Part shown: piece by piece, positions 1 through 64,000 of the stretch | Layout: every line of letters starts with the position of its first letter | How positions within the stretch are numbered: position 1 is the stretch's first letter | Origin: Pantoea agglomerans | GTDB taxonomy: Bacteria > Pseudomonadota > Gammaproteobacteria > Enterobacterales > Enterobacteriaceae | NCBI RefSeq assembly: GCF_021397715.1 | Contig: NZ_CP090207.1 | Location: 3,472,001 to 3,536,000 of the forward strand | DNA length: 64,000 nucleotides | Direction of reading: 5' to 3' | Made by a program: the position numbers and the translations under genes | The notes under the pieces: generated by a model | Told to the model about the DNA's origin: nothing | Database searches by the model: none | What the model saw: the letters and a program-made list of their open reading frames with translations, nothing else

Positions 1-294
1 AAAACCTACCACGAGCAGTGCAGCGGCGCCGGTTCGACCTTCTCGTTTGATATTGTCGGAGGTCAGCCCGCTGCATTTCGTTTTCTCAATGCGCTGGCGC
101 TGTTCAAGCAGGCGGTGAGCCTCGGCGGTACCGAGTCGCTGGCCAGCCATCCCGGCAGCACCACCCACTCTGGCGTGCCGCAGGCAGTGCGTCAGCGTAT
201 CGGGATCACTGATGCCACGGTGCGGCTGTCGATCGGCATCGAGAACGCGGGCGACCTGATTGAAGATATCCGGCTGGCGCTGGATCAGGCCTGA
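1..294 (+). CDS. PLP-dependent Cys/Met metabolism enzyme, C-terminal part (methionine gamma-lyase / cystathionine gamma-synthase family)
   Basis: The window opens inside this gene; 97 C-terminal residues are visible, ending in TGA at 292-294. The stretch [18 protein letters not shown] and the following substrate-carboxylate-binding arm (around [17 protein letters not shown]) are characteristic of the trans-sulfuration family of fold-type I PLP enzymes, which act on cysteine, homocysteine or methionine derivatives in the cytoplasm. The catalytic lysine lies outside the window, so methionine gamma-lyase, cystathionine gamma-lyase and O-acetylhomoserine-type enzymes cannot be separated. The gene converges on cueO with 2 bp between stop codons. 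In E. coli this position next to cueO is held by gcd, so the flank differs. Confidence 0.85.
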
Positions 295-296
295 TT

Positions 297-1892
297 TCAG
301 CTGACGGTGAACCCGAGCATCATGCCGGTATCTTCATGCTCCAGCAGATGACAGTGGGCCATGTAAGCATGTTCGGCGGCGGCGACGTAATTGAAGCGCA
401 CCAGGACTTCGCTGCGCCAGCCGTCGACATTCACCATATCTTTCCAGCCCTGACGATGCGGTGCCGGTGGCTTGCCGTTCTCTGACAGAATACGGAACTG
501 GGTGCCGTGAATGTGGAACGGATGCAGCATCGCGTCGCCCTCGCCGGAAATCGTCCATTTCTCAAACTCGCCCAGCTTCACCGCAAAGGACGGTTTCGTC
601 ATGTTGAACGCCTGGCCGTTGATCTTATTGCCGTTTCGGAAATCATAACCGGCCGGTTGTGCCATGCCGTGCATACTGTGATCCATACCTTCCATCGGCG
701 GCATCGGCTCTGCCGTCTTTTTCTCCTGCATCTGCGGCATCGCGTGGTGGCCGCCCTTGCCCATCGCCTTGTCACCGTAGCGCTGCATCAGCGCCTGCAT
801 ACCCCGTTGATCCAGTTGCGGGTCCATCATCAGTTGCAGCCAGCGCGTGTTCAGCCCCTCGGTTTTCGGCACTGGCGGCAGCGTTGCCAGCTGATCCGGC
901 AGCGTGGCGCTGGCCATCACCCGCAGCGGCAAAATCTGCACCAGCGGCAGCGGCTGGTCGAACGGTGCCAGCGTCATGCCCATCTGCCCGACCGGCAGCG
1001 TCACCAGATCAAAGGCTTTCCCATCCGAGGTATCGATCATCACTTCAAAACGTTCGCCCGGCAGCATCGGCAGTGACGCCAGCTTCACCGGCTCGGTCAG
1101 CAGCCCGCCGTCGCTGGCGATGACATAGAGCGGACGCTGGTCACTGGCGGCAACCTGTAGCGAACGGGCATTGCAGCCATTCAGCAACCGCAACCGCAGC
1201 CAGCCGCGCGGCACCGCATGTTGCGGGTACTGCACGCCATTGGTCAGCATCATGTCGCCAAACCAGCCAACCGCTGCGCGCATCACATCCAGCTGGTAAT
1301 CAATCTGACTGCCATCTTTGGTCAGCTGTTTATCCTGAAAGATCAGCGGCACGTCATCCACGCCCCATTGGGTCGGCAGCCGCAATTTACCCATTTCATC
1401 ATCTTCCAGCAGGATCAGCCCGGCCAATCCCTGCGCCACCTGATGCCCGGTTTTCCCATGCAGATGCGGATGATACCAGCAGGTCGCAGCCGGTTGATCG
1501 GGAGTAAAAGAGACCTGTCGCGAGCCGCCAGCCGCGATGCTGGCCTGTGGACCGCCATCGACGGCGCCAGGGATCTCCAGCCCATGCCAGTGCAGCGTAG
1601 TGGCTTCGCTGAGCCGGTTATGAATGTTCACCGTGGCGGGCTTGCCACTTTGCAGCTTTATCGCCGGCCCGAGTAAGCTGCCGTTATAACCCCAGGTCGG
1701 CACCGCCTTACCGTTCCACTCCGTAGTGCCCTGCATAGCGGTCAGCGTGTACTGGCCTCTGGCATCCGGCAACAGCAGTGACGGAATCGGTAACAGCGGC
1801 CGGCTGGCAGCCATCAGCGAGCGGCTCCAGAGCGGCAGCGCCCCGGCCGCACTCAGGGCGGCCGTGAGTTTCAGGAATTGGCGACGTTGCAT
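297..1892 (-). CDS. cueO: Multicopper oxidase CueO (periplasmic cuprous oxidase)
   Basis: Oxidises Cu(I) to the less toxic Cu(II) in the periplasm. The N-terminus MQRRQFLKL is a twin-arginine export signal. Copper ligand motifs are all present: HWHG (101-104), HPHLHG (141-146), HPFHIHG (457-463) and [12 protein letters not shown] (513-524), with the Cys and Met ligands of the type 1 site. A Met/His-rich segment at about 365-412 is the CueO copper-binding insert. I chose the ATG at 1892 over the ATG at 1901 because AAGGA lies 8 nt before it and it gives the usual MQRR start; this makes 531 residues, close to the family length. A MerR-type copper promoter lies upstream. Confidence 0.96.
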
Positions 1893-1922
1893 GGTAATCA
1901 TCCTTGTAGCATGAGAGCAGAC

Positions 1923-1953
1923 AGCCTAAACCCTGACCTTATGGGAAGGTCAA
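1923..1953 (-). promoter_or_regulatory. CueR-type (MerR family) promoter of cueO
   Basis: On the minus strand TTGACC (1948-1953) and TAGGCT (1923-1928) are separated by exactly 19 bp, the overlong spacer typical of MerR-family activated promoters. The spacer holds an imperfect dyad, ACCTTCC-N7-TCAGGGT, resembling the known CueR box ACCTTCC-N7-GGAAGGT. The -10 lies about 30 nt before the chosen cueO start. CueR control is inferred from family knowledge. Confidence 0.75.
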
Positions 1954-2072
1954 GCGTTACGCACCGGAATCAGCCGAAAAAAGGCGGAGAGCCGCACGGT
2001 ACGGCAAATTAATCGAAAACCTGATAGTAACTGTGCTAACGTCATTAACAATATCCATTGAAGAGAACGATT

Positions 2073-2420
2073 ATGAAGCAAAGCTTTAAGATCCTGCTGC
2101 TGACGGGACTCCTTGGCTTCTCCTCCACCAGTTTTGCCCTGAGCGAATCCGAAGCGGAAGATCTGGCCGATCTGACGGCGGTGTTCGTCTATCTGAAAAA
2201 TGATTGCGGCTATCAGGATCTGCCGGATGCGCAGATCCGTAAGGCACTGGTCTTTTTTGCTCAGCAGAACCGCTGGGATTTAAGCAACTACAGCAATTAC
2301 AACATGAAGGCGCTGGGCGAAGAGAGCTATCGTGACCTGAGCGGCATCGCCATCACCAACGATAAAAAATGTAAGTCGCTGGCACGCGATTCGCTGAGCC
2401 TGCTGGCTTACGTCCGCTAA
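2073..2420 (+). CDS. yacC: YacC family secreted protein (PulS/OutS pilotin-like)
   Basis: 115 residues with a signal peptide (MKQSFKILLLTGLLGFSSTSFA) followed by a mature domain beginning LSESEAEDLADLTAVFVYLKNDCGYQ and ending in LARDSLSLLAYVR, which matches E. coli YacC as I know it. The family is related to the PulS/OutS pilotins that chaperone secretins, but no secretin gene is in this window and the function remains unproven. Two cysteines (in NDCGY and KKCKS) could form a disulfide in the periplasm. The ATG at 2073, with AAGAGA 6 nt upstream, was preferred over the TTG at 2058. It lies upstream of speE in the same direction. Confidence 0.9.
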   Translation: MKQSFKILLLTGLLGFSSTSFALSESEAEDLADLTAVFVYLKNDCGYQDLPDAQIRKALVFFAQQNRWDLSNYSNYNMKALGEESYRDLSGIAITNDKKCKSLARDSLSLLAYVR

Positions 2421-2525
2421 TCCTCCTCTCTCTTCTGCTGGACATTTGACCGTGCAACCACGGTCAGAGTTAGCTATGATGTGCCGCCCATTTTCATGGC
2501 GATGTCATCAGAGGAGAGCCCCACC

Positions 2526-3389
2526 ATGGCCCAAAATGAAATGTGGTATGAAACCCTTCATGCCGGTTTTGGTCAGTATTTCACCATCGATAAACAGCTC
2601 TATCGTGAGAAAACTGCGCATCAGGATTTAATCATTTTCGAAAATGCCGCGATGGGTCGCGTCATGGCGCTGGACGGCGTGGTGCAGACCACCGAGCGCG
2701 ACGAATTTATCTATCATGAAATGATGACCCACGTTCCTCTGCTGGCGCACGGCGCGGCGAAAAGCGTGCTGATCATTGGCGGCGGCGATGGTGCCATGCT
2801 GCGTGAAGTGTCGCGTCATCCGCAGATCGAAAAGATCACCATGGTGGAAATCGACGCTGGCGTGGTCACCTTCTGCCGCCAGTACCTGCCGAACCACAGC
2901 GCCGGTGCCTATGACGATCCGCGCTTTACCCTGGTGATCGACGACGGCGTTAACTTCGTCAATCAGACCACCGAAAAATTTGATGTCATCATCTCTGACT
3001 GCACCGATCCCATCGGTCCCGGTGAAAGTCTGTTTACCTCAGAATTTTATGCCGGCTGCAAAGCGGCCCTTAATGAAAATGGCATCTTTGTGGCGCAGAA
3101 TGGCGTCTGCTTCCTGCAACAGGATGAAGCGGTTAACAGCCATCGCAAACTGGGCCACTATTTTTCCGATGTCAGCTTCTATCAGGCGGCAATTCCGACC
3201 TATTACGGCGGCATCATGACCTTTGCCTGGGCGAGTGACAATCCGGCGCTGCGCCAGATCGATAGCGCTACCCTGCAGGCGCGTTTTGAGGCCGCTGGCC
3301 TGACCTGCCGTTACTATACACCGGCAATCCATACCGGCAGTTTTGCCCTGCCGCAATATCTGTTGAATGCGTTATCCGCCACACGCTGA
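2526..3389 (+). CDS. speE: Spermidine synthase (polyamine aminopropyltransferase)
   Basis: Transfers the aminopropyl group of decarboxylated S-adenosylmethionine to putrescine, making spermidine and methylthioadenosine in the cytosol. The Rossmann nucleotide motif GGGDGA is at 85-90 and the catalytic and putrescine-binding segment [12 protein letters not shown] at 156-167. The length of 287 residues agrees with E. coli SpeE (288). The ATG at 2526 follows GAGGAGA by a proper distance and begins [12 protein letters not shown]; the longer reading frame from 2481 has no family match. It is followed 28 bp later by speD, which supplies the aminopropyl donor, so the two form the usual speED operon. 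Confidence 0.97.
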
Positions 3390-3417
3390 TGGCACATTTC
3401 TAAGGGGGTGAATAAAA

Positions 3418-4227
3418 TTGCAAAAGCTAAAACTACATGGCTTCAACAACCTGACTAAGAGCCTGAGTTTTTGTATTTACGATATTTGCTATGCGAATAC
3501 TGAAGCTGAACGCGATGGTTATATTGCCTACATTGATGAGCAATATAACGCTAATCGTCTGACCGAAATTCTGACCGAGACCTGCTCGATCATTGGTGCC
3601 AACGTGCTGAACATTGCGCGCCAGGATTATGAGCCGCAGGGTGCCAGCGTCACCATTCTGGTCAGCGAAGAACCGATCGATCCGAAAGATATCGATAACT
3701 CGGAACACCCTGGCCCGTTGCCAAATTCGGTGGTGGCCCATCTGGATAAGAGCCATATCTGCGTACACACCTATCCGGAAAGCCATCCGGAAGGCGGACT
3801 CTGTACCTTCCGCGCCGATATTGAAGTCTCAACCTGCGGCGTGATTTCACCGCTGAAAGCGCTGAATTACCTGATTCACCAGCTGGAATCTGACATCGTG
3901 ACGGTCGATTACCGGGTGCGCGGTTTTACCCGTGACGTAAAAGGGATGAAGCACTTTATCGATCATGAAATTAATTCGATCCAGAACTTCATGTCGGATG
4001 ATATGAAGGCGATGTATGACATGGTGGATGTGAACGTTTATCAGGAGAACATCTTCCATACCAAGATGTTGCTGAAAGAGTTCGATCTCAAGCACTACCT
4101 GTTCAACACCCAGCCTGAAGATCTCAGCCCGCAGGAACACAAGCGAATCACCGACCTGCTGTGGAAAGAGATGCGTGAAATTTATTACGGCAGAAATATC
4201 CCGTCAGTGGGCTTAAAGACGCTGTAA
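3418..4227 (+). CDS. speD: S-adenosylmethionine decarboxylase proenzyme
   Basis: Makes decarboxylated SAM for SpeE. It is a pyruvoyl enzyme made by self-cleavage: the cleavage pair Lys111-Ser112 (in LDKSHICVH) and Cys140 (in STCGV) sit at the same positions as in E. coli SpeD. The start is TTG at 3418, preceded by AAGGGGGTG; a TTG start is also used in E. coli. The protein has 269 residues, about five more than the K-12 one, mostly at the C-terminus. It is the second gene of the speED operon. After its stop the conserved gene order breaks, and the catabolic island begins. Confidence 0.97.
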
Positions 4228-4400
4228 TCGTAGGTGGCGGCGCGCTGACTGCAGCATCGGGCGCGCCTTCCCTCCCTGTCACTTCAACTTCCCCATCATC
4301 GCAACGTCTCCAATACCCGATCGCCAACAATAATTTTTCCGTCTGAGGATGATATTTTCAGCGCTGGACGCTTCTCTTTCATCCCATGACAGGCAAAAAA

Positions 4401-5693
4401 ATGGCAAGAATTAACGTAATGGATTTCGATGCCGTACCGGACGCCACCTCTCTTTCTACCCAGGCGATTCAACGCGCCATCGACAGCGCAACCGACGGCG
4501 ATACCGTACTGATTCCGGCAGGACGCTTTCTCAGCGGAGCACTTTTTTTAAAGAGCAACATGACGCTGGAGCTGGCTGACAATGCGGTGCTGCTTGGCAG
4601 TCAGCAGCTGGAAGATTATCCACAAATCGACAGCCGCGTGGCGGGGATTGATATGGTCTGGCCGGCGGCGCTTCTTAACATCAATCATTGCCGAAACGTC
4701 ACGCTGTGCGGCAATGGCACAATTGATGGGCAAGGCGCCGTCTGGTGGCATAAATTCTGGGGCGATGATGAAAACAGTGGGATGCTGGCGGAATACAGTC
4801 AGCGCGGCCTGCGCTGGGTGGTGGATTACGACTGCCAGCGGCCGCGTAACCTGGTGGTGTATCACAGTGAGAACGTGACGCTGGCGGACTTTACCTCACG
4901 GGATTCCGGCTTCTGGAATGTTCACATCTGTTATTCAACGCAGGTTATTTTGCAGGGTCTGCGGGTGCTGAACCAGACAGGCCCCAGTACCGACGGCATC
5001 GATATTGATTCCAGCCAGCAGGTTCGCGTCGAAGGCTGTACCGTTTCCTGCAATGACGACAATATCTGCGTGAAATCGGGACGCGGTGCCGAAGCGCAAC
5101 AGCTGGGCAGAACGGCGCGCGATATTATTATTCGCGACTGTACGCTGCTGAAGGGCTCGGGCATTACGCTGGGGAGCGAAACCTCTGGCGGTATTGAAAA
5201 CGTCATAATCGAGCACAATCGTTTTTCCGGTACCGGAGTCGGATTTCGCATTAAGTCAGCCCGCAACCGCGGGGGATGGATCAGCAATATTATTGTCCGC
5301 CACCTGACGCTTGAGGATGTTTGCTATCCCTTTATGCTCCAGCTGAACTGGTTCCCGCAGTACAGCTACAGCGCACAGTCAGCCGACGCAGAACAGCCGC
5401 CGCACTGGCGAAAACTGGCATCGGGCGTAGAGGGGCTGGCCGGGCTGACGCGAGTGGAGAATATTACCATCAGCCACATTACCAGTAGCCTGAGTCAACC
5501 CGCCCTGTTTTCACGCGCGTTTTTTATTGAAGGCGCGGCGGAACAGCCGATTGATCAGTTACGTTTCAGTGATATCCGGCTACAGGCGCAGGAATTTGGC
5601 AAGATAGCCGGCGTCAGTAATCTGATCTTTGAACGGGTCAGCGTTGATGCACCCGCCGCAACGCTGACAGAGAATGATGCTTATCATCGCTAG
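4401..5693 (+). CDS. Glycoside hydrolase family 28-like (polygalacturonase superfamily) protein, probably cytoplasmic
   Basis: About 430 residues forming a parallel beta-helix of the pectinase type. GH28 motifs are recognisable: GPSTDGIDID for NTD, CNDDNICVKSGRG for the catalytic DD pair, and FRIKSA for the R-x-K motif. Motif III, normally G-H-G, reads GSGITLGSE, so the family histidine is missing. There is no signal peptide, which implies a substrate imported as oligosaccharide rather than polymeric pectin. The ATG at 4401 has AGG 7 nt upstream; the in-frame ATG at 4386 has no visible ribosome site. It converges on the DeoR gene and is the first gene of the island after speD. Substrate unknown. 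Confidence 0.85.
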   Translation: MARINVMDFDAVPDATSLSTQAIQRAIDSATDGDTVLIPAGRFLSGALFLKSNMTLELADNAVLLGSQQLEDYPQIDSRVAGIDMVWPAALLNINHCRNVTLCGNGTIDGQGAVWWHKFWGDDENSGMLAEYSQRGLRWVVDYDCQRPRNLVVYHSENVTLADFTSRDSGFWNVHICYSTQVILQGLRVLNQTGPSTDGIDIDSSQQVRVEGCTVSCNDDNICVKSGRGAEAQQLGRTARDIIIRDCTLLKGSGITLGSETSGGIENVIIEHNRFSGTGVGFRIKSARNRGGWISNIIVRHLTLEDVCYPFMLQLNWFPQYSYSAQSADAEQPPHWRKLASGVEGLAGLTRVENITISHITSSLSQPALFSRAFFIEGAAEQPIDQLRFSDIRLQAQEFGKIAGVSNLIFERVSVDAPAATLTENDAYHR

Positions 5694-5742
5694 CGATACC
5701 TCTGACGACAGATGGCTGCGGGACAAGCCCATTGAAACGTCT

Positions 5743-6507
5743 TCAGGTTGAAGTCAGTGCGAGCGTAATCCCGCGCTCGCGCAGGGCGAGGCCGACCTCT
5801 TCCTCTAACCGGCAGTCAGTGACCACATCGGTCAGGCTTTCCAGCGGCACGGCGCAAAACAGCGACCAGGAACCATATTTGCTGCTGTCTGCCAGCAATA
5901 TCCGGCGAGAAGCATTGGCCAGCAGATCGTGTTTCAGTCCGGCTTTTTCCTCCGTTGGCGTGGTAATACCGCGCTCCAGGCTCCACGAGTTACAGCTGAC
6001 AAAAGCGATATCGGGATTGATGCCGCGCAACAGCCGGCGGCCGTGCTCGCCAATACAGGACTGGCTGGAATCATCAATGCGACCCCCGATAATCGTCACC
6101 TCAATCTGCCTGAATTCCGACAAAAACAGCGCAATGTGCAGATCGGCGGTAATCACCCGCAGCGGCAGATGGGTCAGCTGCCGTGCCAGCTCCAGCATGG
6201 TGGTACCGGCATCCAGCACCACCGAATCGCCCGCCTGAACAAAACGGGCAGCACAGGCCGCAATCGCCTGCTTTTCGGCCAGGTTACGCTGCATTTTCTC
6301 CAGCGTCGTCGGTTGCGTGGGAATAAAGCGGTTGAGGGTAACGCCGCCATGACTGCGGCTGATGACCCCTTCTTTATCCAGCTTAATCAAATCACGTCGA
6401 ATGGTAGCCGGTGAGGCGGAGATGGCACTGACTAGTTGCTCAACAGTCACCAGATTATGACTTTTTAGGTAATCCATAATCTGGTCAAGACGGCTCTGTC
6501 CCTTCAT
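5743..6507 (-). CDS. DeoR/GlpR family transcriptional regulator of the acid-sugar cluster
   Basis: 254 residues: an N-terminal DeoR winged helix-turn-helix (residues 1-57, with [19 protein letters not shown] and the typical GVISRSHGG) and a DeoRC sugar-phosphate-sensing domain (about 75-235, with [13 protein letters not shown]). Such proteins are usually repressors released by a phosphorylated sugar. The gene starts 6 bp after the stop of the PdxA-like gene, so it is co-transcribed with the kinase and dehydrogenase. That makes a four-carbon acid phosphate a plausible effector, which is inference. Its likely operator lies at 8778-8807. Confidence 0.93.
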
Positions 6508-6513
6508 ATATCC

Positions 6514-7494
6514 CTATGCGAGCTGCATCGCGAGTTTAATAGAGATCGCCATGCTGTCAGACTTCGCTTTACCTGTCCAGGCGATATCAAATGCGGTGCC
6601 GTGGTCCGCCGAGGTGCGGATAAACGGCAGGCCCGCCGTGATGTTAACCCCGTCGTAGAATCCCAGCAGTTTAAGCGGAATATGCCCCTGATCGTGGTAC
6701 ATCGCGACCACCATGTCATACCGTCCATCCTGGCACTGCAGGAACACCGTGTCCGGCGGACAAGGCCCGTAGACATCAATCCCCTGCGCTTTCATTGCCG
6801 CAATGGCTGGCGCAACCGTGGTGATCTCCTCATCGCCAAACAGGCCGTTTTCACCGGCGTGCGGATTAACGCCCGCCACGGCAATGCGCGGCTGGGTATA
6901 ACCGACCCGACGCAGGAAAGTGTCCGCCATACCAATCACGGTTTTGATGCGCGTCTGGTTCAGCGTATCGAGGAACTTACGCAGCGCAATGTGGGTCGTG
7001 ACATGAATCACTTTCAGCTTATCGGTATAGAGGACCATGGCGTAATCTCTGGTCCCGGTAAGATGCGCCAGCAGTTCAGTGTGACCAGGATAGAGATGGC
7101 CCGCCGCATGCAGCGCCTCTTTGTTCAGCGGCGCGGTGGCTATGGCATGCACGTCGCCCGCCAGTGCCAGCTCTGTAGCACACTTCACGCAACGCCATGC
7201 CAGATCTCCCGCCTCTTTCTGCACCACGCCAGGTTTCAGCGCGTCGGGATCGGCCAGGGGCTCATCGATTACGTTGATGATGCCGGGTGCAAACCGCGCA
7301 TCCTGCACCCGGTCCAGCACCCGCAGCTCGGCCTGTGGCGTAATATTCATCGCCATAATGCGGCGCAGCGTACTGGCACAGCCTATCACCACCGCAGGAA
7401 TGCCATTCAGCTCACCTTCAGAGAGTGACTTAATGATGATTTCCGGGCTGATGCCCGCCGGATCGCCCATGGTGATCGCAATAATTTTACTCAC
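6514..7494 (-). CDS. pdxA2: PdxA2-type 4-phospho-D-threonate / D-erythronate 3-dehydrogenase
   Basis: 326-residue member of the PdxA family. The metal-binding histidines of PdxA are conserved as His168 (VTTHIAL), His212 (VNPHAGE) and His267 (YHDQGH), and the N-terminal MGDPAGISPE signature is present. PdxA2 proteins encoded beside a DUF1537 kinase oxidise 4-phospho-D-threonate or 4-phospho-D-erythronate; the product decarboxylates to dihydroxyacetone phosphate. True PdxA of pyridoxal synthesis lies elsewhere in enterics, so a catabolic role is favoured by context. The GTG start at 7494 follows GGAGAA and overlaps the kinase stop by 8 bp; an upstream ATG would lack this match. Confidence 0.9.
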   Translation of the reverse strand: MSKIIAITMGDPAGISPEIIIKSLSEGELNGIPAVVIGCASTLRRIMAMNITPQAELRVLDRVQDARFAPGIINVIDEPLADPDALKPGVVQKEAGDLAWRCVKCATELALAGDVHAIATAPLNKEALHAAGHLYPGHTELLAHLTGTRDYAMVLYTDKLKVIHVTTHIALRKFLDTLNQTRIKTVIGMADTFLRRVGYTQPRIAVAGVNPHAGENGLFGDEEITTVAPAIAAMKAQGIDVYGPCPPDTVFLQCQDGRYDMVVAMYHDQGHIPLKLLGFYDGVNITAGLPFIRTSADHGTAFDIAWTGKAKSDSMAISIKLAMQLA

Positions 7495-8746
7495 TCGACT
7501 TCTCCTCAATAAAACCAATGGCTGCTACCAGGGTATTTTCATCACCAAAGCCACCCGCTTTGGTCATCACCGGCAGAGTAAATTCACTGTTAAGCAGAAC
7601 CCCGTGCGGCACACAGCCCGCCACCAGACCCTGAATTTTAAAGCCGCTGGCCCCCAGTGCCTGGGCAACGGCAATCGCCACGTCGCCTCCCGACAGATAG
7701 AGCGCATGCGGCAGCTGTGTCCGGCACAGGCTGTGGGTTATTTCGCCCAGCAACTGACTGATCGCTTCACCCAGCTGCTGGCGGGTCACGCTGTGCTGCT
7801 GGCTGAGATGCCCGATATCGTGACGCTGGGATTCTTGCTGGCAGGTGCGGATCACCGTATGGCGACCGGCACGCAGTGCGGTTTCAGCCTGTTGGATCCA
7901 GCGATCCCGGTCGGGCCAGGCGGGCTGCTGAAACAGCTGACGGATATCGACATCCACTATCTCAACTGCCCGCTGTTTAAGCAGCGTGGCGATCTGCTGC
8001 TGCGCGCTGCTGCTCATCGATCCTACTACTGCCAGCACGGGCCGCGACGGGCGAACAGAGAGCGCTGCGCCCAGCGCATCGCTTAATCCGGCGGCTCCCA
8101 CCAGCAGCGGCTTCTCTGCCAGCCGCGCCGCAGCGGTTATCAGTCGCGCCAGATCGGCTTCATTTTCGGCATCCACCACCACGACGCCATGCACCGCCGC
8201 TAACACCGCATCAAGCCGATCGCTGCGCAGCGTCGGGAGATCGATCTCCGTGCCGTCGATCTGCATCTGATCGAGTACGCGGGGGCTGAGGATCGGGGTT
8301 TTCGGATCGCTGGCAAATTCGGTGTCTGTCAGTAAATGCTGATTGACCCACACTTTACCCTCGCGTGTGGTGCGGCCCAGTCGTGGCACGGCTGGCGCAA
8401 CCAGCGCCAGCCTTTTGCCGCTGGCGTGCAGCGCAGCCGCGGTTTCAGCACCGACGTTGCCGCGCAGCGTGGAGTCGATCTTTTTAAACAGCCAGCCCTG
8501 CTGAAGCTCTGCGGCGAAGTGCTGCACCACCTGAGCGACGCGCTCTGCGGCCTGGCTGGCGCTGGCTGCCCTGCTGTCGGTGCTGATGACCAGCACATCC
8601 GCAGCGTCGTCTGGCAACGGTGCCTTAGTGCCAAACAGCACATGTACGCGGGCGCCAGCCTGTGCCAGTCCGCTACCCGCATCGTTGGCACCGGTAAAGT
8701 CATCGGCGATGACCAGCACCGGGGTTTTCCATAATGATGAGCCCAT
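7487..8746 (-). CDS. Four-carbon acid sugar kinase (DUF1537 family; D-threonate/D-erythronate kinase type)
   Basis: 419 residues. The N-terminal domain opens with LVIADDFTGANDAG, the hallmark of the DUF1537 kinases (DtnK, DenK, LtnK, OtnK), and the C-terminal nucleotide-binding domain carries LYLSGGDVA and GLVAGCVPHG. These enzymes phosphorylate four-carbon aldonates or their 3-oxo forms. Pairing with a PdxA2 gene argues for D-threonate or D-erythronate as substrate. The start at 8746 has GGAG 5 nt upstream; an in-frame TTG further up would fall inside the operator repeats. It is the promoter-proximal gene of the three-gene minus-strand operon ending in the DeoR regulator. Confidence 0.9.
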   Translation of the reverse strand: MGSSLWKTPVLVIADDFTGANDAGSGLAQAGARVHVLFGTKAPLPDDAADVLVISTDSRAASASQAAERVAQVVQHFAAELQQGWLFKKIDSTLRGNVGAETAAALHASGKRLALVAPAVPRLGRTTREGKVWVNQHLLTDTEFASDPKTPILSPRVLDQMQIDGTEIDLPTLRSDRLDAVLAAVHGVVVVDAENEADLARLITAAARLAEKPLLVGAAGLSDALGAALSVRPSRPVLAVVGSMSSSAQQQIATLLKQRAVEIVDVDIRQLFQQPAWPDRDRWIQQAETALRAGRHTVIRTCQQESQRHDIGHLSQQHSVTRQQLGEAISQLLGEITHSLCRTQLPHALYLSGGDVAIAVAQALGASGFKIQGLVAGCVPHGVLLNSEFTLPVMTKAGGFGDENTLVAAIGFIEEKSSE

Positions 8747-8777
8747 CCTCACTCCTGTCAGGCGATTGTCGCTGCAT

Positions 8778-8807
8778 TTGATTATATTCAATCATGATTG
8801 ATTATAT
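8778..8807. promoter_or_regulatory. Putative DeoR-type operator in the divergent control region
   Basis: TTGATTATAT occurs twice in the same orientation, at 8778-8787 and 8798-8807, exactly 20 bp apart, about two helical turns. Between and overlapping them is the perfect 12-bp palindrome CAATCATGATTG (8789-8800). This lies in the 187-bp region between the divergently transcribed kinase and Fe-alcohol dehydrogenase genes, where a regulator encoded in the cluster would be expected to bind. Assignment to the cluster DeoR protein is inference. Confidence 0.5.
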
Positions 8808-8933
8808 GTGAGCAAGTTCAAATTAATCGAAATCGATATGCCTTATAAAATTAGCCACTGAGAGTGACTGACTTCGCATTGCGCTGAGCAAGATTAATCA
8901 TCTGCTCAGACAGGACAGAAATAAGGGTATGAA

Positions 8934-10082
8934 ATGAACATTAACAGCACGGTGATTAGCGGTTATCAGGCGTTAAACGACATGCGCTATCTGCTGAAGG
9001 GGATATCGACAGCAGTCGTGGTCACTGACCGGAACATTGAGGCTATTCCGGCAGTGCAGGCGCTGATGGTTCAACTTCGGGATCAGATTCCGGGTATCAG
9101 CGTGGTCAACAGCGTCCCGCCTGAACCAAGCCAGCATGATGTGGCAGCGATTATCGCGACGCTCTCCCGGCCCCATGTCGATATGGTGATTGGCATCGGC
9201 GGCGGCAGCGTGCTGGATGTGGCGAAGCTGCTCTCAGTACTGTGCATCGACGCCGCGCCTTCGCTGGACGCCCTGCTGGCAGGCGAAAAACCGCAGCGCC
9301 GTACCCGTTCAATACTGATCCCTACCACCGCAGGCACGGGTTCTGAGGCGACGCCCAATGCGATCCTGGCGATCCCGGAGAAAGAGACCAAAGTCGGCAT
9401 TATTTCACCAGTGATGCTGCCCGATGTGGTGGCCCTGGTGCCGGAACTGACCACCAGCATGCCGGCCCACATCGCCTCTTCAACCGGTATTGACGCCCTC
9501 TGCCATCTGATTGAGTGCTTTACCGCCAATGTCGCCAACCCGGTCAGCGACAACTATGCGCTGACTGGGATGAAGAAACTGTTCGCTAATCTCGAAACCA
9601 CCCTGCGCGAGCCAGAAAATTTGCAGGCACGCCTGGAGATGCTCTGGGCCTCTTATTATGGCGGTGCATCGATTGCCCATGCCGGGACACATCTGGTGCA
9701 TGCCCTCTCTTACCCGCTCGGCGGCAGATATCATCTGCCACACGGCGTCGCCAACGCCATCCTGCTGGCTCCCTGCATGCGCTTTGTCCGTCCGGCGGCG
9801 GTGAGCAAATTCGCTCAGGCCTATGATCTGCTGCCCGACGCCGACGTCCGTTTAAGCGATGAAGAGAAATCACACGCGCTGGTCGACTACTTCACCGCGC
9901 TGGTAGCGCGGCTGCAGCTGCCTGCCAGCCTGGAAGCCCTGGGCATCAGCCCGGATCACCTGCCCTGGTTAGTGGAAGCCGCGCTCGACGTCCAGCGTCT
10001 GATGAACAACGTGCCGATGGCGGTCACCGCCGACGATGTGCGCGCCGTCTACCTGACGCTTTTCCCTTCCTGCCAGGCGTAA
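8934..10082 (+). CDS. Iron-containing alcohol dehydrogenase family protein
   Basis: 382 residues of the group III (Fe-type) alcohol dehydrogenase family. The nucleotide motif GGGS is at 89-92, GTGSEAT at 134-140, and the metal ligands Asp187, His191, His256 and His270 are all present, so the enzyme should be active. Typical substrates are small hydroxy-aldehydes, hydroxyacids or diols; which one cannot be told here. AAGGG lies about 7 nt before the ATG. It is the first gene of the plus-strand operon, with the DapA-like gene starting 11 bp after its stop. In context it may oxidise or reduce an aldehyde feeding the four-carbon acid route (inference). Confidence 0.92.
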   Translation: MNINSTVISGYQALNDMRYLLKGISTAVVVTDRNIEAIPAVQALMVQLRDQIPGISVVNSVPPEPSQHDVAAIIATLSRPHVDMVIGIGGGSVLDVAKLLSVLCIDAAPSLDALLAGEKPQRRTRSILIPTTAGTGSEATPNAILAIPEKETKVGIISPVMLPDVVALVPELTTSMPAHIASSTGIDALCHLIECFTANVANPVSDNYALTGMKKLFANLETTLREPENLQARLEMLWASYYGGASIAHAGTHLVHALSYPLGGRYHLPHGVANAILLAPCMRFVRPAAVSKFAQAYDLLPDADVRLSDEEKSHALVDYFTALVARLQLPASLEALGISPDHLPWLVEAALDVQRLMNNVPMAVTADDVRAVYLTLFPSCQA

Positions 10083-10093
10083 TGAGGATTGTC

Positions 10094-10978
10094 ATGAATA
10101 AGAAAATAAACGGCGTACTGACCGCCATCGTCACCACTTTTGACCGGGAAGGTGCCTTTGATCCGGAGAGGCAGCGCGAACAGGTCAGACGCCAGATCAA
10201 CGCCGGTAACGGCATCTTCTGCGGCGGTACCAACGGCGAATTCTTTGTGCTGAACGAGCAGGAGAAGATCGCGGTTACCACCACCTGCGTCGATGAAGTT
10301 AACGGCCGGATGCCGGTGGTGGCGCACATCGGAGAGATTTCGACCCGTGAAACTATCCGGCTAGGCAAACAGATTGCCAATCTTGGCGTAGATGCTGTCT
10401 CCGCGATCACGCCGTGGTTTGTTCCGCTTAAACAGCAGGAGCTGATCGACCACTATCAGCGCGTGGCTGACGCGCTTACGGTGCCGCTGTTCCTCTACAA
10501 CATCCCGGCGCGTACCGGCAATACTTTGCAGCCAGAGACCGTTCATACGCTGGCCGCGCACCCGAACATCATCGGCATTAAAGATTCAGCAGGCAGCTAT
10601 GAAAGTCTGAGCGGCTTTCTGCAGGCTACCGCCGACTGCCAGGACTTTGATGTGCTGAACGGCCCGGATTCGCTGATCCACCAGGGTTTCGTGGATGGCT
10701 GCTCCGCCTCAATTTCCGGGCTGGCAAACGTGGCGCCAGAGGCGATTAACGCCATCTGGGCGCGCTTCCATGCGGGCGATATTGCCGGTTCGCATCAGGC
10801 ACAGGAGAACGTCACCGGCCTGCGCACCGCGCTTTACAGCATCGGTTTCTCACCGGCCGCCGTGAAAAAAGCGGTCAGCCTCCAGGGCTTTGAGGTGGGT
10901 GAAAGCCGCTATGCGGTGCAGTTCAGCGCCGAAGAGCAGCAGCAGATCCGTCAAATCGTGAACCACTACCTGCGATAA
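10094..10978 (+). CDS. DapA/NanA superfamily class I aldolase (dihydrodipicolinate synthase family)
   Basis: 294-residue TIM-barrel lyase. The Schiff-base lysine is Lys163 (GIKDSAG) and the active-site tyrosine Tyr135 (LYNIPARTG). The pyruvate-carboxylate loop reads GGTNGEF at 44-50 rather than the usual GTTGE. The family condenses or cleaves pyruvate with an aldehyde, as in NanA, KDG aldolase and DapA; it is not housekeeping DapA judging by context. Cleavage of a 2-keto-3-deoxy acid to pyruvate plus a short aldose would fit a cluster with a four-carbon aldonate kinase, but this is inference. The ATG at 10094 has GAGG 6 nt upstream and is preferred to the ATG at 10082. Confidence 0.9.
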   Translation: MNKKINGVLTAIVTTFDREGAFDPERQREQVRRQINAGNGIFCGGTNGEFFVLNEQEKIAVTTTCVDEVNGRMPVVAHIGEISTRETIRLGKQIANLGVDAVSAITPWFVPLKQQELIDHYQRVADALTVPLFLYNIPARTGNTLQPETVHTLAAHPNIIGIKDSAGSYESLSGFLQATADCQDFDVLNGPDSLIHQGFVDGCSASISGLANVAPEAINAIWARFHAGDIAGSHQAQENVTGLRTALYSIGFSPAAVKKAVSLQGFEVGESRYAVQFSAEEQQQIRQIVNHYLR

Positions 10979-11057
10979 CGTCCATCACCTTTGCACCCTA
11001 CCGGTCAGATGAGAACGAACCTGATGGTCGCCATCTGCCAGAACAATCGAGGTCATG

Positions 11058-12473
11058 ATGAAAGCATTTTCAACTGAGAGCACCTTACTGATCGTCGGCA
11101 TGGTGGTCGCCTATATCCTGTTCACCACCTGGCTCACCTGGCGGCTGCGCAGTAAAACCAGCGGCGACTTTATGGAAGGCTCGCGCGCCATGCCTGCTTT
11201 TATCGTCGGCATTATGCTGATGTCTGAATATATCGGGGCAAAATCCACCATCGGCACCGCGCAGGCGGCGTTTGAAGATGGCTTCGCCGCCTCATGGTCG
11301 GTGATTGGCGCGGCTATTGGTTTCCCGCTGTTTGGCCTGATTCTGGTTAAGCGCATCTACAACACCGGAAAGATCACTATCTCCGGTGCTATCGCCGAGA
11401 AATATGGCAGTTCGACCAAAAATATTATCTCGCTGATCATGATCTATGCGCTGCTGCTGGTGAACGTCGGCAATTACATCAGCGGCGCGGCGGCAATCTC
11501 CACCGTACTCAAGATCGACCTGACCCAGGCTGCTTTTATCACTGCGGTGGTCAGCACCTTCTACTTTGCGTTTGGCGGCATGAAAGGCGTGGCCTGGGTC
11601 ACGCTGCTGCACAGCGCCATCAAGTATATGGGGATCCTGATTATCCTCTATGTGGCGCTGAAGATGACCGGGGGCGTCGCCCCAATGATGGAGAAAATGC
11701 CGGCGTTCTACTGGACATGGGATGGTCATGTCGGTGCCAGTACGATTGTGGCCTGGCTGATTGGGACCGTGGGTTCGATCTTCTGTACCCAGTTTGTGAT
11801 CCAGGCAATCTCCTCCACCAAAGATGTAAAGTCAGCGAAGCGTGCCACCTGGGTCGCCTTTTTCTTCTGCCTGCCGATCGGTCTGGCGATGGCGCTGATT
11901 GGCGTGGCAGCGAAGTTTGCTCACCCGGATATCAAGAGCCTCTATGCGCTGCCGGTGTTTCTGCAGGATATGTCACCGTGGCTGGCGGGCATTGTCACTA
12001 CCTCGCTGGTAGCCTCGATTTTCGTCAGCGTCGGTACCGTGGCGCTGGCCATCGCTTCGCTGGTGGTGAAAGACTTTTACGTGCCTTATCGTAACCCGAC
12101 CCCAGAACGCGAATTTAAAATGACGCGCTGGATCTCGATTGGCATCGGCTTCTTCCCGCTGCTGTTTGTTCTGTTCTTCCCGGAAGTGCTGAAGCTCTCG
12201 TTCTTTACCCGTGCGATTCGCCTGTCAATTACCGTTGTGGCGATCATGGCCTTCTACCTGCCGTGGTTTAAGAGCACACGCGGCGCCAATGCCGGTCTGA
12301 TTGGCGCCTGCGTTGTCACCTCCGTCTGGTTCCTGATGGGTAACCCGTTTGGTATCGACAATATGTACGTGGCGCTGATCACCCCGGCAATCATTATGGT
12401 GATTGACCGCTGTATCCCGTCACGCCAGTCTCAGCCTCAATCGCAACACAATGCACAAAACAGTGGAGCCTAA
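11058..12473 (+). CDS. Sodium:solute symporter (SSS family)
   Basis: 471-residue integral membrane protein with about 12-13 hydrophobic spans and the SSS-family pattern, including the early segment SEYIGAKSTIGTAQAAFEDG and the long TM4-TM5 segments. Members import sugars, sialic acids, carboxylates or amino acids with sodium. The substrate is presumably the compound degraded by the cluster. Of the two adjacent ATGs the one at 11058 has better spacing from GAGG. It lies 79 bp downstream of the lyase gene and is followed after 1 bp by the BNR-protein gene, so uptake and initial processing genes are tightly coupled. Confidence 0.9.
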   Translation: MKAFSTESTLLIVGMVVAYILFTTWLTWRLRSKTSGDFMEGSRAMPAFIVGIMLMSEYIGAKSTIGTAQAAFEDGFAASWSVIGAAIGFPLFGLILVKRIYNTGKITISGAIAEKYGSSTKNIISLIMIYALLLVNVGNYISGAAAISTVLKIDLTQAAFITAVVSTFYFAFGGMKGVAWVTLLHSAIKYMGILIILYVALKMTGGVAPMMEKMPAFYWTWDGHVGASTIVAWLIGTVGSIFCTQFVIQAISSTKDVKSAKRATWVAFFFCLPIGLAMALIGVAAKFAHPDIKSLYALPVFLQDMSPWLAGIVTTSLVASIFVSVGTVALAIASLVVKDFYVPYRNPTPEREFKMTRWISIGIGFFPLLFVLFFPEVLKLSFFTRAIRLSITVVAIMAFYLPWFKSTRGANAGLIGACVVTSVWFLMGNPFGIDNMYVALITPAIIMVIDRCIPSRQSQPQSQHNAQNSGA

Positions 12474-12474
12474 A

Positions 12475-13668
12475 ATGACTCAGGAAACCGTCACCGTAGA
12501 ACGCACCGGCCTGCTTGCGCCTCACCCGCAGGATAGCGCTCAGCAGATTGCGATGCTGCCCTCCTCCTGCCCGCAAAACCACGCGGCTAACCTGCTGCCA
12601 CTGCCCGATGGCGATCTGCTTTGCGTCTGGTTTGGCGGCACGCAGGAAGGGATCGCCGATATCTCTGTCTGGTGTTCACGACTGCAAAAAGGCAGCGATC
12701 GCTGGAGTGAAGCCCAAAAACTCTCTGACGATCCGGGCCGTTCAGAACAGAATCCGGTGCTGTTTCTCGATCCCGACCAGGTACTGTGGCTGCTGTGGAC
12801 GGCGCAGAAATCGGGCAATCAGGACACCGCGATTGTTCGCTATCGCCAGTCGCACGATCTGGGCCGCAGCTGGGGTGCCATCGGCACACTTTTGGATAAG
12901 CCTGGCACCTTTATTCGCCAGCCGATTGTGGTGCTGCCCAACGGTAACTGGTTGCTGCCGGTGTTTTACTGCCTGACGCAGCCCGGCGAAAAGTGGGTCG
13001 GCAGCTATGACGTGAGCGCGGTAAAAATCTCAGAAGATAAAGGCCAGAGCTGGCGCGACGTCAGCGTGCCTGACAGCACCGGCTGCGTCCACATGAACGT
13101 CACGCTGCTGGATGACGGTACGCTGCTAGCACTCTATCGCAGCCGCTGGGCCGATCATATTTACCAGAGCCGCTCATTTGATCAGGGTGAAAGCTGGAGT
13201 GCCCCACAGCCGTTGTCGCTGCCTAACAATAACTCATCGATTCAGGTCACCACGCTGCGCAATGGTCATCTGGCGCTGGTGTTTAATGCGATGAGCGCGG
13301 AAGGCGCGAGTGAGCGGCGGCTGTCGCTGTATGACGAAATTGAAGATGAGGATGATGATGAGGTAGCTGTCGCCGTGCAGCCAGTGGCACACGGCGCGCG
13401 AACGGCCTTCTGGGGTGCACCGCGCGCGCCTATGACGCTGGCGATTTCACATGACGGCGGCATAAGCTGGCCGCTGCAGCGTAATCTGGATGAAGGCGAT
13501 GGCTACTGCATGACCAACAATTCACAGCAGAAGCTGAACCGTGAATTCTCTTATCCAAGCATCAAACAGGGAGCCGGCGGTGAACTGCATATCGCCTACA
13601 CCTTTTATCGTCAGGCAATCAAGTATGTTCGCGTTGAAGAGTCGTGGGTGGCGGGAGGTCGCGCGTGA
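12475..13668 (+). CDS. BNR/Asp-box beta-propeller protein (sialidase superfamily, not an obvious sialidase)
   Basis: 397 residues with four Asp-boxes of the S-x-D-x-G-x-x-W type at 126-133, 186-193, 234-241 and 325-332, which mark blades of a sialidase-like propeller. The canonical sialidase FRIP motif is not seen; at the equivalent N-terminal position the protein reads NHAANLLPLPDGDLLCVWF. There is no signal peptide, so it should be cytoplasmic. An acidic run (288-297) interrupts the fold before the third-to-fourth blade. The family also includes uronate lyases and other glycan enzymes, so the activity is open. GGAG lies 6 nt before the ATG at 12475; the stop overlaps the SDR start. Confidence 0.82.
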   Translation: MTQETVTVERTGLLAPHPQDSAQQIAMLPSSCPQNHAANLLPLPDGDLLCVWFGGTQEGIADISVWCSRLQKGSDRWSEAQKLSDDPGRSEQNPVLFLDPDQVLWLLWTAQKSGNQDTAIVRYRQSHDLGRSWGAIGTLLDKPGTFIRQPIVVLPNGNWLLPVFYCLTQPGEKWVGSYDVSAVKISEDKGQSWRDVSVPDSTGCVHMNVTLLDDGTLLALYRSRWADHIYQSRSFDQGESWSAPQPLSLPNNNSSIQVTTLRNGHLALVFNAMSAEGASERRLSLYDEIEDEDDDEVAVAVQPVAHGARTAFWGAPRAPMTLAISHDGGISWPLQRNLDEGDGYCMTNNSQQKLNREFSYPSIKQGAGGELHIAYTFYRQAIKYVRVEESWVAGGRA

Positions 13669-14348
13669 TTCACCAAATGGCGCTGGTCACTGGTGCCAGC
13701 TCAGGTATCGGCCAGGCGATTGTTGACCGCTTGCTGGCGGAGGGCTGGCAGGTGATCGGTCTGAGTCGCTCGGCGCTGACGCGGCAACATCCGGCACTGC
13801 AGAGCTATCAGGTGGATATCAGCGATGCCGCCGCCTTACAGAAGGTGTTAGCCCGACTGCCGGTGCCCCAGGCGCTGGTACATGCGGCAGGCATGATGCA
13901 GGCTGCGCCGCTGGGTGAACTCGATCTCAACGCCAGCGCGCGCTTATGGCAGTTGCATGTGGCAGCGGCGGAGCAACTGACTAATCACTGCGCGCCACGG
14001 ATGACCAGTGGCGGCAGGATTGTGCTGCTGGGCAGCCGCACCTCAGGCGGAGCGGCGGGCCGCAGTCAGTATGTGGCGACCAAATCCGCAATGATCGGGA
14101 TGGTGCGCAGCTGGGCTGCAGAACTGGCACCACGCGGCATTACCGCCAATATTGTGGCGCCTGGCGCAACCGACACGCCGATGCTGCAACAGCCGGGTCG
14201 GGCCAGTTCACCACCGAGGCTGCCGCCAATTGGCCGCTTTATTCAACCGGAGGAAGTGGCCGGGCTGGTGCATTTTCTGCTCACGCCGGCTGCGGCGGCG
14301 ATGACCGGACAGCAGCTAGTGCTGTGTGGCGGGGCGTCTCTCAGTTAA
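13665..14348 (+). CDS. Short-chain dehydrogenase/reductase
   Basis: 227-residue classical SDR: cofactor motif TGASSGIG (9-16), catalytic Ser124 (GSRTSGG), and YVATK giving Tyr136 and Lys140. The C-terminal segment NIVAPGATDTPM is typical of the family. The start is the GTG at 13665, 6 nt after GGAGG and overlapping the TGA of the BNR gene by 4 bp, which indicates translational coupling. The substrate is unknown; in a sugar-acid cluster it probably acts on a keto or hydroxy group of an intermediate. It is the last gene of the plus-strand operon and shares a terminator with the convergent yacL. Confidence 0.92.
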   Translation: MIHQMALVTGASSGIGQAIVDRLLAEGWQVIGLSRSALTRQHPALQSYQVDISDAAALQKVLARLPVPQALVHAAGMMQAAPLGELDLNASARLWQLHVAAAEQLTNHCAPRMTSGGRIVLLGSRTSGGAAGRSQYVATKSAMIGMVRSWAAELAPRGITANIVAPGATDTPMLQQPGRASSPPRLPPIGRFIQPEEVAGLVHFLLTPAAAAMTGQQLVLCGGASLS

Positions 14349-14351
14349 CCG

Positions 14352-14383
14352 GCCGGGCGGCTCAGGTCGCCCGGCTTTTATTA
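14352..14383. terminator. Rho-independent terminator between the SDR gene and yacL
   Basis: GCCGGGCG (14352-14359) pairs with CGCCCGGC (14368-14375) and is followed on the plus strand by TTTTATTA. It serves the SDR operon and overlaps the last codons of the convergent yacL gene. Confidence 0.8.
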
Positions 14384-14745
14384 CCATACTGATTGACGAA
14401 CTGGCGATAGGCGGCGATCACCAGCAGGAAATCTTCAATGCCGCAGAACGAGAGGCTCTCTTCGTCGTAGTAGTTCATCCCCTCTTCCATGCCGTCATCT
14501 TCCAGCGCCAGCAGGTTGGCGCGGATCATCACCTCTTCCTCATCCAGCAGGATGGTGTACTCGCTGCCGACGCGCTGCCATTGCCGCACGCTGCCTTTCA
14601 CATCTTCGATTGCGGCTTCGACTTCGTCCAGCAGGCCAGGATCGTCTCTGACCTCTTCATTAAACCAGTGGCCGACCGCTTCGTGATCCATCGACATGCG
14701 CACCTTAATCTGGCCGGTCACATCGCGTAAAAATTCATATTCCAT
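14362..14745 (-). CDS. yacL: UPF0231 family protein YacL
   Basis: 127-residue acidic cytoplasmic protein matching E. coli YacL from the start ([19 protein letters not shown]) through HWFNEEV and [21 protein letters not shown]. No enzymatic motif or membrane segment is visible and the function is not established. GAGG lies 8 nt before the ATG. In E. coli yacL sits between acnB and speD; here it keeps its acnB neighbour, while about 10 kb of catabolic genes separate it from speD. Confidence 0.93.
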
Positions 14746-14885
14746 CGCCCGTTCCTCTCTACATCATCGCGTCACGTTATCAGTGTCAGCGCTGCCTCAA
14801 CGGCAAAGTGTGACAAGTGGCGCATTATTGCAGGCTGTCCGGCGAAATGCAGCTTTTCATCGCGCCGGTTGCCGTCGCACAGACG

Positions 14886-14915
14886 AAAAAAAGGGGCGAA
14901 TCATCGCCCCTTTTT
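14886..14915. terminator. Rho-independent terminator of acnB (bidirectional shape)
   Basis: GGGGCGA (14893-14899) and TCGCCCC (14904-14910) form a tight stem flanked by seven or more A on one side and five T on the other. On the minus strand it follows the acnB stop at 14935 by about 20 nt. Confidence 0.88.
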
Positions 14916-14934
14916 ACGGCTATCGGTCAGTGAA

Positions 14935-17532
14935 TCAGACTGCAGTCTGGAAAATCACGCCGTCAGCTTTGTCGGTGTACTGCGTCAGCTGGTCGAAGTT
15001 GAGATAGCGATAAGTGTCGCTGGCGGTTTTATCCACCTGCGCCATAAATTGCTGATACTCATCCGGCGTTGGCAGACGGCCTAACAGTGAGGCCACTGCC
15101 GCCAGCTCGGCTGATGCCAGATAGACGTTCGCGCCGGTACCCAGACGGTTCGGGAAGTTACGGGTTGAGGTGGAGACCACCGTCGCACCGTCCGCCACGC
15201 GTGCCTGGTTACCCATGCAGAGTGAACAGCCTGGGATCTCGATACGCGCCCCGCTCTTACCGAATACGCTGTAGTAGCCTTCTTCGGTCAGCTGCGCCGC
15301 ATCCATCTTGGTTGGCGGTGCCACCCACAGACGAGTCGGTAACTGCCCTTTATGGCTATCCAGCAGCTTACCGGCTGCACGGAAGTGACCGATGTTGGTC
15401 ATGCACGATCCGATGAAGACTTCATCGATCTTCTCGCCCTGCACATCAGAGAGCAGACGGGCATCATCCGGATCGTTTGGTGCGCAGAGGATCGGCTCTT
15501 TAATATCTGCCAGATCGATCTCAATCACCGCGGCATATTCCGCATCCGCATCCGCTTCCAGCAGCTGTGGATCCGCCAGCCATTTCTCCATCCCTTCAAC
15601 ACGACGCTCCAGCGTACGACGATCGCCATAGCCTTCAGCAATCATCCACTTCAGCAGAACGATGTTGGAGTTCAGGTATTCAATGATCGGGTCTTTATCC
15701 AGCTTGATGGTACAGCCCGCCGCTGAACGTTCCGCTGACGCATCTGACAGCTCAAACGCCTGCTCGACTTTCAGATCCGGCAGACCTTCAATCTCCAGGA
15801 TGCGGCCAGAGAAGATGTTTTTCTTACCTTTCTTCTCAACGGTCAGCAGACCCTGTTTGATGGCATACAGCGGGATGGCGTGAACCAGATCGCGCAGCGT
15901 AATACCTGGCTCCATTTTACCTTTGAAGCGCACCAGCACCGATTCCGGCATGTCGAGCGGCATCACGCCGGTCGCGGCGGCAAACGCCACCAGGCCTGAA
16001 CCCGCCGGGAAAGAGATACCGATCGGGAAACGGGTATGTGAATCACCGCCGGTGCCGACGGTATCCGGCAGCAGCATACGGTTCAGCCAGCTGTGGATGA
16101 TGCCGTCACCCGGACGCAGCGACACACCGCCACGGTTCATGATGAAGTCGGGCAGCGTATGGTGCGTATTCACATCCACTGGCTTAGGATAAGCTGCGGT
16201 GTGACAGAATGATTGCATCACCAGATCGGTTGAGAAACCGAGGCACGCCAGATCTTTCAGCTCATCACGCGTCATCGGACCGGTGGTATCCTGCGATCCT
16301 ACTGAGGTCATTTTCGGTTCGCAATAGGCGCCCGGACGAACACCCTCAACGCCACAGGCGCGGCCGACCATCTTCTGTGCCAGCGAGAAACCGCGGGTGC
16401 TCTCCGCGACATCTTTCGCCTGACGGAATACGGTGCTGTGCGGCAGACCCAGCGACTCACGCGCTTTGGTGGTCAGGCCACGACCGATGATCAGCGGAAT
16501 ACGGCCACCGGCACGCACTTCGTCAATCAGCACTTCAGTTTTCAGTTCGAAGCTGGCCAGCAGTTCGTTGGTCTGATGGTTGCGCACTTCGCCTTTGAAT
16601 GGATAGATGTCGATGACATCGCCCATGTTCAGGTTGTTCACATCCACTTCTATCGGCAGTGCGCCCGCATCTTCCATGGTGTTGAAGAAGATTGGAGCAA
16701 TTTTGCTGCCCAGCACCACGCCGCCGCCTTTTTTGTTCGGCACGTTCGGGATGTCGTCGCCCATAAACCACAGCACCGAGTTGGTGGCGGATTTACGTGA
16801 GGAACCGGTACCGACGACGTCACCGACGTACGCCAGCGGGAAGCCTTTAGCCTGCAGCGCCTGGATCTGTTTGATCGGGCCAACGTTGCCTGGCTCATCC
16901 GGCTCAATGCCTTCACGGGCATTTTTCAGCATCGCTAACGCGTGCAGTGGGATGTCAGGACGTGACCAGGCATCCGGAGCCGGAGAGAGATCATCGGTGT
17001 TGGTTTCGCCGGTGACTTTGAACACCGTAACGGTAATTTTTTCAGCCAGTTCAGGGCGTGACAGATACCATTCCGCATCGGCCCACGATTGCATCACCTG
17101 CTTCGCGTATTCATTGCCCGCTTTCGCTTTCTCTTCCACGTCATAGAAGCTGTCGAACATCAGCAGCGTGTGTGAAAGAGCTTTGGCCGCGATCGGTGCC
17201 AGTTTCTGGTCTTCCAGCGCATCGATCAGCGGATGAATATTATAACCGCCCTGCATGGTGCCGAGCAGTTCAACCGCTTTTTCAGGAGAGATCAGAGGAG
17301 AGGTGGCTTCGCCTTTGGCGACAGCGGCCAGGAAACCCGCTTTAACGTACGCCGCTTCATCGACGCCCGGTGGAACACGGTTGACCAACAGATCGGTCAG
17401 AAATTCTTCTTCACCCGCAGGTGGATTTTTTAGCAGTTCAACCAGCGCGGCCATTTGGGAAGCATCTAAAGGCTTAGGTACGATCCCTTCTGCGGCACGC
17501 TCGGCAACGTGCTTACGGTATTCTTCTAGCAC
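14935..17532 (-). CDS. acnB: Aconitate hydratase B / 2-methylisocitrate dehydratase
   Basis: Main TCA-cycle aconitase interconverting citrate and isocitrate, and able to act in the methylcitrate cycle. 865 residues, identical in length to E. coli AcnB. The [4Fe-4S] ligands are the Cys in [10 protein letters not shown] (about 710) and the two in GCSLCMGNQ (about 769 and 772). The N-terminal HEAT-like domain begins [16 protein letters not shown]. The start is GTG at 17532 with GAGG 8 nt upstream; the reading frame extends 21 codons further to 17595 but without family similarity. The gene has its own promoter at 17643-17671 and a terminator at 14886-14915. Confidence 0.97.
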
Positions 17533-17642
17533 GACGTTATCCTCGCTCTCATTATGTAGGGCTTTCCGACCACCTTGCTCACTTATGGAGAACAACCTTA
17601 CCTTATGATGTCCAGGTTGAGGTGCCCGGTTTCGCGGAGGGC

Positions 17643-17671
17643 AGAATAGCAGGATTTCGGGTGTTTGTTAA
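17643..17671 (-). promoter_or_regulatory. Predicted sigma-70 promoter of acnB
   Basis: On the minus strand TTAACA (17666-17671) and TATTCT (17643-17648) are separated by 17 bp, about 110 nt upstream of the acnB GTG. The AT-rich sequence just upstream (17671-17697) may host activator sites. Assignment rests on consensus match only. Confidence 0.6.
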
Positions 17672-17957
17672 TCTGTTTACAAAAATACAACATTAAATGC
17701 ATAACCGTTTCTGCCGGTTTCCTGCCTGCTGGCAGCGGGCATCTGAACCACAAACAGGCCAGCAAAGCAGGCGATCGCGCGGCAGAAAAGCGTCACGACT
17801 GAATAACGCGCCGGTCAGGGTTAATCAGGCAGTGAATTGTCTGAAATGCATAACGCGCAGGAATAGAAGACGCGGCAGGATTAACGTTTTGGCGGGAATG
17901 GCCCGGATTGGGTCGTGGCCGTTAAGGCCAGCCTGAACCGGCCTGATAGCGTAACGG
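17672..17957. other. Intergenic region between acnB promoter and the MBL-fold gene
   Basis: No convincing gene. Next to the stop of the MBL-fold gene, GCCGTTA (17918-17924) and TAACGGC (17952-17958) form an inverted repeat enclosing a second pair, AGGCC and GGCCT. Together they could fold into a long hairpin in the transcript of the MBL-fold gene, but no T-run follows. E. coli has yacH in the acnB-lpd interval; no trace is seen here. Confidence 0.5.
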
Positions 17958-18815
17958 CTAGAGCGTGGTTTTCATTTCGCGCAGTGATTCAGGCCAGTCA
18001 CCAGGCCAGACATAGTGATCTTTCAGAATTCTGGCGCTGTAGTCGAGGCAGATTTTCACCGGCAGGTTGGGATAGATTCTCTCCATCTCCGCGATCAGCT
18101 CCTCGCTGTTGTTAACCCGATGCAGCGCATTAATAAAATCGTTGATATAGCGGCGGGTAAAGCCAATTGCTGACGGACTCAACGTTGGCGTGGTGCAGGA
18201 GTGACCGGGGATCACCACTTTCGGTGCCAGCGCTTCCAGCGTATCCAGGCTCTGCATCCACTTCGCCATCCGTTCCGGCGTGCGCATGTCGGCAATCCAG
18301 ACGTGGGCATCGGCAAACACCACATCGGAGGCGATCAGCGTGCGGGTCGAAGGGATCCAGAGCGGTGTCACCCGGATACAATCGCCGCTGAGCAGTCCGA
18401 GGATGTTAATCGGCTGGCCTTCCAGATAGAGCGTCTCCTCCTCAATCTCGGTAATCGGATAGGTGGTGCGAGCCCCATTCGCTTTCAGAACCTGCCTGCC
18501 CCAGTAATCAATTTTGAAGTCAAAAGCGTCGTTAACGTCTTCCGCCACCTGCTTGTAAGAGAGGATTTCAGCGTGTGGGAAAACAGACTTAATGACTTCA
18601 AGACCAAGAAAGTGATCGGGATGCAGGTGGGTAATGAATATCCGTTTTAGCTCAAGACCGGTTTCAATAATCTCTGCCACCAGTCGATGCGCATTTGCCA
18701 GGGTAAACTGCGCATCCACCAGCATCACCTCTTTTTCGCCCATGATAAGAGTGGAGCTGACCCCGAATCCATCATGGGCATCACTGCTGATAAAAACCTT
18801 TGTCGATAATTCCAT
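17958..18815 (-). CDS. MBL-fold metallo-hydrolase
   Basis: 285-residue metallo-beta-lactamase-fold protein. The metal-binding motif HLHPDH is at 63-68, with a later aspartate in ASDVVFADAH and a histidine in VIPGHS completing a typical binuclear site. No signal peptide is present, so it should be cytosolic. Substrates in this superfamily range from thioesters and glyoxalase substrates to lactones; nothing here fixes it. The start at 18815 has GAGG 7 nt upstream and is preferred over a TTG at 18830. It lies 84 bp downstream of the phenolic acid decarboxylase gene in the same direction, so a role with aromatic acids is possible but inferred. Confidence 0.85.
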   Translation of the reverse strand: MELSTKVFISSDAHDGFGVSSTLIMGEKEVMLVDAQFTLANAHRLVAEIIETGLELKRIFITHLHPDHFLGLEVIKSVFPHAEILSYKQVAEDVNDAFDFKIDYWGRQVLKANGARTTYPITEIEEETLYLEGQPINILGLLSGDCIRVTPLWIPSTRTLIASDVVFADAHVWIADMRTPERMAKWMQSLDTLEALAPKVVIPGHSCTTPTLSPSAIGFTRRYINDFINALHRVNNSEELIAEMERIYPNLPVKICLDYSARILKDHYVWPGDWPESLREMKTTL

Positions 18816-18866
18816 TTTTCGTCCTCGCAAAACAGATCAGAAGCTACAAGACAGAAACTGCTATTA

Positions 18867-18890
18867 AGAAGAGGTCGTCATGACCTCTTC
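18867..18890 (-). terminator. Possible terminator after padC
   Basis: AAGAGGT (18869-18875) and ACCTCTT (18883-18889) form a hairpin in the gap between padC and the MBL-fold gene. The following minus-strand sequence TTCTTAATAG is only partly T-rich, so termination may be incomplete and read-through into the next gene possible. Confidence 0.5.
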
Positions 18891-18899
18891 TGTGCAGGT

Positions 18900-19409
18900 T
18901 TAATTTTTCAGGTTGTCCGGAAAATTCGCTGGCAACTGGTCAGGTGGGCAGTCGATCACGCTTTCGTTATTTTCACCCACATCGCGGATTACGGTCAGCG
19001 TTGCGAACTCATCAATCACTTCGGTTGGATAAGCCGGACCCGCTTCCCGGAATTTTGCCATCTCTTCCAGATGATCATTCTGGAAGCAGACGGTTTTTTC
19101 CGGGTTGTTCATGACCCAGCGTGGGAAGAAGATGGTGCCATGGAAAATTTTATCAGCCAGATTAACGGCCAGGCTGACATCGGTGCCGGTTGGTTCAGTC
19201 CAGGAAACTTTATAGACATCCTGCGCCAGACGAACAACATAGACATGCTGATTTTTAACCCAGCGATTACCGACCATACCGCTGTGAATGCGATAGTCGA
19301 TGGTGCTGGCATTTTTGATGTAGAGCTCGTAATTCCAGCCGTTGTCATAGGTGTAAACCAGATGTTTGCCGACGATGCCTGACAGGTCATGTTTATCAAA
19401 AGTGCTCAT
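18900..19409 (-). CDS. padC: Phenolic acid decarboxylase
   Basis: 169 residues; removes the carboxyl group of p-coumaric, ferulic or caffeic acid to give vinylphenols, a cytoplasmic detoxification of plant hydroxycinnamates. The lipocalin-like family signature is clear: LVYTYDNGWNYELY (Tyr19, Tyr21), MVGNRWV (Arg49) and SWTEPTGTDVS (Glu72), which with an offset of eight match the catalytic Tyr11, Tyr13, Arg41 and Glu64 reported for the Bacillus enzyme. GAGG lies 8 nt before the ATG. It is divergent from a LysR regulator, with half-sites in the 105-bp gap, which suggests substrate-induced expression. Confidence 0.95.
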   Translation of the reverse strand: MSTFDKHDLSGIVGKHLVYTYDNGWNYELYIKNASTIDYRIHSGMVGNRWVKNQHVYVVRLAQDVYKVSWTEPTGTDVSLAVNLADKIFHGTIFFPRWVMNNPEKTVCFQNDHLEEMAKFREAGPAYPTEVIDEFATLTVIRDVGENNESVIDCPPDQLPANFPDNLKN

Positions 19410-19448
19410 GATTAATTCCTCATTTGTTTTCCTTGAGGAGATTATTGC

Positions 19449-19485
19449 GCGTTACAAAAACGATTAATAACGCTATTTTTAACGC
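19449..19485. promoter_or_regulatory. Candidate LysR operator between padC and the LysR gene
   Basis: Three copies of a GCGTTA half-site lie in the divergent intergenic region: GCGTTA at 19449-19454 and its complement TAACGC at 19468-19473 and 19480-19485. The first two form an inverted repeat with a 13-bp gap, compatible with a LysR-type T-N11-A site. Binding by the adjacent regulator is inferred. Confidence 0.5.
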
Positions 19486-19514
19486 TAATTCATTCAAATT
19501 TTCGATGAGTATCC

Positions 19515-20411
19515 ATGCATAAAACGACACTCGAACAGTGGTTCCTGCTCGACTCGGTAGTAAAGGAAGGCAGTTTTGCGCTGGCGGCAGAAAAAAATAA
19601 CCGTAGCCAGTCCTCAGTCAGCTATCAGATTGGCCTGTTGCAGCAGCGACTGGACATCGCGCTACTGCAACAAGAAGGACGACGCGCGGTACTGACGGCG
19701 GAGGGCGAGCAGTTGCTGGCGCAGGCGCGTCCGCTGCTGACCGGTTTTAGCAGCCTGGAAGCGCAGGCTGCCGCCTTGCAGCGCGGTGAACCCTCGCGTG
19801 TCGACCTGATGGTCGATGCCATTGCGCCCAAGCCACTGCTGTTTACGGTGCTGCATCAGTTTCAGCAGCGTTATCCGCACGTCCGCGTCTGGTTCAGCGA
19901 AATCGTCCGCAGCGAAACGCCCGCCAGACTGGCGGAGCAGCAGGCCGATCTCTGGCTGGTAGCGCGCAGTGATGACGAACCGTTAGCCGGGGAAAGTCTG
20001 ATGAGCGTTGACTTTATTGCGGTCGCTCATCGCGATCATCCTCTGCACAGCGAGCCGGCACCGCTCAGTGCCGCCGCTCTGGCGCGCTGGCCCTGCATCA
20101 CCATCCTCGATCGCCAGCAACAGCAGCAGTCAGAGGTCAGCGGTGAGCAGGCCGAGAACTGGTCGTTCACCACCCTGTCGGCAGCCATTGAGGCGGTGCA
20201 GCATCAGCTGGGCTATGGCTGGTTGCCGGAGAAGAACATTGCCGCGCTACTGGCCAGCGGCGAGCTGCGCCCGCTCCCGCTGCTGCAGGGCCGTAGACGC
20301 TCAACCTCGCTGATGCTGCGCATTAATGAAGAGAGATTGCCAGGCAATGCGGCGATCGCCGTACTGGCGCAGATGTTTATCGACCAGGTGGCGGTTGATC
20401 GGCAGAGTTGA
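19515..20411 (+). CDS. LysR family transcriptional regulator (probable regulator of padC)
   Basis: 298 residues: N-terminal winged helix-turn-helix (about 5-63, with FALAAEKNNRSQSSVSYQIGLLQQRL) and a C-terminal periplasmic-binding-protein-like effector domain (about 92-290). The recognition region is slightly unusual in reading SQSSVSYQI where most LysR proteins have SQPAVSxQI. It is divergent from padC, the common arrangement for a LysR activator controlling its neighbour with an aromatic acid as co-inducer (inference). A run of five Gln (about 203-208) lies in the effector domain. A CRISPR remnant begins 45 bp after its stop. Confidence 0.92.
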   Translation: MHKTTLEQWFLLDSVVKEGSFALAAEKNNRSQSSVSYQIGLLQQRLDIALLQQEGRRAVLTAEGEQLLAQARPLLTGFSSLEAQAAALQRGEPSRVDLMVDAIAPKPLLFTVLHQFQQRYPHVRVWFSEIVRSETPARLAEQQADLWLVARSDDEPLAGESLMSVDFIAVAHRDHPLHSEPAPLSAAALARWPCITILDRQQQQQSEVSGEQAENWSFTTLSAAIEAVQHQLGYGWLPEKNIAALLASGELRPLPLLQGRRRSTSLMLRINEERLPGNAAIAVLAQMFIDQVAVDRQS

Positions 20412-20455
20412 TGGGTTGTGGATGGTTTGCGCGAGAGGATGAGTAAGGGTTGAGG

Positions 20456-20545
20456 TGGTTTTTCCCGGTTGGTGTGGGGAACACGATTAGGGCCGGACCG
20501 GATTCTGGCTCAGGCACGGTTTATCCCCGCTCGCGCGGGGAACAC
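20456..20545 (-). CRISPR. Minimal type I-E CRISPR array: two repeats, one spacer
   Basis: Two 29-bp repeats, 20517-20545 and 20456-20484, begin exactly 61 bp apart and enclose a 32-bp spacer (20485-20516). The first has the canonical I-E form; on the plus strand it reads GGTTTATCCCCGC then CGCGGGGAACAC with an inverted-repeat core. The second shares about 22 of 28 positions. In crRNA orientation (minus strand) the intact repeat is leader-proximal and the decayed one is the trailer-end repeat, as expected for a real array. No cas gene lies in the window. Decayed or shrunken orphan array is the likely state. Confidence 0.85.
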
Positions 20546-20599
20546 TCTAAAATTATCCGTTTGATTACTAACTACTTTTCAGCCACCACTGATTCTACC
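20546..20599 (-). promoter_or_regulatory. CRISPR leader remnant
   Basis: AT-rich sequence directly upstream of the intact repeat. Read on the minus strand, it runs from GGTAGA to TTTTAGA immediately before GTGTTCCCC. This resembles the E. coli type I-E leader as I remember it, which also has GGTAGA, then a GGCT-(A)n block, and ends in TTTAGA at the first repeat. An alignment is needed to confirm. Confidence 0.6.
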
Positions 20600-20658
20600 G
20601 AATTTTACACCCAGACTTAACCCAAATGCACACTTAATCGCCAGCACAAAATTCAGGC

Positions 20659-20687
20659 AAAAAAAAGCTCCCGTAAAGGGAGCTTTT
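20659..20687 (-). terminator. Rho-independent terminator of lpd
   Basis: AGCTCCC (20667-20673) and GGGAGCT (20678-20684) form a stem with a GTAA loop; on the minus strand it is followed by a run of eight T, about 20 nt after the lpd stop. Strong intrinsic terminator. Confidence 0.92.
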
Positions 20688-20704
20688 CTATTGGGCAATG
20701 AGGC

Positions 20705-22129
20705 TTATTTCTTTTTCGCTTTCGCGTTAGGCAGATCGGTGATGCTGCCTTCAAAGATTTCTGCCGCCAGACCCACAGACTCGTGCAGCGTCGGGTGAGC
20801 ATGGATGGTCAGCGCAATATCTTCCGCATCACAACCCATCTCGATCGCCAGACCGATTTCACCCAGCAGCTCGCCGCCGTTGGTGCCGACAATCGCGCCA
20901 CCGATCACCCGGTGCGTCTCTTTGTCGAAAATCAGTTTGGTGATGCCGTCTGCACAGTCAGAAGCGATAGCACGACCTGAGGCTGCCCACGGGAAGGTGG
21001 CGGTCTCGTAGCTGATGCCTTTCTCTTTCGCTTCTTTCTCGGTCAGACCAACCCAGGCAACTTCTGGCTCGGTATAGGCGATGGATGGGATCACTTTCGG
21101 ATCGAAGTAGTGCTTCAGACCGGAGATCACTTCCGCCGCGACGTGGCCTTCATGCACGCCTTTGTGCGCCAGCATTGGCTGACCGACGATGTCGCCGATA
21201 GCGTAGATGTGCGGCACATTGGTACGCATCTGCTTGTCGACGCGAATGAAGCCGCGATCGTCCACTTCCACGCCCGCTTTGCCGGCATCCAGACCTTTGC
21301 CATTCGGTACACGACCGATAGCCACCAGCACCGCATCGTAACGCTGTGCTTCGCCTGGTGCTTTTTTGCCTTCCATGGAAACGTAAATGCCATCGTCTTT
21401 TGCTTCAACGGCGGTCACTTTGGTTTCCAGCATCAGGTTAAATTTCTTGCTGATTTTTTTGGTGAAGACTTTCACCACATCTTTATCCGCAGCCGGGATA
21501 ACCTGATCGAACATCTCGACCACATCGATCTCTGAACCCAGCGCATGGTAGACCGTCGCCATTTCCAGACCGATGATACCGCCACCCATAACCAGCAGGC
21601 GCTTCGGTACTTCTTTCAGCTCCAGCGCATCGGTTGAGTCCCAGACGCGTGGATCTTCATGTGGAATGAACGGCAGTTCGATTGGGCGTGAACCCGCAGC
21701 GATGATGGCGTTATCGAAGTTGATGGTGGTCGCGCCGCCTTCTCCTTCAACCACCAGCGTGTTAGCACCGGTGAATTTGCCCAGGCCGTTAACCACTTTC
21801 ACTTTACGACCTTTTGCCATACCTGACAGGCCGCCAGTTAACTGGTTAATTACCTTTTCTTTCCAGCTGCGAATTTTGTTGATATCAGTCGATGGCTGAC
21901 CAAACACAATGCCGTGCTCTTCAAGGGCTTTCGCCTCTTCAATCACTTTAGCAACGTGCAGCAGCGCTTTAGATGGGATACAACCGACGTTCAGACAAAC
22001 ACCGCCAAGGGTGCTGTAACGCTCTACCAGTACGGTTTCCAGACCTAAATCCGCGCAACGGAAGGCTGCAGAGTAACCTGCAGGACCCGCCCCAAGTACT
22101 ACGACCTGGGTTTTAATCTCTGTACTCAT
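20705..22129 (-). CDS. lpd: Dihydrolipoamide dehydrogenase (E3)
   Basis: FAD enzyme that reoxidises dihydrolipoyl groups of pyruvate and 2-oxoglutarate dehydrogenases and the glycine cleavage system. 474 residues, same as E. coli Lpd. Features in order: FAD motif VVVLGAGPAGYSAA (9-22), redox disulfide GGVCLNVGCIPSK (about 42-54), NAD motif MGGGIIGLEMA, and the C-terminal active-site HAHPTLHE. The second of two adjacent ATGs (22129) has better spacing from AGAGG. It has its own promoter, so it can be made independently of pdhR-aceEF, and a strong terminator. Confidence 0.98.
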   Translation of the reverse strand: MSTEIKTQVVVLGAGPAGYSAAFRCADLGLETVLVERYSTLGGVCLNVGCIPSKALLHVAKVIEEAKALEEHGIVFGQPSTDINKIRSWKEKVINQLTGGLSGMAKGRKVKVVNGLGKFTGANTLVVEGEGGATTINFDNAIIAAGSRPIELPFIPHEDPRVWDSTDALELKEVPKRLLVMGGGIIGLEMATVYHALGSEIDVVEMFDQVIPAADKDVVKVFTKKISKKFNLMLETKVTAVEAKDDGIYVSMEGKKAPGEAQRYDAVLVAIGRVPNGKGLDAGKAGVEVDDRGFIRVDKQMRTNVPHIYAIGDIVGQPMLAHKGVHEGHVAAEVISGLKHYFDPKVIPSIAYTEPEVAWVGLTEKEAKEKGISYETATFPWAASGRAIASDCADGITKLIFDKETHRVIGGAIVGTNGGELLGEIGLAIEMGCDAEDIALTIHAHPTLHESVGLAAEIFEGSITDLPNAKAKKK

Positions 22130-22205
22130 CATGACCTCTTATTTGATATCCGGCGGGTCAGACGTTCTTATGATGCCCTTGTTCCACCGGGACTTTCACC
22201 GCAAG

Positions 22206-22234
22206 AGTTTACAGAATTGTTAACAAACTGCCAA
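22206..22234 (-). promoter_or_regulatory. Predicted lpd promoter
   Basis: On the minus strand TTGGCA (22229-22234) and TAAACT (22206-22211) have a 17-bp spacer, about 75 nt upstream of lpd. The spacer contains GTTAACAATTCTGT, similar to the GTTAA-type direct-repeat half-sites bound by ArcA; oxygen-responsive control is known for lpd in E. coli and inferred here. Confidence 0.65.
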
Positions 22235-22257
22235 CCGCGGTGCGACGAATCGTTACA

Positions 22258-22283
22258 GGAAGGCCGGCTTTCGCCGGCCTTCT
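22258..22283 (-). terminator. Terminator-like hairpin after aceF
   Basis: GGCCGGC (22262-22268) and GCCGGCC (22273-22279) form a perfect stem with a four-base loop, 7-30 nt after the aceF stop. The T-run is short, so some read-through into lpd is plausible. Confidence 0.7.
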
Positions 22284-22289
22284 TCACAT

Positions 22290-24185
22290 TTACATAACTA
22301 AACGACGAATGTCGGACAGCATATTGCCGATGAGAGTGATGAAACGCGCACCATCAGCACCGTCGATAACACGGTGATCGAAGGAAAGAGAAATTGGCAT
22401 CATCAGACGCGGCGCAAACTCTTTACCATTCCAGACTGGCTCCATCGCCGACTTCGAGACGCCAAGGATAGCCACTTCCGGCGCGTTGACGATCGGCGCG
22501 AAGTGCGTGGTACCCAAACCGCCAAGGCTGGAGATAGTGAAGCATCCGCCCTGCATGTCGCCTGCCGTCAGCTTACCGTCACGCGCTTTCTTCGAAATCG
22601 CCATCAGTTCACGCGACAGCTCGGTAATGCCCTTTTTGTTCACGTCTTTGAAGACCGGAACCACCAGGCCATTTGGCGTATCAACCGCCACACCGATGTT
22701 GATATATTTTTTCAGCGTCAGCTTCTGCGCATCTTCTGACAGCGAGCTGTTGAAGCGTGGCATCTGCTCAAGTGCCGCAGCGACCGCTTTCATGATGAAC
22801 ACCACCGGGGTGTACTTCACGTCCATCTTACGCTTCTCGGCTTCCGCATTCTGCTGCTTACGGAACGCTTCCAGATCGGTGATATCGGTTTTGTCGAAAT
22901 GCGTAACGTGCGGGATCATCACCCAGTTACGGCTCAGGTTCGCGCCAGAAATTTTCTGGATGCGTCCCAGTTCGACTTCTTCGATTTCGCCAAACTTACT
23001 GAAGTCCACTTTCGGCCATGGCAGCATGCCAGGCAGACCGCCGCCGCTGGCAGCAGCCGGTGCTGCTTCAGCGCGTTTCACGGCCTCTTTAACGTAGCTC
23101 TGCACGTCTTCTTTCAGGATGCGACCTTTGCGGCCGGTGCCTTTGACTTTCGCCAGGTTAACACCGAACTCACGCGCCAGACGACGGATCACCGGGGTCG
23201 CGTGAACATAGGCATCGTTCTCTGCGAACTCGCCTTTGCTCTCCGCTTTGGCGGCGGCTGGTGCCGCGGCTTTAGCTTCGGCCTTCTCTGCCGGTGCCGG
23301 GGCATCCTGTTTCGCTGCTGCAGGAGCGGCGGCTGGCGCAGCACCTTCAACTTCAAACACCATGATCAGCGAGCCGGTGCTGACTTTGTCGCCAGTCGCC
23401 ACTTTCAGCTCTTTCACGGTGCCCGCGAACGGGGCCGGGACTTCCATCGAGGCTTTGTCGCCTTCCACCACAATCAGTGACTGCTCAGCTTCAACTTTGT
23501 CGCCGACTTTCACCAGCACTTCAGTGACTTCAACTTCGTCACCGCCGATGTCCGGAACGTTAACCTCTTTTGCGCCCGCAGCCGCAGCCGGAGCCGTTGC
23601 CGCTTCTTCTTTAACTTCAGGTTTCACGTCAGCGGCCGGCGCTGCGCCTTCCGCTTCAAACACCATAATGTGTGAACCGGTGCTGACTTTGTCGCCGGTC
23701 GCGATTTTGATCTCTTTCACGGTACCCGCGAACGGGGCCGGGACTTCCATCGAGGCTTTGTCGCCTTCCACCACGATCAGGGACTGTTCGGCTTCAACTT
23801 TGTCGCCAACCTTCACCAGAATCTCAGTGACTTCGACTTCGTCACCGCCGATATCCGGAACATTGACATCTTTGCTGGCGGTAGCAGCGGCAGCCGCCGG
23901 GGCCGCGTCTGCTTTTTTCTCTGCGGCCGGTGCCGGTGCGGCTTCTGCCGCACCTTCCGCGTCAAACATCATGATCAGCGAGCCGGTTTCTACTTTGTCA
24001 CCGGTGGCGATTTTGATCTCTTTGACCACGCCAGCCTGCGGCGAAGGCACTTCCATTGAGGCTTTGTCGCCTTCCACGGTGATCAGCGACTGTTCGGCTT
24101 CCACCTTGTCGCCAACTTTCACCAGAATCTCGGTGACTTCAACTTCGTCAGACCCGATATCCGGTACCTTAATTTCGATAGCCAT
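22290..24185 (-). CDS. aceF: Pyruvate dehydrogenase E2, dihydrolipoyllysine acetyltransferase
   Basis: 631 residues with three tandem lipoyl domains whose lipoyl lysines are Lys41, Lys143 and Lys244 (each in [10 protein letters not shown]), joined by Ala/Pro-rich linkers; then the E1/E3-binding domain (from [15 protein letters not shown], about 325-365) and the catalytic domain ending with [12 protein letters not shown]. It forms the core of the complex and transfers acetyl groups to CoA. The second and third lipoyl repeats are nearly identical at DNA level with a 303-nt period, a potential recombination site. It starts 14 bp after aceE. Confidence 0.98.
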
Positions 24186-24199
24186 TACTCTATTACCTC

Positions 24200-26866
24200 T
24201 TAAGCCAGACGCGGGTTAACTTTATCGGCATCGATACTGAATTTGGTGATCGCGTCGGCCACCACTTTCTTCTCGATCTCGCCGCGTTTAGCCAGCTCAC
24301 CCAGCGCGGCAACCACCACATAAGATGCATCCACTTCGAAGTGATGACGCAGATTCTCACGGCTGTCAGAGCGACCAAAGCCATCGGTACCCAGTACGCG
24401 ATAATCGCTGGCTGGGACATAGCTACGAACCTGCTCAGCGAACAGCTTCATGTAGTCGGTTGAAGCGACGGCCGGTGCATCGTTCATCACCTGCGCGATG
24501 TAAGGCACGCGCGGTTCTTCGGTCGGATGCAGCATGTTCCAGCGCTCACAATCCTGGCCATCACGAGCCAGTTCGGTGAACGAGGTGACGCTGTAGACGT
24601 CAGAGCCGATACCGTAGTCATTCGCCAGGATCTGCGCAGCTTCACGTACGTGACGCAGGATAGAGCCTGAACCCAGCAGCTGGACTTTGCCTTTGCTGCC
24701 CTCGACCGTTTCCAGCTTGTAGATACCCTTACGGATACCCTCTTCCGCACCCTGCGGCATCGCTGGCATGTGGTAGTTTTCGTTCAGCGTGGTGATGTAG
24801 TAGTAGACGTTTTCCTGCGCTTCGCCATACATCCGCACCAGACCGTCATGCATGATCACCGCGACTTCATACGCGTATGAAGGATCGTAGGAGATACAGT
24901 TCGGGATGGTCAGCGACTGAATGTGGCTGTGACCATCTTCATGCTGCAAACCTTCGCCGTTCAGTGTGGTACGACCGGAGGTGCCGCCGACCAGGAAGCC
25001 GCGCGCCTGTTGGTCGCCCGCCAGCCACATCAGATCGCCGATACGCTGGAAGCCGAACATCGAGTAATAGATGTAGAACGGGATCATCGGCAGGTTGTTG
25101 GTGCTGTAAGAGGTCGCCGCCGCCAGCCAGGATGAACCTGCGCCCAGCTCGTTGATCCCTTCCTGCAGAATCTGGCCTTTCTCGTCTTCTTTGTAGTAAG
25201 CCACCTGCTCGCGGTCCTGCGGGGTGTACTGCTGACCGTTCGGGCTGTAGATACCGATCTGACGGAACAGACCTTCCATACCAAAGGTACGCGCTTCATC
25301 GGCGAGGATCGGAACCAGACGATCTTTGATCGACTTGTTCTTCAGCATCACGTTCAGAGCACGCACAAAGGCGATGGTGGTTGAGATCTCTTTGTTCTGC
25401 TCTTCCAGCAGCGCACTGAACTCTTCCAGCGCTGGCATCTCCAGCTTTTCGGTGAACTTCGGCTGACGCGTCGGCAGGTAGCCGCCCAACTTCTCACGCT
25501 GACCGTGCAGATAGTTGTACTCTTCAGAGCCTTTGTCGAAGGTCACGTATGGCAGAGATTCAATCTTGTCATCCGCTACCGGCACGTTGAAGCGATCACG
25601 GATATAGCGCACGCCATCCATGTTCATCTTCTTCACCTGGTGAGCAATGTTTTTGCCTTCCGCGGTGTCGCCCATACCATAACCTTTGATGGTATGCGCC
25701 AGGATCAGCACCGGTTTGCCTTTGGTGTCCTGCGCTTTTTTCAGTGCCGCGTAGATTTTCTTCGGATCGTGGCCGCCACGGTTCAGTGCCCAGATTTCAT
25801 CATCGGACATATCTTTAACCAGCGCGGCGGTTTCCGGATATTTACCAAAGAAGTGCTCGCGCACATAGGCACCATCACGGGATTTAAAGGTCTGGTAATC
25901 GCCGTCAACGGTTTCGTTCATCAGCTGAATCAGCTTGCCGCTGGTATCTTTACGCAGCAGCTCATCCCAGCGACCGCCCCAGATGACTTTGATCACTTCC
26001 CAGCCAGCACCGGCAAAGATGCCTTCCAGCTCGTTGATGATCTTACCGTTACCGGTGACCGGGCCATCCAGACGCTGCAGGTTGCAGTTGATGATGAAGA
26101 CCAGGTTATCCAGTTTTTCACGGGTGGCGATGGTGATTGCGCCTTTTGATTCCGGCTCATCCATCTCGCCATCACCCAGGAAGGCATAGACGGTCTGTGC
26201 AGAGGTATCTTTCAGGCCACGGTGTTCCAGATATTTCAGGAACTTCGCCTGATAGATAGCCGACAGCGGACCCAGACCCATAGAAACGGTCGGGAACTGC
26301 CAGAATTCCGGCATCAGTTTCGGGTGCGGATAAGATGAGAGGCCTTTACCGGCCACTTCCTGACGGAAGTTGTTCATCTGCTCTTCGGTCAGACGACCTT
26401 CAAGGAACGCACGGGCGTAGATGCCTGGGGAAATGTGGCCCTGGAAGTAAACCAGGTCGCCGCCATCCTTCTCACTGCGCGCGCGGAAGAAGTGGTTAAA
26501 GCACACTTCATAAATGGTGGCAGAAGACTGGAAGGAGGACATATGGCCACCCAGTTCCAGATCTTTCTTCGATGCGCGCAGCACCGACATGATGGCGTTC
26601 CAGCGGATCGCGGAACGGATACGACGTTCAAGAGAGGTGTTGCCCGGATAGTCCGGTTCATCTTCAACGGCAATAGAGTTGATATAGTTGCTGATTGCAG
26701 AAGATCCTGCAGCAACGTTCACGCCGCCTTTGCGGGCTGCACCCAGTACCTGATCAATCAGATACTGCGCACGTTCAACACCTTCTTCACGGATGACCGA
26801 TTCGATCGCCTGTAGCCAGTCACGAGTTTCAATCGGATCCACGTCATTGTGTAAACGTTCTGACAT
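24200..26866 (-). CDS. aceE: Pyruvate dehydrogenase E1 component
   Basis: 888-residue thiamine-diphosphate enzyme (E. coli 887) that decarboxylates pyruvate and reductively acetylates the AceF lipoyl groups. The ThDP/Mg motif runs from [13 protein letters not shown] to NLVFIINCN. The N-terminal [17 protein letters not shown] and the C-terminal [21 protein letters not shown] match the enteric enzyme. It is the middle gene of pdhR-aceE-aceF, 103 bp after pdhR, and should follow pyruvate levels through PdhR. Confidence 0.98.
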
Positions 26867-26969
26867 GGGTGTGTTCCTTATCTGTGTCTAATACGTTGAA
26901 TAATCGGGAGCCTGTTACAGCACATGCAGGCAGGCTCGTCGCACATGTCCGTACGATCTTTGTCGCACG

Positions 26970-27734
26970 TTATTCCTTACGTTGCTGTAAACGACGCAGG
27001 GAGCGTTCTCGACGGCTCTGCTCCCGACTTCTGTCCAGCAAGATTTCCTCAATGAACGCCAGGTGACGGTGTGAAGCCTCGCGCGCTTTTTCCGGCTCAC
27101 GAGCCACAATCGCCTCAAAGATTCTGGCGCGGTGACCGCTCACTTTCGCCAGCATTTCCCGGCGCGAGTAGAGCAATTCGAAATTCTGACGGACGTTTTG
27201 TTCCAGCATAGGGCCCATAGAGCGTAGCAAATGCAAAAGCACGACATTATGGGCTGCTTCTGTGACAGCGATCTGATACTGCATCACTGCGTCCGCTTCG
27301 GCGTCTAAGTCGCCGCTGTCCTGTGCCTGCTGGATCTGCAGATGGCAATCACGAATCCGCAGCAGATCCTCTTCGGTGCCGCGCAGTGCCGCATAATAAG
27401 CGGCGATGCCTTCTAAGGCGTGGCGCGTTTCCAGCAGATCAAATTGTGATTCCGGATGGTCGGCGAGAAGCTCTACGAGTGGATCGCTCATGCTTTGCCA
27501 GAGATGCTCCTGTACGAACGTTCCGCCACCCTGACGGCGTAGCAGTAATCCTTTGGCTTCTAAGCGCTGGATTGCTTCGCGGAGGGACGGACGTGAGACA
27601 TCGAATTGTTTGGCGAGTTCGCGCTCGGGGAGCAGCTTCTCTCCCGGACGCAGCGTCCCTTCCATGATCAGGGATTCGAGCTGTTGCTCGATGGCGTCGG
27701 AGAGCTTGGGTTGGCGAATCTTACTGTAAGCCAT
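26970..27734 (-). CDS. pdhR: Pyruvate-responsive repressor PdhR
   Basis: 254-residue GntR/FadR-type repressor. The winged helix-turn-helix covers about residues 6-75 ([28 protein letters not shown]) and the all-helical FCD ligand domain the rest. PdhR represses pdhR-aceEF-lpd and is released by pyruvate. It ends in a basic tail ([20 protein letters not shown]). A perfect PdhR operator lies about 35 bp upstream of its ATG, indicating autoregulation. It is divergent from aroP as in E. coli. Confidence 0.97.
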
Positions 27735-27767
27735 CTTCCCTTCTTATTAGCCAATCGTCCGGAGTAA

Positions 27768-27782
27768 ATTGGTAATACCAAT
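27768..27782. promoter_or_regulatory. PdhR operator
   Basis: ATTGGTAATACCAAT is a perfect match to the published PdhR consensus ATTGGT-N3-ACCAAT, extended by one more pair on each side. A plausible pdhR promoter, TTGTTA-N17-GACAAT, lies just upstream on the minus strand so that the operator would cover the transcription start. Autoregulation by pyruvate-free PdhR follows from family knowledge. Confidence 0.9.
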
Positions 27783-27788
27783 TGTCAA

Positions 27789-28248
27789 AAGGTGCCGGTA
27801 AAGTAACAAAGTATTCACCTTGTGTCTATATGGTCCCGGTCACATTCCGCAACGGTGAAAGCCAGTGGTGACGCTAACTTGCGGTTAAAAAAATGAAAAA
27901 TTACCCTGGAAGTAAATGTTAAATAACTTCACTTTTACCAAACCTTACACCCGTTTAGCCGCTAACCGCAGCGGCTACCATAAGCGAAACCTATTCGTCA
28001 TCGGCATCATTTCATGGCAGAAATTTGCCTGTCACAGACGTGAGCTGGCGCTGTTTTTTCAGTCAATGCCCAGCACGAAAAGCGAAAGCAGGTGCAAAGC
28101 GATTCGCTTATCACTATTCTTGTCGCCAGGGTAGCGCCTGGCAGCAGACAGCACGCCGGATACCGTAAAATAATCAATACGTTAATGTAACCACTTCCTT
28201 ACAGCGGACTGCGCTGCGAACGAAGAATAAAAACATCACGAGGTTTGT
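27789..28248. other. Long pdhR-aroP intergenic region
   Basis: About 460 bp without a convincing gene. A 72-codon frame at 27916-28134 has no family resemblance, and its composition fits non-coding DNA. The stretch nearest aroP (28160-28248) is AT-rich, with TAATGTAACC and a GAGG ribosome site before the aroP ATG. I searched for a TyrR box (TGTAAA-N6-TTTACA), expected from E. coli aroP, and saw no strong copy. Confidence 0.5.
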
Positions 28249-29604
28249 ATGGAACAACAGCAAGGCGAAGCGCTGAAACGCGGTCTGAAGAACCGCCATA
28301 TTCAGCTCATCGCGCTGGGTGGTGCGGTGGGGACCGGCCTGTTTCTCGGCAGTGCGTCGGTCATTGAATCCGCCGGACCGGCAGTCATTCTGGGGTATGC
28401 CATTGCCGGTTTTATTGCCTTTTTAATCATGCGTCAGTTGGGCGAAATGGTCGTAGAGGAGCCGGTTGCCGGCAGCTTCAGCCACTTCGCCTATAAATAC
28501 TGGGGCAACTTTGCTGGCTTCGCATCGGGCTGGAACTACTGGGTGCTCTATGTGCTGGTAGCGATGGCAGAGCTGACCGCTGTCGGTAAATATATCCAGT
28601 TCTGGTGGCCTGACTTCCCGACCTGGGCCTCGGCCGCCATCTTCTTTGTGATGATCAACGCCATTAACCTGACCAACGTGAAAGTGTTTGGTGAGATGGA
28701 GTTCTGGTTCGCCATTATTAAAGTGGTCGCGGTGATTGGCATGATCCTGTTCGGCGGCTGGCTGCTGTTCAGCGGTCACGGCGGCCCGCAGGCCACCGTA
28801 CGCAACCTGTGGGAACAGGGCGGATTCTTCCCGCATGGCCTCGGCGGGCTGGTGATGGTGATGGCGATCATCATGTTCTCGTTTGGTGGTCTGGAGCTGG
28901 TGGGGATCACCGCGGCAGAAGCGGATAATCCGGAAACCAGCATTCCTAAAGCGACCAATCAGGTGCTGTGGCGCATCCTGATTTTCTATATCGGTTCGCT
29001 GGCGGTGCTGCTGTCACTGATGCCGTGGACCCGCGTTACCGCAGACGTCAGCCCGTTCGTCTTCATCTTCCACGAACTGGGTGATGCGATGGTGGCTAAT
29101 GCGCTGAACGTGGTGATCCTGACGGCGGCGCTGTCGGTCTATAACAGCTGCGTGTACTGCAACAGCCGTATGCTGTTTGGTCTGGCGCAGCAGGGCAACG
29201 CGCCGAAAGCGCTGCTGAAAGTGGACCGCCGCGGCGTGCCGGTGCTGACCATTCTGGTGTCAGCCGTCGCCACTGCGCTCTGCGTGTTAATCAACTACCT
29301 GATGCCGGGCGAGGCTTTTGGCCTGCTGATGTCACTGGTGGTTTCGGCGCTGGTGATCAACTGGGCGATGATCAGCCTGGCGCACCTCAAGTTCCGTCGT
29401 AAGAAAGATCAGCAAGGGGTGACTACCCGCTTCAAAGCGCTGCTCTATCCGGTAGGTAACTGGATTTGCCTGATCTTCCTGGCGGCGATTCTGGTGCTGA
29501 TGGCAACCACGCCGGGCATGGCGATCTCCGTCTGGCTGATTCCGGTCTGGCTGGTGATTCTGGGGATTGGTTACTTCATTAAGAATCAGGCCCAGAAAGC
29601 CTGA
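28249..29604 (+). CDS. aroP: Aromatic amino acid permease AroP
   Basis: 451-residue APC-superfamily amino acid transporter with 12 hydrophobic segments. The family opening GLKNRHIQLIALGGAVGTGLFLGSA and the loop ITAAEADNPETSIPKATNQV are typical of the AroP/PheP group; the context next to pdhR supports AroP. It imports phenylalanine, tyrosine and tryptophan by proton symport across the inner membrane. CGAGG lies 6 nt before the ATG. In E. coli it is followed by ampE; here two carbohydrate genes intervene. Confidence 0.95.
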   Translation: MEQQQGEALKRGLKNRHIQLIALGGAVGTGLFLGSASVIESAGPAVILGYAIAGFIAFLIMRQLGEMVVEEPVAGSFSHFAYKYWGNFAGFASGWNYWVLYVLVAMAELTAVGKYIQFWWPDFPTWASAAIFFVMINAINLTNVKVFGEMEFWFAIIKVVAVIGMILFGGWLLFSGHGGPQATVRNLWEQGGFFPHGLGGLVMVMAIIMFSFGGLELVGITAAEADNPETSIPKATNQVLWRILIFYIGSLAVLLSLMPWTRVTADVSPFVFIFHELGDAMVANALNVVILTAALSVYNSCVYCNSRMLFGLAQQGNAPKALLKVDRRGVPVLTILVSAVATALCVLINYLMPGEAFGLLMSLVVSALVINWAMISLAHLKFRRKKDQQGVTTRFKALLYPVGNWICLIFLAAILVLMATTPGMAISVWLIPVWLVILGIGYFIKNQAQKA

Positions 29605-29614
29605 TAAGCCCTGA

Positions 29615-29646
29615 CCTGCTGCAGCGCCGTGGCGTGCTGCAGCAGG
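29615..29646 (+). terminator. Hairpin downstream of aroP
   Basis: An 11-bp stem, CCTGCTGCAGC (29615-29625) with GCTGCAGCAGG (29636-29646), starts 11 nt after the aroP stop. No T-run follows, so it may be a Rho-assisted terminator or mRNA stabiliser rather than a standard intrinsic terminator. Confidence 0.45.
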
Positions 29647-29803
29647 CATTCCGCCTCATCCGCCGCCTGGCGCTAAAGCCCGATCCAGTTCACACTTCTC
29701 CCCGCGCACCTGTTTTGTCCATCTTCATGGCGATTTACTCCCAGTCATCTCTCTGATTTAGCGACAATAATTCCTGTTCACACCGGATGCGCAGGAGAGA
29801 ACC

Positions 29804-31216
29804 ATGAAAGGTGCAGCCCTCTCGTTTCGAGAAAAACTGGGTTATGGCATGGGCGATGCCGGATGCAACATGATTGGCGGTGCCATCATGCTGTTCCTCA
29901 ACTACTTCTATACCGATGTTTTTGGTTTAGCCCCGGCGCTGGTCGGCACACTGCTGCTGTCGGTGCGGGTGCTGGACGCGGTGACCGATCCGATTATGGG
30001 CGCGGTTGCCGATCGCACCCAGAGCCGCTGGGGCCGCTTCCGCCCGTGGCTGCTGTGGGTCTCGGTTCCCTATGTGCTGTTCAGCGTGCTGATGTTTACC
30101 ACGCCGGACTGGACCTACCATAACAAGGTCATCTGGGCGTTCGTCACCTACTTCCTGATGTCGCTGACCTACACCGCCATCAACATTCCTTACTGCTCGC
30201 TGGGCGGCGTGATTACCAACGATCCCGGCGAACGCGTCTCCTGTCAGTCTTACCGCTTCGTGATGGTCGGCATCGCTACGCTGATCCTGTCGATGTCGCT
30301 GCTGCCGATGGCGGAATGGTTTGGCGGCGAAGACAAGGCGCGCGGCTATCAGATGGCGATGACCGTGCTGGCGACTATCGGTCTGGCGATGTTCCTGTTC
30401 TGCTTTGCCACGGTGCGTGAGCGTATTCACCCCGCCGTTCCCAGCAATGACGACCTGAAGAAAGATCTGCGCGACGTCTGGAAAAACGATCAGTGGGTGC
30501 GCATTCTGCTGCTGACCTTCTGCAACGTCTGTCCCGGCTTTATCCGTATGGCCGCCACCATGTATTACGTCACCTGGGTGATGGGGCAATCGACCCATTT
30601 CGCCACGCTGTTTATCAGCCTCGGCGTGATTGGCATGATGTTCGGCAGTACGCTGGCAAAAGTGCTGACCGATCGCTGGTGTAAGCTCAAGGTCTTCTTC
30701 TGGACCAACATTGCGCTGGCGCTGTTCTCCAGTGCGTTTTACTGGATCGATCCGCACGCCACGCTGATGGTGGTGATCGCTTACTTTGTGCTGAATATCC
30801 TGCATCAGATCCCGTCGCCGCTGCATTGGTCGCTGATGGCCGATGTTGATGACTATGGCGAATGGAAAACCGGCAAGCGCATCACCGGTATCAGCTTCTC
30901 CGGTAACCTGTTCTTTCTCAAAGTGGGACTGGCGGTCGCCGGGGCGATGGTCGGCTTCCTGCTGTCGATCTACGGCTACAATGCCGGGGCTAAACAGCAG
31001 TCGCCGGAGGCCATTAACGGCATCATGCTGCTGTTTACCGTGATCCCGGGCATTGGCTATCTGATTACGGCAGGTGTGGTACGGCTGATGAAGGTCGACC
31101 GTAAAATGATGCTCACTATTCAGCAGGATCTCGCGCTGCGTCGCGAAAATTTCCGTGATTTACAGACTGTTCGCACACGCGACGGCGTTGTCCCGCAAAC
31201 CGGAGAAGTAAAATGA
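29804..31216 (+). CDS. GPH-family sugar:cation symporter
   Basis: 470-residue major-facilitator protein of the glycoside-pentoside-hexuronide type with 12 predicted spans. The start FREKLGYGMGDAGCNMIGG and the loop LLSVRVLDAVTDPIMGAVADRTQSRWGRFRPWLL are GPH signatures shared with XynT, MelB and YicJ. It takes up an oligosaccharide or glycoside with sodium or protons. Its stop overlaps the start of the GH43 gene by 4 bp (ATGA), so the pair forms a transport and cleavage unit, most likely for arabinose- or xylose-containing oligosaccharides (inference from GH43). Confidence 0.93.
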   Translation: MKGAALSFREKLGYGMGDAGCNMIGGAIMLFLNYFYTDVFGLAPALVGTLLLSVRVLDAVTDPIMGAVADRTQSRWGRFRPWLLWVSVPYVLFSVLMFTTPDWTYHNKVIWAFVTYFLMSLTYTAINIPYCSLGGVITNDPGERVSCQSYRFVMVGIATLILSMSLLPMAEWFGGEDKARGYQMAMTVLATIGLAMFLFCFATVRERIHPAVPSNDDLKKDLRDVWKNDQWVRILLLTFCNVCPGFIRMAATMYYVTWVMGQSTHFATLFISLGVIGMMFGSTLAKVLTDRWCKLKVFFWTNIALALFSSAFYWIDPHATLMVVIAYFVLNILHQIPSPLHWSLMADVDDYGEWKTGKRITGISFSGNLFFLKVGLAVAGAMVGFLLSIYGYNAGAKQQSPEAINGIMLLFTVIPGIGYLITAGVVRLMKVDRKMMLTIQQDLALRRENFRDLQTVRTRDGVVPQTGEVK

Positions 31217-32172
31217 CCGCTATCCTGCCTAACCCTTTTATCGAGCAGCGCGCCGACCCGTTTATTCTGCGTCATGATCAACACTACTACTTTATCGCCT
31301 CAGTGCCGGAATATGACCGGCTGGAGATCCGTCGTGCCGATACGCTGGCCGGTCTGCGCACTGCCGAACCGGTAGTGGTATGGCGCAAGCCGGACAGCGG
31401 TCCCTGCAGCGAGCTGATCTGGGCGCCGGAACTGCACTTTATCGACGGCCAGTGGGTGATCTATTTCGCGGCTGCGCCGACACGCGACATCAAAGATGGC
31501 CTGTTTCAGCACCGGATGTATGCGCTGGTGTGTGATGCGGCCGATCCGCTGCAGGGTGAATGGCAGCCGTGTCGTCGGGTATTCAGCCAGTTCGACAGTT
31601 TCTCGCTGGATGCCACCCACTTCGTGCATCAGGGCAAGAACTGGTATCTGTGGGCGCAGAAAGATCCGTCGATTCCCGGCAACTCCAACCTCTATCTGGC
31701 CGAGCTGCTCAACCCCTGGACGCTGAAAGGGACGCCGGTGATGCTGAGCCGGCCTGAATATGAGTGGGAATGTGCCGGGTTTAGCGTTAACGAAGGCGCG
31801 GCGGTGATCCGCCACGGTGACCGGCTGTTTGTCACCTACTCGGCCAGCGCCACCGATGAGAATTACTGTCTGGGCCTGTTGTCGATTGCGATGGATGCCG
31901 ATCCGCTCGACGTCACGGCATGGCAGAAATCTGCCCGGCCGGTGTTTGTGTCGAGCTGGGATAATCATCAGTATGGGCCGGGCCACAACAGTTTTACCCA
32001 GGATGAGGCGGGACGCGACGTGCTGGTTTACCACGCGCGCAACTACACCGAAATTGAGGGCGACCCGTTATGGGACCCGAACCGCCATACCCGGCTGAAG
32101 TATTTTGACTGGCGGGCAGATGGCACACCCGATTTTGGCGTGCCGCCCGCCGATCACACCAGCGTGCCGTAG
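31213..32172 (+). CDS. Glycoside hydrolase family 43 protein (arabinofuranosidase/xylosidase type)
   Basis: 319-residue five-bladed beta-propeller hydrolase. The three GH43 acidic residues are identifiable: Asp15 (RADPFIL, base), Asp133 (SLDATHF, pKa modulator) and Glu194 (VNEGAAVI, acid), with a late histidine in PGHNSF. No signal peptide, so it should cleave sugars after import by the adjacent symporter. Its last 19 bp overlap the 3' end of the convergent ampE gene, which probably reflects the boundary where this pair was inserted between aroP and ampE. Confidence 0.92.
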
Positions 32173-33008
32173 ATCGTCAGCAACGCCACGGCCACGACCA
32201 GCACCAGTGAAGTTCGTTTTGCTAACGCCACGGCAACCCGTGGCGTTTCGACTTTATCGGTGTGTGGATCGCGCGACAGCGAGAACTGCGCCAGGCTGGT
32301 CAGCACCTGATACTGCGAACGATGACGGTCGGTGAGCGAGGCAAACCACGCCGGCAACGCTTTCTCGCCGTGCCCCAGCAAGGCGTAGGCCACACCGGCC
32401 AGTCGCACCGGGATCCAGTCGAGCACATGCAGTATGCCATCGACGCCAGACTGCGCACGCGCCATCGGCGTGCCCTGTTTTGCCAGCCAGCCCTGCCAGG
32501 CACGCAGGAAGGCGTATCCCACCAGCAGCACCGGACCCCAGGCCCCGCCGACCACCAGCCAGAACATCGGCGCGAGGTAGAAGCGGAAGTTAATCCAGAT
32601 CAGCGCATTCTGCAGTTCGCGCAGAAATTCGCGCTCGCTGCACTCTACCGGCACACCGTGTATCAGAGTCAGCTCGGCCGCCATCGCCTGATGCGCAGCC
32701 GCATCATCATGGCTGGCCGCTTTCAGGTAGGTGTGATAATGCTGTCGCACCGACCCCGCGCCGATACACAGCAGCCCGACGACGATCCAGAACAGCAGTT
32801 GCAGTACGCCAAACAGCAGGCCTTTCAGGCTCCAGACCACCAGCGCCGTCACGGCCATCACTAGTAGCGTCATCAGCAGGGTACGCACCATTGAGACATG
32901 CTGGCGGCGACGAAAAAACGGCTCCAGCCGGTGTTCCAGCTGCCAGTGCTCGCCCAGCTTAAACAGGCGTTCCCAGCCTAAAACCAACAACAAGGTAAAC
33001 AACGTCAT
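32154..33008 (-). CDS. ampE: AmpE, inner-membrane protein of the ampDE operon
   Basis: 284 residues, same as E. coli AmpE, with four hydrophobic segments (about 45-80, 140-165 and the C-terminal [17 protein letters not shown]). Conserved blocks include [41 protein letters not shown] and [29 protein letters not shown]. Proposed as a sensor or accessory protein for cell-wall recycling and beta-lactamase induction, but its mechanism is not settled. It follows ampD by 16 bp. The 3' end overlaps the GH43 gene by 19 bp. Confidence 0.95.
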
Positions 33009-33024
33009 ACTGACTCCGCAAAAA

Positions 33025-33576
33025 TCAGGATTTTTGCTGCGTTAACAGCTGCTTATAGTAGCCCCAGTCAAAAGCAGGTCCGGGATCGGTTTTGCGCGCC
33101 GGTGCGATATCACTGTGTCCGGTAATGCGCGCAGGCGTCAGCGGGTAGTGCTGCAACAGCAGTTGCGTGACCCGTTGCAGCGACTGGTATTGCGCTTCGG
33201 TATAGGGATCGCTATCCGTACCTTCCAGTTCAATACCGATGGAGAAGTCGTTGCAGTTCTCACGGCCTTCAAACTGCGACACGCCAGCATGCCAGGCACG
33301 TTTATCAAAGGAAACGTACTGTACGATCTCGCCATCACGACGAATCAGGCAGTGCGCCGCCACGCGCAGTGCGGCAATGTCTGCGAAATAAGGATGCGCA
33401 TCCGGCGGCAACGTGCCGGTGAACAATTTATCGATCCACGGGCCACCAAATTCGCCTGGCGGTAAGCTGATATTGTGGATCACCAGCAGCGAAGGCGCCT
33501 CATCGTCGGGTCGCTCATTACAATGCGGCGAGGGGACCTGACGTACCCCGGTCAGCCAGCCATGTTCAATTTTCAT
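33025..33576 (-). CDS. ampD: 1,6-anhydro-N-acetylmuramyl-L-alanine amidase AmpD
   Basis: 183-residue cytoplasmic zinc amidase that cuts the stem peptide from anhydromuropeptides during peptidoglycan recycling, lowering the AmpR-activating signal. Zinc ligands His34, His154 and Asp164 and catalytic Glu116 and Lys162 are all at the E. coli positions. First gene of the ampDE operon, divergent from nadC. Confidence 0.97.
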
Positions 33577-33651
33577 GCTGCATTTCCTTATTCAATCAGG
33601 CTGAGAATAGCATGAATAGTAAGGGATTATTGCCTCTAAATGCGTCGCTGA

Positions 33652-34671
<1,020 letters not shown>

Positions 34672-34676
34672 GCTCG

Positions 34677-34706
34677 CGCGCCGTGCCGCCAGCACGGCGC
34701 TTTATG
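34677..34706 (+). terminator. Probable terminator of nadC
   Basis: CGCCGTGC (34679-34686) pairs with GCACGGCG (34692-34699) over a 5-base loop and is followed by CTTTATG. The T-run is weak, so termination strength is uncertain. Confidence 0.6.
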
Positions 34707-34847
34707 CGATCCCGCTTCCATAACGATTTCGGCTGCACTGCAAGCCATGACTCTCTTCTCGTCTTCTTTTCCATTGTTTCACTCTGCGTCTGTGATTCCT
34801 CAAGCCCCTTTTTTAGTCTGTCGGCTTCTTAAACTGGAGAAGACGAA

Positions 34848-35300
34848 ATGGATTATCAACGTGGATTTACCCTGGTCGAACTGATGATTGTGGTGGGCAT
34901 TGTGGCGATCCTCAGCGCCATTGGCCTGCCTGCTTACCAAAACTATCTGCAGCGCGCAGCGCTCACCGACATGCTGCAAACGATGGTGCCGTATAAAACC
35001 GCAGTGGAGCTCTGTGCGCTGGAGCGCGGCGGCCCGACGCCCTGTCAGGCTGGCGAACACGGCATTCCTGCTGCCAGAAGCTCGCGCTATGTTTCCGCCC
35101 TAAGCGTCACCAATGGCGTCATCACCCTGACCGGCCAGGAGAGCCTGAATGGGTTAAGCGTCGAGATGCTGCCGGTATGGGACAGCACCGAAGGCGGCAT
35201 CAGCTGGCAACGTAGCTGCACCAGCAGCAACAGCAGCCTGCGTGACAATTGCCTTGAGCAGTTCCGCTTTGCCGATAAAGGAGCCGCCGATGAAGCCTGA
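34848..35300 (+). CDS. ppdD: Type IV major prepilin PpdD
   Basis: 150-residue prepilin with a short leader MDYQRG cleaved before Phe in G-FTLVELMIVVGIVAILSAIG, including the conserved Glu5 of mature type IV pilins. A C-terminal cysteine pair (about Cys124 and Cys134) could form the D-region disulfide. GGAG lies 8 nt before the ATG. First gene of ppdD-hofB-hofC, which encode pilin, assembly ATPase and inner-membrane platform; secretin and prepilin peptidase genes would lie elsewhere. Confidence 0.95.
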   Translation: MDYQRGFTLVELMIVVGIVAILSAIGLPAYQNYLQRAALTDMLQTMVPYKTAVELCALERGGPTPCQAGEHGIPAARSSRYVSALSVTNGVITLTGQESLNGLSVEMLPVWDSTEGGISWQRSCTSSNSSLRDNCLEQFRFADKGAADEA

Positions 35301-36672
35301 TGCGGCGATTGCGGCATTATGCCAGCGCTATCGCGCCCTGGTGCTGCACCATGATGCCGGCCAGCTACGGGTTGCCGTGGCGGAAACGGTGCCGCCGGGG
35401 CTGGCTGAGGCTCTGCATTTTGCCAGCCAGTGCCAGATTGAGATTGAGTGCTGGCCCCAGGCGCGTCTCGACCAGTTGCAGCACAGTGAAAAACCGCTGT
35501 CAGCACGCGAAGATGCTCCTTCAGAGTCAGCCATTGAGGCAACGCAGCAGATACTGCAGCAGGCGCTGGAGCGTCGCGCATCAGACATTCACATTGAACC
35601 CTGGCGGGATGGGCTAAGAGTCAGGCTGCGGATTGATGGTGTCCTGCATCCGCTCTCAGCACTGCCAGCCATCCCGCCCGCCGCATTGCTGGCTCGTCTT
35701 AAAATCCTTGGCGGCCTGGATATTGCCGAACGCCGGTTACCGCAGGATGGTCAGTTCAGCCTGGAGATTGCCGGCAAACCGGCCTCGTTTCGCCTTGCCA
35801 CGCTACCGATTCACGGCGGGGAAAAAGCCGTGGTCCGGCTGTTGCAGAGTGAAAGCGCCGCACTATCGCTGGATAAGCTGGGGCTTCCCGCCGCCCAGTT
35901 ACGCCTGCTCTGCTCGGCGCTGGCGCAGCCACAAGGGCTGATCCTGGTGACCGGACCGACCGGCAGCGGCAAAACCTTCACGCTCTATAGCGGGCTTAGT
36001 GCGCTGAATACGCCCGACAAAAACCTCTGTAGTGTTGAAGATCCGATAGAGATACCGTTACCCGGCATCAATCAGACGCAGATTCACAGTAAAAACGGGC
36101 TCGACTTCCATCGCGTGCTGCGTGCGCTGCTGCGTCAGGATCCGGATGTAATTATGGTCGGCGAGATCCGCGATGCAGAAACCGCCGAGATTGCGGTTAA
36201 GGCCGCACAGACCGGGCATCTGGTGCTCTCGACCCTGCATACCAACTCAACCGCCGAAACCCTGACGCGCCTTCGACAGATGGGTATTCCCGGTTACCTG
36301 CTGGGGTCGGCGCTACGGCTGATCGTGGCGCAGCGCCTGGTACGGCGTCTCTGCCCGCACTGTCGTCAGCCGGCTCAGGCGGTAGCGCACTACCCTGCCG
36401 AATTCTGGCCCGGGACCTTACAGACCTGGCGCGCGCCCGGCTGCGATCACTGCTTCTCCGGCTACTTTGGCCGGCTGGCGCTGTTTGAACTGCTGCCGGT
36501 GAACGCCAGGCTGCAAAACGCCATTGCGGCAGAGATGCCGCTTGAGAATCTGCTTGCTCTGGCAAAGCAGCAGGGGCTGCGTACCCTGCTTGCCTCCGGG
36601 CTGGAGGCGGTGAGCCGGGGCGATACCTCGCTGGAAGAGATGCAGCGGGTTATCGGACTGGAAGATGGCTAA
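35290..36672 (+). CDS. hofB: Type IV pilus assembly ATPase (PilB/GspE family)
   Basis: 460 residues. Walker A GPTGSGKT (222-229), Asp box around SVEDPIE (248-254), Walker B DPDVIMVGEIRD (284-295), His box LVLSTLHTN (311-319) and a tetracysteine zinc motif (Cys355, 358, 385, 388) are all intact, so it should be an active hexameric motor. The N-terminal domain is short compared with PilB. The ATG at 35290 follows GGAG and overlaps the ppdD 3' end by 11 bp, suggesting coupling. Confidence 0.94.
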   Translation: MKPDAAIAALCQRYRALVLHHDAGQLRVAVAETVPPGLAEALHFASQCQIEIECWPQARLDQLQHSEKPLSAREDAPSESAIEATQQILQQALERRASDIHIEPWRDGLRVRLRIDGVLHPLSALPAIPPAALLARLKILGGLDIAERRLPQDGQFSLEIAGKPASFRLATLPIHGGEKAVVRLLQSESAALSLDKLGLPAAQLRLLCSALAQPQGLILVTGPTGSGKTFTLYSGLSALNTPDKNLCSVEDPIEIPLPGINQTQIHSKNGLDFHRVLRALLRQDPDVIMVGEIRDAETAEIAVKAAQTGHLVLSTLHTNSTAETLTRLRQMGIPGYLLGSALRLIVAQRLVRRLCPHCRQPAQAVAHYPAEFWPGTLQTWRAPGCDHCFSGYFGRLALFELLPVNARLQNAIAAEMPLENLLALAKQQGLRTLLASGLEAVSRGDTSLEEMQRVIGLEDG

Positions 36673-37864
36673 TCCGGCGCTGTTTCGCTGGCAGGCCGTC
36701 GATAGCCAGGGCGAGCTGCAAAGCGGTCAGCTGCTGGCTATCGACAGTGAAAACCTGTTGCTGATGCTGGCACAGCGCGATCTGCTGCCGGTCAGCTGGA
36801 AACGTGACAAGGTCTGGCGCCAGGCGGACTGGAAATGGCAGCACAAAACCGATCTGATTCGCCAGCTGGCTACCCTGCTTAAAGCCGGTTTGCCGCTGGC
36901 CGAGAGTCTCGCCCTGCTGGCTGAAGGCCATCCCCATGCTGGCTGGCGTGCACTGATGATGGCGCTACATCATCGGGTCATCAGCGGTCAGCCCTTTTCA
37001 CAGGCGCTGCGTGAGTGGCCGCAGATCTTTCCGGCCCTTTACCCGGCTTTGATGGAGGTCGGTGAACTGACCGGACAACTGGATGTTTGCTGCAATGAAC
37101 TGGCCCGGCAGCAGACCCGCCAACATCAGTTATGGCGTCAGGTCGTGAAGGCGCTTCGCTATCCCCTGTTCATTCTGCTGGTGGCGCTGGCCGTCAGCTG
37201 CGGCATGCTGCTGTTCGTTCTGCCGGAGTTTGTCGCGGTCTACGCCTCGTTTGACGCGCCCTTACCAGCCTTTACCGCCGCAGTGATACAGCTTTCTGCC
37301 GCGTTGCAGCAATGGGGGTTGCTGATAGCCAGCGTACTGTTGCTGACGCTGGTGAGCTGGCAGCAACTGCGGCGGCGCTCAGCAGACTGGCAGCGATGGG
37401 AACAGCGACTGTTTTTACGTCTCCCGCTGCTCTCCGGGCTCTGGCGCGGTTCACAGTTAACCCAGATTTACACCATTCTGCATCTGACACAGCATGCCGG
37501 ATTAACCCTGTTACAGGGGCTTGCCGCCGTCGAGGTGACACTCTCTTCACTGTTATGGCGGGAAGCGATTGCCGGTTTGCAGCAGCATATCGCCGAAGGG
37601 AAACCGCTGCATCAGGCGCTGGCACAGCATCCACTATTTACCGCGCTCTGTGGTCAGTTGATTCGCGTCGGTGAAGAGGCGGGTGCATTGGATTTGATGC
37701 TGGCACGGCTGGCTGAATGGCATGAGGGGCAAACCCGTGAACGGGCTGACACGCTGGCCGCCTCGCTGGAACCCATGATGATGGTCGTGATTGGCGGCAT
37801 TGTCGGCACGCTGGTGATCGCGATGTATCTGCCGGTATTCGGATTAGGTGATGCGATGCATTAA
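36665..37864 (+). CDS. hofC: Type IV pilus inner-membrane platform protein (PilC/GspF family)
   Basis: 399-residue polytopic protein with two GspF domains, each followed by hydrophobic helices (about 165-195, 210-235 and the C-terminal MMMVVIGGIVGTLVIAMYLPVF). It connects the HofB motor to pilin extraction from the inner membrane. The start overlaps the hofB stop by 8 bp. Third and last gene of the pilus operon, followed by a hairpin and the heptamer repeat region. Confidence 0.94.
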   Translation: MANPALFRWQAVDSQGELQSGQLLAIDSENLLLMLAQRDLLPVSWKRDKVWRQADWKWQHKTDLIRQLATLLKAGLPLAESLALLAEGHPHAGWRALMMALHHRVISGQPFSQALREWPQIFPALYPALMEVGELTGQLDVCCNELARQQTRQHQLWRQVVKALRYPLFILLVALAVSCGMLLFVLPEFVAVYASFDAPLPAFTAAVIQLSAALQQWGLLIASVLLLTLVSWQQLRRRSADWQRWEQRLFLRLPLLSGLWRGSQLTQIYTILHLTQHAGLTLLQGLAAVEVTLSSLLWREAIAGLQQHIAEGKPLHQALAQHPLFTALCGQLIRVGEEAGALDLMLARLAEWHEGQTRERADTLAASLEPMMMVVIGGIVGTLVIAMYLPVFGLGDAMH

Positions 37865-37888
37865 GGCGCGCATTTTGCGCGCCTTAAT
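37863..37888 (+). terminator. Terminator-like hairpin after hofC
   Basis: GGCGCGC (37865-37871) and GCGCGCC (37877-37883) form a stem immediately after the hofC stop, followed by TTAATGT. The stem is strong but the T-run poor. Confidence 0.6.
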
Positions 37889-38046
37889 GTGAAGTCAGAT
37901 AAGTAAGATGTGACACCCGCTGAGGAGCCTCAGATGGAGGTCGATCGATGGATGAGCAACCCTAAACCACGCCTGGTGCGTCGGTATCGGAACTGACGGT
38001 CAAAGCCTGACCGCCGGTAACCGATCAACCATCATTAACTCGCCAT

Positions 38047-38179
38047 CATCTGCCATCTGCCATCTGCCATCTGCCATCTGCCATCTGCCATCTGCCATCT
38101 GCCATCTGCCATCTGCCATCTGCCATCTGCCACTGACCATCTATCACTGATCATCTGTCACTGACTATTAATCACTGAC
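38047..38179. repeat. 7-bp tandem repeat (CATCTGC)n microsatellite
   Basis: Twelve perfect head-to-tail copies of CATCTGC occupy 38047-38130, and the 7-bp register continues through about seven diverged units (CACTGAC, CATCTAT, CACTGAT, CATCTGT, CACTGAC and so on) to 38179. It sits between the convergent hofC and guaC genes, 13 bp beyond the guaC stop. The rest of the interval, 37889-38046, has no gene but has small palindromes such as CTGAGG-AG-CCTCAG. Copy number should be prone to slippage. Confidence 0.95.
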
Positions 38180-38192
38180 TCTCGCTGGATCA

Positions 38193-39233
38193 TTAACGAT
38201 TAAAAACGCGGTTTTCCTGCTCGGCTACCCGAATAAAGGTCGTGCGTTTCGTCAGCTCTTTCAGACGCTCGGCACCTACATAGGTGCAGGCTGAACGCAG
38301 GCCGCCCAGAATATCACGCGCGGTTTCAGCCACCGGGCCGCGCAACGGCAACTTCACGGTTTTCCCTTCCGCTGCACGATACTCTGCCACACCACCGACA
38401 TGACGCTTCATTGCCGACTCTGAACTCATGCCATAAAACAGCATGAAACTTTCGCCATTTTCTTCGACGACTCGCCCTTCGCATTCATCGTGTGCGGCCA
38501 GCATTCCGCCCAGCATCACGAAATCAGCGCCGCCACCAAAGGCTTTGGCAATATCGCCCGGCACCGAACAACCGCCGTCGCTGACAATCTGACCGCTCAG
38601 GCCGTGCGCCGCATCAGCACACTCAATCACCGCTGAGAGCTGCGGATAACCCACGCCGGTCTTCACCCGTGTGGTACAGACCGATCCGGGTCCTATGCCC
38701 ACTTTGACAATATCGGCACCTGACAGAATCAGCTCTTCTACCATTTCTCCGGTCACCACATTTCCGGCACAGATCGTTTTGCCAGGAAAGGCTTCGCGGG
38801 CACGCTGCAGAAAATCGACAAAATGCTGGGAATAGCCGTTGGCAACGTCAATGCAGATAAACTGCAGTTTCTCTGACAGCGCCATAATGGCGTTCAGCTT
38901 AGTGAAATCAGCTTCAGAGGTACCGGTAGAGACCATTACCGAGTTCAAAACCGTCTCGGGCACGCGCTGAATGAAGGCACGCCAGTCATCTACGCTGTAA
39001 TGCTTATGTACCGCCGTCAGAATATTAAAGCTGGCCAGCGCTTCCGCCATCAGAAAGGTGCCGACGGTATCCATGTTAGCGGCAATCACCGGCACGCCGC
39101 TCCAGCTCAGGCCGGAGTGCTTAAAGGTAAAACTGCGCTCCAGCTCAACCTGTGAGCGGCTTTTCAACGTAGAACGTTTTGGCCGGATTAAGACGTCTTT
39201 AAAGCCCAGTTTCAAATCTTCTTCAATACGCAT
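38193..39233 (-). CDS. guaC: GMP reductase
   Basis: 346-residue TIM-barrel enzyme that reduces GMP to IMP with NADPH in purine salvage. Catalytic Cys186 lies in GPGSVCTTR; the nucleotide-binding loop [28 protein letters not shown] and flap-region [10 protein letters not shown] are typical of GuaC and distinguish it from IMP dehydrogenase, which would also carry CBS domains. No clear terminator is seen after its stop, where the heptamer repeats begin. Divergent from coaE. Confidence 0.97.
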
Positions 39234-39458
39234 CTGTTATGTCCTGGTGAGTGGCAACGAACCGCGGTCCGCGAAGCCAGCACGGCTCCAGTGACCTTAT
39301 GATACGCGCGTATCGTCCGGCGACAAGACTGCGAATTTCACTTTATTTACGCTACAATCCGTTAAATTTAGCTGAGCGTTATCGTTGTGATCTGGCGCGC
39401 ATTTTTGCCTTTGTGAACCAGACCTTTAACATGAACCTGTGTCCAAAAGAGAAGTCAG

Positions 39459-40076
39459 ATGGGAAATAGGCCCTATACCATAGCGCTGACAGGGGGAATC
39501 GGTAGCGGTAAAAGCTCGATTGCCCGGCAGTTTGCTGCGTTCGGGGTCAACATTATCGATGCTGACCTGATTGCACGGGAAGTCGTTGAGCCCGGAACGC
39601 CCGCGTTACAGGCGATAGAAGCGCGTTATGGCGCCGCTATCCTGACCGAACAGGGCAGCCTGGATCGTGCGCGGTTACGCGATATTATTTTTCAGACGCC
39701 GGAAGAGAAAAACTGGTTAAACGCCCTGCTGCATCCGCTGATTAACGCCCGCACCCAACAGCTGATCGCCGAAGCCACTTCGCCTTATGTGCTGTGGGTA
39801 GTGCCATTACTGGTAGAAAATCAGCTACAGCACCAGGCTGATCGGGTACTGGTGATTGATGTCGACGAAGCGACGCAGATCGCCCGCACCCGGCAGCGCG
39901 ACCAGATTTCACTTGCTCAGGCGCAACGTATTCTTGCGGCACAGGCCACGCGGCAGCAACGCCTCGCCTGTGCCGATGACATTATTGATAACAGTGGCGA
40001 GCCTGAAGACGCATTGCCACAGGTTGCCGAACTTCATCAGCGCTATCTCAGGCTGGCGGCAACGAAACAGGATTAA
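39459..40076 (+). CDS. coaE: Dephospho-CoA kinase
   Basis: 205-residue P-loop kinase for the last step of coenzyme A synthesis. Walker A GGIGSGKS at 12-19; the substrate-binding [13 protein letters not shown] and the lid region with RDQIS follow. The ATG at 39459 has only a weak AGAGAAG upstream. First gene of coaE-zapD-yacG, with 4 bp to zapD. Confidence 0.96.
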
Positions 40077-40080
40077 CACC

Positions 40081-40824
40081 ATGAGCACACCCGTTCTGTT
40101 TGAACATCCCCTGAATGAAAAAATGCGCACCTGGCTACGGGTTGAGTTTCTGATTAATCAGTTAGATGAGACCATCCCGCTGGATAAAACCGTCAACGCC
40201 CTGACCTTTTTTCGTCTGATCGGCGAACTGCTCGATATTTTTGAGCGCGGCGATATGCGCACCGAGTTACTGAAAGAGCTGGAGCGCCAGCAGCAGAAGC
40301 TCCGCGCCTGGGCGGATGTGCCCGGCGTGGATATGACGCTGGTCGATGCCCTGCGTGACAAGTTAAAAATGCAGGCAACCCAGCTGATGAATGCGCCACG
40401 GATGGGGCAGCAACTGCGTGAGGATCGCCTGATTGCGCTGGTGCGCCAGCGTCTGAGTATCCCAGGCGGCTGCTGTAGTTTTGATTTGCCTGGCCTGCAC
40501 ATCTGGCTGCACCTGCCGCAGGAAGCGCGCGATGCTCAGGTCGAGGCCTGGATGCAGACGCTGGTGCCGCTGCATCATGCGCTGGCGATGATCCTCGATC
40601 TGATCCGTCAGTCAGGCACATTTCGTACCCAGACCAGCCTGAATGGCTTTTATCAGGACAATGCTGAAGGTGCGGACCTGCTGCGCCTGCAGCTGTCGCT
40701 GGAGGATGCGCTCTATCCACAGGTCTCCGGACATAAAAGCCGTTATGCCATTCGTTTTATGCCGCTTGATAGTGAGCGTGGCGAGGTTCCGGCCCGACTC
40801 AATTTTCAACTGGCCTGTTGTTAG
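40081..40824 (+). CDS. zapD: Cell division protein ZapD
   Basis: 247 residues, same as E. coli ZapD (YacF), a cytoplasmic protein that cross-links FtsZ filaments through the FtsZ C-terminal tail. It begins [24 protein letters not shown] and contains the family block [20 protein letters not shown] lies 9 nt before the ATG. A longer reading frame from 39856 overlaps coaE and is not supported. It belongs functionally with FtsZ encoded later in the window. Confidence 0.96.
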
Positions 40825-40832
40825 AGGTGAAT

Positions 40833-41030
40833 ATGCAGCAAGAAGTGATGACCGTCGCCTGTCCACAGTGCGGCAAAGATGTGATTTGGGATGAGCTCAG
40901 CCCGTGGCGGCCGTTTTGCAGCAAGCGCTGCCAGCTGATCGATTTAGGGGAATGGGCCGCTGAAGAGAAACGTATTCCCAGCAGCGGCGACCTGAATGAC
41001 AGCGATAACTGGAGTGAAGAGGACCATTAA
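40833..41030 (+). CDS. yacG: DNA gyrase inhibitor YacG, zinc-binding
   Basis: 65 residues with a four-cysteine zinc motif, CPQCG and CSKRC, and the conserved tail [20 protein letters not shown]. coli YacG binds GyrB and blocks DNA binding by gyrase; same length. The ATG at 40833 has GAGG 5 nt upstream, better than the TTG at 40818 that lies inside zapD. Third gene of the coaE operon; converges on mutT with 30 bp between stops. Confidence 0.95.
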
Positions 41031-41060
41031 TCGTCAGGTGGAGCCCACGGCTCCGCCCTG

Positions 41061-41456
41061 TCAGAGCTCGCCGGCGACCAGGCGAGCAATCAGTGGGTGA
41101 TTGGCCGGCGGAAACTCCTCGGCGACCAACGCCTGCTGATCAACCCAACGTTGCGGCTGCCCCTCTTTGCCCCACGGCTCGCCCTTCCAGCCTTCGACCA
41201 GGAAGAAGTGCAGCGTTACCCGTAAATCCTCATAACTGTGGTCAGCCTGTCCAATCGGATGCGCCTCGGTAACCTCGATGCCGGTCTCTTCATGCAACTC
41301 GCGAATCAGCCCCTGTTCAGCGCTCTCACCCGCTTCGATCTTGCCGCCGGGAAATTCCCATTTATTGGCCATATAGGAGGTTGCTGCGCGCTGAGCAAGG
41401 AAAATCTGTTTATCGGCATTGCGGATAATACCAACCGCGACCTGCAGGTGCTTCAT
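41061..41456 (-). CDS. mutT: 8-oxo-dGTP diphosphatase MutT
   Basis: 131-residue Nudix hydrolase that removes oxidised dGTP from the nucleotide pool and so prevents A:T to C:G mutations. The Nudix box is complete: Gly38, Glu44, Arg52, Glu53, Glu56, Glu57 and Gly59 in the segment GGKIEAGESAEQGLIRELHE and after. It lies downstream of secA in the same direction, separated by a terminator and about 385 bp, which is more than in E. coli as I remember it. Confidence 0.96.
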   Translation of the reverse strand: MKHLQVAVGIIRNADKQIFLAQRAATSYMANKWEFPGGKIEAGESAEQGLIRELHEETGIEVTEAHPIGQADHSYEDLRVTLHFFLVEGWKGEPWGKEGQPQRWVDQQALVAEEFPPANHPLIARLVAGEL

Positions 41457-41841
41457 GAAGAATATCCTGGTAATGTTGGATGAATGAAGGATGAGTGTAA
41501 AACAGGGTGTGACGGATGTTAATCGCTTTGGCCTGCCGCCCTCATCCGGCTCAACGCTGCGGCAATAAAAAAGGAGCCAGAGGCTAACGCTCGTCAGTTA
41601 AGCGACAGGTGATAACGCAGTCTGGTGCCGAGCCGGGGCTGGCGCGGTCCTCGCGCCGCTGCGCGGTGCCTTCACTTCATTTCTCTGCCTCACGGCCCGG
41701 CAGCAGCAGAGGTGCGCAGGCCCGCACTCCGGCACGCCTGCACAAAAAAAAGCTGCCACGTTTAACCGTGACAGCCTTTGCAAATCTAACCTTAACTGAT
41801 CAGCATTGAGCCAAAGGCTCCTTTTTCATCAGTGCTTAATC
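41457..41841. other. Intergenic region mutT-secA with hairpins and inverted repeats
   Basis: No gene is supported. TGCCGC (41534-41539) and GCGGCA (41559-41564) form a hairpin containing GCCGGATGAG on the minus strand, faintly REP-like. AAAAAAGGAGCC-AGA-GGCT (from about 41566) and AGCC-AAA-GGCTCCTTTTT (to about 41828) are inverted copies of each other bracketing about 260 GC-rich bp. The secA terminator lies inside at 41744-41776. Confidence 0.5.
41744..41776 (-). terminator. Rho-independent terminator of secA
   Basis: GCTGCCACG (41752-41760) pairs with CGTGACAGC (41767-41775) with one mismatch; on the minus strand it is followed by eight T. It is about 65 nt after the secA stop. Confidence 0.9.
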
Positions 41842-44547
<2,706 letters not shown>

Positions 44548-44621
44548 AGTAAATATATTCTCAATTCAGCCGGAGCATTCCGGCCTGCAAAATCTAAACA
44601 GAGTGAATAAAACCAAAAATA

Positions 44622-45128
44622 TTAGCAGAACAATCGGGCGGGTCCGGCGCGAATACCATGCACGCGGGCATGCCATTCAACCCATGAGCGGGTTGGCGCG
44701 GTAAACAGAGGCGGCGTTGAGAGCGTCTGCGGCGCAGCGCGCAGCGCAGAGTGAGATGTCAGTAAATCATGCAGCGAATCGATCAACGCCAGCTTTTGAG
44801 CCGCCAGCGGCAACGTCTGCTGTTCCGCCTGCGCCTGGGGCGTGAGCGTGAAAGAGAGGTGGCGAATAACAGTGCGGATGGCGTGCTGGTGCCAGTAGTC
44901 GACATTGAAACTGGGACGGCGTGCCGCTTCCTGAAGGCGAATCAGGTGATCAAAGCGCGCGGCGTTACCCATAAACAGGCTACTGGCTGGCGATTCAGAC
45001 GAGGTATTGAGTTCAGAACTTTGCGCGCAGGCAGGTAAGCCGAGACTGGCCGCGACCATCCCTAACAGGAGATGAGGCCAGAAATAGCGTCTACCTAATT
45101 GTCGCCAGCGCAGAAGAATTCCGATCAC
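44622..45128 (-). CDS. secM: Secretion monitor SecM with a variant arrest sequence
   Basis: About 168 residues. N-terminal signal sequence (RRYFWPHLLLGMVAASLGLPACA) and the conserved VDYWHQHAIRTVIRHLSFTL block identify SecM. The C-terminal arrest peptide ends in GIRAGPARLFC; the GIRAGP core and the Trp six residues before it are kept, but the Phe and Ile of the E. coli F-x4-WI-x4-GIRAGP pattern are Arg and His here (RSWVEWHARVHGIRAGP). It should stall ribosomes until pulled by the secretion machinery, exposing the secA ribosome site. I prefer the GTG at 45128, which aligns with the K-12 start; an ATG at 45146 is the alternative. Confidence 0.93.
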   Translation of the reverse strand: MIGILLRWRQLGRRYFWPHLLLGMVAASLGLPACAQSSELNTSSESPASSLFMGNAARFDHLIRLQEAARRPSFNVDYWHQHAIRTVIRHLSFTLTPQAQAEQQTLPLAAQKLALIDSLHDLLTSHSALRAAPQTLSTPPLFTAPTRSWVEWHARVHGIRAGPARLFC

Positions 45129-45146
45129 AACCTTTCCATCGCGCAT

Positions 45147-45357
45147 GCTCTGTTGCGCTTCCGTTTTTGTTCGTCCGCCGCGAGCCGCAGCGGTATTCAG
45201 CCTGTAAAAGCGCCAGAGATAGTATCACTAATGTGGGGCATCCACACCTGGGATTAAAGTGGCGGTGCGAGAAATCGCGCGCGATTGTACATCAATTCAG
45301 CAAATAAAGCGGTGTGATGCGAGCCGTGTCGCAATAGCCGGGAACGGGAATGAAGGC
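45147..45357. other. lpxC-secM intergenic region
   Basis: No gene seen. On the minus strand TGATACTAT (around 45220) resembles an extended -10 element for a secM-secA promoter, without a clear -35. A GC-alternating palindromic stretch (CGCGCGCGAT) lies near 45278-45288. Confidence 0.4.
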
Positions 45358-45414
45358 AATAAAAAAACGGCTGGCGCCGCTGACCGGAGAGGGTGTCAGC
45401 ATAACCAGCCGTTT
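45358..45414 (-). terminator. Rho-independent terminator of lpxC, end of the dcw cluster
   Basis: AACGGCTGG (45366-45374) pairs with CCAGCCGTT (45405-45413); inside lies a second small stem (CTGAC/GTCAG). On the minus strand the stem is followed by seven T and ATT. It begins 15 nt after the lpxC stop. Confidence 0.9.
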
Positions 45415-45429
45415 CACGTTCTGAGGTAA

Positions 45430-46347
45430 TTAAGCCAGAACCAGATTCGGTGCTTTGAATGCCAGCGGCAGTTCAGCTTCGTCTTCGAAGGTTGCCCATT
45501 CCCAGGCTTCCTGCTTAGCCAGAACCGCTTGCAGCAGCTTGTTGTTCAGTGCGTGGCCCGATTTGAACGCAGTAAATGCGCCAATGATGTTATGACCACA
45601 CATAAACAGGTCGCCGATAGCGTCCAGCATTTTGTGACGGACAAACTCGTCTTCAAAACGCAGGCCTTCTTCATTCAGTACGCGGAAATCATCCAGACCT
45701 ATCGCACAATCTAAGCTACCGCCCAGGCACAGGCCTTTAGACTGCAGATATTCGATTTCACGCATAAAGCCAAATGTACGCGCCCGGCTGATTTGACGAA
45801 CAAAGGCGTCAGCAGAGAAGTTCATCGCATAACGCTGCGAGCTGGAATCGATCGCCGGGTGTTTGAAGTCGATGGTGAAGTCGAGCGAGAAACCGTTGTA
45901 CGGTTTGATCTCGGCCCATTTGTCACCCTCTTCCACACGCACGGTCTGCTTAACGCGCACAAATTTCTTCGCGCTGTTGAGCTGCTCGATACCCGCATCC
46001 ATCAGCAGATAGATAAACGGTGCTGCGCTGCCATCCATGATCGGGATTTCCGGTGCATCGACTTCAACAATAATGTTATCGATACCCAGACCCGCCAGGG
46101 CGGCATTAAGGTGTTCGACCGTTGAAATACGCACGCCTTCATCATTCACCAGGCAGGTACTCAGCATGGTGTCGCGCACGTATTTTGCATCAGCCGGAAA
46201 ATCTACCGGTGGATTCAAGTCGGTGCGACGATAGATGACCCCGGTATTAGCCGACGCAGGGCGTAATGTCAGGGTGACTTTCTTGCCGGTATGCAAACCG
46301 ACGCCAGTCGCCTGAACAATACGTTTTAGTGTCCTTTGTTTGATCAT
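45430..46347 (-). CDS. lpxC: UDP-3-O-acyl-N-acetylglucosamine deacetylase LpxC
   Basis: 305 residues as in E. coli. Zinc deacetylase for the committed step of lipid A synthesis in the cytoplasm. Zinc ligand His79 ([11 protein letters not shown]) and the later [15 protein letters not shown] motif with the other ligands and catalytic His are present. The ATG at 46347 gives [12 protein letters not shown]; its ribosome site is weak. The C-terminal tail [13 protein letters not shown] is the FtsH-degradation-type tail of enteric LpxC. Last gene of the dcw cluster. Confidence 0.98.
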
Positions 46348-46448
46348 CGTATTATCTCGCAATATTACCTTTCCGACCGCCAGTATACTTTACCAGCGGG
46401 CAGACACTTTAGCACAAAGAGCGGAGAAACCCAATTATAGGGTTAATC

Positions 46449-47603
46449 CTAGTCGGCCTGCTTACGCAAAAATGCCGGAATATCAAGGTAGTCTGGCTCT
46501 TTGTTCGATTGCGCAGCCTGGTCGTTAACCACTTTGGCCGCCGGTTTCTGCTCCTGCGGCAGCGGTGACATACCGTGCTGCTGATAGCGATGATCCATCA
46601 CTGGCTGGCTGGCAGGCTTGTTAGTCACCAGCGTAATTTCTGGACGTTTGTCCATGCCGATACCGGTTGCCACCACGGTGACGCGCAGTTCGTCGTTCAT
46701 TTCCGGATCGAGTGAGGTACCGATTACAACGGTCGCGTTGTCAGAAGCGAAGGCGCGGATAGTGTTACCCACGGTTTCGAACTCATCCAGACGCAGGTCG
46801 AAACCAGCCGTAATGTTGACCAGCACGCCGCGCGCGCCAGAGAGGTCGATATCTTCCAGCAGTGGGCTGGAGATCGCCATTTCAGCCGCTTCTTCCGCAC
46901 GGTCTTCGCCACAGGCAACGCCTGAACCCATCATCGCGTAGCCCATTTCGGACATCACGGTGCGCACGTCAGCGAAGTCGACGTTCATCAGACCCGGACG
47001 GGTAATCAGTTCGGCAATACCCTGAACCGCACCTTTCAGCACGTCGTTAGCCGCGCCAAAAGCATCCAGCAGAGAGATACCACGACCCAGAACTTTCAGC
47101 AGCTTGTCGTTTGGAATAGTAATCAGTGAATCGACATGCTTAGAGAGTTCCGCGATCCCCTGCTCGGCAAACGCCATGCGCTTTTTGCCTTCGAAGTTGA
47201 ACGGCTTGGTGACAACAGCAACGGTCAGGATACCGAGATCCTTCGCCACTTCCGCCACCACAGGTGCTGCACCGGTACCGGTACCGCCGCCCATGCCCGC
47301 TGCGATAAACACCATGTCTGCCCCTTCCAGCGCAGAACGCAGTGCTTCGCGATCTTCTTCTGCAGAGTTACGGCCGACTTCCGGGTTCGCACCCGCACCC
47401 AGACCTTTGGTAATGTTATTACCGATCTGAATCGTCTGGCCGACAGCTGTTTTACGCAGCGCTTGCGCGTCGGTATTCACAGCGAAGAATTCTACACCTT
47501 CGATACGCTCGCGTACCATGTGCTCTACGGCGTTACCGCCGCCACCGCCGACGCCGATGACTTTAATCACCGCGTCATTGGTTAATTCCATAGGTTCAAA
47601 CAT
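46449..47603 (-). CDS. ftsZ: Cell division GTPase FtsZ
   Basis: 384-residue tubulin homologue that forms the Z-ring at midcell. The GTP signature GGGTGTG is at 105-111, the N-terminal phosphate loop [13 protein letters not shown] at 17-29, and the T7 synergy loop contains NVDFADV. A variable linker leads to the conserved C-terminal peptide [14 protein letters not shown], which binds FtsA, ZipA and ZapD. It follows ftsA by 71 bp and precedes lpxC by about 100 bp; promoters for ftsZ are expected inside upstream genes. Confidence 0.99.
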
Positions 47604-47674
47604 GATTTCTCTCCGTTATGTGCCTGTCGCCTGGAGATCACTAAAGAAAACAGCATGATCCCCTTTCACAAAAA

Positions 47675-48931
47675 TTAAAACTCTTTTTTCAACCAACTAT
47701 TGATGCGCTTGAACCAGTTGCCTACAGAGACCCGTTTTTCGGTCTCGGCATCGCCGTTCATGTGCGACTCTTTGCCGTAATGCAACAGTCCCACCGCGGT
47801 GGAGTAGTATGACTCCTGCGCATAGTCAGTTAAGCCGGTAATATTCAGCGGTTGTCCAATGCGCACCTGCGTATGGAATACGCGTTGCGCACAGGCCGCC
47901 AGTCCTTCAATTTGCGCCGCACCGCCGGTCAGGACTATGCCCGCGGCCAGGTGGTGCTTCACGCCCTGCTGACGCAGTTGTTCCTGTAACTGCAGAATCT
48001 CGTCATTGACCAGATTCAAAAGCTCGGTATAACGCGGCTCAATCACTTCGGCCAGCGTCTGACGTTGCAGGCTGCGCGGTGGACGTCCACCGACGCTTGG
48101 CACCTCAACGTTTTCATCTTTGCCGACAATCGATCCCAGCGCGCAACCGTGACGCACTTTGATCGCTTCTGCATCGGTCGGCGGTGTGCCAAAGGCATAG
48201 GCGATGTCGCTGGTGACCACGTTGCCTGCATAAGGAATAACCTTAGTGTGCCGTAAAGCGCCGCCGGTATATACGGCAATGTCCATTGTACCGCCACCGA
48301 TGTCGACAACACAGACACCCAGCTCACGTTCGTCTTCGGTCAGGACCGCAAAACTGGACGCCAGGCCGGCAAAAATCAGTTGGTCAACTTTCAGGCCACA
48401 ACGTTCAACGGCTTTTACAATATTTTTCGCCATATCGTTGTGGCAGGTGATCAGGTGCACTTTTGCCTGCATGCGCACGCCGGACAGTCCGACCGGGTTT
48501 TTGATCCCTTCCTGATAATCGATGGCGTATTCCTGAGGAATAACATGCAGGATGCGATGCTCGTCACGCACACGCACCGACTTAGCGGTATGCACTACGT
48601 TCTCCACATCATCCTGAGTCACTTCCTCTTCGGAAATCGGAACCATCCCGATTTCGTTCTGACAACTAATATGTTTGCCCGATAACGCAAGGTAGACGGA
48701 GGAAATCTGGCAGTCCGCCATCAGCTCAGCCTGATCGATGGCGCGCTGAACGCATTTCACCACCGACTCAAGGTCATTCACGCCACCTTTATCCATACCG
48801 CGGGACGGGCAGCTGCCCACCCCAATAATGTTGACCATACCATCGGGCAGAATTTCCCCAACCAGGGCGGCAACCTTCGCGGTGCCAATTTCGAGTCCAA
48901 CTACCAGTTTTCTGTCCGTTGCCTTGATCAT
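47675..48931 (-). CDS. ftsA: Cell division protein FtsA
   Basis: 418-residue actin-fold ATPase that tethers FtsZ to the membrane. It begins [23 protein letters not shown] (phosphate-1 motif), contains [14 protein letters not shown] (phosphate-2), and ends in an amphipathic membrane helix [13 protein letters not shown]. Start codon overlaps the ftsQ stop by 4 bp, as expected for coupled translation. Confidence 0.98.
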
Positions 48932-49767
48932 TGTTGTTTAGCCTGTGCCTGGTTCTGTTGCTGATTACTGTCCTGTGGCTCCATCACGACCGGCGTCCAG
49001 CCAACAGAGGCGCCCGAGTCGTATCGTAAATCCACGTAGCTGATACGTTTGCTCTCGTTCTGACCTTGCTGTTGCAGCACCGGGTAGAGCTCAATAAAGC
49101 GGTTCAGGCGCTTCATGGTGTCGCTGCGCCCCAGTTCGATGCGCACATCGTCGCTGGTGACCAGCTGCCATGAACGCCGGGCCGTCATCGACGCGACCTT
49201 CAGGGTAAACTTTCTCGCCTTCAGGACATCGTCCATGCTGTGAAAACCCGCCAGCACCTCTTTCTCGCTGCCTTCCGGCCCATACAGCATCGGCAGAGTC
49301 TCCTTGCCGATATGGTTGGCCGGCACGCTGAAGGAGACGCCATCCGCGTCTACCATGTGCAGATCGTTCCAGCGCGCCACCGGCGTATACTCCACCAGAT
49401 GTATCTTCAGTTCGTCCGGCCACTGTTTACGCACGCTGACCTGCTTAATCCACGGCAGCCGCTCGATCTGCTGCTGCAGAATATCCACATCCTGCGACAT
49501 AAAGGTGCCCGGCGCGCCAAGTGACAAAATCGCCTGGCGGATGTCATCGTGGGTGGTGTAATGGGTTTGTCCCGTCACCACCAGTTTCGACAACGGCAGC
49601 CGCGATGCATCGTTCATCCACTTCAGCACCACCAGCCCGCCAGAAATCATAATCCCGATTACGATCAGCAAAAAAACGATGCCGAACAGTCGGGCTCCGT
49701 TACTGCGCCCGGTGCGTATACGCTCCTGCGGTTCACGGTTTCGAACTCTCATCGCCGCCTGTGACAT
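48928..49767 (-). CDS. ftsQ: Cell division protein FtsQ
   Basis: 279-residue bitopic membrane protein: short cytoplasmic N-terminus, one transmembrane helix (about 25-47), a periplasmic POTRA domain (from [22 protein letters not shown]), and the beta domain that binds FtsB and FtsL. It ends in a Gln-rich tail. The ATG at 49767 matches the E. coli start MSQAA and lies 1 bp after the ddlB stop; upstream in-frame ATG not needed. Confidence 0.97.
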
Positions 49768-49768
49768 A

Positions 49769-50689
49769 TCAGTCGGCCAACTCCAGAATATGGGCAACCA
49801 GCTGCGCGAAGCTCATTCCGGCCTGTTTCGCTGCCATCGGCACCAGGCTGTGGCTGGTCATTCCCGGTGAGGTATTAGCTTCCAGCAACTGGAAGTTGCC
49901 TGCACCGTCGGCCATCACATCCACCCTGCCCCAGCCGCGACAACCCAGCGCATGCCAGGCTGCCAGTACCAGCTGCTGCAATTCCGCTTCACGCGCCGGG
50001 CTCAGATCGGCCGGACAGACGTACTGAGTATCGTCAGAAATATATTTTGCTTCATAGTCATAGAACTCGCTGGCGCTCTTTATTTCAATCGACGGCAGGA
50101 TGCGATCGCCGACAATCGCCACCGTGTACTCCGCACCGCTGAGAAACGCTTCAACCAGCACGTTATCGTCGTGTTGAAACGCCGTCGCCAGCGCGTCAGG
50201 CAAATCACTCAGCGTGTTGACCCGGCTGATCCCGACGCTGGAGCCTTCACAGGCGGGCTTGACGAATAAGGGCAGACCCAGCGCCGCGATGGCGGCATCG
50301 GTCGTGGTATCCAGTCCGGCATCGAACTGCTGGCGCGTGAGCCAGACAAACTGACCCGACGGCAAGCCGCGTCCCTGCCACAGCAGTTTGGTGCGGAGCT
50401 TGTCCATGGTCACTGCGGATGCCATCACGCCGCTGCCGGTATAGGGCAGTTGCAGGAACTCCAGCACCGCCTGCAGCGTGCCATCTTCGCCGCCGCGGCC
50501 ATGCAGGGCGATAAAGGCTTTGGTAAAGCCCAGCTCTTTTAGTGTCAGCACTGACACATCGCGGGTGTCGACGGCGTGCGCATCAATACCGCTTTCACGC
50601 AGTCCGGCCAGTACAGCCTGACCCGACATCAGTGAAACCTCGCGCTCGGCGGATGTACCGCCCATCAATACGGCGACTTTGTCAGCCAT
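49769..50689 (-). CDS. ddlB: D-alanine--D-alanine ligase B
   Basis: 306-residue ATP-grasp enzyme joining two D-alanines for the peptidoglycan stem. Signature [11 protein letters not shown] near residue 63, ATP-grasp region [15 protein letters not shown], and [17 protein letters not shown] at the C-terminus. The ATG at 50689 has GGAGG upstream and overlaps the murC stop by 8 bp; the longer frame to 50767 runs into murC and is not supported. Confidence 0.97.
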
Positions 50690-52157
50690 GACGGTCCTCC
50701 GCTTTGCGTTCCGGCTGCAGTTTGCAGTCCGCCAGCTTGCGGGCGACCTTGCCGACGTTGCCGGCACCCTGCACCAGAATCAGATCGTTGCCAGAGAGCA
50801 GTGGCGCCAGCATTTCCGGCAGTGCGTTATGTTCCGGCACCAGAATCGGATCCACTTTGCCGCGATTGCGAACCGCGCGGCACAGCGAGCGGCTGTCCGC
50901 GCCTGGAATCGCCGTTTCACCCGCAGAATAGACATCCAGCATCAGCAGCACATCGACCTGCGACAGCACGTTCGCGAAGTCATCAAACAGATCGCGGGTA
51001 CGGGTGTAGCGATGTGGCTGAAACACCATCACCAGCTTTTTATCCGGCCAGCCGGCGCGCGCCGCTTTGATCGTTGCGTCCACTTCGGTCGGATGATGGC
51101 CATAGTCGTCAACCAGCATCGCACTGCCAGTCTGACCGTTAACCGGTTCTGTCGGAAATTCACCCAGCAGATCAAACCGGCGACCGGTGCCCTGGAAACT
51201 CTCCAGCGCAGCCAGAATTGCGTTGTCCTCAATGCCCTCTTCGCTGGCTACGGCCACTGCCGCCGCCGCGTTCAGCGCGTTATGACGACCCGGCGCATTC
51301 AGGGTTATCTGCAGCAGCGGTTTGTCCTGACGAACCAGGGTAAAGTGCCCTTGCGAGCCGCGCTGATGGTAATTTTCAATGCGGAAGTCGGCGTCATCGC
51401 TGAAACCGTAAGTGGTAATTTGACGCCCCACTCGCGGGATCAGGTCGCGGATCACCACATCATCCACACACATCACGGCACGGCCGTAAAACGGCAGGTT
51501 GTGCAGGAAGTTAATAAACGTCTGCTTCAGATTCTCGAAGTCACCCTGATAGGTATCCATATGGTCGGCTTCGATGTTGGTGACAATCGCCACCATCGGC
51601 TGCAGATGCAGGAACGACGCATCGCTCTCATCCGCTTCCGCAATCAGATAACGGCTGCTGCCCAGACGTGCATGAGTGCCTGCGGCTTTTACCAGGCCGC
51701 CGTTAACAAAGGTCGGATCGAGGCCGCCCTCTGCATAAATACTCGATACCATCGCCGTGGTAGTGGTTTTGCCGTGGGTGCCGGCAACGGCAATGCCATG
51801 ACGGAAACGCATCAGCTCGGCCAGCATTTCGGCCCGGCGGATCACCGGGATACGCTGCTCGCGCGCCGCCACCAGCTCAGGGTTGTCCTGCGCAACGGCG
51901 CTGGAGACCACCACCACACTGGCGTCGGTGACATTTTCAGGGCGATGGTTGAAATAAATGGTGGCACCCAGCGCAATCAGGTTCTGGGTCACCGGGTTAG
52001 GGGCCAGATCTGAACCACTGATATGGTAGCCTTCATTTGCTAACACTTCGGCAATACCGCCCATGCCTGCACCGCCGATGCCGACAAAGTGGATGTGCCG
52101 GACGCGACGCATCTCGGGCACGATAGTTCGCAGTTTTGCCAATTGTTGTGTATTCAT
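50682..52157 (-). CDS. murC: UDP-N-acetylmuramate--L-alanine ligase
   Basis: 491 residues, same as E. coli. ATP-dependent Mur ligase adding L-alanine to UDP-MurNAc, the first amino acid of the peptide stem. UDP-binding [19 protein letters not shown] loop [12 protein letters not shown], and the C-terminal [10 protein letters not shown] are all present. The ATG at 52157 gives [10 protein letters not shown]. It is 70 bp downstream of murG, one of the few real gaps in the cluster, and overlaps ddlB. Confidence 0.98.
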
Positions 52158-52227
52158 CGCTCTCAATTACCTGCTCTTTCAGTTTGTGCTCAACCTGAGC
52201 ACGGGTCAGACGCGCTGACCGGAATGA

Positions 52228-53286
52228 TTACTTTGCGGCGCGAGCCACTTCCTGCGCGACCCGATCGGTCGCATCGGGAATCGCAACCTGACGGGCCTGT
52301 TCAGCCATCGTCAGTAACGTCGGGCGATCCCAGTGGCGCAGCAGATCCGCAACCGCCTCCGCCGTAAACTGCGGCTGCTCAAAAATTCGGGCCGCGCCGG
52401 CTTTTTCCAGCGGCAGCGCGTTCCAGTACTGCTGGCGATCTTTGTGCTGAAACGGCACGAAAATCGCGGGTAATCCTGCGGCGGCGACTTCGCTCACCGT
52501 TAAGGCACCGGAGCGACAGACCACCACATCAGCCCAGGCATAGGCGGCGGCCATATCATCAATAAACTCGGTGACCTTGTGCTGGGGCTGACCCGCCTGC
52601 TGATAGGCTTTTTCCACCACCGGCAAGCCGCCTTTACCGGTCTGGTGCCACAGCGTGATCGCCTCGCCCAGCTCCGCAGCAACCTGCGGCAGTGTCTGGT
52701 TGAGTACCCGCGCGCCCTGACTGCCGCCAATCACCAGTACCCGGATCGGACCCGTGCGACCGGCCAGACGCTCAGCCGGCAGCGGCAGAGCCAGCACATC
52801 GGTACGCACCGGATTGCCGACCACATCAGCTCGGGGAAAGGCACCGGGAAACGCCTGCAGCACTTTGGTGGCGATCTTCGCCAGCCACTTGTTGGTCAGG
52901 CCGGCAATGCCGTTCTGCTCATGCAGCACCACCGGGATGCCACAGCTCCAGGCCGCTAAACCGCCGGGTCCGGAAACATAGCCGCCCATTCCTAACACCA
53001 CATCCGGTTGCCAGGCTTTCATGATGCGGCGCGCCTGACGCCAGGCGTTAAAGATGCGCAGCGGAGCCAGCAGTAACGCCTTAAAGCCTTTGCCACGTAG
53101 TCCGCTGATGCGGATAAAATCGATGTCGATGCCGTGCTTTGGCACTAAATCCGCTTCCATACGGTCGGCGGTGCCTAACCAGCGGACCTGCCAGCCCTGT
53201 TCCATCAGATGATGGGCGACAGCCAGACCGGGAAAGACATGCCCACCGGTTCCGCCCGCCATCACCATCAATCGCTTACTGCTCAT
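52228..53286 (-). CDS. murG: Lipid II synthase MurG (UDP-GlcNAc transferase)
   Basis: 352-residue GT-B glycosyltransferase at the inner face of the membrane that adds GlcNAc to lipid I. Glycine-rich motifs [14 protein letters not shown] and [11 protein letters not shown], and the donor-binding segment [30 protein letters not shown] identify it. Overlaps the ftsW stop by 4 bp. Confidence 0.98.
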
Positions 53287-54497
53287 CGACCACCTCGGGT
53301 AAACGCCTGCGCTTTTGCCAGTCGCGTTTCATAATCTATGCGTAACAAAAAGACGATGGCGGTCGACATGATAATCAGACTCGACCCGCCATAACTGATC
53401 AGTGGCAGCGTCAGACCTTTGGTCGGTAACATACCGGCTGCCGCGCCGACGTTGACCAGCGCCTGGAAGCTAAACCAGACACCGATTGAACAGGCCAGAA
53501 AGCCGGAAAAACGCTGATCCAGCTCCAGGGCACGGCGGCCAATCGACATCGCACGAAAAGCGACGAAGAATACCATTAACAGCGCCATAACCACACCGAT
53601 GTAGCCGAGTTCTTCACCGATAATCGAGAAAATAAAGTCGGTGTGTGCTTCCGGCAGATATTCCAGTTTCTGCACCGAGTTACCCAGCCCCTGGCCCCAG
53701 AATTCACCGCGACCAAACGCCATCAGCGACTGAGTCAGCTGGTAGCCGCTGCCAAACGGATCTTCCCACGGGTTCCAGAAGGAGGTGACGCGGCGCATAC
53801 GGTACGGTTCCGCGATGATCAACAGCACCACAGCAAAGATGCCGGAGCCGATAATCGCCAGGAACTGCCACAGCTTGGCCCCCGCCAGGAACAGCATCGC
53901 CAGTGTGGTCACGAACAGCACCACCACGGTACCGAGGTCCGGCTGCGCCAGCAGCAGCACTGCCAGCACCACCATCACGCCCATCGGCTTACAGAAGCCC
54001 CAGAAGTTGTTACGCACCTCTTCCACTTTGCGCACCAGATAGCTGGCGAGATAGCAGAACAGGGTTAACTTGGAGAGTTCTGCTGGCTGAATACGCAGCG
54101 GTCCGAGCGCGATCCAGCGCGACGCGCCGTTAACCGAGCTACCCACTACCAGTACAATCAGCAGCATCGCCACCGAGGCCATCAGCATGACGTTGCTGTA
54201 GCGCTGCCAGAAATCCATCGGCACCCGCAGCGTCACCAGCGCCATGCCGATTGCCAGCGCGATATAAAACGCATCACGCTTGGCGAAGTAAAACGGATCG
54301 TCATTAAGACGCTGACCCACCGGCATAGAGGCGGAAGTCACCATCACAAAACCAATTACCGCCAGGCCGAGCGTCAGCCACAGCAGCGTGCGGTCATACA
54401 GCACCAGCGAGGTGTCATCGCTTTCGCGCGCCCCCATCACCCAATCCTGCAGGCGGCCTGAGAAGAAACGCGCCAGTCCGGCGCCAGGAATACGCAT
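53283..54497 (-). CDS. ftsW: SEDS peptidoglycan glycosyltransferase FtsW
   Basis: 404-residue polytopic membrane protein with ten predicted helices. It polymerises septal glycan together with FtsI. Family features: [57 protein letters not shown] (the large periplasmic loop) and the C-terminal [10 protein letters not shown]. Start overlaps the murD stop by one base (TGATG). Confidence 0.98.
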
Positions 54498-55813
54498 CAG
54501 CTCAGCTCCTTCACCAGTTGCGCGAACTGTTCGCCACGCTGCTCAAAATTACGGAACTGATCGAGACTGGCGCAGGCCGGTGACAACAGCACCATGTCGC
54601 CTGACTTCACCTGCGGGGCGATCTGCTCCATCGCCTCACGCAGCGTTTCGGTGCGTACGGCAATCTCCGGACGCAGCGCGGCCAGCGCATCGCCATCACG
54701 GCCAAAGCAGTAGATCCGCAGATTATCGCCCTGCAGATAAGGCGTCAGCGGGGAGAAATCGGCTGATTTGCCGTCGCCGCCCAGCAGCAGCCATAAGGTG
54801 CCGCTGACCTGCAGGCCATTCAGCGCGGCTTCGGTGCTGCCGACGTTGGTGGCTTTGGAGTCATTGATCCAGCGCACGCCCTGATGTTCATGTACCAGCT
54901 GGAAGCGATGCGCAAGACCGTTGAAGCTGGTGAGCGCCGCCAGGCTGGAGGCGCGTGGCAGGCCGACCGCATCGGCCAGCGCCAGCGCAGCCAGCGCATT
55001 GGTATAGTTATGTTGCCCCACCAGCTTCATTTCAGCGGTGTTCAGCACCTTCTCGCCCTTCACCCGCAGCCAGACGCTGCCCTGCTGCTTGTTGAGGTGA
55101 TAGTCACCAAAGTCGATACCAAAGCTGATGCAGCGCGCATCCGCGCCACGAACCGGCATGGTCAGGGCATCATCGGCATTGACCACACAGACCTGCGCAT
55201 TTTCATAGATGCGCAGCTTGGCGGCGCGATACTGCTGCATACCGAGCGGATAGCGATCCATGTGATCTTCGGTGACGTTAAGCACGGTCGCCGCCGCCGC
55301 TTTCAGGCTGTGGGTAGTCTCAAGCTGGAAGCTGGAGAGCTCCAGCACATAGAGTTGCGCCGGCGATTGCAGCAGGCTCAGCGCCGGCAGACCAATATTC
55401 CCGCCTACGCCCACCTGCCAGCCAGCGGCTTTCGCCATCTCGCCGACCAGCGTGGTGACGGTGCTTTTGCCGTTGGAGCCGGTAATCGCCACAATCGGTG
55501 CCTGCGCTTCACGGCAGAACAGCTCGATATCACCGACGATTTCAATCCCGGCGTCGACCGCCTCGCTGAGAATCGGATGCGCCAGCGCGACGCCCGGGCT
55601 GGCGACAATCAGGTCAGCATCCAGCAGCCAGTCAGCATTAATGCCGCCCAGATGGCGTTCCACCTGCGCTGGCAATTTCTCCAGCCCCGGCGGCGACACA
55701 CGGGTGTCCATCACGCGAGGCGTTACGCCCTGCGCTAAAAAGAAATCAACACAGGAGAGACCGGTGAGGCCTAACCCGATGATGACGACTTTTCTACCCC
55801 GATAGTCAGCCAT
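54497..55813 (-). CDS. murD: UDP-N-acetylmuramoyl-L-alanine--D-glutamate ligase
   Basis: 438 residues as in E. coli. Mur ligase adding D-glutamate. ATP loop [13 protein letters not shown] (about 110-122), [22 protein letters not shown] with the conserved NDSKATN, and [19 protein letters not shown] at the end. It follows mraY with only 2 bp between and overlaps ftsW by one base. Confidence 0.98.
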
Positions 55814-55815
55814 GA

Positions 55816-56898
55816 TTAACGCACCTTCAGCGTGGCCAGGCCAATCAGCACCAGCATTAGCGAAATAATCCAGAAGCGCACAATGACGCGCGGTTCCGGC
55901 CAGCCCTTCAGTTCATAGTGGTGATGGATCGGCGCCATGCGGAAAATACGCTGGCCGCGCAACTTAAACGATCCCACCTGCAGGATCACCGACAGCGTTT
56001 CAACCACAAATACGCCGCCCATGATCACCAGTAAAAACTCCTGACGCAGCAACACCGCAATGGTGCCCAGCGCGCCGCCTAACGCCAGCGATCCCACATC
56101 GCCCATAAAGACCTGGGCTGGATAGGTGTTGAACCACAGGAACCCCAGCCCTGCCCCGACGATGGCGGTACAGACGATCACCAGCTCACCGGCATGACGC
56201 AGATAAGGAATGTGCAGGTACTCAGCAAACTTCACGTTACCGGTTGCCCAGGCGACCAGCGCGAAGCCCGCCGCGACAAATACCGTCGGCATAATCGCCA
56301 GCCCATCAAGACCATCGGTGAGGTTGACGGCGTTGCCGGTACCGACAATCACAAAGTAGGCCAGCACCACATAGAACAGACCAAGCTGCGGCATGATGTC
56401 TTTGAAAAACGGCACCACCAGCTGCGTGGCGGGCGTATCTTTTCCCGCCACATAAAGCGCAAACGCAACGCCCAGCGAAATCACCGACATCCAGAAATAT
56501 TTCCAGCGGGCGATCAGGCCTTTGGTGTCTTTGCGCACCACCTTGCGGTAGTCGTCGACAAAACCGATGATGCCGAATCCGATCAGAACCACCAGCACGC
56601 ACCAGACATACGGGTTAGACGGGTAAGCCCACATCAGCACCGAGATGGTAATAGAGGTGAGGATCATGATGCCGCCCATGGTCGGCGTACCGCGCTTACT
56701 GAAGTGCGATTCCGGGCCATCGTTACGCACCACCTGGCCAATCTGCAATTTTTGCAGCCAGGCAATCAGGCGCGGTCCCATCCACAGCGAGATAAATAAC
56801 GCGGTCAGCAGGCTGACAATGGCGCGAAACGTCAGATACGAAAAGACGTTAAAGCCGGAATAAAAAGCGACCAGATGCTCGGCCAGCCAAACTAACAT
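55816..56898 (-). CDS. mraY: Phospho-MurNAc-pentapeptide translocase MraY
   Basis: 360-residue polytopic enzyme with ten membrane helices, making lipid I from UDP-MurNAc-pentapeptide and undecaprenyl phosphate. Catalytic aspartates are in the first DDYRK region and [10 protein letters not shown], and the histidine cluster is in [16 protein letters not shown]. Start overlaps the murF stop by 7 bp. Confidence 0.98.
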
Positions 56899-58250
56899 GT
56901 TCCTTTCTCCTGTAAGCTCTGTACTACCTGCTCCATGGCGGCACTACGCGAACCCTTAATCAAGACAGTCATTTCTTTGTGTTCGGACAACAGCTGACGC
57001 AAACGTTCAGTCAGCGCAGTTTTATCGCTGAAATGTTCGCCAGCACCACTGCTCTCGCTGATCAATTGACTCACGCTACCCACGCTCAGTACCCGATCGA
57101 TACCCGCGGCACGCGCCGCCAGTCCGACTTCACGGTGACACTGCTCGCTCTCATCACCCAGTTCCGCCATATCGCCGGTCACCATCACCCGGTAACCCGG
57201 CATTTCTGACAACACCTGGGCCGCGGCGGTCATCGATCCGACGTTGGCGTTATAGCTGTCATCCAGCAGCAGCTGGTGCGCATTTAAGCGTATCGGGAAT
57301 AAACGCCCCGGTACCGACTGCAAGGTTTTCAGACCCTGCTGGACCGCGCTCAGCGGCGCATCAACCGACAGCGCCAGGGCCGCGGCGGCCAGCGCGTTGG
57401 CAATGTTATGCCGTCCCGGTAGCGGCAGCGTAATCGCCACTTCACCGCGCGGCGTGACCATCACAAAATGGGTGCCATCCTGCGCAATGGTGATGTCGCG
57501 GGCAGCGAAGTCACATCCCGCCGCGTCAGGCGAGAAGCGCCAGACCGTCTGGCCCTGCAGATGTGCCTGCCAGTTCGGCCAGTCGTTGCTATCCGCGTTG
57601 AGGATTGCCGTGCCGTTGGCGGGCAAGCCCATAAAAATCTCGCCTTTAGCTTTGGCGACACCGGCCAGCGAACCAAAGCCTTCCAGATGCGCCGCCGCCA
57701 GGTTATTCACCAGCGCACTTTCCGGCCGCACCAGATCGGTGGTGTAGGCGATTTCGCCCTGATGATTGGCACCCAGCTCAATCACCGCATACTCATGGTC
57801 TGTCGTCAGACGCAGCAGCGTCATCGGAACACCAAAATCGTTATTCAGGTTACCGGCGGTATAGAGCGTTTCACCACACTGACGCAGGATCGACGCGGTC
57901 ATCTCTTTAACCGAGGTTTTACCGGATGAACCGGTCAGTGCCACCACGCGGGCGGTCGACTGCTGACGAACCCAGGCCGCCAGCTTGCCAAAACCGAGTC
58001 GGGTGTCGGCAACCACCACCTGAGGGACCGCGACGGGTAAATGCTTACTCACCAGCAATGCCTGCGCGCCGTTAGCAATCGCGTCGCCGACGAAGTCATG
58101 GGCATCGAAACGCTCACCCACAATCGCGATAAACAGGCTGCCCGCCGTCACCTTGCGGGTGTCGGTGGTGACGTCAGTTACGGTTAAATCACTGCCATAC
58201 AGCGTGCCGCCGGTGATTTCCGCGAGCGTATGTAAGGAGACCGGAATCAT
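56892..58250 (-). CDS. murF: UDP-MurNAc-tripeptide--D-alanyl-D-alanine ligase
   Basis: 452 residues as in E. coli. Mur ligase that attaches the D-Ala-D-Ala made by DdlB. ATP loop [12 protein letters not shown] (about 107-118), [13 protein letters not shown], and [11 protein letters not shown] in the C-terminal half. Overlaps the murE stop by 4 bp (ATGA) and mraY by 7 bp. Confidence 0.98.
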
Positions 58251-59734
58251 GCCGCGCCTCCCAGCAGCGCCGCTACCGTGGCGCGATCGGAGTAGTCCAG
58301 CCGGCGATTGCCGATGATCTGGTAATCTTCGTGACCTTTACCCGCCACCAGCACAATATCTTCCGGCTTCGCCTGCATAATGGTGCTGGTGACCGCCTGC
58401 GCGCGGCCCGCAACGACGCGGGCACGGCCTGGGTCCAGCAAGCCGGTCAGAATGTCCTGCACAATTGCCTGCGGATCTTCACTGCGTGGATTGTCGTCGG
58501 TGATCACCACCCGATCGGCGAACTGCTCAGCGATGGCCCCCATCAATGGACGTTTGCCTTTGTCGCGATCGCCGCCGCAGCCAAACAGGCACCACAGCTG
58601 ACCTTTGCAGTGCAGCCGCGCCGCTTCCAGCGCTTTTTCCAGCGCATCCGGCGTATGGGCATAATCCACCACCACCGTTGGTTTGCCGGCAGCGCTGAAC
58701 ACTTCCATCCGGCCATTGACCGGCTGTAACTGCGGCGCGGTGTTGATCAGCGCATCAAGCGGATAGTCGAGCGCCAGCAGCGTCGCCAGCGCCAGCAGTA
58801 AATTGCTGACGTTGAACGCGCCCATCAGACGGCTGTCGATTTCGCCTTCGCCCCAGCTGGAGCTGAAACGGATATGCGCGCCGTTATCGTGATACTGCAC
58901 CGCGTCGGCTTTCAGCCAGCGACCGTGACAGCCAGGCTGTAAATTATTTTCCATCGTTACGGCGACCGCATCAGGCAGATTTGCCAGCCAGCGACGGCCG
59001 ACTTCATCATCGGCGTTCAGAATCGCCTGTCCGACCTGATGCTCAGAGAACAGCAGCCATTTAGCGGACTCATAACGCTGCATATCACCGTGGTAATCGA
59101 GGTGATCGCGACTGAGATTGGTAAACACAGCGGCTGCAAACGGCAGCGCCGCCACACGATGCTGCACCAGCCCGTGCGACGAGACTTCCATCGCAGTCAG
59201 CGTAGCGCCCTGTTCTGCCAGATCGTGCAGCAGATGCTGCACATCGACCGCCGAGCCGGTGGTGTTTTCAGCCGGGATAAGCTGACCGATCAATCCGTTA
59301 CCTACTGTACCCATGACCGCACTGGTTTCGCCCAGCAGGCTGGCCCACTGCGCCAGCAGCTGGGTAGTAGTGGTTTTACCGTTGGTGCCGGTGACGCCAA
59401 TCAGCGTCTGTTTTTCACCCGGCTGCTGGTAAAAACGGCCAGCCAGTGCCGAAAGACGCTGATGCAGCTGCGTCAGATAGATAACCGGTACGCCGTGCAT
59501 TTCACGGATTTCGCCGTCGGCCGCCTCTCCTTCCGCTTCCGCGATCACGGCGGCTACGCCCTGTGCAATCGCCTGCGGAATGAAACGGCGTCCATCGGCC
59601 TGATGGCCTGCAACAGCGACAAACAGATCGCCGGATGCCGCAATACGGCTATCCAGTGTCATGTCACGCAGTGGACGCGCCGGCGCGCCTGGCACCCAGG
59701 GGCTGAGTAAGTCGCGCAGGTTACGATCTGTCAC
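58247..59734 (-). CDS. murE: UDP-MurNAc-L-Ala-D-Glu--meso-diaminopimelate ligase
   Basis: 495 residues as in E. coli. ATP loop [18 protein letters not shown]; the meso-DAP specificity signature appears as DDNPRSEDP. The start is the GTG at 59734, 6 nt after GAGG and overlapping the ftsI 3' end by 14 bp; a second in-frame GTG four codons upstream lacks a ribosome site. Diaminopimelate use implies Gram-negative A1-gamma peptidoglycan. Confidence 0.98.
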
Positions 59735-61487
59735 TTGATTCCTCACTTCTGTTAGTCACCAACTCGTTCTTGTCATTGGTCGGTAACGCATCCGGCTCGA
59801 TGTTCATGGTGCGTAATACGCCGCCCATGATGGCACCAAACACCGGCGCAGAGACCGCACCACCGTAATACTTGCCGGCCTGGGGATCGTTGATCACCAC
59901 CACCAGCGCGAATCGAGGATGACTGGCAGGCGCGACACCTGCGGTATAAGCAATGTATTTATTGACGTAGCGTCCATCCGGCCCGACCTTTTTCGCCGTA
60001 CCGGTTTTGATCGCGATGCGATAGCCTTTAATCGCCGCTTTAACACCACCGCCACCGGGCAGCGCCACGCTTTCCATCATATGCATCACGGTTTTAACCA
60101 GTGACTCATCGAAAACGCGTTGTCCCGCGACCGGCGGATCGACTTTGGTAATCGACAGCGGGCGATTAATGCCATAGCTGCCAATGGTTGCGTAGACTCG
60201 CGCTAACTGTAACGGCGTTACCATTAGCCCGTAGCCGAAAGAGAAGGTGGCCCTCTCTATGTCAGACCACCGTTGTTTTTGAGGGTATAAGCCACTGCTT
60301 TCCCCGACCAGCCCCAAATTGGTCGGTTTGCCCAGTCCAAAGCGCGCGTAAGTATCTACCAGCGCTGAGGATGGCATCGCTAACGCCAGACGTGAAACCC
60401 CGACGTTACTCGACTTCTGTAAGACCCCTGTCAGGGTCAGTTCGCTGTAGCGCGCCACATCTTTGATCTCATGACCATTAATGCGGTACGGCACGGTATT
60501 CAGTACGCTGTTCTCTTTAACCACGCCGCGTTGCAGTGCGGTCATTACCACCATGGGCTTGACGGTAGAGCCAGGTTCAAAGATGTCGGTGATGGCGCGG
60601 TTACGCATCAGATCTTTTGGCGTGTTGCTGAGGTTGTTCGGGTTGTACGCCGGGCTGTTGGCCATCGCCAGCACTTCACCGGTATTCACATCCACCAGCA
60701 CTGCCGTGCCCGATTCCGCTTTGTTAAAGGCCACCGCGTTGTTCAGTTCGCGATAGACCAGCGCCTGCAAGCGCTCATCAATACTCAGCGTCAGGTTATG
60801 CGCGGCGCGACTGTCGACCGAGGAGATATCTTCAATCACCCGGCCAAAACGATCTTTACGCACCGTACGTTCGCCCGGTGCGCCGGTCAGCCACTTATCG
60901 AAACTTTTCTCAACGCCTTCAATGCCCTGACCGTCGATGTTGGTAAAACCAATCAGATGGGACGTGACCTGTCCGGCCGGATAGTAGCGACGCGACTCTT
61001 CGCGCAGATGGATACCGGGCAGCTTGAGTTTTTTGACATATTCGCCAATAGCCGGATTGACCTGGCGCGCCAGATAGACAAAGCGGCCTTTCGGATTGGC
61101 GTTTACTCGTGCGGCCAGCTGGTCGAGAGGAATGGAGAGCGCATCTGACAGCGCCTTCCAGCGGCTGTCCAGCGTCACGCCACCCCCGGCATGAAGTTCT
61201 TTAGGATCGGCCCAGATGGCGTTAACCGGCACGCTCACCGCCAGCGGACGGCCAGCGCGATCGCTGATCATGCCGCGCGAGGTCGGCACCGCCTGCACGC
61301 GCAGCGAGCGCAGATCGCCCTCTTTCACCAGCTTGTCAGGGTTAATAACCTGCAGCCAGGCCACACGCGACAGTAAGCCTCCCAGCGCCAGCAAAATACA
61401 GCCGCACAGCAACGCAAAACGCCAGCTTACAAAGCTGGCTTTATCTTCCGGTTTCTTCAACTTCAGCGTTCTGCCTGCGCCGCTCAT
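59721..61487 (-). CDS. ftsI: Septal peptidoglycan transpeptidase FtsI (PBP3)
   Basis: 588 residues as in E. coli. One N-terminal membrane anchor (about 22-42), a pedestal domain, then the transpeptidase: active-site Ser307 in STVKP, SSN motif in [11 protein letters not shown] and KTGT in AIKTGTAKK. It crosslinks septal murein with FtsW and is the target of aztreonam and cephalexin. The stretch after the KTGT motif is complete, with no insertion. It starts 16 bp after ftsL. Confidence 0.99.
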
Positions 61488-61503
61488 TCGCTATCTGAGG
61501 TCC

Positions 61504-61824
61504 TTATTTCTGCACCACAATATTTTCTTGTGAAGGATCAACGTGCTGCAATTGCAGCTTCTCGGTTGCGATTCGTTCAACACGGCTGTGATCGCCCAGC
61601 GCGTTCTCTTCCAGGATCAGGTTGCGCCACTCGATATCAAGCGCATCACGCTCCAGCACCAGTTGCTCACGCTGTGCGGTCAGCAACCGCGTTTTATGCG
61701 TGGTGGTAACCACCAGTACCGCAGAAACCAGCACGGCGATCAGCAGCAGAAACGGGATCTTGCCTTTTCGCAGTAGATCCCCGCCAATTACGGCGGGCAG
61801 GCTGTGGCGCTCATTACCGATCAT
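61504..61824 (-). CDS. ftsL: Cell division protein FtsL
   Basis: 106-residue bitopic protein, 15 residues shorter at the N-terminus than E. coli FtsL (121). One transmembrane helix (about 24-44), then a leucine-zipper coiled coil, with the highly conserved block [20 protein letters not shown] and the tail [13 protein letters not shown]. It forms the FtsQLB complex that activates FtsWI. Overlaps rsmH by 4 bp. The shorter cytoplasmic tail may start at another codon, but none closer to the K-12 start was evident. Confidence 0.96.
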
Positions 61825-62762
61825 GCGTCGGTCTTCTCCGCAATACGTAATACCGAACTGCGCGCGCGTGGGTTCTCAGCGACTTCCGCGTCGCCCGGCG
61901 ACAGTTTGCCCAGCAACTTCAGTTCACGTCCGCCCAGCGCACGTAACTGCTGTTCGGTCATGGGTAATCCGGCCGGCACTTGTGGTCCGCGGCTCTGATC
62001 GCGCATAAAGCGCTTCACCAGCCGATCTTCTAGCGAGTGGAAGCTGATCACCGACAGCCGTCCCTGCGGCGCCAGTACCTCAACCGCGCCTTTCAGCGCA
62101 ATGTCGATCTCTTCCAGTTCACTGTTGATCCAGATGCGAATCGCCTGGAAACTGCGCGTCGCCGGATGTTTGAACTTATCTTTGATCGGCGTAGCGGCGG
62201 CGATCACCTCTGCCAGTTCTCTGGTCCGGGTCATCGGCTGCTCGCGGTTGCGCTCGACAATGGCGCGGGCGATACGTTTAGCAAAACGTTCTTCACCGTA
62301 GGTCTTCAGCACGAAAGCGATGTCCGCTTCTTCGGCGTGGAGCAACCATTCCGCGGCAGAATGGCCGCGCGTCGGGTCCATCCGCATATCCAGCGGTCCA
62401 TCGCGCATAAAGGAAAAGCCGCGTTCGGCATCATCCAGTTGCGGCGATGAGACGCCCAAATCGAGCAAAATGCCGTCAATTTTACCGACTAATTCACGCT
62501 CAGAAACGTACTCTGCCAGCGCGGAAAAAGGACCATGAATAATTGAGAAACGCGGGTCGGTGATCTCAGCGGCCGCGGCAATAGCTTGCGGGTCACGATC
62601 GATAGCGATCAGCTTTCCCTCCGCGCCAAGGTGCGAAAGAATTAAGCGCGAGTGACCGCCACGACCAAACGTGCCGTCGATGTAGATGCCGTCTTCCCTG
62701 ATGTTGAGGCCGTTAACCGCCTCATCTAACAGCACGGTGGTATGTTTAAAATTTTCCTGCAT
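61821..62762 (-). CDS. rsmH: 16S rRNA m4C1402 methyltransferase RsmH (MraW)
   Basis: 313 residues as in E. coli. SAM-dependent N4-methyltransferase for C1402 in the ribosomal P-site region. SAM motif [16 protein letters not shown] near the start, [18 protein letters not shown] and [12 protein letters not shown] at the end. It follows mraZ by 2 bp and overlaps ftsL by 4 bp. Confidence 0.98.
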
Positions 62763-62764
62763 AG

Positions 62765-63223
62765 CTATAGCGACAAGTCCTGCAACCGCTCAGATAAAGG
62801 TTCCTGAGCCGACTGTTCTGCGTCAATATCTTCCCTGACTTGTTGATACCAGGTCTGTTCATCCCACAGTTCAAACTTGTTGAACTGTCCAACCAGCATC
62901 ACTTCTTTGGTTAATTTGGCGTGCTGACGAAGCGTATTCGCCAGCAACAAGCGGCCTGCATTGTCCATCTGACACTCACTGGCATGCCCCAACAACAGGC
63001 GCTGCACGCGGCGCTCAAGCGGGTTCATACTGGATAAGCGAGCAAGCTTTTTTTCAATGATTTCCCATTCGGGCAGGGTATAAAGCAACAGGCATGGCTG
63101 GTGGAGGTCGATGGTACAGACCATCTGCCCCTGCGACTCACCGTTCAGTAAATCGCGATATCGCATTGGTACAGCGAGCCGCCCTTTACTGTCGAGATTG
63201 ACTAACGTTGCTCCACGGAACAT
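62765..63223 (-). CDS. mraZ: Transcriptional regulator MraZ
   Basis: 152-residue protein with two SpoVT/AbrB-like (MraZ) domains: [22 protein letters not shown] at the N-terminus and the second half with [17 protein letters not shown]. It forms a ring-shaped oligomer, represses its own promoter and is the first gene of the dcw cluster. Its expected operator of spaced GTGG repeats lies just upstream. Confidence 0.98.
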
Positions 63224-63244
63224 GTCAGCCTTACCCCCTGGTTA

Positions 63245-63278
63245 CCCATTTACGCCACTTTATCCCACTTTTTACCAC
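63245..63278 (-). promoter_or_regulatory. MraZ operator: four direct GTGG/TGGG repeats at 10-bp spacing
   Basis: On the minus strand GTGG occurs at 63278-63275, 63268-63265 and 63258-63255, followed by TGGG at 63248-63245, each 10 bp from the next. MraZ is known to bind TGGGN repeats with about this spacing upstream of its own gene. The array lies between the predicted -10 and the mraZ ATG, so binding would block transcription from the promoter at 63285-63314. Confidence 0.82.
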
Positions 63279-63284
63279 GAAACG

Positions 63285-63314
63285 AGTTTAAGGACCCGAT
63301 GAAATCCTTGTCAA
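63285..63314 (-). promoter_or_regulatory. Predicted mraZ (dcw cluster) promoter
   Basis: On the minus strand TTGACA (63309-63314) is a perfect -35 and TAAACT (63285-63290) a -10, with an 18-bp spacer. Transcription would start near 63278, directly at the MraZ repeats. It would drive the long dcw transcript. Confidence 0.75.
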
Positions 63315-63682
63315 GCCGGAGCGGCAGTTGAATATCACTCTTTACAGGCCGGAAAATTAGCCTCCGGTGTCGATATATTCAAAAAAGGGGGAAAAATAAA
63401 AATTAAACCGATGAATACCTGAATAAAAATAGCGGCGCGCAAAAAAATGGCTAAAAATGAAACAATGTAAAGCGCTAAATATTTATCGTGGTTTCTGAGA
63501 CGGCGGCGGCATTTTAGGGGATTTCCGAAAGGAAGCCCAGCGGCTTCAGGCAAGACGGGGAAGAAGGTTTGTTGAAGATATAAACAAATAATATAAATAA
63601 AGCTTTTTGATTTGTTAGATTCAATGAGCAGAATTTACGCTTTTTTACCTCAAGTGATTTTTTTGTCGATGTCAGAACAGCA
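63315..63682. other. AT-rich intergenic region between mraZ promoter and cra
   Basis: About 370 bp without a supported gene. A 72-codon minus-strand frame (63335-63553) has no family resemblance. The segment is strongly AT-rich around 63380-63480 and 63570-63660, with A- and T-tracts that could be bent DNA or H-NS/IHF targets. Confidence 0.45.
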
Positions 63683-63716
63683 ATTTAAAACGGCGGGCAG
63701 CAGTAATACTGCCCGT
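63683..63716 (-). terminator. Terminator of cra
   Basis: CGGGCAG (63694-63700) and CTGCCCG (63709-63715) form a stem right after the cra stop; on the minus strand it is followed by CCGTTTTAAATT. Good intrinsic-terminator shape. Confidence 0.78.
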
Positions 63717-63719
63717 GAC

Positions 63720-64000
63720 TCATTTAACTTTCCGGCTTAATTGTCCACGGCGGTATAAATTACGCCGGATGCGGGTTAAACCCGGTTTAGGTTTTCTCGG
63801 TTCGTCTAACGACGCTAAAACCAATTCCAGTACCCGCTCTGCCACATCCCGGTGACGCTGACCGACCGCCAGTACCGGACACTCCAGAAAGTCCAGTAAT
63901 TCGTGGTCGCCAAAAGTGGCAATAGCCAGCTCGGTGGGAAGCCGCCCGTCACGTTTCAGCGTGACATCCATTACGCCCTGCAGCAGACCAAACGAGGTGG
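63720..64000 (-). CDS. cra: Catabolite repressor/activator Cra (FruR), C-terminal part
   Basis: Only the last 93 or so codons are in the window; the gene continues beyond 64000. The visible part ([18 protein letters not shown], then [58 protein letters not shown]) matches the C-terminal effector domain of Cra, a LacI-family regulator released from DNA by fructose 1-phosphate. The gene order cra-mraZ is the same as in E. coli. The C-terminal tail RGQLSRKVK is slightly longer than the K-12 one. Confidence 0.96.

Follow-up and report, generated by a model that had tools for sequence, protein, structure and literature searches.

A single-spacer type I-E CRISPR array between lpd and a LysR gene of Pantoea agglomerans, very probably a relic

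We analyzed a window of Pantoea agglomerans DNA (the whole stretch of 64,000 nucleotides) and found that the minus strand at positions 20664-20456 carries a full CRISPR leader, one intact type I-E repeat, a 32-nt spacer and a decayed terminal repeat. The array is type I-E by its structure and a relic by its context. Very probably it is the non-functional remainder of a locus whose cas operon has been lost and whose spacer has since drifted. We favour this reading because no cas match was found in the own genome, because the spacer has drifted, and because the same site is decaying in relatives; a leader and a first repeat that are both intact speak against it, as this is not required of a long-dead array. 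A sequence-only reading of this DNA had described an orphan one-spacer I-E array with a leader between the LysR gene and lpd, possibly a relic. Both points are borne out by the present analysis. The array is real but ordinary, a fresh instance of a known phenomenon.

Anatomy of the array and its leader

On the minus strand the array begins with its leader, at the lpd side, and extends in the direction of the LysR gene. The features are, in window coordinates:

20705..22132, minus strand: presumably lpd (dihydrolipoamide dehydrogenase), as named in the earlier reading; it neighbours the array here and arrays or cas genes in relatives
20659..20690, minus strand: hairpin with a T-run that follows lpd, taken by eye for the lpd terminator
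20546..20664, minus strand: CRISPR leader, full length, ending in ...ATAATTTTAGA beside the first repeat; defined by alignments to other Pantoea leaders
20517..20545, minus strand: leader-proximal repeat R1, intact (GTGTTCCCCGCGCGAGCGGGGATAAACCG); the same sequence recurs in repeats of genomes G015 and G084 and in the oldest repeat of a second array in the own genome
20485..20516, minus strand: 32-nt spacer whose source, as judged from sequence matches, is a temperate-phage tyrosine integrase gene; it carries three substitutions private to it (crRNA positions 4, 19 and 29)
20456..20484, minus strand: decayed terminal repeat R2; its distance from LysR is close to that seen for the terminal repeat in P. 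brenneri
19515..20411, plus strand: LysR-family regulator, the other neighbour (Pfam PF00126 and PF03466)

The two repeat copies flank the 32-bp spacer with an exact 61-bp period, and the period, the spacer length and the contrast between an intact leader-proximal and a decayed distal repeat were all correctly read before: R1 is an exact I-E-type repeat, whereas in R2 7 of the 29 positions are changed. Type I-E arrays of Enterobacterales have a 29-nt repeat, a 32-nt spacer and an AT-rich leader. The window array is like them in its 29-nt repeat sequence, in its 61-bp period and 32-nt spacer, in the position of the leader, at the GTGTTCCCC side of the repeat, and in the phage origin of its spacer. 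It is unlike them in having one spacer only, a decayed terminal repeat and no cas match in its own genome.

Just these two sites in the 64-kb window, on either strand, lie within 9 mismatches of the repeat. In 100 shuffles of the whole window that preserved its dinucleotide composition, no single match to the repeat came closer than 8 mismatches, and paired repeats (each with at most 7 mismatches, 60-62 bp apart) were absent. This control rules out a chance repeat. Membership of a dispersed REP-like family, raised earlier as the competing identity of the repeats, is not supported, because the repeat search of the own genome (E <= 0.001) gave matches only at the lpd site and at one other array.

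Two points of the sequence-only reading had to be revised, namely that the leader is a remnant and that it ends at 20599. The leader is full length and reaches 20664. Over all 148 bases, R1 plus leader (20517-20664) is 93% identical to the second array of the own genome and, again over all 148, 87% identical to P. brenneri (G062). In G084, G078, G031, G025, G015 and G081 the identity was 72-84% over 112 to 148 bases. The hairpin at 20659..20690 lies directly upstream of the leader, and the homology to the second array extends into it. A consensus promoter and terminator scan of positions 20400-20720 flagged nothing: it returned no sigma-70-like promoter, and it missed the lpd hairpin seen by eye as well. 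Between the window and P. brenneri, the leader and the 3′ flank of lpd differ at 29 of 159 aligned sites. Set against the fourfold sites of the two neighbouring genes (35/254 different in lpd, 50/147 in LysR), the divergence of the leader gives no sign of unusual constraint, the test being a coarse one.

The spacer and its phage target

In crRNA sense the spacer matches a tyrosine integrase gene (PF00589). The match covers 29 of 32 positions in genome G024 and in seven IMG/VR contigs, with the identical three mismatches, and 28 of 32 in Pantoea phage PA-1 (E 0.02 taken alone). When 300 shuffled spacers were compared with the same sequences, the best of them had 9 mismatches. The spacer is of mobile-element origin, as in a type I-E array. 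Among plasmids the spacer gave 9 records, none reaching 80% coverage.

The comparison was extended to 82 integrase loci (the best 80 of 125 viral ones, G024 and PA-1). Three were set aside, their best ungapped match lying elsewhere, and 79 align at the spacer site. The mismatches at positions 4, 19 and 29 are present in all 79 of these aligned loci. Read in frame, the spacer gives D*GRTGFWLR, with a stop codon, where the close targets give DKGRIGFWLM. The private changes sit at first and second codon positions and alter amino acids; the listed phage variants often differ at third codon positions (for example spacer positions 6, 18 and 30). Judged by this contrast in the aligned sequences, the spacer most likely mutated after its capture, although the three changes could already have been present in an unsampled phage. 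Spacer mismatches that are private and non-synonymous and include a stop codon may, as this case suggests, serve as a sign of a relic array.

AAG is the protospacer-adjacent motif in E. coli. The sequence-only reading had proposed a spacer search together with a check for an AAG-type motif; the search was rewarded by the integrase matches, while the motif was found in part only. The best matches, PA-1 and G024 among them, have AAA before the protospacer; 32 of the 82 loci have AAG there, the best of these (L199, L201 and two further loci with the same sequence as L201) with 4 mismatches. The mismatch at position 4 lies in the seed, and the target base there is A. The relevant extracts of PMC13122317 describe position 4 as sensitive chiefly to target changes to C or G, and target changes to A or T as often tolerated; on the strength of these extracts, this mismatch alone need not abolish interference.

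In a set of 150 spacers from 21 loci and the window, which includes some artefacts of both-strand reading, the spacers of the own genome occurred in no other array. The only shared spacers were those of P. brenneri and a duplicate record of it, and two that recur within G015.

Cas genes and the lpd-LysR site in relatives

The earlier proposal to search the genome for cas genes and for arrays with the same repeat yielded one further array and no cas match. Genome-wide searches of the own genome, which has 5 contigs and a completeness of 100, covered four families, and Cse1, Cas1, Cas6e and the N-terminal part of Cas3 were all without a match. In the E. coli genome used as control, the Pfam model of Cas1 gave a match but those of Cse1 and Cas6e did not. 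The Cse1 and Cas6e absences are therefore weak alone, and the Cas1 and Cas3 results carry most of the weight. For the four families searched, the cas3-cascade-cas1-cas2 set of a functional I-E system was not found in the same genome as the array.

By LysR protein identity, P. brenneri at 95% and P. conspicua at 94% are the nearest named relatives. The genome sample has one member per species, so that sister strains with cas genes may exist. In this sample, R1 plus leader matched 11 of 61 Pantoea genomes, the own one included, the match spanning 35 to 60 bases only in G060, G026 and G073. In ten of the eleven, one such match adjoins lpd, with LysR on the opposite side; in G084 neither fetched array region contains lpd, and its lpd site falls outside the comparison. 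Together with G016, which came from a separate search, 11 Pantoea genomes bear traces of an array at the lpd-LysR site. They form a decay series. At least two repeats are present in G000, G062, G015, G025 and G031 (nine in G031, five or six in G062, five in G025), a single repeat within 5 mismatches in G060, G073, G078 and G081, and no repeat in G016 and in P. conspicua (G026), where part of the distal leader survives. The 61-bp periodicity, for which the loci of relatives were to be inspected according to the sequence-only reading, is present in relatives. Between lpd and LysR, G060 has a 33-aa piece of cas1 (E 7e-8). In Pantoea sp. IMH the locus that contains lpd also has an array of 13 repeats, at a distance of about 3 kb from LysR. 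Loci with a LysR relative numbered 80; in four of them, all from Pantoea, the fetched stretch included lpd.

At the same chromosomal site, G015 (L143) shows the order LysR, 19-repeat array, cas1, cas6e, cas5e, cas7e, cse2, cse1, cas3, decayed array, lpd. It is like the window in site, in repeat and in an lpd-side leader that can be aligned along its length (72%), and differs in keeping these seven cas genes and two arrays. Its cas3 (L143 9846-12506) is read in two ORFs; long uninterrupted cas3 frames occur in other genera. Because of this split, the G015 system, the sole near-complete operon found in the genus sample, may be inactive as well.

Cas3 was found in 80 of 392 genomes of the family, and the loci of the nine best were fetched. 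The fetched region contains lpd in four of the nine and lacks it in five. A cas3 gene or a piece of one adjoins lpd in G254, G115 and G148, and lies about 6.6 kb from it in G273. In the 18 kb fetched from G254, cas3 and a cse1 piece stand beside an array, while G148 retains pieces of cas3 and cas1. The simplest history is a I-E locus at lpd in an ancestor, followed by repeated erosion. A gain of the G015 operon into an older array site is not favoured, because cas genes adjoin lpd in other genera.

Applied to the window, this history would place a former type I-E CRISPR-Cas locus between lpd and LysR, where G015 still has one. Its cas operon, presumably present in the own ancestor, would have been lost in this lineage, perhaps by a deletion that ran from one flanking array to the other, or between their repeats. 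This would have left a single spacer and repeat, together with the leader on the lpd side and the terminal repeat beside LysR. The gene order, with an lpd-side leader and a LysR-side trailer, fits such a deletion; alignment to the G015 trailer gave no decision. The spacer would stem from a temperate phage, having been taken up from its integrase gene, and would since have acquired its three substitutions by drift, with no selection for the match; probably no useful crRNA is made.

This one site documents the death of a CRISPR-Cas system, from a near-complete operon with two arrays, through longer orphan arrays and single repeats, to a scrap of leader, and other genera add partial operons beside lpd to the picture. 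The presence of an array looks like a poor proxy for immunity in Pantoea, because Cse1 was matched in 2 and Cas1 in 1 of the 61 genomes, against 11 of 61 for repeat plus leader (in some of them over no more than 35-60 bases). In E. coli, orphan I-F arrays persist after cas loss (Almendros et al. 2016, as cited in extracts of PMC8616872), and the window array is like them, as there described, in being a small array that remains once the cas genes of its type are all gone. Extracts of PMC10882544 report that strain DBM 3797 of P. agglomerans lacks both arrays and cas genes. In the open-licence literature we found no title or abstract on an array at the lpd site; coverage in print is wider.

A second array in the genome and alternative readings

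The other array of the own genome (C1:2918850-2919209) has six repeats within 9 mismatches. Its repeat-leader stretch is closer to the window (93%) than is the lpd site of P. brenneri (87%), and the likeness runs into the lpd terminator and ends at an insertion-sequence-like end. The array lies inside an insert of about 1.2 kb (L148 about 9610-10798, C1:2918609-2919797), whose ends are imperfect inverted repeats (22/25) and which has a 9-bp target duplication, ACGTTTGTC, at both sides. P. conspicua has an empty, uninterrupted site with ACTTTTGTC once. In five other relatives compared, the distance between the flanking matches is 96 to 463 bases, against about 1.4 kb here, and no array match was found; the insert is therefore missing there too. 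The right part of the insert has no further copy in the own genome. The small reading frame of the insert, a transposase-like fragment that may be IS4-like, gave no Pfam family. The second array seems to be a copy of the lpd array made by transposition.

The four leader-proximal repeats of this array share one derived base, and the two distal repeats are without it. This suggests that spacers were added after copying, and hence that the loss of Cas1-Cas2 came later; gene conversion of leaders could also have produced the pattern. The first spacer matches a Klebsiella phage tail gene at 31 of 32 positions, with CAA before the match, and is better preserved than the window spacer (29/32).

These observations bear on the possibility that the lpd array is still usable, incoming Cas proteins brought by horizontal transfer adding spacers to it and using its guide. 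We consider this unlikely. The leader aligns along its full length with other Pantoea leaders, R1 is exact, and the derived base of the second array suggests that spacers were gained with the same type of leader. Against it stand the own genome, where no cas match was found, and the origin of the 13 plasmid records that match Cse1, none of which is from Pantoea and all of which have less than 60% identity. In addition, the spacer matches none of the 79 aligned targets with fewer than three mismatches, one of which falls in the seed, and AAA instead of AAG precedes the targets in PA-1 and G024. Use by Cas proteins encoded elsewhere, which the sequence-only reading had left room for, is not supported by these data.

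Improbable in our judgement is the idea that lpd-type units of leader and repeat are mobile, re-usable docking sites, which are copied with insertion-sequence ends, kept after cas loss and refilled when Cas1-Cas2 are regained. If so, arrays would outlive and outnumber cas operons in Pantoea.

For the further suggestion that the array was kept for another reason, we found no positive evidence. A regulatory mini-array, that is, a CreA- or CreR-like guide sending Cascade to a promoter, or a conserved small RNA, is very doubtful. Its layout of one spacer between an intact and a degenerate repeat is the one that viral mini-arrays share in the extracts of PMC8616872. Such a guide needs Cascade, however, and Cse1 and Cas6e were not found (with models that both missed the E. 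coli control). The creA genes described in extracts of PMC8501985 have two repeats and no leader, unlike the window array, so that neither the Cascade nor the lack of a leader expected of a CreTA/CreR guide is seen here. Moreover, the spacer matches a phage integrase, and it occurs neither in P. brenneri nor in any other array examined. Scarcely credible is an anti-cas array that keeps I-E systems out: such a role is reported for orphan E. coli I-F arrays, whose spacers target cas genes (extracts of PMC8616872), whereas the window spacer matches phage integrase genes, and the matches in G015 lie at arrays and leaders, none being listed inside cas genes (E <= 0.001). The reading of the lpd array as a dead relic is retained.

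Elsewhere in the genus, four loci of G025 and G084 (L145, L146, L147 and L154) carry arrays of 10 to 19 repeats, most of them within 1-2 mismatches of the consensus; these two genomes have no Cse1 or Cas1 match, and the fetched regions contain no lpd. A Cascade-only I-E set (L144 7698-12610; cse1, cse2, cas6e, cas7e, cas5e) was found in G010, a genome that gave no Cas1 match and whose fetched 16 kb gave no Cas3 match. Behind this set lies an array with six or more very variable repeats, spaced at 60-62 bp.
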